Source of the DNA: a virus
Length of the DNA: 28,236 nt
Virus record (IMG/VR): IMGVR_UViG_3300045044_000104
Coordinates: 1-28,236 of that record
Direction: 5' to 3' (one strand)
The position numbers were made by a program, and so were the translations under genes. This document shows, one piece after another, positions 1 through 28,236 of the stretch. The notes under the pieces were generated by a model. That model ran no database searches, was not told where the DNA came from, and saw only the letters and a program-made list of their open reading frames with translations. Position 1 is the stretch's first letter; each line of letters begins with the position of its first letter.

Positions 1-798
1 CCGGCCGGTGGCACGCCGTTCTCGACCGAGGGAATCGCCGCCAACGCCTTCGATGGCGATCCGTCCACGGTGTGCACGCAGATTACGCCAAACGGTTACA
101 TCGGCTATGACTTCGGCGTGCCGATTGCCGGACAGCAGTGCGTCATGACGACCTGGGGCTTCAAGCCGGCGTTGACGACAACGCTGACTCTGGCCCTTGA
201 ATCATCGGCCGACATGCTCACCTGGACGCTCGTCAAGCAGCTGCCGGCGACGAGCTTCCCGGCTGGTCAAATGCAGCTGTTCGACCTCGACCTGACGTCG
301 GTGGTGACGGCGCGCGCCTTCCGCATCCGCGAGACCAACAACGGCATCCTGGTCATGAACGAGGTCGCGTTCTGCCAGAACCCCAACGACATCACCATGG
401 CGCCGATGAATCACGACATCTACGCCAGCATGCCGAACAAGGGGTTTCTCTCCAATCGGTCGCTGCAGTGGTGGTACGACCGTCAGCGCGATCAGCCGCA
501 CATGGTGTTGTGGCCGGTGCCGAACGACAGCCGCGCGGCGATCAATGCCTTCATTCACATGCACGTCGAGGACCCGGGCGACCTTCCGAACCAGATCGAT
601 GTGCCGACCCGCTGGTACGACGCCGTCGCTGCAAACCTGACTTATCGCGTCGGCCTGGAACTGCCCGATGTCGATGGTGAAAGACTCGTGAACGTGCTGA
701 AGCCGGAAGCGGCCGATCGTCTGCGCGAGGCCGAGGACGATGAGTATGGTCGTGGCCCCATTAATCTGACTGTCAACATCCAGCCCTACACTGCCTGA
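1..798 (+). CDS. Adaptor-like virion protein with discoidin-like domain (5' partial)
   Basis: The reading frame is open from the first base, so the true start lies outside the window; 265 codons are visible. Visible residues about 10-120 look like an F5/8-type-C (discoidin-like) beta-sandwich: FDGDPSTVCT, then GYIGYDFG, SSADMLTW and FRIRETNNG. Residues about 130-265 resemble the helical adaptor/tail-completion proteins of short-tailed phages: LQWWYDRQRDQPHMVLWPVP, IDVPTRWYDAVAANLTYR and a C-terminal PYTA. It would sit at the head-tail junction and carry a carbohydrate- or surface-binding domain. The next gene starts 7 nt downstream. The family assignment is by remembered motif similarity, not a search; the virion role is likely and the exact position in the particle is inferred. 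Confidence 0.7.
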   Translation, partial: PAGGTPFSTEGIAANAFDGDPSTVCTQITPNGYIGYDFGVPIAGQQCVMTTWGFKPALTTTLTLALESSADMLTWTLVKQLPATSFPAGQMQLFDLDLTSVVTARAFRIRETNNGILVMNEVAFCQNPNDITMAPMNHDIYASMPNKGFLSNRSLQWWYDRQRDQPHMVLWPVPNDSRAAINAFIHMHVEDPGDLPNQIDVPTRWYDAVAANLTYRVGLELPDVDGERLVNVLKPEAADRLREAEDDEYGRGPINLTVNIQPYTA

Positions 799-804
799 GC
801 ATGC

Positions 805-2076
805 ATGGTGGACTCTTTCTCATCCGGCGAACTGGCGATCGCAATATGCGACCGCTGCCACCGGAAGCGTCCCTACATGATGCTGGGGCCGGACCCGAAC
901 GCGCCGGGCCTGAGGGTCTGCTACGACCCGCCGCCGGGCGAGCCGGGCTCGTGCGGCGATCAGTTCGACCCCTGGCGCCTGCCGGCGCGCCAGCCGGAGC
1001 CGATCGCGCTCAAATATCCGCGCCCCGATGCGCCGCTGACGATCGGGCCGGAGGCGCCATGGGCGCTGATCCTGCCGGGACCGAGGCCGCCGCCGCTCAT
1101 CCCGCTGCCGCCGACCGACATGCTGCTCGACAACTCAACGTTGCTCGAACTGAGCAATGGCGCGCAGGTCGGCGACGTGACGGTGATCGATCCGCAGCTA
1201 CCGGATACGGTCGAGACGCTAACGGTCCTGAACGACACTCGCTTCATCGTGCCGATGCTGTCGATCGACACGGGCAAGCTCGAATTGCGGATTGGCGAGC
1301 AAATCGTCTTCTCGGAAGAGCCGACGGTGCATCTTGTGCTGCGGGCGACGAACAGCTTCGGCCTGTTCCTCGACAAGGCCTTCGACATCCAGGTCATTCC
1401 GTTCCCGCCGCCGCCGCAGCCGCCGATCACGCTGACGCTCGACAACGCGACGGTGCCCGAGCATACGCCGGCCGCGATTATTGGTACGCTGGTCGCCAGC
1501 GATCCGAACACGCCGCCGGCCGCGCAGTCGATCACGGTGCAGAACGACGCGCGCTTCGAGGTCGTCACGCTCGACTCCTTCAGCGGCACGCTGAAGCTGA
1601 AGGCCGGTCAGCAGGTCGACTTTGCGACCGAGCCGAGCATTTCGCTGATCATCCGCACCACCAACACCTTTGCGCTCTTCCTGGAGCACACCTTCGTCAT
1701 CACGGTTCTCGGAACGCCGCATGTGCCGCCGACCGACATCACCCTCGACAACCTGACGGTGTTGGAGCACACGCTCGGCGCCCTGGTGGGAACGGTGAGC
1801 GTGGCCGACCCGCAGCTGCCGAGCACGACCGAGACCATCACGGTCAGCGACCCGCGCTTCACCGTCGCGCCGATCAACAATTTCTCCGGCACGCTGTCGT
1901 TGCTGCCGGGTCAGCAGGTCGACGCCGCGACCGAGCCAACGATCACGTTGACGCTCCGCGCCACCAACAGCTTCGGTCTCTTCCTCGACAAGCCGTTCAC
2001 CATCACCGTGACGCCGCTCGGGCCGCCGCCGACGGCGCGGGCGCACTCCAGCGCTTTCAGCAAGGCCTTCCAGTGA
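805..2076 (+). CDS. Virion-associated protein with Cys-rich N-terminus and three cadherin-like repeats
   Basis: 423 aa. The N-terminus carries a zinc-knuckle-like set (CDRCHRKRPYMM, then further Cys before CGDQFDPW), a module often seen at the start of phage tail proteins. A proline-rich stretch (about residues 60-104) leads into three tandem repeats of about 100 aa. Each contains LDN, a VxEHT-like or equivalent segment, DPxxP, RF, the G-x-L core, EP, and TN[ST]FxLFL near its end. These look like degenerate cadherin/Ig-type beta-sandwiches, suited to a stalk or adhesin. The C-terminus ends in RAHSSAFSKAFQ, a tail that recurs out of frame near 11,170. Start ATG 805 follows the preceding stop by 6 nt; GTG 808 is an alternative. 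Confidence 0.7.
   Translation: MVDSFSSGELAIAICDRCHRKRPYMMLGPDPNAPGLRVCYDPPPGEPGSCGDQFDPWRLPARQPEPIALKYPRPDAPLTIGPEAPWALILPGPRPPPLIPLPPTDMLLDNSTLLELSNGAQVGDVTVIDPQLPDTVETLTVLNDTRFIVPMLSIDTGKLELRIGEQIVFSEEPTVHLVLRATNSFGLFLDKAFDIQVIPFPPPPQPPITLTLDNATVPEHTPAAIIGTLVASDPNTPPAAQSITVQNDARFEVVTLDSFSGTLKLKAGQQVDFATEPSISLIIRTTNTFALFLEHTFVITVLGTPHVPPTDITLDNLTVLEHTLGALVGTVSVADPQLPSTTETITVSDPRFTVAPINNFSGTLSLLPGQQVDAATEPTITLTLRATNSFGLFLDKPFTITVTPLGPPPTARAHSSAFSKAFQ
1111..2022 (+). repeat. Three tandem cadherin-like repeat units within the CDS
   Basis: Units begin near 1111, 1423 and 1732, giving a period of about 300 nt. Conserved positions include LDN at the start, DP near residue 30 of the unit, EP before a hydrophobic strand, and TN[ST]FxLFL near the end. 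Units 1 and 3 share the longest near-identical stretch (ATNSFGLFLDK). The units are diverged at the nucleotide level, so this is an old duplication. Confidence 0.75.
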
Positions 2077-2083
2077 GGACTCC

Positions 2084-4015
2084 ATGGCCAACACGTATCG
2101 CACCATCGCGAATCTGCTGACGCTGCTGCCCGATAACACGACCGGGGCGATCTCGGCGCAGACCGATCGCGACTTCCTGATCTCGACCGGCGACATGGCC
2201 GGCGGCTTCGAGAGTGTGCGACAGAAATACGGGCTGACGGGGACAGACTCGACGGCCGACTGGAGCAAGATCGCGAGCGCGCTTAACTCGTCCTCGCAGG
2301 CGCTGTGGCCGCGCTTCGCGCCGGCCCTGAACACGGCCGGTAAGACGCTCACGCAGGAGCTTTACTGGGACGGCCTCTACATTGTCGGCCCGTCGGCCGG
2401 CGCCGACATGCCGTCGCTGAACGCCAACAATCCCGCCTCGGGCGCCGTTGTCTTCACGCCGGGCAATCAGGCGATCTACATGAAGAATCTGCGCTTCATG
2501 CAGGGCAAGGTGTGGTTCGACCTCGGTGCGCTGACTACCGAGTGCCCGGTCATGTGGTACGAGAATCTGTGGGCCAGCAACGTCAACGTCTTCTTGCGTG
2601 ACGGCTCGATCGCCAATGGCCTGACGCGCAAGGTCGACAAGCTGATCTTCCGGAACAACCTGCTCGATACGAACGTCCGCGGTCTGTTCATCAACGGTAA
2701 CGGTTCATCGCGGGCCTGGATTCAGAACAACCACGTCAAGAACTGCACGCGCTTCGGCATCATGAATGCCTGCGCGACGCCGCAGCCGGGAAACAATGGC
2801 AATTCCGACTTCATGTTCATCCATAACAACCTCGTCGAGGGGTTGTCCTACGATGGAGCGAACTCGAACGGTATTTATTCCGGCGGCCGTTACGCGACGA
2901 TCATCGGCAATATTGTCGCCAATGCTGTCTTCAACGGCGTCGCGACACAGACGAACTGGGAGCCTTACTACAACAAGACGCAGGGCTGCATTCTGATGGG
3001 CAATATGTCCGTCGATGGCGGCGCCGGCCAAGGCATGTTCGCCCTGAAGGGGATCGGCCGGGCGAACAGCGACAACTCGCCGCCGGGCTATGATTTCGTG
3101 CTCGTTGGCAATGTCGGCATAAGCACGGACGCCGATCAGTACCAGGAGAACGGTATCTGGCTACAGACGCAGGACGCTAACTGCGCGCACAACGTGTTCG
3201 ATGGCATCAAGGGATACGGCGCGCACGTTAACAAGAATACGGGCGACGTCTCGCAGCGGTCGTACAACCTGACTGTCACCGACAATCACTTCAAACACAA
3301 ATTCGGCTCCGGCATGGTCGCCGAAGGCGGCCATACCAACATCTGGGTCTGCCGCAACATCTATACCGGTCTCGGCGGCTCCGGTCAGAGCCTCGGTGTC
3401 CGCTTCGACAGTCAGAATCTTGGCGACATGGTCAACTACCGTTGCCAGGACAACACGATTCATCTCATGAACGTGACGGCGGCGGCGCGCTTCGATTGCA
3501 TCCATCTGAAGCCGCAGGGAACCGACACCCTGCTCGGTTGTCTCGTCATCGGGAACGTCATGGATTTGGCCGCGTGTCCCGACATCACCAACGTCTTCGG
3601 GGTCACGATCGAAGGCACGGGGCCGGTCGTGAACCTCGTGATCGACAAGAATCAATTCCTCAATTTCACCGATCCGACCAAGGTGATCCGCTGCATCACT
3701 GGCGGTAAGACGGGCTTCATCAACATCTACGACAACATCGGCTTCGCCAATGACAATACGGGTACGGCGACGATCCCGGTCGGCAGCGCCAGCGTCACGA
3801 TCTCGCACGGCATGCCGCAGACCCCGCACCTCGACCCGACACCCGACCTGAGCGACATTCGCATCATCTCGTCGTCCTTCCTGTTCGGTGCCTCGCAGGC
3901 GCGCATCGCGAACATCACGGCGACGACCTTCGACGTCGTTCTCGACGTGGCGGTGACGGGCTCCGACTGGAGCTTCAAGTGGCGGGTCCGCAAGACGAAG
4001 TGGAGTTTCAACTAA
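2084..4015 (+). CDS. Parallel beta-helix tailspike
   Basis: 643 aa. The N-terminal ~50 residues (LLTLLPDNTTGAISAQTDRD) match the short virion-attachment segment common to phage spike and fibre proteins. From about residue 130 to 540 the sequence is a ladder of short Asn/Gly-rich coils (FRNNLLDTNVRG, IQNNHVKNC, HNNLVEG, IGNIVANAV, VTDNHF, CQDNTIH, IGNVMDL, DKNQFLNF), the signature of right-handed parallel beta-helix proteins such as pectate-lyase-like tailspikes. The last ~75 residues form a separate beta-rich cap. Likely role: binding and perhaps cleaving host surface polysaccharide; no catalytic residues can be assigned. ATG 2084 follows a GAGGA ribosome binding site. Its stop overlaps the next start as TAATG. 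Confidence 0.8.
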   Translation: MANTYRTIANLLTLLPDNTTGAISAQTDRDFLISTGDMAGGFESVRQKYGLTGTDSTADWSKIASALNSSSQALWPRFAPALNTAGKTLTQELYWDGLYIVGPSAGADMPSLNANNPASGAVVFTPGNQAIYMKNLRFMQGKVWFDLGALTTECPVMWYENLWASNVNVFLRDGSIANGLTRKVDKLIFRNNLLDTNVRGLFINGNGSSRAWIQNNHVKNCTRFGIMNACATPQPGNNGNSDFMFIHNNLVEGLSYDGANSNGIYSGGRYATIIGNIVANAVFNGVATQTNWEPYYNKTQGCILMGNMSVDGGAGQGMFALKGIGRANSDNSPPGYDFVLVGNVGISTDADQYQENGIWLQTQDANCAHNVFDGIKGYGAHVNKNTGDVSQRSYNLTVTDNHFKHKFGSGMVAEGGHTNIWVCRNIYTGLGGSGQSLGVRFDSQNLGDMVNYRCQDNTIHLMNVTAAARFDCIHLKPQGTDTLLGCLVIGNVMDLAACPDITNVFGVTIEGTGPVVNLVIDKNQFLNFTDPTKVIRCITGGKTGFINIYDNIGFANDNTGTATIPVGSASVTISHGMPQTPHLDPTPDLSDIRIISSSFLFGASQARIANITATTFDVVLDVAVTGSDWSFKWRVRKTKWSFN

Positions 4016-7000
4016 TGCCGTTCGTCGATGGAGTCGGGTCGACGGGCTCGATCGCGTCGGACTCCTATGTGAATCACGGCGTCGTCTTCGACGGCGTCAA
4101 CGACTATCTCCATCGCGGCAGCGCTCTGACCGGCGATGCAGACGGACCGCTCGGTATCCTCTCCTTCTGGTTCAAAATCACGGGTGGTAACGGCGCGTCG
4201 AGCCGGGCGATCCTGCGCAATCACTCGACGGCGACGGTCAACGTCAGCCTCGTCAGTACGAACAAGCTCAACATCACGCTGAATGCCCTCGGTGGCACGC
4301 CGTCGTTCTCCGGCACCTCGACGACGGTATTCCTCGCCGATCCGACGACGTGGCATCACTTCATCGCCTCGTGGGACACCAATCATGCGGCCGGCGCCAA
4401 GATACTGAATATGTACGTCGACGGGATCAACGTGAACCCCGTCCTGACCGATACCGGCGCCGCCTTCAACATCAACTATACGCGCGGTGACTGGGGAATC
4501 GGCGCCGCCGACAACGGCATCAACAAGTTTACGGGCGAGCTGGGTGAGTTCTACTTCAACACGCACGAATTCCTCGACGTCACCCAGTTGCCGGTCCGCT
4601 ACAAGTTCCGCAGCCTCACCGATTGTCCGGCCGATCTCGGCGAGAACGGCCAGCTGCCGACCGGCACGTCGCCGATCCTCTATCTGAACGGCGACAAGTC
4701 GACGTTCAACCACAATAACGGAACCGGCGGCGACATGATCGTCGTCGGTGCGCTCGACGATTCCTCACCCCCCATGTGCGTCGTGAGCCCAGGCGGCGAC
4801 GTGCTTCTGACGACGCAGACCTTCATCAGTCGCAGCGCCTCGACGCAGACCTCACTGCCGCATCGCTTCGTCGGTTGTTTCGCGCGCGGCGACGTGCCGG
4901 CCGGCACGCATGTCGTGTTGAAGAATGGTGGCATCGACTGGCCGTCGCAGCAGGACGAGCCGAATTACTATGCCGATGGCAGTTTGCGGCTGGTCGTGTT
5001 CCGCGCCGTCATCAACAGCCTCGCGGCCGGGGCGAGCTGGACGTGGCAGCTTTACAAGCGTAGCGGCACCTACACGCCGGCCGCGCCGATCCGCAGCAAG
5101 ACCGACATCACCGGCAGCCACGATTACAAGACCCTGCTGACCGATCTTCAGGATCACACCGGGGCCACGGTGGGGTCCGGCGCCTATACGACCGCCGCCA
5201 ACACGAATCTCGCCGATGCGGTCCGCACGCAGACCTATGCGAGCGGCGCCCAGTGCATCGCCTTCAAGACCTGGGGCAAGTTCCTCGACAACGTCGGCGG
5301 TGCGGCGCATGCGCATCTGCAAGAGAAGTCGATCTACGAGGTGTGGACCAACCCGGCCGATAACAGCGTGCTGGCGATCATGCACACCGCGCTGATCAGC
5401 CAGGGCTGGCGCAATGTCGCGAGCCCGGTCGGCTTGTCCTTCAAGACCTCGCGCAACGACGGTGCCTCGATCGTGCTGCAGCCGTCCGGACAGGCTTACA
5501 ACTTCGCGCCGACCGATATCGATATCACCAACAACCGCATCACGGCCGGTGCCATGTCGGCGCTGCGCACCGGGCAGATGGTGAAGATCAGCACCAGCGG
5601 GTCGCTGACCGGGACGGGGCTGACGGCCGGCCACGTCTACTTCGTGCGCAACAACGGCGACAGCTATATCTACCTGCACATCTCGGCCGACGACGCCCTC
5701 AGCGGCGACATCTACGGCTCGGGCTCGGAGACCATCGACCTGACCGGCCAGGGCACCGGTACGCATACGGTGACGCTCTACAACTATCTCTACCCGCATT
5801 GCGGTTTCAATCTGCGCGACGCCGTCGGCCAGGAGACCTGGACCTCGCACAAGCCGCTCATCGATCAGCAATTCACGCCGACCGAGAAGCAGTATTACTC
5901 GAATGCCGGCTTTGCATGGCCGTTCGACTACAGCGTCAATCCGGGCGACAACAACGACGTCGACTACTACGCTGGTAGCTTGTGTTGGCCGGTGATGCCG
6001 GCCCGCGACGACTACGCCTCGCCCGGTTATCTGCGCTACTTCATGGACGACTACGGTGGCAGCCCCAGCCTCTATGTCTGGGGCACTGGGGCCTCGCGCG
6101 CATGGCTCAAGAACTCGGCCGTCAATCTGAAGGTCGCGCGCATCCTCGGGCTGTGCGCTGCGCATCTACAGATGATCTGGTGGGACCCGAGCCTCGTCAG
6201 CGGCCAGGAATGCAACCGGGTTCTGACCCTCAATAATGGCAGCAACGACGCCGGCTTGGCGTTCAGCGGCATGGGCACGCCGATGGCCAATGTCGGCTAC
6301 TTCAACTGGGCCGGTGCCTATGAGGCGGATGTCTACTGGGGTTCGCTCTGGGGCGGGATGCGGGGTGACGGCAATCGCCGCGATGCGCCCTCGAAGCCGA
6401 GCGGTGACGGGTCGCACTGGCCGCAGATGTCCTATGTCGCCTTCCTGTTGACCGGCGATCCGATCCTGCGTGAGCTGTGCTATCTCAGCGCCAACCACCC
6501 GATATGGCATTCGAACGTCGCTGGCTCGACGCGCACCAAGGCGAAGGGCGGGGTCACCTACTACGGCAATGTCTGTCATTGGCAGCAGATGCGCTGCGAT
6601 GGCTACGGCTTGATGCACGGGCTCTATGCCGCCGTGCTGGCGCCGTCCGGCTCGGGCGAGAACGCCATGTTCACGAAGATTTTCAACGACGACATGGCCT
6701 ATTACCTGCAGTACGCCGCCAACGAGGACGGCAGCTACGGGAACTACGGGCACTGGACGCCGCGGGCCAACTCGTGGGACGCGCCGAACGTGAGTCCGAC
6801 CAACGCCGCCAACTACATCACCGGCGGTCCCTGGCAGATGAACTGGAATGTCTGTGTCTACCTGCAGGCGAGCCGCCTGTGGGGCACCACCAACGCGATC
6901 GCCGTCGCCAACGAGTTCGTCAAGTTCACCAAGAACATGGCCGGCGCCGGTACGTTCGAGGGCAATGGTCCTTACTGGGCCAACAGTTATTTCATGAGCA

Positions 7001-7512
7001 TGCGGGCCTCGACGTCGGCGCTGACTTACATGGCGCCGTCGGACTGGGGCATCGGCAACGGCACCGGCACCTTCGGCGCCGCCAACACGATCGCCCTCAA
7101 TACCGCCCTGCTCACAGGTGTCGCCGTCGGCGGCCAGATTCAGTTCATCGAGGATAGCGGCGTCACGTTGCCGCCGGAGCTGAGTGGCGGCACCAAGTAC
7201 TGGATCGTCTCGATCAGCGGGCTCAACATTCAAATCAGCGACACCAGTGGTGGCCCGGTCAAGGCGTTCACCAATAACGGTCATGCCGTCAACGCCTTCT
7301 TCTTCCCGCCGCCGGGCGTATCGGGATTCCAGCCGGCCGGTGGCGAGCCGGACTATGCGCAGATGCTGACGGCGCCGATGGTCTATGCGGCGGCGCTCGG
7401 GCTACCCGGTTGTGACACGATCGCGGCCGATCTCCTGAACCGGCTCAGCGTCATGAGTTGGCAGCTCTCTGGCGACCCGCGCTTCGCCTGGAATACACGG
7501 TTGCTGCAATGA
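4015..7512 (+). CDS. Giant spike: LamG-like lectin fused to polysaccharide-lyase-like scaffold
   Basis: 1165 aa. I chose ATG 4015 over an upstream in-frame start because it forms a TAATG coupling with the previous stop. Residues ~15-190 look like a LamG/concanavalin fold (VVFDGVNDYLHRG, LSFWFKITGG, TTWHHFIASWD, YVDGINV, GELGEFYFN). Residues ~250-440 resemble the N-terminal region of PcRGLX/YetA-type exo-rhamnogalacturonan lyases (FARGDVPAG, then YADGSLRLVVFRA near residue 320). Aromatic-rich segments around residues 630-980 (YWGSLWGGMRGDG, GNVCHWQQMRCDGYG, GPWQMNWN) fit a helical toroid. Two similar beta-modules interrupt it at ~500-592 and ~1015-1098. Likely a virion-bound glycan-binding and degrading enzyme. 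Enzyme class is inference; it could be a binding protein only. Confidence 0.65.
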   Translation: MPFVDGVGSTGSIASDSYVNHGVVFDGVNDYLHRGSALTGDADGPLGILSFWFKITGGNGASSRAILRNHSTATVNVSLVSTNKLNITLNALGGTPSFSGTSTTVFLADPTTWHHFIASWDTNHAAGAKILNMYVDGINVNPVLTDTGAAFNINYTRGDWGIGAADNGINKFTGELGEFYFNTHEFLDVTQLPVRYKFRSLTDCPADLGENGQLPTGTSPILYLNGDKSTFNHNNGTGGDMIVVGALDDSSPPMCVVSPGGDVLLTTQTFISRSASTQTSLPHRFVGCFARGDVPAGTHVVLKNGGIDWPSQQDEPNYYADGSLRLVVFRAVINSLAAGASWTWQLYKRSGTYTPAAPIRSKTDITGSHDYKTLLTDLQDHTGATVGSGAYTTAANTNLADAVRTQTYASGAQCIAFKTWGKFLDNVGGAAHAHLQEKSIYEVWTNPADNSVLAIMHTALISQGWRNVASPVGLSFKTSRNDGASIVLQPSGQAYNFAPTDIDITNNRITAGAMSALRTGQMVKISTSGSLTGTGLTAGHVYFVRNNGDSYIYLHISADDALSGDIYGSGSETIDLTGQGTGTHTVTLYNYLYPHCGFNLRDAVGQETWTSHKPLIDQQFTPTEKQYYSNAGFAWPFDYSVNPGDNNDVDYYAGSLCWPVMPARDDYASPGYLRYFMDDYGGSPSLYVWGTGASRAWLKNSAVNLKVARILGLCAAHLQMIWWDPSLVSGQECNRVLTLNNGSNDAGLAFSGMGTPMANVGYFNWAGAYEADVYWGSLWGGMRGDGNRRDAPSKPSGDGSHWPQMSYVAFLLTGDPILRELCYLSANHPIWHSNVAGSTRTKAKGGVTYYGNVCHWQQMRCDGYGLMHGLYAAVLAPSGSGENAMFTKIFNDDMAYYLQYAANEDGSYGNYGHWTPRANSWDAPNVSPTNAANYITGGPWQMNWNVCVYLQASRLWGTTNAIAVANEFVKFTKNMAGAGTFEGNGPYWANSYFMSMRASTSALTYMAPSDWGIGNGTGTFGAANTIALNTALLTGVAVGGQIQFIEDSGVTLPPELSGGTKYWIVSISGLNIQISDTSGGPVKAFTNNGHAVNAFFFPPPGVSGFQPAGGEPDYAQMLTAPMVYAAALGLPGCDTIAADLLNRLSVMSWQLSGDPRFAWNTRLLQ

Positions 7513-8357
7513 CATTCGGGGTCGGAGTCAATGTCGGCGTAGATCAGGAGGGCGGTGTCCTCGGTTTTGACGGCGCGGCCGTCAAGGCCTTTGCGGCGAT
7601 GACGGTGCAGCCGTCGAATGCGCGCAAGATTCTGTACAACAACATCATCGTCGCCCTGAAGTCGCCGATCGCTGGCGGCAACGCCGATGGTCTGTTTGCG
7701 CATCTCGATGAACTGATCATCATCGCCGCGCATGACAGTCAGGCCGGACAGGTCGACCTGATCAGCGGAACGCAGAAGCTGGTGCTCGTCGGCGGCCCGA
7801 GTTTCACCGTCGATCAGGGCTATTCGAGCGACGGCGTCGCCAAGTACATGGACACCGGCTTCAAGCCGTCGACCGCCGTCAACTTCAAGCAGAATGACGG
7901 CATCGTCGGTCCCTGGGCTCGTGACGACAATCTGAACAGCACGACGGCCTTCGGCGCCCAGGACGCATCGACGCCGACGACGGCCATCACCTCGTCGCTG
8001 CACACGGCGGCCAACAACACCGCCGCCTATCGGATCAATCAAGCAGCGGCACGGACGCTGACCAACGGCCTGATCACCAGCGGCATCGGCTTGACGGTTC
8101 TGCATCGTGACGCCGCCGCCGCCACCGGCTTCATGAAGAACGGCGTCCGCATCGGCGGCACCGGCACCGACACGTCGGTGGCGCCGGTCGCCTTCAATCT
8201 CTTCCTCGGCGCCGTCAATCAGGCCGGCACCGCGGTCAACTTCACGACGCATCAGTTCGCCGTCTTCGTGGCCGGCGGCGGCTTCGGGACCGGCACGGTC
8301 CGTGACGCGAATCATCTGGCGCTCTACAACGCGCTGAACAACAACAAGTGGTGGTGA
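7509..8357 (+). CDS. Phage tail fibre-like protein, concanavalin/LamG-like
   Basis: 282 aa. ATG 7509 overlaps the previous stop as ATGA, so translation is probably coupled. The sequence follows a pattern known from many phage and prophage tail-region proteins: ARKILYNNIIVALK near residue 38, AHDSQAGQVDLI near residue 73, FTVDQGYSSDGVAKYMDTGF near residue 98, then beta-rich segments with FMKNGVRIGG and an HLALYNALN end. The fold is probably a lectin-like beta-sandwich. Placed between the large spike and a small beta protein, it is probably part of the host-recognition apparatus. A biochemical role cannot be read from the sequence. Confidence 0.6.
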   Translation: MTFGVGVNVGVDQEGGVLGFDGAAVKAFAAMTVQPSNARKILYNNIIVALKSPIAGGNADGLFAHLDELIIIAAHDSQAGQVDLISGTQKLVLVGGPSFTVDQGYSSDGVAKYMDTGFKPSTAVNFKQNDGIVGPWARDDNLNSTTAFGAQDASTPTTAITSSLHTAANNTAAYRINQAAARTLTNGLITSGIGLTVLHRDAAAATGFMKNGVRIGGTGTDTSVAPVAFNLFLGAVNQAGTAVNFTTHQFAVFVAGGGFGTGTVRDANHLALYNALNNNKWW

Positions 8358-8358
8358 G

Positions 8359-8688
8359 ATGGCTTCCGCTGCGAAAACCCAGCCCGTCAAGAACGTCGCC
8401 AGCGGTGGCCTTGCCACCGTGTTGACGGCGGCCCCGGGCCACACCTATACGATCCTCGGGCTGATCATCTGCAACACGTCCGCCAACGACATCGCCGCCG
8501 ATGTCGCGATCCTGCGCAGCGCCGTCGCCTACTATGTGGCGCGCAGCATGCCGATCGTGGTCGGCGGATCGCTCGTCATCGGCAGCTCGCGCAGCCGGCT
8601 TGTGCTTGAAGCCAACGACGCGCTGCAACTGAACGTGTCGGACGTCAATGTCGCCGACGCAGTGATCTCCTACATCGACGAGAGCTGA
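8359..8688 (+). CDS. Small beta-rich virion-associated protein
   Basis: 109 aa, starting one base after the previous stop (TGA-g-ATG). It alternates hydrophobic strands (GLATVLTAAPGHTYTILGLI, then VAYYVARSMPIVVGGSL, then LVLEANDALQLNV) with no helix-forming stretch or membrane segment. Small proteins of this type occur next to fibre genes in many phages and may be decoration or fibre-associated subunits. I do not recognise a named family. Real coding status is supported by tight packing and a sensible composition. Confidence 0.6.
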   Translation: MASAAKTQPVKNVASGGLATVLTAAPGHTYTILGLIICNTSANDIAADVAILRSAVAYYVARSMPIVVGGSLVIGSSRSRLVLEANDALQLNVSDVNVADAVISYIDES

Positions 8689-8690
8689 AC

Positions 8691-9827
8691 ATGTTCGACG
8701 GTATCGGCAATCAGGAACTGGCCAACTTCTATCCGGCACTGCCCGGCTACATCCGGCGCGCGACGCAAGCGCAGATCGAGACCGGCACCGATCAAGGCGC
8801 GGCGGTGACGCCGGGCCTGTTGAAGCCGTCGAACATGACGTGGATCGGCCGCCACACATGGCAGGGAAAGTCGATCGACACGGCGCGCGCCGCCAATCGA
8901 GGCTCGGCGTCGAGCCTCGACATCTGGACGACGGGCGACGGCAATTTCATCCATGTGACGGGCGCAGTGGCGATCGTCAACTTCGCGCAGGCGCCACAGG
9001 CCGGGGCATGGCGCATCCTGATCTTCGACTCGACACCGACGATCGTCAACAGCGCCACCGTCCTGGTAGCCGGCGGCGGGAACTACGTAGCGGCGGTCAA
9101 CGACATGGCGCTGGTCATCGCCAACGATGCCGCCTCGCCGTCGGTGTGCTACGTCTTCCCGCTGCGCGAGAGCGGCGTGCCGTTGACGTTCCCGGACATC
9201 GGCCTGCTTGCACTGCTCGACAATCCGCCATCCTGGTCGGTGATTGCCGGTACGGTCTTCGGTGGCGTCGCGGGCAACAGAATGTTCCGCGTTGGCGAGG
9301 TCGGCGGCTGGTCGGTGCTCGCCCAACAGGTGGCGTCAAACACACCGGTGCTCGACTTCAACTTCGCCGGCTTTGCCAGCGATTTCGATGATTTCCGTTT
9401 CATCGGCAGCTACCTCGCGCCAATCAATGACTCCGTTCATGCTTATATGCGCGCCTCGGGAGATGGTGTGAATTTCGATGCTGGTGCTTCGTATGCATGG
9501 TCGACAGAGGAATTCACACCGGCTGGATTGAACAGCGCCAGCGATCCCTCTGACACAATCATGCGGATCAATGCCCTCGATGCCTTAGGCAACGGAGCAC
9601 ATGAGAACATGTGCTTCGACATGATGGTCTACAATGTGCAGCAAGGGGGCACCCTTTCGATGCTGACCTGGACGTTCGGTCTGCAGTCATCTATCCCGCG
9701 CCTCAATATCGGTCGTGGTGCGGGACGCTGGTTTTCGGCGAACATAAGAGGCCTGCGGTTCGGGATGGTTACGGGCAACATCAATTATGGGAAGGTCACG
9801 ATGCTCGGACGGCGGAATGTAACGTGA
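8691..9827 (+). CDS. Tail fibre protein
   Basis: 378 aa. Residues ~23-45 contain ATQAQIETGTDQGAAVTPGL, the well-known tail-fibre segment (ATxAQxxxGTxxxxAVTP). A pyocin/fibre-like beta region follows. The C-terminal ~140 residues (DFNFAGFASDFDDFRFIGSY to INYGKVTMLGRR) match a receptor-facing domain common at the ends of phage fibres, in which a local-coordinate beta-sandwich ends in KVTML-like strands. The start is 2 nt after the previous stop. The last ~400 nt are clearly less GC-rich than the rest and use codons such as ATA and AGA, which fits exchange of the tip domain by recombination. Confidence 0.75.
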   Translation: MFDGIGNQELANFYPALPGYIRRATQAQIETGTDQGAAVTPGLLKPSNMTWIGRHTWQGKSIDTARAANRGSASSLDIWTTGDGNFIHVTGAVAIVNFAQAPQAGAWRILIFDSTPTIVNSATVLVAGGGNYVAAVNDMALVIANDAASPSVCYVFPLRESGVPLTFPDIGLLALLDNPPSWSVIAGTVFGGVAGNRMFRVGEVGGWSVLAQQVASNTPVLDFNFAGFASDFDDFRFIGSYLAPINDSVHAYMRASGDGVNFDAGASYAWSTEEFTPAGLNSASDPSDTIMRINALDALGNGAHENMCFDMMVYNVQQGGTLSMLTWTFGLQSSIPRLNIGRGAGRWFSANIRGLRFGMVTGNINYGKVTMLGRRNVT

Positions 9828-9833
9828 TGGAGC

Positions 9834-10082
9834 ATGATCAACCGCATCAGCAAGGCGATAGTAGGTGGCTTCGCCTCGCCGGTCGTCGAATGGATGGGCG
9901 ATGGGATCACGAAGCTGTTTGCCGAACTCGCGGGCTACGCGCATCACGAGATGCCGAGCGACGTGCGCCTGTCGCTGCGGGTGCTGATCAGCGCTGCGAT
10001 CATGGGGTTTCTCGTTTGGCTCATCGTCGGCCACACGCCGCAAAATACAGGAGAGAGGCATGACCAAGGCGCTGATCTTTGA
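9834..10082 (+). CDS. Small single-TM membrane protein
   Basis: 82 aa. One clear hydrophobic helix spans about residues 48-66 (VLISAAIMGFLVWLIVG), preceded by a polar/amphipathic N-terminal half and followed by a hydrophilic tail. It lies 6 nt after the fibre gene, with GGAG close to the ATG, and overlaps the next start by 23 nt. Phage proteins of this size with one TM can be holins, spanins or virion membrane proteins; no peptidoglycan hydrolase is next to it, so a lysis role is only a possibility. Confidence 0.55.
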   Translation: MINRISKAIVGGFASPVVEWMGDGITKLFAELAGYAHHEMPSDVRLSLRVLISAAIMGFLVWLIVGHTPQNTGERHDQGADL

Positions 10083-10275
10083 ACTCATGAAGGTGCTCGT
10101 GATCGCCCGTCCGCAGCTGGCGAAGGATGTCGGCAAGCTGATCGTCTCGGTGAAGCACAGCGGTGATTTCAGCGATGACGAGTTGAAGAAGGTCGAGCGG
10201 CTGATCGAGGAGGCGGTCGTCAGTGCGCCGCCGGACGTGCAGGCGAAGCTCGCCGAACTCGGCGGTGAGGTGTGA
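10060..10275 (+). CDS. Small helical hypothetical protein
   Basis: 71 aa, ATG preceded by a strong GGAGAGAG ribosome binding site 3-10 nt upstream. The sequence is mostly helical and charged (DDELKKVERLIEEAVV) with no membrane segment. It overlaps the end of the preceding TM gene in another frame, as expected for translational coupling. No family recognised; a phage-specific accessory or partner of the membrane protein is possible. Confidence 0.55.
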   Translation: MTKALIFELMKVLVIARPQLAKDVGKLIVSVKHSGDFSDDELKKVERLIEEAVVSAPPDVQAKLAELGGEV

Positions 10276-10276
10276 C

Positions 10277-10669
10277 ATGCCCAGCGACGTCGAAAACCAA
10301 TTTCGCGCCGAGCTGCACGCGCAGGCCGACATTATCGGACCGCAGATTCAGGGCCTGGAGAATCTGTTGCTGCTGCCGCTGTCGCCGGAGACCAAGGATA
10401 CGATCAACAAGGTGATCGCCGAGCGGCAGCGGCGCATGAACGCCATCAAGGGTACGCTCGCCGCCATGGATGTCCTCGACGCGACCGGCTACCCGGACCT
10501 CAGCGATGTCGGTGTCCCGCAGTCGCAGCTCGACGACATGGACCGCGAGATCAAGGAGACGCTGGCCGGCCGCTCGGTGTTCCAGCCGGCGGCACCGCCG
10601 CAACCGGGCGCCGCGACGGCGCAGGTCAATTACCCTGACCCCACCTTGAAGCCGGGAGCAGGCCCATGA
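10277..10669 (+). CDS. Small coiled-coil hypothetical protein
   Basis: 130 aa from ATG 10277, one base after the previous stop (TGA-c-ATG); an upstream in-frame start would give an Arg-rich, unlikely N-terminus. Residues ~1-95 are helical (QIQGLENLLLLPLSPETKDT, AERQRRMNAIKGTLAAMDVL), followed by a Pro/Ala-rich tail. The stop overlaps the next ATG as ATGA. Function unknown; possibly a small structural or chaperone protein. Confidence 0.6.
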   Translation: MPSDVENQFRAELHAQADIIGPQIQGLENLLLLPLSPETKDTINKVIAERQRRMNAIKGTLAAMDVLDATGYPDLSDVGVPQSQLDDMDREIKETLAGRSVFQPAAPPQPGAATAQVNYPDPTLKPGAGP

Positions 10670-11133
10670 AGAAGAAGACGCCGTCCAAGACGAAGAAAAG
10701 TTACGTGCCTACGACGAGTCCACCCACAACCAAGGAGCGATCCGCTATGCCGACTATCGATCAAGACCATCACTGGAATACCGCCGAGGGGTCCGGCATC
10801 ACGATCACATTCTGGGATGCCAGCACGCCGCCACGGCCGGCAAAGATCGACACGACCGATCGGCAGCCGGTCGTCCAGGTCAGCGACCCGACCATCATCA
10901 CGGTCGGCAACCTCGTCGTCGCTGGCGACAACATGAGCGTCACCCTCGACTGCGATCCGGGCGCCCCGGGCGACGCCTCGTTCACCGTCGACTGCGATGT
11001 CAACCTCGCCTCGGGCGAGGATACGAGCCTGATCGTGCCCTCCGGAACGATCACGGTGACACCGGGCCCCGCCGGGCAGGCGGCCAGCGGGCAGATCGCG
11101 TTCGGGACGCCCACGCCGAAGTCGTCAAAGTAA
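10666..11133 (+). CDS. Ig-like-domain small virion protein
   Basis: 155 aa from ATG 10666 (ATGA-coupled), with a lysine-rich leader KKKTPSKTKK. A second start, ATG 10747, has a better ribosome binding site (AAGGAG about 8 nt upstream) and begins exactly at the folded part; both products may be made. The folded part is beta-rich (VQVSDPTIITVGNLVVAGDN, FTVDCDVNLASGED, PSGTITVTPGP, ending GTPTPK), matching the small Ig-like/decoration-type domains common in phage genomes. Just before its stop, the -1 frame continues for 14 codons and encodes a tail shared with the protein ending at 2076. Confidence 0.65.
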   Translation: MKKKTPSKTKKSYVPTTSPPTTKERSAMPTIDQDHHWNTAEGSGITITFWDASTPPRPAKIDTTDRQPVVQVSDPTIITVGNLVVAGDNMSVTLDCDPGAPGDASFTVDCDVNLASGEDTSLIVPSGTITVTPGPAGQAASGQIAFGTPTPKSSK

Positions 11134-11174
11134 AGCGGGCGCACGACAAATCCTTCTCGAAGGCGTTCCAGTAA
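11124..11174 (+). other. Out-of-frame continuation encoding a shared C-terminal tail
   Basis: In the -1 frame relative to the Ig-like gene, this stretch reads VKVKRAHDKSFSKAFQ and then stops with TAA at 11172-11174. The protein ending at 2076 finishes with RAHSSAFSKAFQ. Nine of twelve aligned residues are identical, and the CGG GCG CAC codons are shared. The shift point could be the A-AAG just before the TAA stop at 11131. It is either a programmed frameshift extension or the remnant of a broken C-terminus. Confidence 0.5.
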
Positions 11175-11202
11175 GGGACGGCGCCCGAATGCAAACTAGA
11201 AG

Positions 11203-11245
11203 GCCATCACCGGGAGCGGACCGGCCGCCACGCTCCCGGGATGGC
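11203..11245 (+). terminator. Strong bulged hairpin in the 5' region of the adaptor gene
   Basis: Left arm 11203-11218 pairs with right arm 11231-11245: 15 base pairs, mostly GC, with one bulged A at 11209 and a 12-nt loop. No T-run follows, so it is not a textbook intrinsic terminator. It ends 5 nt before the GAGGGG ribosome binding site of the gene starting at 11261, so it could also control translation or RNA processing. It lies in the longest gap (127 nt) of the virion gene block up to that point. Confidence 0.55.
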
Positions 11246-11260
11246 GCATAGAGGGGACCG

Positions 11261-11953
11261 ATGCCGGGCCAGACCTACGCGACGCTGCAGGACGATCTTG
11301 CGGACTGGGCGGAGCGCATCAACGACGACCAGCTGATCAATCAGATTCCGAACATCATCGATCGGGCTGAGCGCAAGGTCGCGCGCGAAGTCAAGATTCT
11401 CGGCTTCACACGCTTCGTGCGCACCACGACCGGCGACGGCATGGGCATCGGCAATCCCATCTACGACAAGCCGGCGGAGTGGCGCGAGACCCAGTCCTTC
11501 GTCATCTTCATCGAGGACATTCCCGGCAGCGGCATCTACAACCGGGAGAAGACGCTGTTCCAGCGCACGCGCCAGTACATCTCCGCCTACTGGCCGGTGC
11601 GCTCGAAGACCGGCGAGCCGCTGTACTACGCCGACTATGACTGGAACCACTGGCTGATCGGACCGACGCCGGCCCGCCAGTATCCGTTCGAGGTCGGCTA
11701 TTACGAGCGCATCCAGCCGCTCTCCGATCAGAACCAGACCAACTGGATGACCCGCTTCGCCGCCGACATCCTGCACGACGCCTGCATGATTGAGGCGCAC
11801 GCCTACCTGAAGAACGCCGACAACGCGAACCTGCAGATGTGGGTCGGCATGTACGAGGCGGCGAAGAAGGCGCTGACCATGGAGGACCTGCGACAGCAGA
11901 TCGATCGCTCGCAGCAATCGGCGAAGCCGGCGACAGCACAACAAGGGGCATAG
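11261..11953 (+). CDS. Head-tail adaptor (SU10-adaptor / P22 gp4-like)
   Basis: 230 aa. The order of motifs fits adaptor proteins of short-tailed phages that bind below the portal: an N-terminal helix (YATLQDDLADWAERIN), IPNIIDRAERKVAREVKILG near residues 30-50, a beta hairpin region (RTTTGDGMGIGNP), YYADYDWNHWLIGPTPA near residue 125, FEVGYYERIQPLSDQNQTNW, then a C-terminal helix with ADILHDACMIEAHAYLKN. Length is typical. ATG 11261 has a good ribosome binding site (GAGGGG). It heads the block that continues through fibre and nozzle genes. Family recalled from motif layout, not searched. Confidence 0.75.
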   Translation: MPGQTYATLQDDLADWAERINDDQLINQIPNIIDRAERKVAREVKILGFTRFVRTTTGDGMGIGNPIYDKPAEWRETQSFVIFIEDIPGSGIYNREKTLFQRTRQYISAYWPVRSKTGEPLYYADYDWNHWLIGPTPARQYPFEVGYYERIQPLSDQNQTNWMTRFAADILHDACMIEAHAYLKNADNANLQMWVGMYEAAKKALTMEDLRQQIDRSQQSAKPATAQQGA

Positions 11954-11956
11954 TCG

Positions 11957-13198
11957 ATGTCATATGTAGACGTCTTCGACCAATCGGCGATCGCACCGTC
12001 GGACGTCTCCTTCGTCTCTGTCGCGCTCGCCGCCAACACGAATTTCTACTGGCCGAGCCAGGACACCGTCGGCCTGCCGGTGATGGCGCGCACCATGGAG
12101 GTGCGGGCGACGGCGGGGCCGTGGCGCATGTACCTGCCGGATGCGACCCAGGTCTCGAACGGCGAGGACGTGCTGCTCGTCAACCGCGGCACCAGCCCGT
12201 TCTTCGTCGCCACCGTCGGCGGCACCGACCTCCTGCAGGTCATCCCCGGCCAGACCGTCTACGTCTATCTCACCGACAACGAGACGCGCGACGGCAGCTG
12301 GGGCGTCGTCTTCTTCGGCGCCAACGTCTCTGGCCAGGACGCCACGGCGCTGGCCGGGCTCGGGCTCCTCAACATCGGCGGCAAGCTCAATCTCAATCTG
12401 CCGATGCGCGACATCATCGGCGCCGGCACGGTGCTGGCGTCCGACCGCGCCATGATCCTGCGCAACACGGGCGGCGCCTACACCTACACGCTGCCCGATC
12501 CGTCCGGCGTCGGCTTCGGCAACGGCTTCTTCTTCGGCTTCCGCAATCAGGGCTCCGGCGCCGTCGACTTCCAGAACGTCGCCCAGGGCGTCGACGGCGT
12601 CACCGACGTCAGCGTCAACCCCAGCGAGTCGTGCTTCTTCTTCACCAACGGCCTCACGTGGCAGTCGATCGGGCTCGGGCGCAACATCCAGTTCGCCTGG
12701 ACGATGCTGAACAAGAACGTCGCCGGCTCCGGCACGACGACCCTCACCAACGCGGAGGCAGCCAACGGCATCATCCGTTTTTTCGGGGCCTTGACGGGCG
12801 ACGTCGACGTCGTCTTTCCGAGCGCTGTTGGCTTCTGGGAAGTCCACAACGCCACGAGCGGGGCACATAACCTCAACATCGAGACCCTGGCCGGGACGCC
12901 GCTCAACATCCCGACCGGCCATGTGATCGTCTACTGCGACGGCTCGAACATGCAGCCGGCGGTCACCTCGGCGCCGCCGGCCACCCTCGCGATGGCCGAC
13001 GGCGGGCCGGGCGCCCCCGGTCTCGCCTTCTCCGCCGACACCGACACCGGCTTCTACCGGCCGGGCGCCAATCAGATCGCGATCGCGACCGGCGGCATCG
13101 CGACGATCACCTGGGATGCGACCGGGGCCAAGCTGCTGCAGGGCGCCTATTACCAGGACGGCTACAAGCTGCAGCATTTGATGATGATGATGAGCTGA
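11957..13198 (+). CDS. Tail fibre/appendage protein
   Basis: 413 aa, starting 3 nt after the adaptor stop. The N-terminal part (NTNFYWPSQDTVGLPVMART, then VIPGQTVYVYLTDNETRDGSW, then DATALAGLGLLNIGGKLN) matches a virion-attachment and shaft layout widespread in prophage fibres. A middle repeat-like beta region follows (RNTGGAYTYTLPDPSG; FRNQGSGAVDF). Near residue 361 it has DTDTGFYRPGANQIAIATGG, the classic phage-fibre segment that often precedes a peptidase or receptor domain. The protein then ends soon after, in a run of four Met, so any C-terminal chaperone/receptor domain is absent here. Likely a trimeric fibre whose tip is supplied by another protein. Confidence 0.75.
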   Translation: MSYVDVFDQSAIAPSDVSFVSVALAANTNFYWPSQDTVGLPVMARTMEVRATAGPWRMYLPDATQVSNGEDVLLVNRGTSPFFVATVGGTDLLQVIPGQTVYVYLTDNETRDGSWGVVFFGANVSGQDATALAGLGLLNIGGKLNLNLPMRDIIGAGTVLASDRAMILRNTGGAYTYTLPDPSGVGFGNGFFFGFRNQGSGAVDFQNVAQGVDGVTDVSVNPSESCFFFTNGLTWQSIGLGRNIQFAWTMLNKNVAGSGTTTLTNAEAANGIIRFFGALTGDVDVVFPSAVGFWEVHNATSGAHNLNIETLAGTPLNIPTGHVIVYCDGSNMQPAVTSAPPATLAMADGGPGAPGLAFSADTDTGFYRPGANQIAIATGGIATITWDATGAKLLQGAYYQDGYKLQHLMMMMS

Positions 13199-13200
13199 CC

Positions 13201-13470
13201 ATGGCCGCGACGAACATCAACACGAAGACGTTCCGGGTGACGAGCACGCCGGCCAAGGCGCTCGACAGCCGCACCGGCCGCATCACGCTGTTCCTACGTC
13301 CCGGCACCGGCAAGAACCAAATCCTCGTCGGCAACAGCGGCGTCACCTTGGCCTCCGGCTACGCGCTCCCCGACTCGCCGGATCAGGACGTCACCGCCCC
13401 GGTGACCGAGGCCGAAATCTGGGCGGTCTCGCAGACGCCGCGCGATCTCTACATCCTGGAGACGTGGTAA
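13201..13470 (+). CDS. Small hypothetical virion-associated protein
   Basis: 89 aa, starting 2 nt after the fibre gene. Beta-rich with no membrane segment (TFRVTSTPAKALDS, GRITLFLRPGTGKNQILVGN, ending DLYILETW). The size and position next to a fibre recall the protein at 8359-8688, though the sequences are not clearly alike. The stop and the next start overlap as TAATG. No family recognised; perhaps a fibre-associated or tail-completion subunit. Confidence 0.6.
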   Translation: MAATNINTKTFRVTSTPAKALDSRTGRITLFLRPGTGKNQILVGNSGVTLASGYALPDSPDQDVTAPVTEAEIWAVSQTPRDLYILETW

Positions 13471-15020
13471 TGGCGACTCCAGGCCGCCCGTTTCCGATCA
13501 ACTCGCTGCCCGGCATCCGCCGCGACGGCACGCCGCTTCTGGCCGGCAACTTCTCCGACGGCCTGTGGTCGCGCTTCCAGCGCGGGCGCCCGCGCAAGAT
13601 GGGCGGCTACCGGATGATCACCAATCAGTTCGCCGGCTTCGCCCGGGCGCTGCACGTCGCCTCGGCCAACAACGTCATCCACGTGCACTACGGCAGCGGC
13701 CAGAAGCTCGAACATCTCGACCTCTCGCCGGACGGCTTCGGCGGCGGTGCCAGCGACCGCACGCCGGCCGGGCTCGCCGTCGATCCCAACCGCACCTGGA
13801 TGTTCGACGAGGCGTTCGACCCGTCGACCGGCGGCGGCACGCCGATGCTGTTGGCCTTCGCCTCGCCCTCGCTCGATGCCATCGACAGCGATGTGAACGG
13901 GCCGGTCTATTACGGTGACCTCTATGAGGACAACGTGCTGCTGGTGCCGATCACCGGGGCAAATGCGCCCAACGTCTCGGGCGGCCTCGTCGTCATGCAT
14001 CCCTACACCTTCGTCTACGGCAACGACGGCTTCGTCGCCTGGAGCGACGAAGGATTGCCGCTCACATGGCGGGGCGGCGATGCCGGCGACAACCGCATCG
14101 CCGAGTCGAAGGTCGTCTTCGGGGCGCTGGTGCGCGGCGGCGGGCAGGCCCCGGCCGGGCTCTTCTGGAGCCTCAACGCGCTCGTGCGCATGAGCTATGT
14201 CGGCGCCCCGGCGGTCTTCGCCTTCGATACGATCTCGGATCAGACCTCGGTGCTCTCGGCGCACGCCATCATCGAGTACGACGGCGTCTTCTACTGGCCG
14301 GCGGTCGACCGCTTCCTGATGTACTCAGGCGTCGTGCGCGAGATGAAGAACGACATGAACATCAACTGGTTCTTCGATGGCCTCAACAAGGTGCATCGGA
14401 ACAAGGTGTTCGCGACGAAGATTCCGCGCTTCGGCGAAATCTGGTGGTTCTATCCGCGCGGCCATGCGACCGAGTGCAACGCCGCGGTCATCTACAACGT
14501 GCGCGAGGACCTGTGGTACGACACCGACTTCCCGGACATCCGCACCGCGGCGGCGTTCGCGCAGACCTTCCCCTACCCGATCATGGCCGGCGACAAGGAA
14601 GAGGCCAACTGGCCCGGCTTCAGCCTGTGGCAGCATGAGTTCGGCCAGGACAAGATCGTCGATCTCGCGCACACCTCGGCGATCCGCTCCTATGTGATCA
14701 CGGCGCCGATCTCGATGGCGACGAGCGGGCCGTTTCAGCAGGGCTGGTCGGGGACCGAGGGGCTGACGAGCATCGACCGCCTGGAGCCAGACTTCAATCA
14801 GGCGGGGACCATGACCTTCCGCACCATCGGCAGGCGCTTCCCGCGCTCGCCCGACGAGGTCCTGTTCGAGTCGATGTTCGACCCGACGACGGAGAAGGTC
14901 GACCGGATCAGAAACCAGCAGCGCATCATGCGGCTCATGTTCGAGTCGAACACGCTCGGTGGCTTCTACGAGATGGGGCAACCGATCATCCATGTGGAAC
15001 AGGGCGATGTGCGGCCATGA
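13470..15020 (+). CDS. Tail nozzle-like protein (P22 gp10-type)
   Basis: 516 aa from ATG 13470, chosen for its TAATG overlap; an upstream in-frame GTG adds two residues. The opening (LPGIRRDGTPLLAGNFSDG, WSRFQRGRPRKMGGYR) fits phage tail-nozzle and packaged-DNA-stabilisation proteins, which begin by binding the tail hub. The rest is a run of beta strands with propeller-like spacing: VIHVHYGSG, YGNDGFVAWSDEG, GLFWSLNALVRMSYVG, and around residues 295-325 NINWFFDGLNKVHRNKVFAT followed by FGEIWWFYPRG and YNVREDLWYDT. It would close the short tail and hold DNA in. Position after adaptor and fibre is consistent. Confidence 0.65.
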   Translation: MATPGRPFPINSLPGIRRDGTPLLAGNFSDGLWSRFQRGRPRKMGGYRMITNQFAGFARALHVASANNVIHVHYGSGQKLEHLDLSPDGFGGGASDRTPAGLAVDPNRTWMFDEAFDPSTGGGTPMLLAFASPSLDAIDSDVNGPVYYGDLYEDNVLLVPITGANAPNVSGGLVVMHPYTFVYGNDGFVAWSDEGLPLTWRGGDAGDNRIAESKVVFGALVRGGGQAPAGLFWSLNALVRMSYVGAPAVFAFDTISDQTSVLSAHAIIEYDGVFYWPAVDRFLMYSGVVREMKNDMNINWFFDGLNKVHRNKVFATKIPRFGEIWWFYPRGHATECNAAVIYNVREDLWYDTDFPDIRTAAAFAQTFPYPIMAGDKEEANWPGFSLWQHEFGQDKIVDLAHTSAIRSYVITAPISMATSGPFQQGWSGTEGLTSIDRLEPDFNQAGTMTFRTIGRRFPRSPDEVLFESMFDPTTEKVDRIRNQQRIMRLMFESNTLGGFYEMGQPIIHVEQGDVRP

Positions 15021-15316
15021 CCCGGCATGCCACGGTTCGCCGGCACAGTTTCCGGCAGCGCGCCAAGGGGCGCACGCGGCGGCTGCTGCTGCGCCAGCGG
15101 GCCGGCGAGTTGGAACTCCAGGACTGGGCCGATCAGCTGCTGGTCGAGCTGCACGACTACCCGCTGCCGCAGCTCATGGACGACGACGAGTGGAAGACCT
15201 GGGGCAACGATGTCGTGGCGCTTGGCTCTCCGGCGACCACCAACTGTCCGCGGACCGACGGCTATGATAAATGGGATGACTGGGCGGAAGCGTTCACGCT
15301 GGCTTTGGGGGATTGA
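15017..15316 (+). CDS. Small hypothetical protein
   Basis: 99 aa, ATGA-coupled to the nozzle-like gene. The first 35 residues are very basic (RRHSFRQRAKGRTRRLLLRQ), the rest is acidic and Trp-rich (MDDDEWKTWGNDVVAL, DKWDDWAEAFTLAL). A basic N-terminus could contact DNA in the tail channel, but no family is recognised. A 45-nt gap with the parS-like site follows it. Confidence 0.55.
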   Translation: MTRHATVRRHSFRQRAKGRTRRLLLRQRAGELELQDWADQLLVELHDYPLPQLMDDDEWKTWGNDVVALGSPATTNCPRTDGYDKWDDWAEAFTLALGD

Positions 15317-15334
15317 TTGGAGATGTTCTAATCA

Positions 15335-15350
15335 AGTTCCACGTGAAACA
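15335..15350. promoter_or_regulatory. parS: parS-like ParB-binding site
   Basis: AGTTCCACGTGAAACA matches the bacterial chromosomal parS consensus TGTTNCACGTGAAACA at 14 of 15 specified positions; only the outermost base differs. It is a near-palindrome (GTTcCAC / GTGaAAC) in a 45-nt intergenic gap, and AT-rich arms are rare in this GC-rich sequence. Other CACGTG occurrences seen lack these arms. No parA or parB gene is present in the window, so a host ParB, or a phage ParB elsewhere, would be the reader. It also sits 12 nt before the next start codon. Confidence 0.65.
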
Positions 15351-15361
15351 CGGTTGTAACG

Positions 15362-17164
15362 ATGCCGACTTACACGCCCTATACCGGTGACTATTCGACC
15401 TTCGGCGAGGACCCCGGCGGCTGGCACTTCTTCCTCGACGCGGTCAATCCGAATACGCCCGTGCCAGGGAGCCCGTCGCCGTCGACCACGCCGCCCGGCC
15501 GTGGCGGCGTCCTCGGCGGCGACGATCCCGGTACTCAGTACCTGAATACGCTGTTCGGCCGCGGCGGCAGCGGCGGCTCCAGCTTCGGCGCCGGCCGGGC
15601 CGGCGTCGGGCAGCAGGAAGCCAACCGCATGAGCGCCGGCTTCGCGCCCGCGAGCTTCGGCAACATCGCGCGCGCCATCGGCAACGCCTTCGGCGTCACG
15701 ACCGGGACGCTCTCGCCCGCCGGCCTGCTCGGGCTCGGCATGCAGGCGACCGGGATCAAGACCGGGCTGCCCGGCATGGGGATCAAGAGCATGGTCGGCT
15801 GGAGCGGCTACGATGCCGACCTGCAGGCGGCGGTCGACGCCGGCCGCATGTACGAGTCGGAAGCGCAGCGCGAGCAAGGCATGCGCAACGTCGCCCGCTC
15901 GGCGCAGAACGCCATCGCCAGCGGTGTTGGGATGCATGTCGGCCACCCGAGCGGCGCCATCAGCGACGGGGGCGGCGGCGGCGGCCCGTTCGGCGGCGGT
16001 GGCGGCGATGCCTTCGGGCGGGCCTCGGAGCACGGTCCGGCCGGCGAGGCCGGCGGCCCGCGCTCGGGCATGGCCGCGCGCGGCGGCTTGGTCCGCGGGG
16101 GTGCTCTCAGCGGGCACGCGCGGCGCGTCGCTGCGGCCGGCGAGGGCGGCGACAGCGAGCTTGTGCATATGAACAAGGGAGAGCTGGACGCGCTTGCCGC
16201 CAAGTGGGGCGAGCCGGATGTGAACCCGCACACCGGGCTGCCGTCGTTCAACATCTTCAAGAAGCTGAAAAACATCATCCCATTCGTGGCACCGGCCGTC
16301 AGTGCCGCTTTGCCGGGCCTGGGAGCGTACGTGGGCGATGCTCTCGGTATCGGCTCTACCTGGGGTGGGGCGCTCACCAGCGGCGTTCTGGGAACCGCCC
16401 TAGGGGCTTTGAGCGGGGGTGCCAAGGGGGCGTTGACGTCGGGGCTGCTCGGAGCCGGGGCCGGGGCGCTGATGCCACAGCTTCTGCCGGGCAACCCAAA
16501 TCAGCCGTTCGCGCCGTTCGGTGGCACTGCTGGCGCGCTTGGGACGGTGCCGCTGGCGCCGCATGGCGGCGCCGGGGCCGGGCCCAACCCGGCGGCGGCG
16601 CTGGCGGCGACGGCCGCCAGCCCGTCCGGTGGTGGGGCCTCGAAGGCGGCCGGGCAGTCGACCATGAGCTTGGTCATGCCGGCGCTGCTCGGGCTTGGCG
16701 CGCTGGGCGCGCTCGGCGGCGGTGGTGGCAAGGAGACAAAGGGGGGGACACCGACGCCGCCAAAGGGCTTCAGCGACCCGCTGCAAACCCTTCCATTCGA
16801 TCAGAAAGCGATCGACCTGAACCCGGACACCGACTGGTACACGATCGGCGAGCATCCGAACGACATCGCCTCCGGGCAGGGCATGTTCTTCCAGCATCCG
16901 GTCGGCTTCTATCAGGACGGCGGCGCCGTCGATGGCGATGGCGATGGCCAGTCCGACGACGTGCCGGCGATGCTCAGCGACGGCGAGTACGTCGTGCCCG
17001 CCGACGTCGTCTCCAATCTCGGGTCAGGATCAAATGATGCGGGTGCCGGCCACCTCGACCGGATGGTCAAGAACGTGCGCCGTCACCGCGGCCGGGCCAT
17101 GGCCAGGGGCAAGTTCCCGCCCGCCGCCAAGGGCGCCCTCGACTACATGCGGAGTGCAGCATGA
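15362..17164 (+). CDS. Gly/Ala-rich internal virion (ejection) protein
   Basis: 600 aa, with no clear ribosome binding site upstream of ATG 15362. N-terminal part is Gly/Pro-rich. Near residue 240 it has MAARGGLVRGGALSGH, and near 269 HMNKGELDALAAKWGEPDVN followed by GLPSFNIFKKLKN, a segment recurring in phage internal proteins. Residues ~300-375 are hydrophobic and Gly/Ala-rich (GALTSGVLGTALGALSGGAK), able to insert in membrane. Residues 524-533 read DGDGDGQSDD, a DxDxDGxxDD calcium-loop pattern, followed by VPAMLSDGEYVVPADVVS, a known phage motif that usually precedes HLDxMV as here. Likely ejected with DNA. The stop overlaps the next ATG (ATGA). Confidence 0.65.
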   Translation: MPTYTPYTGDYSTFGEDPGGWHFFLDAVNPNTPVPGSPSPSTTPPGRGGVLGGDDPGTQYLNTLFGRGGSGGSSFGAGRAGVGQQEANRMSAGFAPASFGNIARAIGNAFGVTTGTLSPAGLLGLGMQATGIKTGLPGMGIKSMVGWSGYDADLQAAVDAGRMYESEAQREQGMRNVARSAQNAIASGVGMHVGHPSGAISDGGGGGGPFGGGGGDAFGRASEHGPAGEAGGPRSGMAARGGLVRGGALSGHARRVAAAGEGGDSELVHMNKGELDALAAKWGEPDVNPHTGLPSFNIFKKLKNIIPFVAPAVSAALPGLGAYVGDALGIGSTWGGALTSGVLGTALGALSGGAKGALTSGLLGAGAGALMPQLLPGNPNQPFAPFGGTAGALGTVPLAPHGGAGAGPNPAAALAATAASPSGGGASKAAGQSTMSLVMPALLGLGALGALGGGGGKETKGGTPTPPKGFSDPLQTLPFDQKAIDLNPDTDWYTIGEHPNDIASGQGMFFQHPVGFYQDGGAVDGDGDGQSDDVPAMLSDGEYVVPADVVSNLGSGSNDAGAGHLDRMVKNVRRHRGRAMARGKFPPAAKGALDYMRSAA

Positions 17165-17349
17165 GCGTCATCATCACGCTTCTCATCATCCTGCTCGTGG
17201 CCGTGATCGCCTTCTACATCGTCAATCAACTGCCGTTCGAGGCGCAGCTCAAGAATGTGATCATGATGATCGTCGGCGTGATCATCCTGATCGCGCTGCT
17301 CTACCAGCTGCTGCCGTTGGCCGGGGTGCATCTGAACCTGCCGCAGTAA
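17161..17349 (+). CDS. Two-TM small membrane protein, holin-like
   Basis: 62 aa with two hydrophobic helices, residues ~3-23 (IITLLIILLVAVIAFYIVNQ) and ~33-51 (VIMMIVGVIILIALLYQLL), joined by a short polar loop (PFEAQLKN). The layout resembles the small Thivi_2564-type phage membrane proteins. It is ATGA-coupled between two ejection-protein genes, unlike a usual lysis cassette, so it could instead help ejection proteins cross the inner membrane. Holin function is only inferred. Confidence 0.65.
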   Translation: MSVIITLLIILLVAVIAFYIVNQLPFEAQLKNVIMMIVGVIILIALLYQLLPLAGVHLNLPQ

Positions 17350-17358
17350 GGCTTTGCC

Positions 17359-18564
17359 ATGGCTAGTACGCTCGACTTCCTGTTCCAGGGCTCGCCGCCG
17401 AAGTCGGTGACCACCTACGGCTCGTCCACCGTGGGCCTGCCGCAGTGGTACAACGACTACATCCAAGGCCTCGCCAACCGCGCCAACACAGTCGCCGGAG
17501 CGCCCTATCAGGCCTACACCGGCCCGCGTGTGGCGCCGCTGACGCCGGATCAGCAAGCGGCCTTCCAGACGACCCGCGATGCCGCCGGCAACTGGCAGCC
17601 GATGCTCAATCAGGCGGCCGGCACGCTCGGGACCGGCGGCGCCCTCGCCTACGGCGCCGGCACCACGACGACGCCGCAGGTGATCAACCAGTACATGAAC
17701 CCGTACATGGATGCGGTCACCAATCGCATCGCGCAGCTGGGCACGCGCAATCTGCAGGAGAACATCCTCCCCGGCATCAACGCGACGTTCACCGGGGCCG
17801 GGCAGTTCGGCGGCTCGCGCAATCAGGAATTCACCAGCCGCGCGATCCGCGACACCGCCAACGAGATCGCCGGCCAGCAAGCAGGCGCGCTCGCCTCCGG
17901 CTATGCGCAGGCCCAGGGGGCAGCCGGCGCCGACCTGTCGCGGATGCTGGGAGCCGGTGGTGCGCTGGCCGGCATGGCGGGCCAGTACGGCGCGCTTGCC
18001 GGCCAGCAGCAATCGCAGTCGCTGCGCGATGCTGCTGCCCTCGAAGCGATCGGCCAGGAGCAGCAGCAACAGCAGCAGCAGAACCTCGACGTCGCCTACA
18101 ACCAGTTCCTCGAAGAGCGCGGCTGGCCGCAGGCGGAGACGAGCTGGATGTCCGGCATCCTGCGCGGGCAGCAATTGCCGACGACGACGACCCAGACACA
18201 GACCGGACCGGCCTCTTATTACAATCCGTCGCTGGCGCAGATGCTGATCGGCGGCGGGGCGACACTCGCCGGGCTCGGCGGCACCAGCGGTCTCAGCAAC
18301 TTGCTCGGCTTCCAGCAGGGCGGCGCCGTCTCGGCATCGGATGTGGCTCCGGGCGCGATCGCCTCGCCGAACCGGATGCCGAAGGTGGCGGCCAAGAACA
18401 AGCTGGCGAAGGCGGTCTATTCTGGCCCCGCTGATCCGACGCGAGCGATCATGAAGCCGGCCCATGCGCGCACCGAGAAGGATCGCATGGCGATCCGCAA
18501 GGTGGCGCTCGGCGCGGGCGGCAACTATGGCGCCGGGGCGCTGACGTTCCGGCAGGCGGCATAA
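17359..18564 (+). CDS. Internal virion/DNA ejection protein
   Basis: 401 aa. Residues ~113-160 (NQYMNPYMDAVTNRI, then GAGQFGGSRNQEFTSRAI) match a motif pair found in putative internal/ejection proteins of many phages (NPYxxxV ... FGGSR). The region after it is helical and Ala/Gln-rich, with a run of Gln near residue 233 encoded by CAG/CAA repeats. Residues ~295-330 are Gly-rich and end in GFQQGGAVSASD, a GGAV motif shared with both neighbouring ejection proteins. The C-terminus is basic. Starts 9 nt after the membrane-protein stop; the next gene starts 1 nt after its own stop. Confidence 0.65.
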   Translation: MASTLDFLFQGSPPKSVTTYGSSTVGLPQWYNDYIQGLANRANTVAGAPYQAYTGPRVAPLTPDQQAAFQTTRDAAGNWQPMLNQAAGTLGTGGALAYGAGTTTTPQVINQYMNPYMDAVTNRIAQLGTRNLQENILPGINATFTGAGQFGGSRNQEFTSRAIRDTANEIAGQQAGALASGYAQAQGAAGADLSRMLGAGGALAGMAGQYGALAGQQQSQSLRDAAALEAIGQEQQQQQQQNLDVAYNQFLEERGWPQAETSWMSGILRGQQLPTTTTQTQTGPASYYNPSLAQMLIGGGATLAGLGGTSGLSNLLGFQQGGAVSASDVAPGAIASPNRMPKVAAKNKLAKAVYSGPADPTRAIMKPAHARTEKDRMAIRKVALGAGGNYGAGALTFRQAA

Positions 18565-18565
18565 C

Positions 18566-20863
18566 ATGGCACGCGGTGCAGGACTGGGCGCGATCAGCGC
18601 CTTCGGCGCATCTCCCTCGTTCGGCGGCATGCGCGGACGCGCGGCGCGGCCGGTGACGATCGGGGGCGGGGCCGGCGTCGTGCAGCCAATGCTGAAGGCC
18701 CCTGTGACTCCCGGGCTCGGGCCGTTGAACAAGAAGGGGCAGGCGCGGCTGCCGTCGAACATGAGCGGACTCACGGCGACGAAGCTGGGCGGTCTCGGCG
18801 CGGTGATGCGGCGCGGGCGCAACCCGTTCTTCAAGAAAATGACGCCGTTTCAGGAAGGCGGCGCGGTCGATGGGAGCGTCGATCCAGAAGAGTACGCACG
18901 GCTGCAGGAAGAGCTGGATCAGGCGGCCCGGGATCAGCAGGACTCGGCGGATGCCGCGAGCGCCAGTGCCGACACAAGTGGTGGTGGTGCAATCGACGCC
19001 ATGGCGCCGACCGGACCCGCTATCAGTGGTGGTGCGCTGAACAAGCTGTGGTCGGACGCGCAGCAGAAGCAGGAAGCGCTCCGCGTCGCGCGCGAGAACC
19101 TGATGGCCTCCTACCAGAATCCGCAGCATCCTAACTTCAACCCGGCGCTCGTCCAGTTCGGCCTCGCGATGATGGGGCCGACGCGCGGCGGCACGCTGGG
19201 CGAGGCGTTCTCGCGCGCCGGCCAGGAAGCGATCCCGGTGTGGCAGCAGGAGCAGCGGCAGCGTGACGCCATGAAGCTCGGCGCCGAGCGGCTCGGTGTG
19301 CAGATGACGGAGGACGAGGCCAAGTTCGCGCAGGACGCGTTCAAGACTGCGGTCACGAACAATGCCAGGGTTGCGGCGGCGCAGGCGCGGCAGTCACAGG
19401 TGGGTTTGCCGGCAATCGCCAAGGACACCAATTACCTGAACTGGCTCGACAGCCCGGAAGCGGCGGCGCAGATGTCGCCGCAGCAGATCACCTACGCGAA
19501 GCGCGCAGTGCAGGCCGATATCGCCAAGCGCACGCATATTGGCGGCGGCGCGGGCGCGGGCGGCGATATCTGGACCGTAGCGCCGAACTACGACACCGGA
19601 CAAAAAGGCGCCCCGCCGGTCCAGAGTCCGGTAAGCGTTGGGCCCATGACGACGCGCGGTGGTGGTGGTGGTGGTGGCGGTGCGATTCCAGCTCCGACAC
19701 CAGCCCCAGCACCCGCACCACCGCCCGTTCCAGTCGCCGCTGCCAAAGCGCCAACCGCAACGCTCGCATCGGCCGCTGCGCCACCGGCCGCGGCCGCACC
19801 GGCAGCGCCGCCAGTTGCGCCGCCAGCCGCCGCCGCACCGCCGGCTGCTGCCGCACCAGCAACGCCGCCGCCGGTTGCGCCGCCGGCAGGCGGTCCTGGC
19901 GTTCCCGCCACAGCGCCGGATCAGAACACCGCCGCCCAGGTCGCGGCAGCGACCCCGGATGTGATCGCCAAGATGCCACTGGAGGACCTGTCCAAGCTGT
20001 ACGCAAATAAGCCCTATCTGTCCGATGCGCAGAAGACGGCGGCCCGCAATCGTTGGCTGCAGCTCGGGCAGCCGAGTATGGCGGTCGATCAAGCCACGGC
20101 GGCAGCCAAGCCGCCAGCTGCTGCGGCGGCGGCGCCGGCTGCAGCACCGACCGCGGGTCCGACCGCGCTGCCGGCGCAGGCCAAGCCCGGTCAACTGTTC
20201 ACACCGCAGAACGATTTCGAGAAGCAATGGGCACCGGACGGCTACGTGGTCGAGCCCCTGGGCCGGATGCCGGTCATCAACAAGCCGCTCGGCGCCGCCT
20301 ACATGACCAATGATCCGATCGCGCGGCGCGCGGCCTATACCGACTCGGTGAAGGAGATCATCGCCAATCAGAAGGATGCGCGCGGCGCCACCTCGAACCG
20401 CGCGCTCATCAAAGAATTCATATCCATGTCAGACAAGATGCCATCAACTGGCACTCTGACCCCCTATTTCGCCAAGTTCGGCAATATCATGCAGAACCTG
20501 ACCGGCTACGACCTGAGCGGCACCCGCTTCGATCCGAACCTGCCGGATGCGATGTACGCGATCACCAATAAGATGATGCTCGACTTCATGAACGGCCGCC
20601 TCTCGACCGGTGTGTCGGATGCCGACCGCGTCGCCGTCACGTCGATGCTGCCACAGGTCACGATGACGAAGACCGGCGCCCGCCTCGTCGGCAAGCTGCT
20701 CGATACGATGGAAGAGCGGCGTGCCAACATCGCCAACGTCGAGAACTATTATCTCCAGCATGTGAAGGGCGATCTCATGGGCGCCCAGCAATACGCGCTG
20801 CAATGGGCGAATCTCAATCCGATGATCCCCGATACGGACGCCTTCCTGAAATCGGTGCAGTAG
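18566..20863 (+). CDS. Large internal virion (ejection) protein with Pro/Ala linkers
   Basis: 765 aa. N-terminal basic, Gly-rich region, then PFQEGGAVDGSVD near residue 95 (the same GGAV motif as in the two preceding large proteins), a helical, Gln-rich segment (~105-300), and a low-complexity Pro/Ala linker (~373-450), with a second Ala-rich stretch near 510-535. The C-terminal ~200 residues are a folded helical domain (LIKEFISMSDKMPSTGTLTP; YAITNKMMLDFMNGRLSTGV; VENYYLQHVKGD), a layout seen at the ends of phage ejection-type proteins. The start is 1 nt after the previous stop; the next gene starts directly after its stop. Role as an ejection protein is inferred. Confidence 0.65.
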   Translation: MARGAGLGAISAFGASPSFGGMRGRAARPVTIGGGAGVVQPMLKAPVTPGLGPLNKKGQARLPSNMSGLTATKLGGLGAVMRRGRNPFFKKMTPFQEGGAVDGSVDPEEYARLQEELDQAARDQQDSADAASASADTSGGGAIDAMAPTGPAISGGALNKLWSDAQQKQEALRVARENLMASYQNPQHPNFNPALVQFGLAMMGPTRGGTLGEAFSRAGQEAIPVWQQEQRQRDAMKLGAERLGVQMTEDEAKFAQDAFKTAVTNNARVAAAQARQSQVGLPAIAKDTNYLNWLDSPEAAAQMSPQQITYAKRAVQADIAKRTHIGGGAGAGGDIWTVAPNYDTGQKGAPPVQSPVSVGPMTTRGGGGGGGGAIPAPTPAPAPAPPPVPVAAAKAPTATLASAAAPPAAAAPAAPPVAPPAAAAPPAAAAPATPPPVAPPAGGPGVPATAPDQNTAAQVAAATPDVIAKMPLEDLSKLYANKPYLSDAQKTAARNRWLQLGQPSMAVDQATAAAKPPAAAAAAPAAAPTAGPTALPAQAKPGQLFTPQNDFEKQWAPDGYVVEPLGRMPVINKPLGAAYMTNDPIARRAAYTDSVKEIIANQKDARGATSNRALIKEFISMSDKMPSTGTLTPYFAKFGNIMQNLTGYDLSGTRFDPNLPDAMYAITNKMMLDFMNGRLSTGVSDADRVAVTSMLPQVTMTKTGARLVGKLLDTMEERRANIANVENYYLQHVKGDLMGAQQYALQWANLNPMIPDTDAFLKSVQ

Positions 20864-23140
20864 ATGGCCGACGTCGATCCGTTCACCGATCAGCCGGTCC
20901 CCGGAACCGATCAAGCCGCCGCACCAACGGCGCCGCCCGCGGCGCCGGCAACCGATCCGTTCACCGATCAGCCGTTGACACCACAGGGCACGCCGCAGGC
21001 GGTGCCGGTCATGATGCAATCGATGGGCGAGGCGGCGAAGGACTTCTACAAGAAGGCGGTCACGACCGCCCAGATGGGCATTTCCGGACTGCTCGGCATC
21101 CCGCACGAAATCGCCGACTGGCTCGGCCCGAGCCAGACACTCAAGCGCATCGAGGAGAACAAGAAGGCCGGCCTCCCCACGCACGACTTCCTGCTGGAGA
21201 TGCTGGGCGAGGACGGCGATCTCGCGACGCATCCGCCGCCGACCGTGCCGGCCAGCGTGCCGCCGCATTTGTGGACCAGCAAAGAAGCGCAGGCGGCGAT
21301 CACAAAGGCCTTCCCCGATCTTCCTTACGAGGTGGCCACAACGCCGACCGGGCGGGTGCTGCAGGCCGGTGGGGCCGGCGCCATCGCGGGCGCCCCCTTC
21401 GGTGCCTTCGGCGGATTCCGCGGTCTCATGCTCGGGATGCTGGCCGGTGGCGAGACCTCGGCGGCGGCCCAGACGGCCGCCGAGAACAACGCCTCGCCGT
21501 TCGTCCAGAACATGGTCTCGTCGCTGATGCCGTTTGCTACCGCCGCCACGGCCGGCCTCGGCGGCCTCGCCATGCCGTCGCCCAACCGGGCGCTGGCGCG
21601 CACGCTGGCCGATGTGTCGGAGGCGGAGTGGCAGCGCGCCGCCGAGACCTTCCGGATGGCGCAACAGCAGGGCCAGCGAACCACATGGTCGGAGGCCTTG
21701 AACGAGGCGACGCACGGCCGCCTCAAAGGGCTGGCGGCTTTGCAGCGCGTCGCCGAGACGACGCCGGGCGGCGCCGAGGTCATGGGGCCGATCATGGCCG
21801 GGCGGCAACCGGGCAACCGCGCCGCCTTCTTCCGCCAGACCGCCGCCATGCCCGGCGCCCAGCCGGGCCAGGAGACGATCGACGTTCCGACGATGCTGAA
21901 GAACGCCGCGGTGCGGACTGTCGGCCAAGCCTATCACGACCTGCGCGCCGTGACGCGGCCGGCCTACGAAGCGGCGGCGAATGAGACCGTCGATCCCGGC
22001 GCCTTGCGCGCCATCACCGATCGGGTCGATGACCTCATCAATAATGCCTCGACCAACAGCGAACGGGCCGTGCTGCAGAACTTCCGCAACGACTTTACGG
22101 ATACGCCGGCCCAGCCGGCGGCGACGCAAGTCCAGGGGATGCAGCGCGTCACCACGCCGGCCCAGCCGGAGACGCTGAAGACCGACATCGGCCGGCTCGA
22201 CGGCCTGCGCAAGCAGTGGCGTAACCGCATCGCGCTTGCCGATCAGGGAACGCAGCCGGGGGTGCCACAGCCGGGACAGGGCGGGCTCGATGTGGCGCCG
22301 CTCGATGCGGCCGTGGCTGCCAAGCTCACGCCGATCGTCAATCAAGTGCGCGACCTGATGACGAACACGAGCCAGATTTACGCCTATGCGCGCGCCTATC
22401 ACCAAGCGACTCTGGAGGGGGTGATCAAGCCGATGCTGCGCGGCCCGATCGGCGCGCTCGCCGAGGAGGGCGGCATCGGGGCGCCGACGCTGAAGGGCCA
22501 GCGCAGCATCATCATGCCGACCGGCGAGCAGCAGAACCTCGATGCACAGACCATACGCACCGTGGCGCAGCAATTGCAGCGGAACGATCCCAGCGGGCAG
22601 GCGCTCTCGAAGTGGGTGCGGCAGAACCTGGAGTCGCAGTTCGACTTCATGGACCGCGATGTTGGCTCGAAGGGGGAGTGGACCGGGGCCAAGTTCGCCG
22701 ATCGGGTGCTCGGCGGTCCGGGGATGCAGCGGGCCAATGTGAACGCATTGCTCGAAAGTCTGCCGAACGGGGCGGCGATCGCCGAGGGGATGCGCAACTT
22801 CTTCCGCATCTTGCATGCACAGTCCTTCCGCGAGCCGAGTGCGGCCGAGGGGGCGGCGGCGATGGGGCAGGCGAAGGAGGAGCTGGAAGCGGGGCGGCTG
22901 CCGCTGACGACCTTCAAGCCGGCGAGTGTCTTGCGGCAACGGATCGACCGCTGGCGTTATCGGGTGAATGCGCGGACGTTGGCGAACATGCTGACCGATC
23001 CGAACATGGAGCGGCAATTACGGCAGCTCTCGGGGATATCGCCTTACAGCAATCAGGCGCGGACGATCTTGCTGTCGATGCTGGGCGCGCAGGCGGCGAC
23101 GGACAATCCGCCGGTGCCTACAGCAGGTGAAGGACCATAG
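20864..23140 (+). CDS. Large internal virion/ejection protein
   Basis: 758 aa, starting on the base after the previous stop. It opens with two copies of DPFTDQP separated by an Ala/Pro linker. Residues ~168-196 form a Gly/Ala-rich hydrophobic stretch (GGAGAIAGAPFGAFGGFRG and on) that could insert in membrane. The rest is long helical sequence with RRP-free, Gln/Arg-rich coils and a C-terminal part (LANMLTDPNMERQLRQLS, NQARTILLSMLGAQA) typical of phage proteins annotated as ejection or tape-measure-like. With no long-tail genes seen, the ejection role is more likely. Last gene of the virion block; its 3' end overlaps a - strand gene by 23 nt. Confidence 0.65.
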   Translation: MADVDPFTDQPVPGTDQAAAPTAPPAAPATDPFTDQPLTPQGTPQAVPVMMQSMGEAAKDFYKKAVTTAQMGISGLLGIPHEIADWLGPSQTLKRIEENKKAGLPTHDFLLEMLGEDGDLATHPPPTVPASVPPHLWTSKEAQAAITKAFPDLPYEVATTPTGRVLQAGGAGAIAGAPFGAFGGFRGLMLGMLAGGETSAAAQTAAENNASPFVQNMVSSLMPFATAATAGLGGLAMPSPNRALARTLADVSEAEWQRAAETFRMAQQQGQRTTWSEALNEATHGRLKGLAALQRVAETTPGGAEVMGPIMAGRQPGNRAAFFRQTAAMPGAQPGQETIDVPTMLKNAAVRTVGQAYHDLRAVTRPAYEAAANETVDPGALRAITDRVDDLINNASTNSERAVLQNFRNDFTDTPAQPAATQVQGMQRVTTPAQPETLKTDIGRLDGLRKQWRNRIALADQGTQPGVPQPGQGGLDVAPLDAAVAAKLTPIVNQVRDLMTNTSQIYAYARAYHQATLEGVIKPMLRGPIGALAEEGGIGAPTLKGQRSIIMPTGEQQNLDAQTIRTVAQQLQRNDPSGQALSKWVRQNLESQFDFMDRDVGSKGEWTGAKFADRVLGGPGMQRANVNALLESLPNGAAIAEGMRNFFRILHAQSFREPSAAEGAAAMGQAKEELEAGRLPLTTFKPASVLRQRIDRWRYRVNARTLANMLTDPNMERQLRQLSGISPYSNQARTILLSMLGAQAATDNPPVPTAGEGP
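20875..20974 (+). repeat. 22-bp direct repeat encoding DPFTDQP twice
   Basis: Exact 22-nt copies occur at 20875-20896 and 20953-20974, separated by an Ala/Pro-coding spacer. Both are in frame and encode (x)DPFTDQP at the N-terminus of the large ejection protein. Nucleotide identity suggests recent duplication or selection on the peptide, for example as a docking or processing motif. Confidence 0.8.
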
Positions 23141-23354
23141 AGAGCAGCAGGATCGCGAGTCCGGCGAAGCCGCACAGCAGGATTGCCGCCCACAGGATGG
23201 CGCCGAGCCCGGCGATCGCTTCGGCCCAGAAGGTGAGAAGGCTGGGGCGCAGCCGGCGCGGTGTCATCAGCCGTTCGGCGACGATGAGGACGGGCAGCGC
23301 CGCGAGGGTGGCGAGGGCGGTCCAAACGACGATGGCGGCGAGGGTCGAGGCCAT
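23118..23354 (-). CDS. Small two-TM membrane protein, holin-like
   Basis: 78 aa on the - strand from ATG 23354; ATG 23363 and TTG 23390 in frame would lengthen it. Two hydrophobic helices at residues ~4-26 (TLAAIVVWTALATLAALPVL) and ~49-76 (LGAILWAAILLCGFAGLAIL and on) flank a basic loop TPRRLRP, giving class-II-holin-like topology. The opposite strand here is very polar and not credible as coding. No Shine-Dalgarno is visible, but TTGTAT and TATATG boxes lie so that transcription would start at or near the ATG. It is the only credible - strand gene and converges with the virion operon. It could still be a chance ORF. Confidence 0.5.
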   Translation of the reverse strand: MASTLAAIVVWTALATLAALPVLIVAERLMTPRRLRPSLLTFWAEAIAGLGAILWAAILLCGFAGLAILLLSMVLHLL

Positions 23355-23390
23355 AATACGCATATAGCGTGCGATGCGTAGCCAATACAA
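23355..23390 (-). promoter_or_regulatory. Putative leftward promoter giving a leaderless start
   Basis: Reading the - strand, TTGTAT (23390-23385), 18 nt, TATATG (23366-23361), 6 nt, then ATG at 23354. The TTG box is 36 nt from the start codon. The -10 hexamer matches TATAAT at four of six positions. No ribosome binding site lies between. Confidence 0.45.
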
Positions 23391-23401
23391 GATAGCAGGG
23401 T

Positions 23402-23429
23402 TTATTCCCCGGTATTCCCGTTATCCCCA
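23402..23429 (+). repeat. Phased TAT(T)CCC repeats, one DnaA-box-like
   Basis: TATTCCCC (23403), TATTCCCG (23413) and TTATCCCCA (23421-23429) follow one another at about 10-nt steps. The last differs from the DnaA box TTATCCACA at one position. Related 9-mers TTGTCCCCA (23549-23557) and TTATCCCTA (23560-23568) lie 11 nt apart upstream of the HTH gene. These may be operators or origin elements. Confidence 0.4.
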
Positions 23430-23450
23430 ACGATATAACAAATCTCGTAT

Positions 23451-23468
23451 CTGCATCTTTTGATGCAG
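23451..23468. promoter_or_regulatory. Perfect inverted repeat, candidate operator
   Basis: CTGCATC-TTTT-GATGCAG: two 7-nt perfect arms around a 4-nt T loop, in the AT-richer region about 100 nt upstream of the HTH gene and between the divergent starts. No T-run follows, so it is more likely a dimer-binding site than a terminator. Confidence 0.5.
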
Positions 23469-23520
23469 GTTCATGTCGACCATTCTGCCTTGGCCCGGCG
23501 GGCTCTGCTTCGGTCCGCCA

Positions 23521-23567
23521 TAAAAAAATTTCTTGCCTTTCCCATCGGTTGTCCCCATCTTATCCCT
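23521..23567 (+). promoter_or_regulatory. Putative leaderless promoter of the HTH gene with A-tract
   Basis: A 12-mer TAAAAAAATTTC (23521-23532) abuts a TTGCCT box (23533-23538) that lies exactly 35 nt before the ATG at 23568. Seventeen nt downstream is CATCTT, a weak -10. No ribosome binding site lies before the ATG. Both the 12-mer and the TTGCCT box recur upstream of the helicase gene. Confidence 0.5.
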
Positions 23568-23795
23568 ATGCGTAATCCAACGGTTCAGGCGATCTTCGAC
23601 AGGCTCGGCGGCCGTAACAGGCTGGCCTTCTACTTCGAGAAGACGCCGCAGGCACTCCTGTACTGGCACCGGGCGGGAATCCCCTACCGCTACTGGCCGC
23701 GATTGATTCGAATGTCGCGCGGTGCTATCACTCTCGAAGACCTTTACCGCGCCAGTTTGAAGGCTTCCAGGGATCATGCGGCCGACGCCGCGTGA
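23568..23795 (+). CDS. Cro/YdaS-like helix-turn-helix regulator
   Basis: 75 aa from ATG 23568. An in-frame ATG at 23460 would add 36 residues, but that stretch covers the A-tract, promoter-like boxes and inverted repeat, so I reject it. The sequence VQAIFDRLGGRNRLAFYFEK, then ALLYWHRAGIPYRYWPRLIR, then GAITLEDLY fits the small Cro/YdaS family: helix 1 and LGG at 13-15, recognition region around 25-38, conserved W-x3-GIP-x-R-x-W at 33-43. It should bind DNA as a dimer, probably the inverted repeat or TTATCCC boxes beside it, and control the divergent starts and the helicase operon. Sites are inference. Confidence 0.7.
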   Translation: MRNPTVQAIFDRLGGRNRLAFYFEKTPQALLYWHRAGIPYRYWPRLIRMSRGAITLEDLYRASLKASRDHAADAA

Positions 23796-23823
23796 TCCCT
23801 TTGCATATCCCGGGCCAACTTAG

Positions 23824-23881
23824 TAAAAAAATTTCATAAAGAATCCTTGCCTCAAATCCGTCATGGATATAGCCTGGGCGG
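23824..23881 (+). promoter_or_regulatory. Putative leaderless promoter of the replication operon
   Basis: The same 12-mer TAAAAAAATTTC (23824-23835) recurs here, followed after 11 nt by TTGCCT (23847-23852), again exactly 35 nt before the start codon (23882). A possible -10 is TATAGC (23868-23873). The A-tract is shifted by 11 nt, about one helical turn, relative to the copy upstream of the HTH gene. No clear ribosome binding site precedes the ATG. Confidence 0.5.
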
Positions 23882-25537
23882 ATGGCTATTAGCATCCACA
23901 CGATCGGTAATAGCTTCCACGTCTTCGGCGCGTTCGACGTCAAGGAATACCTGAAATCCCTCGGCGCCCGCTGGGACTCCGCGAACAAGTCGTGGGTCCT
24001 CACCGCCACCCCCGACGCCGCCCGCCAGCTCGACCTCGCCTTCGCCACGATGCCGGTCAACCGCGACGTCGGCTTCTATCGCATCCTCGCCACCGGCTCC
24101 GCCGCCGCCGAGCACAAAGCCGCCGACAAGAACGCCGCCGCTGCCATCCCCTACATCACTACCTCGGCCTGGGCGCATCAACGACAAGCCTTCTGGTTCG
24201 GCGCCACCCTCCCGGCCGTGATGCTGGCCATGGACATGGGCACCGGCAAATCGCTCGTCGCCGCCGCCATCGTCCGCCATGCCGACGCTCAGGCCGTCCT
24301 CGTGTGCGGCCCGCTCTCGGCGTGCGGCGTGTGGGCGCGCGAGTTCAGCCGCCATCTGCCCGGCCAGTACAACGTGCTGGTGCTGAACAAGGGCGGCGTC
24401 GCCAAGAAACTCACGGCCGCGATCGAACACCTGCGGCTATGCCGGGCCCGGCGCGAGCGCGGCGTGATCGCCATCAACTACGAGTCGGCATGGCGCGAGC
24501 CGATGGCCGACTTCCTCATCAAAGCCGCCTTCGATGCGCTGATCATGGATGAATCGCATCGGCTCAAGACCCACAACGGCCGCGCCAGCAAGTTCTTCAC
24601 CAAGCTCGCCGCCGGCATCCCCAAGCGCCTGTGCCTCACCGGCACCCCGATGCCGCATTCGCCGCTCGACATCTTCGCCCAGTATCGCGCCCTCGACCCC
24701 TCGATCTTCGGCCGCGTCTTCACCGCCTTCCGGCTGCACTATGCGGTGATGGGCGGCTTCAACAATCACGAGGTCGTGCGCTTCAAGAACCTCGACGACT
24801 TGCATCAGCGCTATGCGCGCATCGCCTACCGGATCACGAAGGACGAGGCGATCGAGCTGCCGCCACGCACCGACACTACCCGCGAGTTCACACTCTCGGA
24901 CCGCGCACTCTCCGTCTACGCCAGCCTGGAGGATCACTTCTGGGCCATGGTCGAGGGCGGTGAGATCACCGTCGCCAACGCCCTCGTCGAACTGCTGCGC
25001 CTGCAGCAATGCACCTCCGGCTATGTGAAGACTGACGACGGCATCGAGAGCGAAGTCGATACCGGCAAGGCCGATCTGCTCGATGACATCATCGAGGACT
25101 ACGGCGACTTCAAGAAGCATCCGCTCGTCGTCTTCTCGCGCTTCCATCACGACCTCGACAAGGTGAAGGCGCTGGCCATGCTTCATGGCCTCGCCTACGG
25201 CGAGGTCAGCGGCCGGCAGAAGGACCTGACGCCCCACGCCACCATCCCGGATGGCATCGACATCATGGGCGTCCAGATTCAATCAGGCGGCGTCGGCATT
25301 GATTTGTCGCGCGCCCACACCGCGGTCTACTATTCGATCGGCTGGTCGCTCGGGGACTATTTGCAATCACGCGACCGGCTGCATCGCCCGGGGCAGGTGA
25401 ACCGCGTGACGTACATCCATCTGATCGCGGCGGGAACGATCGACGAGGTCCAGTATGCGGCACTGCAGAAGCGCCAGGACCTCGTGGAAGGCGTGCTCGC
25501 TGGCGGTCGGCATCCACAGCAGCGAGCGGTGGCATGA
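23882..25537 (+). CDS. SNF2-family DNA helicase/translocase
   Basis: 551 aa. Residues ~6-40 (FHVFGAFDVKEYLKSLGARW, D32, then KSW) form a small N-terminal module like DUF5710/HARP-type domains. Motif I is MDMGTGKS (117-124), motif II DESH (223-226), motif III LTGTP (~257), motif V GGVGIDL and motif VI QSRDRLHRPGQ (495-505), all in the usual SNF2/superfamily-2 order and spacing. It uses ATP to move on or remodel DNA, probably in replication or recombination. It is the first gene of the replication block; its stop overlaps the next ATG as ATGA. All core motifs are intact. Confidence 0.9.
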   Translation: MAISIHTIGNSFHVFGAFDVKEYLKSLGARWDSANKSWVLTATPDAARQLDLAFATMPVNRDVGFYRILATGSAAAEHKAADKNAAAAIPYITTSAWAHQRQAFWFGATLPAVMLAMDMGTGKSLVAAAIVRHADAQAVLVCGPLSACGVWAREFSRHLPGQYNVLVLNKGGVAKKLTAAIEHLRLCRARRERGVIAINYESAWREPMADFLIKAAFDALIMDESHRLKTHNGRASKFFTKLAAGIPKRLCLTGTPMPHSPLDIFAQYRALDPSIFGRVFTAFRLHYAVMGGFNNHEVVRFKNLDDLHQRYARIAYRITKDEAIELPPRTDTTREFTLSDRALSVYASLEDHFWAMVEGGEITVANALVELLRLQQCTSGYVKTDDGIESEVDTGKADLLDDIIEDYGDFKKHPLVVFSRFHHDLDKVKALAMLHGLAYGEVSGRQKDLTPHATIPDGIDIMGVQIQSGGVGIDLSRAHTAVYYSIGWSLGDYLQSRDRLHRPGQVNRVTYIHLIAAGTIDEVQYAALQKRQDLVEGVLAGGRHPQQRAVA

Positions 25538-25797
25538 TCCGCCTCTACTGCCAATGGGCGACACTGGAAGCCGAGATCGAACGCTGGCTCAATTTCGTCA
25601 ACGATAAGGATATCCCGATCTTCCGTGAGCAGGGCACGGTGCCGTGGGAGAAGGGCTGGGGCGCCGGGATCGTGGTCTTTATCATCTATCGTGACGACGT
25701 CGGTTACATCTTGGCTAACAAATTCGCCGACCGGCTCGGTAGCCGTTGCTATCCGGCCTTCGATCGCAATGGCGAAGAGTATAGCTATGCCGCTTGA
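25534..25797 (+). CDS. Small hypothetical protein
   Basis: 87 aa, ATGA-coupled to the helicase and overlapping the next gene by 11 nt. Starts MIRLYCQWATLEAEIERWLN, then a central segment with GAGIVVFIIYRDDVGYILA and no clear transmembrane helix. No family recognised. Its place suggests a helper in the replication operon. Confidence 0.6.
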   Translation: MIRLYCQWATLEAEIERWLNFVNDKDIPIFREQGTVPWEKGWGAGIVVFIIYRDDVGYILANKFADRLGSRCYPAFDRNGEEYSYAA

Positions 25798-26236
25798 ATT
25801 TCAGGCCGATCCACCGCCGCGCGATGCACCGGCACCGGCCAACGATGCCAGCCTGACCGAGTACGCGCAGCTGGCGAAGGAGCGGCGCGACCTCAAAGAC
25901 CACCTGAAGATGGTCGAGGGCCGCATGGAGCAGCTGCATCCGGCTGTGCTCGCCTACTTCGAGCAGACCTCGACCCAGCGGGTGACCCGCTCCGGCATGA
26001 CGCTCTTCATCCGCCGCGAGATATGGGCCGCCCATGCCGAGGGCGCCGACGACTTGAAGATCAAGGACGCGCTGCGCCTCGCCGGCATGGGCGAGTTTGT
26101 GCCGCAGCGGGTCAACTGGCAGAGCCTTCACGCCTATGTGCGCGAAGTGGTGGAGCGGGGGGATGCGCTGCCACCGGAACTCGAAGGGGCGATCAGGATC
26201 AGCGAGGTATTCAAGGTAGGAGCACGCGCGGCATGA
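25787..26236 (+). CDS. Conserved phage coiled-coil protein of the replication block
   Basis: 149 aa from ATG 25787; an earlier in-frame start would overlap the preceding gene far more. Residues ~22-60 are a helix/coil (YAQLAKERRDLKDHLKMVEG, then RMEQLHPAVLAYFEQ), followed by a conserved beta-helix region (GMTLFIRREIWA, LAGMGEFVPQRVNWQSLHAY, VREVV) and an end LPPELEGAIRISEVFKV. The same layout recurs in phage genomes near recombination and helicase genes, but no biochemical role is known to me. ATGA overlap with the next gene. Confidence 0.65.
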   Translation: MPLEFQADPPPRDAPAPANDASLTEYAQLAKERRDLKDHLKMVEGRMEQLHPAVLAYFEQTSTQRVTRSGMTLFIRREIWAAHAEGADDLKIKDALRLAGMGEFVPQRVNWQSLHAYVREVVERGDALPPELEGAIRISEVFKVGARAA

Positions 26237-27030
26237 ACGATTTGCAGGACGTTGCACAGAACGGTGGACAACAGGCCGAGGTCGTTGTCGCCACACCACT
26301 GAAGTCGGGCCTCGTCATGGCCAACGTCTCGACCTATCCGGTCGTGACGATGCAGGAGAACGCGCTTGGCGACATCATGCGCGAGAACGTCGGGACCGGG
26401 CTCAATCGCTTCGATCTCGATCGCATCAAGATGCCGACGTCCGGCAGCACCATCTGGTCGGTGCCGACCCTGGGCGGCGACACCGAAGTGAAGACGATCG
26501 ACGGCATCATTATCCATTGGCAGGAGGTACGCGCCTTCTGGCGCATCTCCTACGACGACAGCGGCGGTGGCATCCCGCCCGATTGCTCCTCGAACGATGC
26601 GATTCATGGCCAGGGCGATCCCGGCGGCGACTGTCTCACCTGCCCGTTCGCCAAATTCGGCACCGCGACCAAGGGCGACAAGCAGCTGCGCGGGCAGGCC
26701 TGCCGCGCCGGCCGCGTGCTCTTCTTCCTGCGTCCGGGCGATATCATCCCCTTGAACATCGTGGTGCCGCCGACCTCGTTGAAGTCGGTCAAGCAGTACA
26801 TGCTTCGGCTCGCCAACGCGGCGCTGCCCTATTACGGGGTCGTGACCCAGTTCGGCCTGGAGCAGGACAAGAACGCGGATGGACTCAAATACAGCCGCGT
26901 CGTACCAAAAGCGGTCGGTTATCTCGGCGATGCGGCGCTTGAACGTGTAAGAACATATTCACAATCGTTCAAGCCTGTGATCGACGCAGCGACGTTCACA
27001 CAGGGCGACCTCGGCGGCTCCGCCGCCTAG
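26233..27030 (+). CDS. Four-cysteine phage replication-block protein (putative ssDNA-binding)
   Basis: 265 aa. ATG 26233 overlaps the preceding stop. Cys118, Cys134, Cys137 and Cys157 give a C-x15-C-x2-C-x19-C set, with PPDCSSNDAIHG, then GGDCLTCPFAKFG and RGQACRAGRVLFFLRPGD. This looks like a zinc-binding ribbon. Downstream, VVPPTSLKSVKQYMLRLANA is highly recurrent in a conserved family of phage proteins lying next to primases and helicases. Function is not established as far as I know; ssDNA binding or replisome assembly is my inference from neighbours. It is the last gene before a terminator-like hairpin. Confidence 0.65.
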   Translation: MNDLQDVAQNGGQQAEVVVATPLKSGLVMANVSTYPVVTMQENALGDIMRENVGTGLNRFDLDRIKMPTSGSTIWSVPTLGGDTEVKTIDGIIIHWQEVRAFWRISYDDSGGGIPPDCSSNDAIHGQGDPGGDCLTCPFAKFGTATKGDKQLRGQACRAGRVLFFLRPGDIIPLNIVVPPTSLKSVKQYMLRLANAALPYYGVVTQFGLEQDKNADGLKYSRVVPKAVGYLGDAALERVRTYSQSFKPVIDAATFTQGDLGGSAA

Positions 27031-27042
27031 CAACGACATAAT

Positions 27043-27078
27043 GGAGGCGGCCTCGGGAGGGCCGCCTCCTTGTCCTTT
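27043..27078 (+). terminator. Rho-independent-type terminator
   Basis: GGAGGCGGCC (27043-27052) pairs perfectly with GGCCGCCTCC (27060-27069) around a 7-nt loop, giving a 10-bp GC-rich stem followed by TTGTCCTTT. It lies 12 nt after the preceding stop and 12-20 nt before the primase start. The T-tract is interrupted, so it may only partly stop transcription and act as an attenuator for the primase. Confidence 0.65.
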
Positions 27079-27089
27079 GGGGCGGACCA

Positions 27090-28236
27090 ATGCCGGCACT
27101 TCTGCGACCGGATTTCAACGGCGTGCCGATGGCCCTGCGCGCCCTGCCACAGTGGGTATTGTGGCGGGAAGAGCTGCGCGGCAACAAGCCGACCAAGGTG
27201 CCCTACCACTGGGAGGGCGAGCACCACGCCTCGACCACCGATGCGCGAAGCTGGGGCAGCTTCAACGAAGTCTACGAGGCCTATTACAGGGGTAATGAGC
27301 ACTGGGATGGATGCGGCTTCGTCGTCCAGCAGGCAAACGATCTACTTTTGTTCGATCTCGATGCGTGCCGCAATATTGAGACCGGCGCGCTCGCCGGCTG
27401 GGCCGACTTCTGGGTCACCGAGTTCGACAGCTATACCGAGATAAGCCCGAGCGGGACCGGCATCCACATCATCGCCAAGGGCCGCTTCCCATTCAGCGGC
27501 CGGCGCCGCGGCTCGAAAGAGCATCCGCCCTGCTTCGAAGCCTACGCCGACGCCCGCTTCTTCTGCATCACCGGGCTCGTGCAGGCGCAGTGCTCCGACG
27601 ACATCTACGAGCGCCAGGACGCCATCGATCTCCTGGCCCTGGAATTCGACGAGGTGATCACCGTCGAGCCCCGGTCCTACGAGCCACCCGGGGCCGAGAT
27701 GCAGACCGCCTTGCGCTTCCAGTTGATGCAGGAGAGCGACCGGCTGTTCAATCTCACCTGGGAGCGCCGCCGCACCGACCTCGGCGATCAGTCGGATTCC
27801 GGCTATGAGATGTCGCTCGTCGTGCAGGCCGCCCTGTGCGGCTGGGGGCGCGCCGATCTCGTCTGGCTCATCAAGCATCACCGGGTCGAGAAGTGCGCCG
27901 ATCCCTCGAAAGGCGATCGCCAGGACTACCTCGATCGGACCATAGACCGGGCGCTGGGCTGGATACGGCAACGCCTGACGCCCACCGTCGATCTCCGCGG
28001 CACCCAGGTAGCACCCCCACCGCAAAGCTCACCCACGGCAGCCGTATCGCCCCCCAGGCCGGCCGCGAACGGCCACGATCCCGAGCCAATTGCCACGCCG
28101 GACGTGCCAATTGCCACCGCCGCGGCACCCGGGGAGGGCGAAAGTGAATCAATTGATGCACCTGCGGCCGCCGGCAGCCATACAAACGGAGTCGATCCGA
28201 CTCCGCAGACGATCGGCGATCTCTGCGAGTTCCTGA
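27090..28236 (+). CDS. Archaeo-eukaryotic-type primase/polymerase (3' partial)
   Basis: Open to the right edge; 382 codons visible. Starts MPALLRPDFNGVPMALRALP with WVLWREELRGNKPTKVPY (22-39), the typical opening of phage primase-polymerases such as that of NrS-1-type. DLD at 89-91 (LLLFDLDAC) fits the metal-binding pair, SPSGTGIH at 119-126 the conserved SGxGxH motif, and a later FEAYADARFFCITG the third motif. Residues ~215-310 are a helical domain (YEMSLVVQAALCGWGRADLV), then a Pro/Ala linker with PIAT twice. Would synthesise primers, perhaps also extend DNA. A helicase domain may follow outside the window. Confidence 0.8.
   Translation, partial: MPALLRPDFNGVPMALRALPQWVLWREELRGNKPTKVPYHWEGEHHASTTDARSWGSFNEVYEAYYRGNEHWDGCGFVVQQANDLLLFDLDACRNIETGALAGWADFWVTEFDSYTEISPSGTGIHIIAKGRFPFSGRRRGSKEHPPCFEAYADARFFCITGLVQAQCSDDIYERQDAIDLLALEFDEVITVEPRSYEPPGAEMQTALRFQLMQESDRLFNLTWERRRTDLGDQSDSGYEMSLVVQAALCGWGRADLVWLIKHHRVEKCADPSKGDRQDYLDRTIDRALGWIRQRLTPTVDLRGTQVAPPPQSSPTAAVSPPRPAANGHDPEPIATPDVPIATAAAPGEGESESIDAPAAAGSHTNGVDPTPQTIGDLCEFL

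Follow-up and report, generated by a model that had tools for sequence, protein, structure and literature searches.

The gap ahead of a 600-aa gene in the virion block of this phage fragment contains a 16-bp palindrome, AGTTCCACGTGAAACA, which appears to be a host-type parS site private to the phage lineage and which is probably bindable by ParB. Use of the site by the phage is plausible from the sequence comparisons described below. The exact 16-mer occurs in chromosomal parS clusters, and its copies in viral contigs lie between genes far more often than those of a control of the same composition.

The parS-like site and its gap

The site occupies positions 15335-15350 (+ strand) of the window, i.e., the whole 28,236-nt stretch of DNA that was analysed. 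It is noncoding and is the sole match of its kind in the window (one copy). As the sequence-only reading had stated, it departs from the parS consensus, TGTTNCACGTGAAACA, by one mismatch at the outermost base, and its 14-bp core (15336-15349; GTTCCACGTGAAAC) fits GTTNCACGTGNAAC with zero mismatches. That reading had also put the odds of such a match at a few per thousand, lower in GC-rich DNA, and our calculations agree. Matches to TGTTNCACGTGAAACA with at most one mismatch on both strands are expected 0.0024 times per window with equal bases and 0.0006 times at 65% GC, and a perfect 14-bp core, with its two N positions, is expected 0.0019 times. Overall, the chance expectation of the site in the window is about 0.0006-0.003. 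The site could nevertheless be a coincidence, i.e., a random parS match in a private, AT-richer gap that has no selected role even though ParB might still bind it. An expectation of just 0.0006-0.002 per window argues against coincidence, but the first reading took in many motifs together, which makes an occasional rare match unsurprising, and we regard a coincidental match as an appreciable, though not a likely, possibility.

The noncoding gap (15317-15361) has a GC content of 42% compared with 65% for the window. Its length is indeed the 45 nt described earlier, but it is not the one gap between genes. Other gaps lie at 11134-11260, 23382-23459 and 23796-23881 and at two more places, depending on the gene calls, and no repeat of the motif was found in the window's other gaps. 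Upstream of the gap is a small virion-block gene of 99 aa (15017-15316, + strand), which is conserved in relatives by tblastn and has no function assigned. Downstream is the 600-aa virion-block gene (15362-17164, + strand). The latter had been taken for an ejection protein; it matches none and has a weak, tape-measure-like match at its C terminus, and a DNA ejection protein (phrog_4287; E 7e-14) is encoded farther downstream at 17359-18564 (+ strand). The distance from the site to the ATG at 15362 is 11 nt rather than 12 nt, and these 11 nt contain no Shine-Dalgarno sequence. An in-frame stop codon (TGA, 15344-15346) upstream of this ATG falls within the site, so the site cannot encode an N-terminal start of the 15362 protein.

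A palindrome this close to the 15362 ATG, within low-GC DNA where the gene junction is otherwise tight, would also suit an operator at which some other host or phage regulator reads a CACGTG-centred palindrome and controls the 15362 operon. However, a search of the gap region found neither an intrinsic terminator nor a sigma-70 promoter consensus, the window lacks the second copy often expected of a phage operator, and the arms of the palindrome match parS exactly. An operator of this kind is improbable.

The gap also has an imperfect, AT-rich inverted repeat, TTGATTGGA-GATGT-TCTAATCAA (15313-15335, + strand), which overlaps the upstream stop codon and shares its last position with the first base of the parS-like site. 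The repeat may form an RNA hairpin, one that lacks a U tract, and a terminator search did not identify it as a terminator. The region 15305-15380 is predicted to fold somewhat more stably than shuffled sequences do (z -1.9; 8 of 200). This repeat and fold could point to an RNA-level element, either a hairpin or a control on translation from the 15362 ATG. The palindrome itself, however, forms no stem in the predicted fold of 15305-15380, and in its orientation the mRNA stem would contain a C-A mismatch, contrary to a selected RNA stem, which makes a role at the RNA level quite improbable.

The phage fragment and its relatives

The IMG/VR record is a linear fragment of 28,236 bp with virion genes, a SNF2-type helicase and a primase. 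Domain searches of the fragment found no ParB_N (PF02195) and no ParA-type ATPase (PF13614), in line with the earlier claim that ParA and ParB are not encoded here, and no plasmid or lysogeny gene was seen in the fragment. A partition system of the phage or plasmid ParABS type finds no support, as the fragment yielded neither ParA nor ParB and has one site in place of several centromere repeats. The proposal that the site segregates phage-plasmid DNA was rejected as unsupported on the same findings and on the lack of a plasmid or lysogeny gene in the fragment.

The nearest isolated relatives are the Caulobacter phages RW, KcrB, RLK and GB2A, in which the 518-aa virion protein (13464-15020, + strand; structural or stabilization type) is 43% identical. 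These isolated relatives infect Caulobacter, and Caulobacteraceae is the family of their hosts. The 518-aa protein served as a query for finding relatives. Searches for relatives with the 600-aa or the 518-aa protein singly gave nothing, and relatives were retrieved with the ejection protein and with a four-member alignment of the 518-aa protein, the latter of which added 80 further relatives.

The core GTTNCACGTGNAAC was absent from all 43 records of relatives (1.38 Mb) and, at zero mismatches, from all 94 relative loci, four of which have one common one-mismatch sequence at a different place. At the same junction, genes overlap or are at most 10 nt apart in 52 of the 62 relatives in which the small gene could be placed, so the gap appears to be private to this phage lineage. 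The sequence-only reading had proposed a search of the record and its relatives for parS and parAB and had named relatives without the site at this position as evidence against it. The lack of parAB in the record agrees with that reading, but the 43 relative records lack parS, which goes partly against it, and a conserved position of the site, which is a supporting rather than a strictly defining feature of chromosomal-type parS, was not found among relatives. The closest relative, however, is only ~45% identical in protein, so absence from relatives is evidence of moderate strength and leaves room for site loss or a recent gain. Coincidence needs no conservation, whereas a functional site is often common to relatives; the single copy, the lack of conservation and the lack of detectable partition genes all count in favour of a chance match.

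The same 16-mer in bacterial chromosomes

Bacterial genomes contain the 16-mer in identical form, down to its first base A. Of 114 such loci (at most 8 kb each), 17 also hold parB. Three genomes of Brevundimonas (Caulobacteraceae) contain exactly five GTTYCACGTGRAAC sites each, all within ~15 kb, and one of the five sites in each cluster is the AGTTCCACGTGAAACA 16-mer (reversed control, 0). In the one Brevundimonas genome examined further, parB adjoins the parS cluster. Likewise, a Sphingomonadales genome has a four-site array that spans 2.4 kb, adjoins parB and includes the 16-mer. At the sequence level, the window site is a real parS variant of bacterial chromosomes.

In two of the Brevundimonas loci (L200 and L239), the 16-mer, a member of the parS cluster near parB, falls within a coding sequence, presumably secB, where it encodes Phe-His-Val-Glu. 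Derivation of the phage gap from a chromosomal parS region was considered and rejected, as its flanks resemble none of the loci, bacterial or viral, that share the 16-mer.

Placement and orientation in viral contigs

A search of IMG/VR for the 16-mer gave at least 119 stretches, compared with 110 in total for a control, AGTTCCAGCTGAAACA, in which the centre is changed from CACGTG to CAGCTG with the same composition. This centre-swapped 16-mer replaced a reversed 14-mer as main control, since the latter has a different codon content. Distinct contexts were counted after near-identical ones had been removed. Among the matches listed, 33 of 86 distinct contexts of the 16-mer were intergenic versus 1 of 43 for AGTTCCAGCTGAAACA (Fisher p 3.4e-6). 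As background in the same loci, ~11% of 16-nt windows overall were intergenic, as were 17% of the other windows with a CACGTG centre and similar GC, and at loci with at least 55% GC the 16-mer was intergenic in 9 of 26 (among the matches listed), all of these figures being approximate because genes were called by a simple longest-ORF procedure. The excess over background amounts to approximately 65-80% of the intergenic viral copies. The coding:intergenic ratio accounts for the remaining ~20-35% as background, and a coincidental match could belong to this fraction. Enrichment across the viral population proves no single site.

The bases that flank the core differ in how often they occur. The T...A flank of consensus parS was strongly over-represented among viral matches to the 14-mer core (63 of 136, with 11 of the 63 from a single locus), whereas the A...A flank of the window site was present in 5 of 136, no commoner than other off-consensus flanks. 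Between tandem genes, sites in the same orientation, i.e., reading AGTTCCACGTGAAACA along the genes, outnumbered those in the opposite orientation by 17:4 in viruses (among the matches listed) and by 33:10 in bacterial genomes. The window site has the favoured orientation, and its distance to the start codon is inside the range of the viral and bacterial sets. Its intergenic placement and orientation agree with the over-represented viral sites, which speaks against coincidence.

In the RNA, the palindrome ATGTTCCACGTGAAACAT, the type found at locus L127 (see below), has a predicted folding energy of -0.5 kcal/mol in the favoured orientation versus -4.5 kcal/mol in the other; with the window site's own flanks, the two orientations are about equal (-2.9 vs. 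-3.0 kcal/mol). That the favoured orientation of the L127-type palindrome leaves almost no mRNA hairpin fits an element that acts at the DNA level, and we infer from the orientation bias that the DNA site is kept in the orientation in which the message is least disturbed.

Several other viral contigs have parS-like sites. Contig G084 (loci L127 and L615; 116,662 bp) has 24 exact GTTYCACGTGRAAC sites in two clusters, at 91.7-95.7 and 105.8-112.4 kb. All but one of the 24 are in one orientation, the remaining one being symmetric. The sites are mostly intergenic, many of them between a stop codon and the Shine-Dalgarno sequence or ribosome-binding site of the next gene. Elsewhere in the contig are genes of a genuine tailed phage (terminase, portal, head protease and major head), and no ParB_N was found in it. 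As evidence that phages use host parS, this contig is far stronger than the window site. Start-associated sequences of cluster K mycobacteriophages are short elements just before start codons, a placement that the window site shares and that G084 with its 24 sites resembles, but their sequence differs and the window has one copy.

Smaller numbers of parS cores were seen in two other records, four in G085 (7,779 bp; L134) and three in G086 (37,020 bp; L396), and ParB_N was not found in either. The same 16-mer lies within a virion block at L410 (3280-3295), with a gene for the terminase large subunit on one side and a head protease/major head gene on the other. At three loci (L355, L384 and L419), AGTTCCACGTGAAACA is ~70-80 nt 3' of a gene, which is an integrase at L419 and a gene of equal length at L384; these three sites may be near or inside an attachment site.

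Comparison with known systems

The window site has the same 14-bp core, GTTNCACGTGNAAC, as the chromosomal parS of ParABS systems, and its 16-mer occurs in clusters by parB. It differs in being single and in lying in a phage virion-gene block, in a record that has neither parA nor parB. The base at which it departs from the consensus is outside the G that we take, from known parS and NBS sequences, to be position 1 of the scheme for ParB and Noc sites. The bases that distinguish the site specificities of ParB and Noc are those at positions 1 and 6 (PMC7383237). In vivo in Pseudomonas aeruginosa, the outermost base may vary (TGTTCCACGTGGAACM) and sites with two mismatches are not bound (PMC5098823). 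The window site is like P. aeruginosa parS1 and parS4 (TGTTCCACGTGGAACC; PMC5098823) in having an altered outermost base, which is tolerated there in vivo, although it is A or C that is accepted at that end, and the equivalent base of the window site, on the other strand, is T.

Centromere-like ParB sites on a phage genome are known from the parABS mycobacteriophages RedRock and Miko (PMC7157519). Those phages encode their own ParAB and have direct-repeat arrays, whereas the window phage has one host-type palindrome and no ParAB in the fragment. Imaging of lambda-parS with CFP-ParB showed that ParB loads on phage DNA in the cell soon after injection (PMC13190303), so ParB loading on a phage parS is physically feasible; the lambda-parS phage was engineered and its fluorescent ParB supplied, whereas the window site is natural. 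No paper on orphan parS sites in phages was found in a literature search that covered work other than preprints and most subscription journals.

A host-type parS and its possible use

We propose that a chromosomal-type parS, i.e., a nucleation site for host ParB, arose or was captured in the lineage-private gap. In the presence of CTP, host ParB would engage the 16-mer and form a closed clamp, which would then slide outward over the adjoining virion genes. The likeliest use would be in cis, either to mark phage DNA for the host ParB/SMC machinery or to damp transcription into the 15362 operon. It is likely that the site would bind a Caulobacter-type ParB, whatever its history. We infer three further points, namely that host ParB reads the site, that it loads during infection and that the phage benefits.

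The earlier suggestion that a host ParB is used is credible because the 16-mer adjoins parB in bacteria, including Caulobacteraceae, and because viral copies are non-randomly intergenic; its extension to phage-plasmid segregation is unsupported. For an intergenic viral copy, the ratio in favour of a non-background site is roughly 2:1 to 4:1. In our judgement, the odds for the window site drop from this to about even because the site is absent in all relatives, and the prospects that it has a selected, cis-acting use as a host-type parS would be evenly balanced.

More tentatively, tailed phages without their own ParB may carry intergenic parS sites of host type, numbering one in this phage and two dozen in G084, on which host ParB clamps would load and from which they would spread along the phage DNA. 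If this is true, ParB occupancy, of which no description was found in the literature searched, would be a possible point of contact between phage and host, and phages would tap the chromosome-segregation and SMC-loading machinery of their hosts without encoding it.

Follow-up and report, generated by a model that had tools for sequence, protein, structure and literature searches.

Putative sigma70-type leaderless promoters with UP-like A-tracts upstream of the HTH and helicase genes of a phage

Results

Organisation of the locus

The window, the whole 28,236 nt stretch of DNA that was analysed, corresponds to the complete IMG/VR record IMGVR_UViG_3300045044_000104 and represents an uncultured phage with a G+C content of 65%. 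A long rightward block of genes ending at 23140 is followed by a control region, an HTH gene, a gene for an SNF2-type helicase and further replication-type genes, with a divergent gene at the left of the control region:

23118..23354, minus strand: divergent gene for a hydrophobic protein of 78 aa with no family match, ATG at 23354
23568..23795, plus strand: gene for an HTH protein of 75 aa, weakly similar to PHROG 8008 (DNA binding protein) and Pfam YdaS
23882..25537, plus strand: gene for an SNF2-type DNA helicase (PHROG 62, E 3e-108), the first gene 3' of the second A-tract copy described below

Three structural proteins have their nearest matches in Caulobacter phages, and the phages nearest by primase include those of Sphingomonas and Paracoccus, so the host is probably alphaproteobacterial. 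Two regions, 877-7512 and 18566-23140, encode large proteins with no Pfam or PHROG match, some of which gave no match or a short one when compared with phage records; the tail-type genes lying between these blocks resemble Caulobacter phage genes. Directly 5' of a primase-type gene, a strong hairpin at 27043-27069 (GGAGGCGGCCTCGGGAGGGCCGCCTCC) with a short T-rich tail is likely to be a terminator.

The similarity of the HTH protein to Pfam YdaS (E 0.0067, 16.7 bits) falls below the curated cut-off of 30. Its single-sequence fold is all-helical, at low confidence, and searches of the PDB by sequence and by fold returned no usable or structural match. Judged by its sequence, it is likely to be a Cro-like early regulator, through which regulation of the region may be exerted. 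The divergent 78 aa hydrophobic protein occupies the place that the repressor has in a lambda-type phage.

The helicase start codon is firm, because an in-frame TAG at 23870 lies 12 nt 5' of the ATG, with no alternative start within reach; the N-terminus of the protein also aligns with those of relatives. For the HTH gene, the alternative in-frame starts are codon 46, 45 codons downstream, or at least 78 nt upstream, making 23568 the probable start, if less strictly fixed than that of the helicase. Both genes have an AUG with no close in-frame alternative upstream, as is expected of leaderless genes.

Sequence words shared by the two upstream regions

Two words recur upstream of the HTH and helicase genes:

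23521..23532, plus strand: TAAAAAAATTTC A-tract, copy 1, with A7 at -46 to -40 (proximal UP subsite)
23533..23538, plus strand: TTGCCT, predicted from the sequence as the -35 of the HTH promoter
23824..23835, plus strand: TAAAAAAATTTC A-tract, copy 2, with A7 at -57 to -51 (distal UP subsite)
23847..23852, plus strand: TTGCCT, likewise predicted as the -35 of the helicase promoter

Just these two copies of TAAAAAAATTTC are present, no others being found across the whole window at up to two mismatches, and on both strands of the record AAAAAAA occurs only as their A-runs. TTGCCT occurs four times in total on the two strands of the window. Its first T is exactly 35 nt from the A of the ATG at both the HTH gene (23568) and the helicase gene (23882), and the A-tract is separated from the box by 0 nt in copy 1 and by 11 nt in copy 2. 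The recurrence of both words, the common distance to the start codons and the two spacings had all been put forward in the original prediction, and each is borne out by these coordinates.

When the 86 nt upstream regions were subjected to dinucleotide shuffling, a shared word of at least 12 nt was found with p 0.002, a shared run of at least 7 nt at the same offset (CTTGCCT) with p 0.011, and the shared 12-mer and same-offset 7-mer jointly with p ~1e-4. The description of the arrangement as a duplicated cassette did not survive: outside the 12-mer and 7-mer the two upstream regions show no alignment, which points to two promoters of like parts rather than a duplicated block. An intrinsic terminator was rejected as an explanation of the A/T tracts, as a GC stem adjoining them was not found, and a scan of viral contigs for the exact combination of A-tract and TTGCCT was set aside as irrelevant, half of the 80 loci recovered being one AT-rich coding sequence.

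Predicted core promoters

A strict scan of the control region for sigma70 promoters, the consensus of which is TTGACA-N16..18-TATAAT, returned no sites. Using a score matrix of our own, based on E. coli base frequencies, with which 56,400 positions were ranked, -10 hexamers were predicted for both rightward genes and a complete promoter for the divergent gene:

23556..23561, plus strand: CATCTT, predicted to be the HTH -10, at spacer 17 and ending 6 nt short of the ATG, rank 38/56,400
23870..23875, plus strand: TAGCCT, predicted to be the helicase -10, at spacer 17 and ending 6 nt short of the ATG, rank 30/56,400
23385..23390, minus strand: TTGTAT, predicted -35 of the divergent leftward promoter, from the sigma70 matrix scan
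23361..23366, minus strand: TATATG, predicted to be the divergent -10, at spacer 18 and ending 6 nt short of the ATG, rank 10/56,400

The rightward boxes are weak, TTGCCT matching the sigma70 consensus at 4/6 positions and CATCTT and TAGCCT at 3/6 each; both hexamers keep A-11 and T-7. At all three starts the gap to the start codon is 6 nt, within the approximately 6-7 nt characteristic of leaderless genes, so +1 is predicted to fall on the A of the ATG. The divergent gene has an alternative in-frame ATG 9 nt upstream.

When 26 start codons were scored at gaps of 5-7, the three in the control region reached 10.0, 8.3 and 8.1, and the best of the other 23 reached 2.6. When compared with shuffled versions of the AT-rich region around it, each of the same three starts is only marginal (p 0.024, 0.063 and 0.044), so the weight rests on the three jointly and on their identical 6 nt gap. 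The leaderless starts originally proposed therefore gain in silico support from the -10 at spacer 17, the 6 nt gap, the separation of three starts from 23 others and the helicase gene of a relative (below), and are held back by the marginal standing of each start in shuffles. The absence of Shine-Dalgarno sequences is weak evidence for them, because many other genes of the phage also lack a clear one.

The control region further contains a hairpin at 23450-23470 (CTGCATCTTTTGATGCAG) and a set of short repeats:

23402..23429, plus strand: TTATTCCCC / GTATTCCCG / TTATCCCCA repeats, at 10 and 9 bp spacing
23549-23568, plus strand: TTGTCCCCA (23549) and TTATCCCTA (23560), either side of the copy 1 -10

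TTATCCCCA differs from the DnaA box TTATCCACA at a single position, and the TTATTCCCC to TTATCCCTA repeats may possibly represent operator, origin or DnaA-like sites. In an unbiased shuffle test the cluster was not significant, with 111/400 shuffles matching the repeat count, and operator or DnaA-like repeats (TTATCCCC) were rejected as the main feature of the region on this basis.

A-tracts in the register of UP elements

The register of the A-tracts was counted with TTGCCT as -35 to -30, and UP scores were calculated against a consensus that reportedly originates from Estrem and colleagues. The proximal subsite of copy 1 scores 7/8. Downstream of the copy 2 A-tract, a second A-rich stretch, ATAAAGAAT, adjoins TTGCCT, and the 22 nt stretch including it reaches 11/14 when compared with the full UP consensus, within the top 7 of all positions. 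In both copies, A/T tracts thus fall within the UP register (-46..-38 and/or -57..-47), and the difference between the 0 and 11 nt spacings is explained by where A7 lies: on the proximal subsite for copy 1, on the distal subsite for copy 2. The A-tracts are probably UP-like, and may function as such. Of the UP-element role envisaged in the original prediction, the register and the spacings speak in favour, and the absence of an A-tract at the helicase promoter of the closest relative found, L286, speaks against. In UP elements, a distal A-tract at -57 to -54 is followed by a T-tract at -53 to -47, with the proximal subsite starting from -46 (PMC5664571), and either subsite can act alone (PMC4390567).

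Promoter geometry in related phages

No close relatives were found by queries with the helicase, phrog_23155-type, large structural or HTH proteins alone; relatives such as L286 were obtained via alignments. The helicase of L286 is 46% identical over nearly its full length and, as here, stands 3' of apparent lysis-type genes. Its start region reads TTGACG-N18-AATAAT-acgtcc-ATG and lacks a Shine-Dalgarno, its alternative starts being in-frame codon 11 and, upstream, only a TTG 36 nt away. In L020, the HTH gene 5' of the helicase is preceded by TTGACT-N17-TATGTT-ccgccc-ATG, with A-tracts upstream, 35 nt from TTG to ATG and no alternative start before codon 43. A third related phage, L009 (69% GC), has TTGACA boxes and a predicted leader of 0-3 nt at both of its divergent genes; its AACGTTTCG-like repeats at 2580-2820, around these two near-leaderless promoters, are a good candidate for an operator array.

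Across 104 related loci and 469 starts there was no enrichment of the leaderless geometry, with 8 instances at gaps of 5-7 and 3-11 at the control gaps, and it was rejected as a general rule for the helicase lineage as a whole. Several of the matches among relatives are spurious, a better start with a Shine-Dalgarno being located just downstream: L013, L045, L014 and L104 were discarded as leaderless cases since such a start is present within a few codons. The geometry, present at the L286 helicase and L020 HTH genes and not enriched among the 104 loci, is, as far as these sequences indicate, common to a few relatives and not a lineage rule.

Discussion

The interpretation favoured here, which we hold to be reasonably probable, is that the HTH and helicase genes are transcribed from sigma70-type leaderless early promoters carrying UP-like A-tracts. 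A polymerase with the housekeeping, sigma70-type factor would read both, recognising TTGCCT as the -35 and, 17 nt further on, CATCTT or TAGCCT as the -10, and RNA synthesis would start at the A of the ATG or within 1-2 nt of it. The A-tract would act as an UP element bound by the alpha C-terminal domains of RNA polymerase, proximally at the HTH promoter and, at the helicase promoter, distally together with the A-rich proximal half, and may offset the weak core boxes. The resulting mRNAs would be translated by 70S ribosomes without Shine-Dalgarno pairing. With the divergent membrane-protein gene showing the same geometry, the late/early boundary appears to hold three leaderless promoters.

It is unlikely that the similarities are a coincidence of AT-rich intergenic DNA, with one longer transcript from upstream being translated by non-Shine-Dalgarno initiation on its leader. 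Such initiation would suit a phage in which so many genes have no Shine-Dalgarno, the single-start shuffle values are just 0.02-0.06, and other promoter-like sites exist nearby (TTTGCA-N18-TAAAAA at 23824, scoring 10.2, and ATAACA-N18-TTTGAT at 23459, scoring 8.3); against this stand the joint probability of the repeat and offset, the clear gap in score between three starts and all others, and the sharing of the geometry by L286. Alternatively, the A-tract and CTTGCCT could be sites for a regulator, whether the HTH protein of the phage or an AT-binding protein of the host, with the genes read from elsewhere and possessing leaders. The gene beside copy 1 does encode a DNA-binding protein, the YdaS of E. 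coli CP-933P binds repeats overlapping both promoters (PMC8630535), and the possible TTATCCCC repeats flank the copy 1 -10. Regulator sites would, however, provide no reason for the exact 35 nt to two ATGs or for -10-like hexamers at spacer 17; the matrix scan found no clearly superior sigma70 site 5' of the HTH gene, and the unbiased shuffle test gave no significance for the repeat cluster. We regard this alternative as improbable.

A promoter of another class, read by a polymerase that is phage-modified or carries an alternative sigma factor, and having TTGCCT as its own specific box upstream, would account for the identity of this box in both copies, its difference from TTGACA and the distance of the -10 hexamers from TATAAT. 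Of the window proteins that were searched, none was recognised as sigma-like, TTG with A-11/T-7 at spacer 17 is compatible with sigma70, and relatives carry ordinary TTGACG/TTGACT boxes, making this explanation very improbable.

Experimental mapping has established leaderless starts in numerous bacteria as well as for the lambda repressor, and this mode of initiation is best documented in host genes and CI-type repressors. As it is already known, the present case is tidy rather than surprising. Among alphaproteobacteria, Caulobacter has 375 leaderless mRNAs, translated as well as others (PMC4117421), Sinorhizobium 171, all starting with AUG (PMC3616915), and Bradyrhizobium 192 exact leaderless mRNAs, with a motif noted as similar to the one in leaderless genes of phages (PMC4842269). 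The promoters described here similarly are placed for RNA to start at AUG, in a GC-rich genome and with no Shine-Dalgarno, but they belong to a phage, are predicted and have A-tracts in UP register. Phage examples include lambda cI and paaR2 of CP-933P, both leaderless and situated at a divergent control region where YdaS is Cro-like (PMC8630535); the likeness lies in a phage regulatory gene with a leaderless start at such a region, whereas the leaderless gene there encodes a CI-type repressor and the candidates here are a Cro/YdaS-like gene and a replication helicase. In Deinococcus-Thermus, a TANNNT -10 motif adjoins ORFs, and such promoters gain strength from a -35 box at 17 bp (PMC12340547). 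TAGCCT, 6 nt before the helicase ATG, fits this motif, whereas copy 1 has CANNNT and there is no sign of a Deinococcus host. UP elements of the rrnB P1 type and the partial UP of Mu Pm have A/T tracts at -46..-38 and -57..-47 above a weak core; the putative UP element here differs in consisting of the proximal subsite only in copy 1 and mainly the distal one in copy 2.

The promoter reading fixes start codons and yields exact predictions. If true, the early regulator and replication helicase would both be leaderless, and the phage would provide a compact natural test of the reasons for which phages use this mode, as well as of how UP elements rescue weak cores. A more doubtful extension is that the entire early switch of this phage lineage, comprising the divergent membrane gene, the HTH regulator and the replication helicase, is leaderless, with UP-dependent weak cores. 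Were this the case, early protein synthesis would proceed via 70S initiation instead of Shine-Dalgarno pairing.
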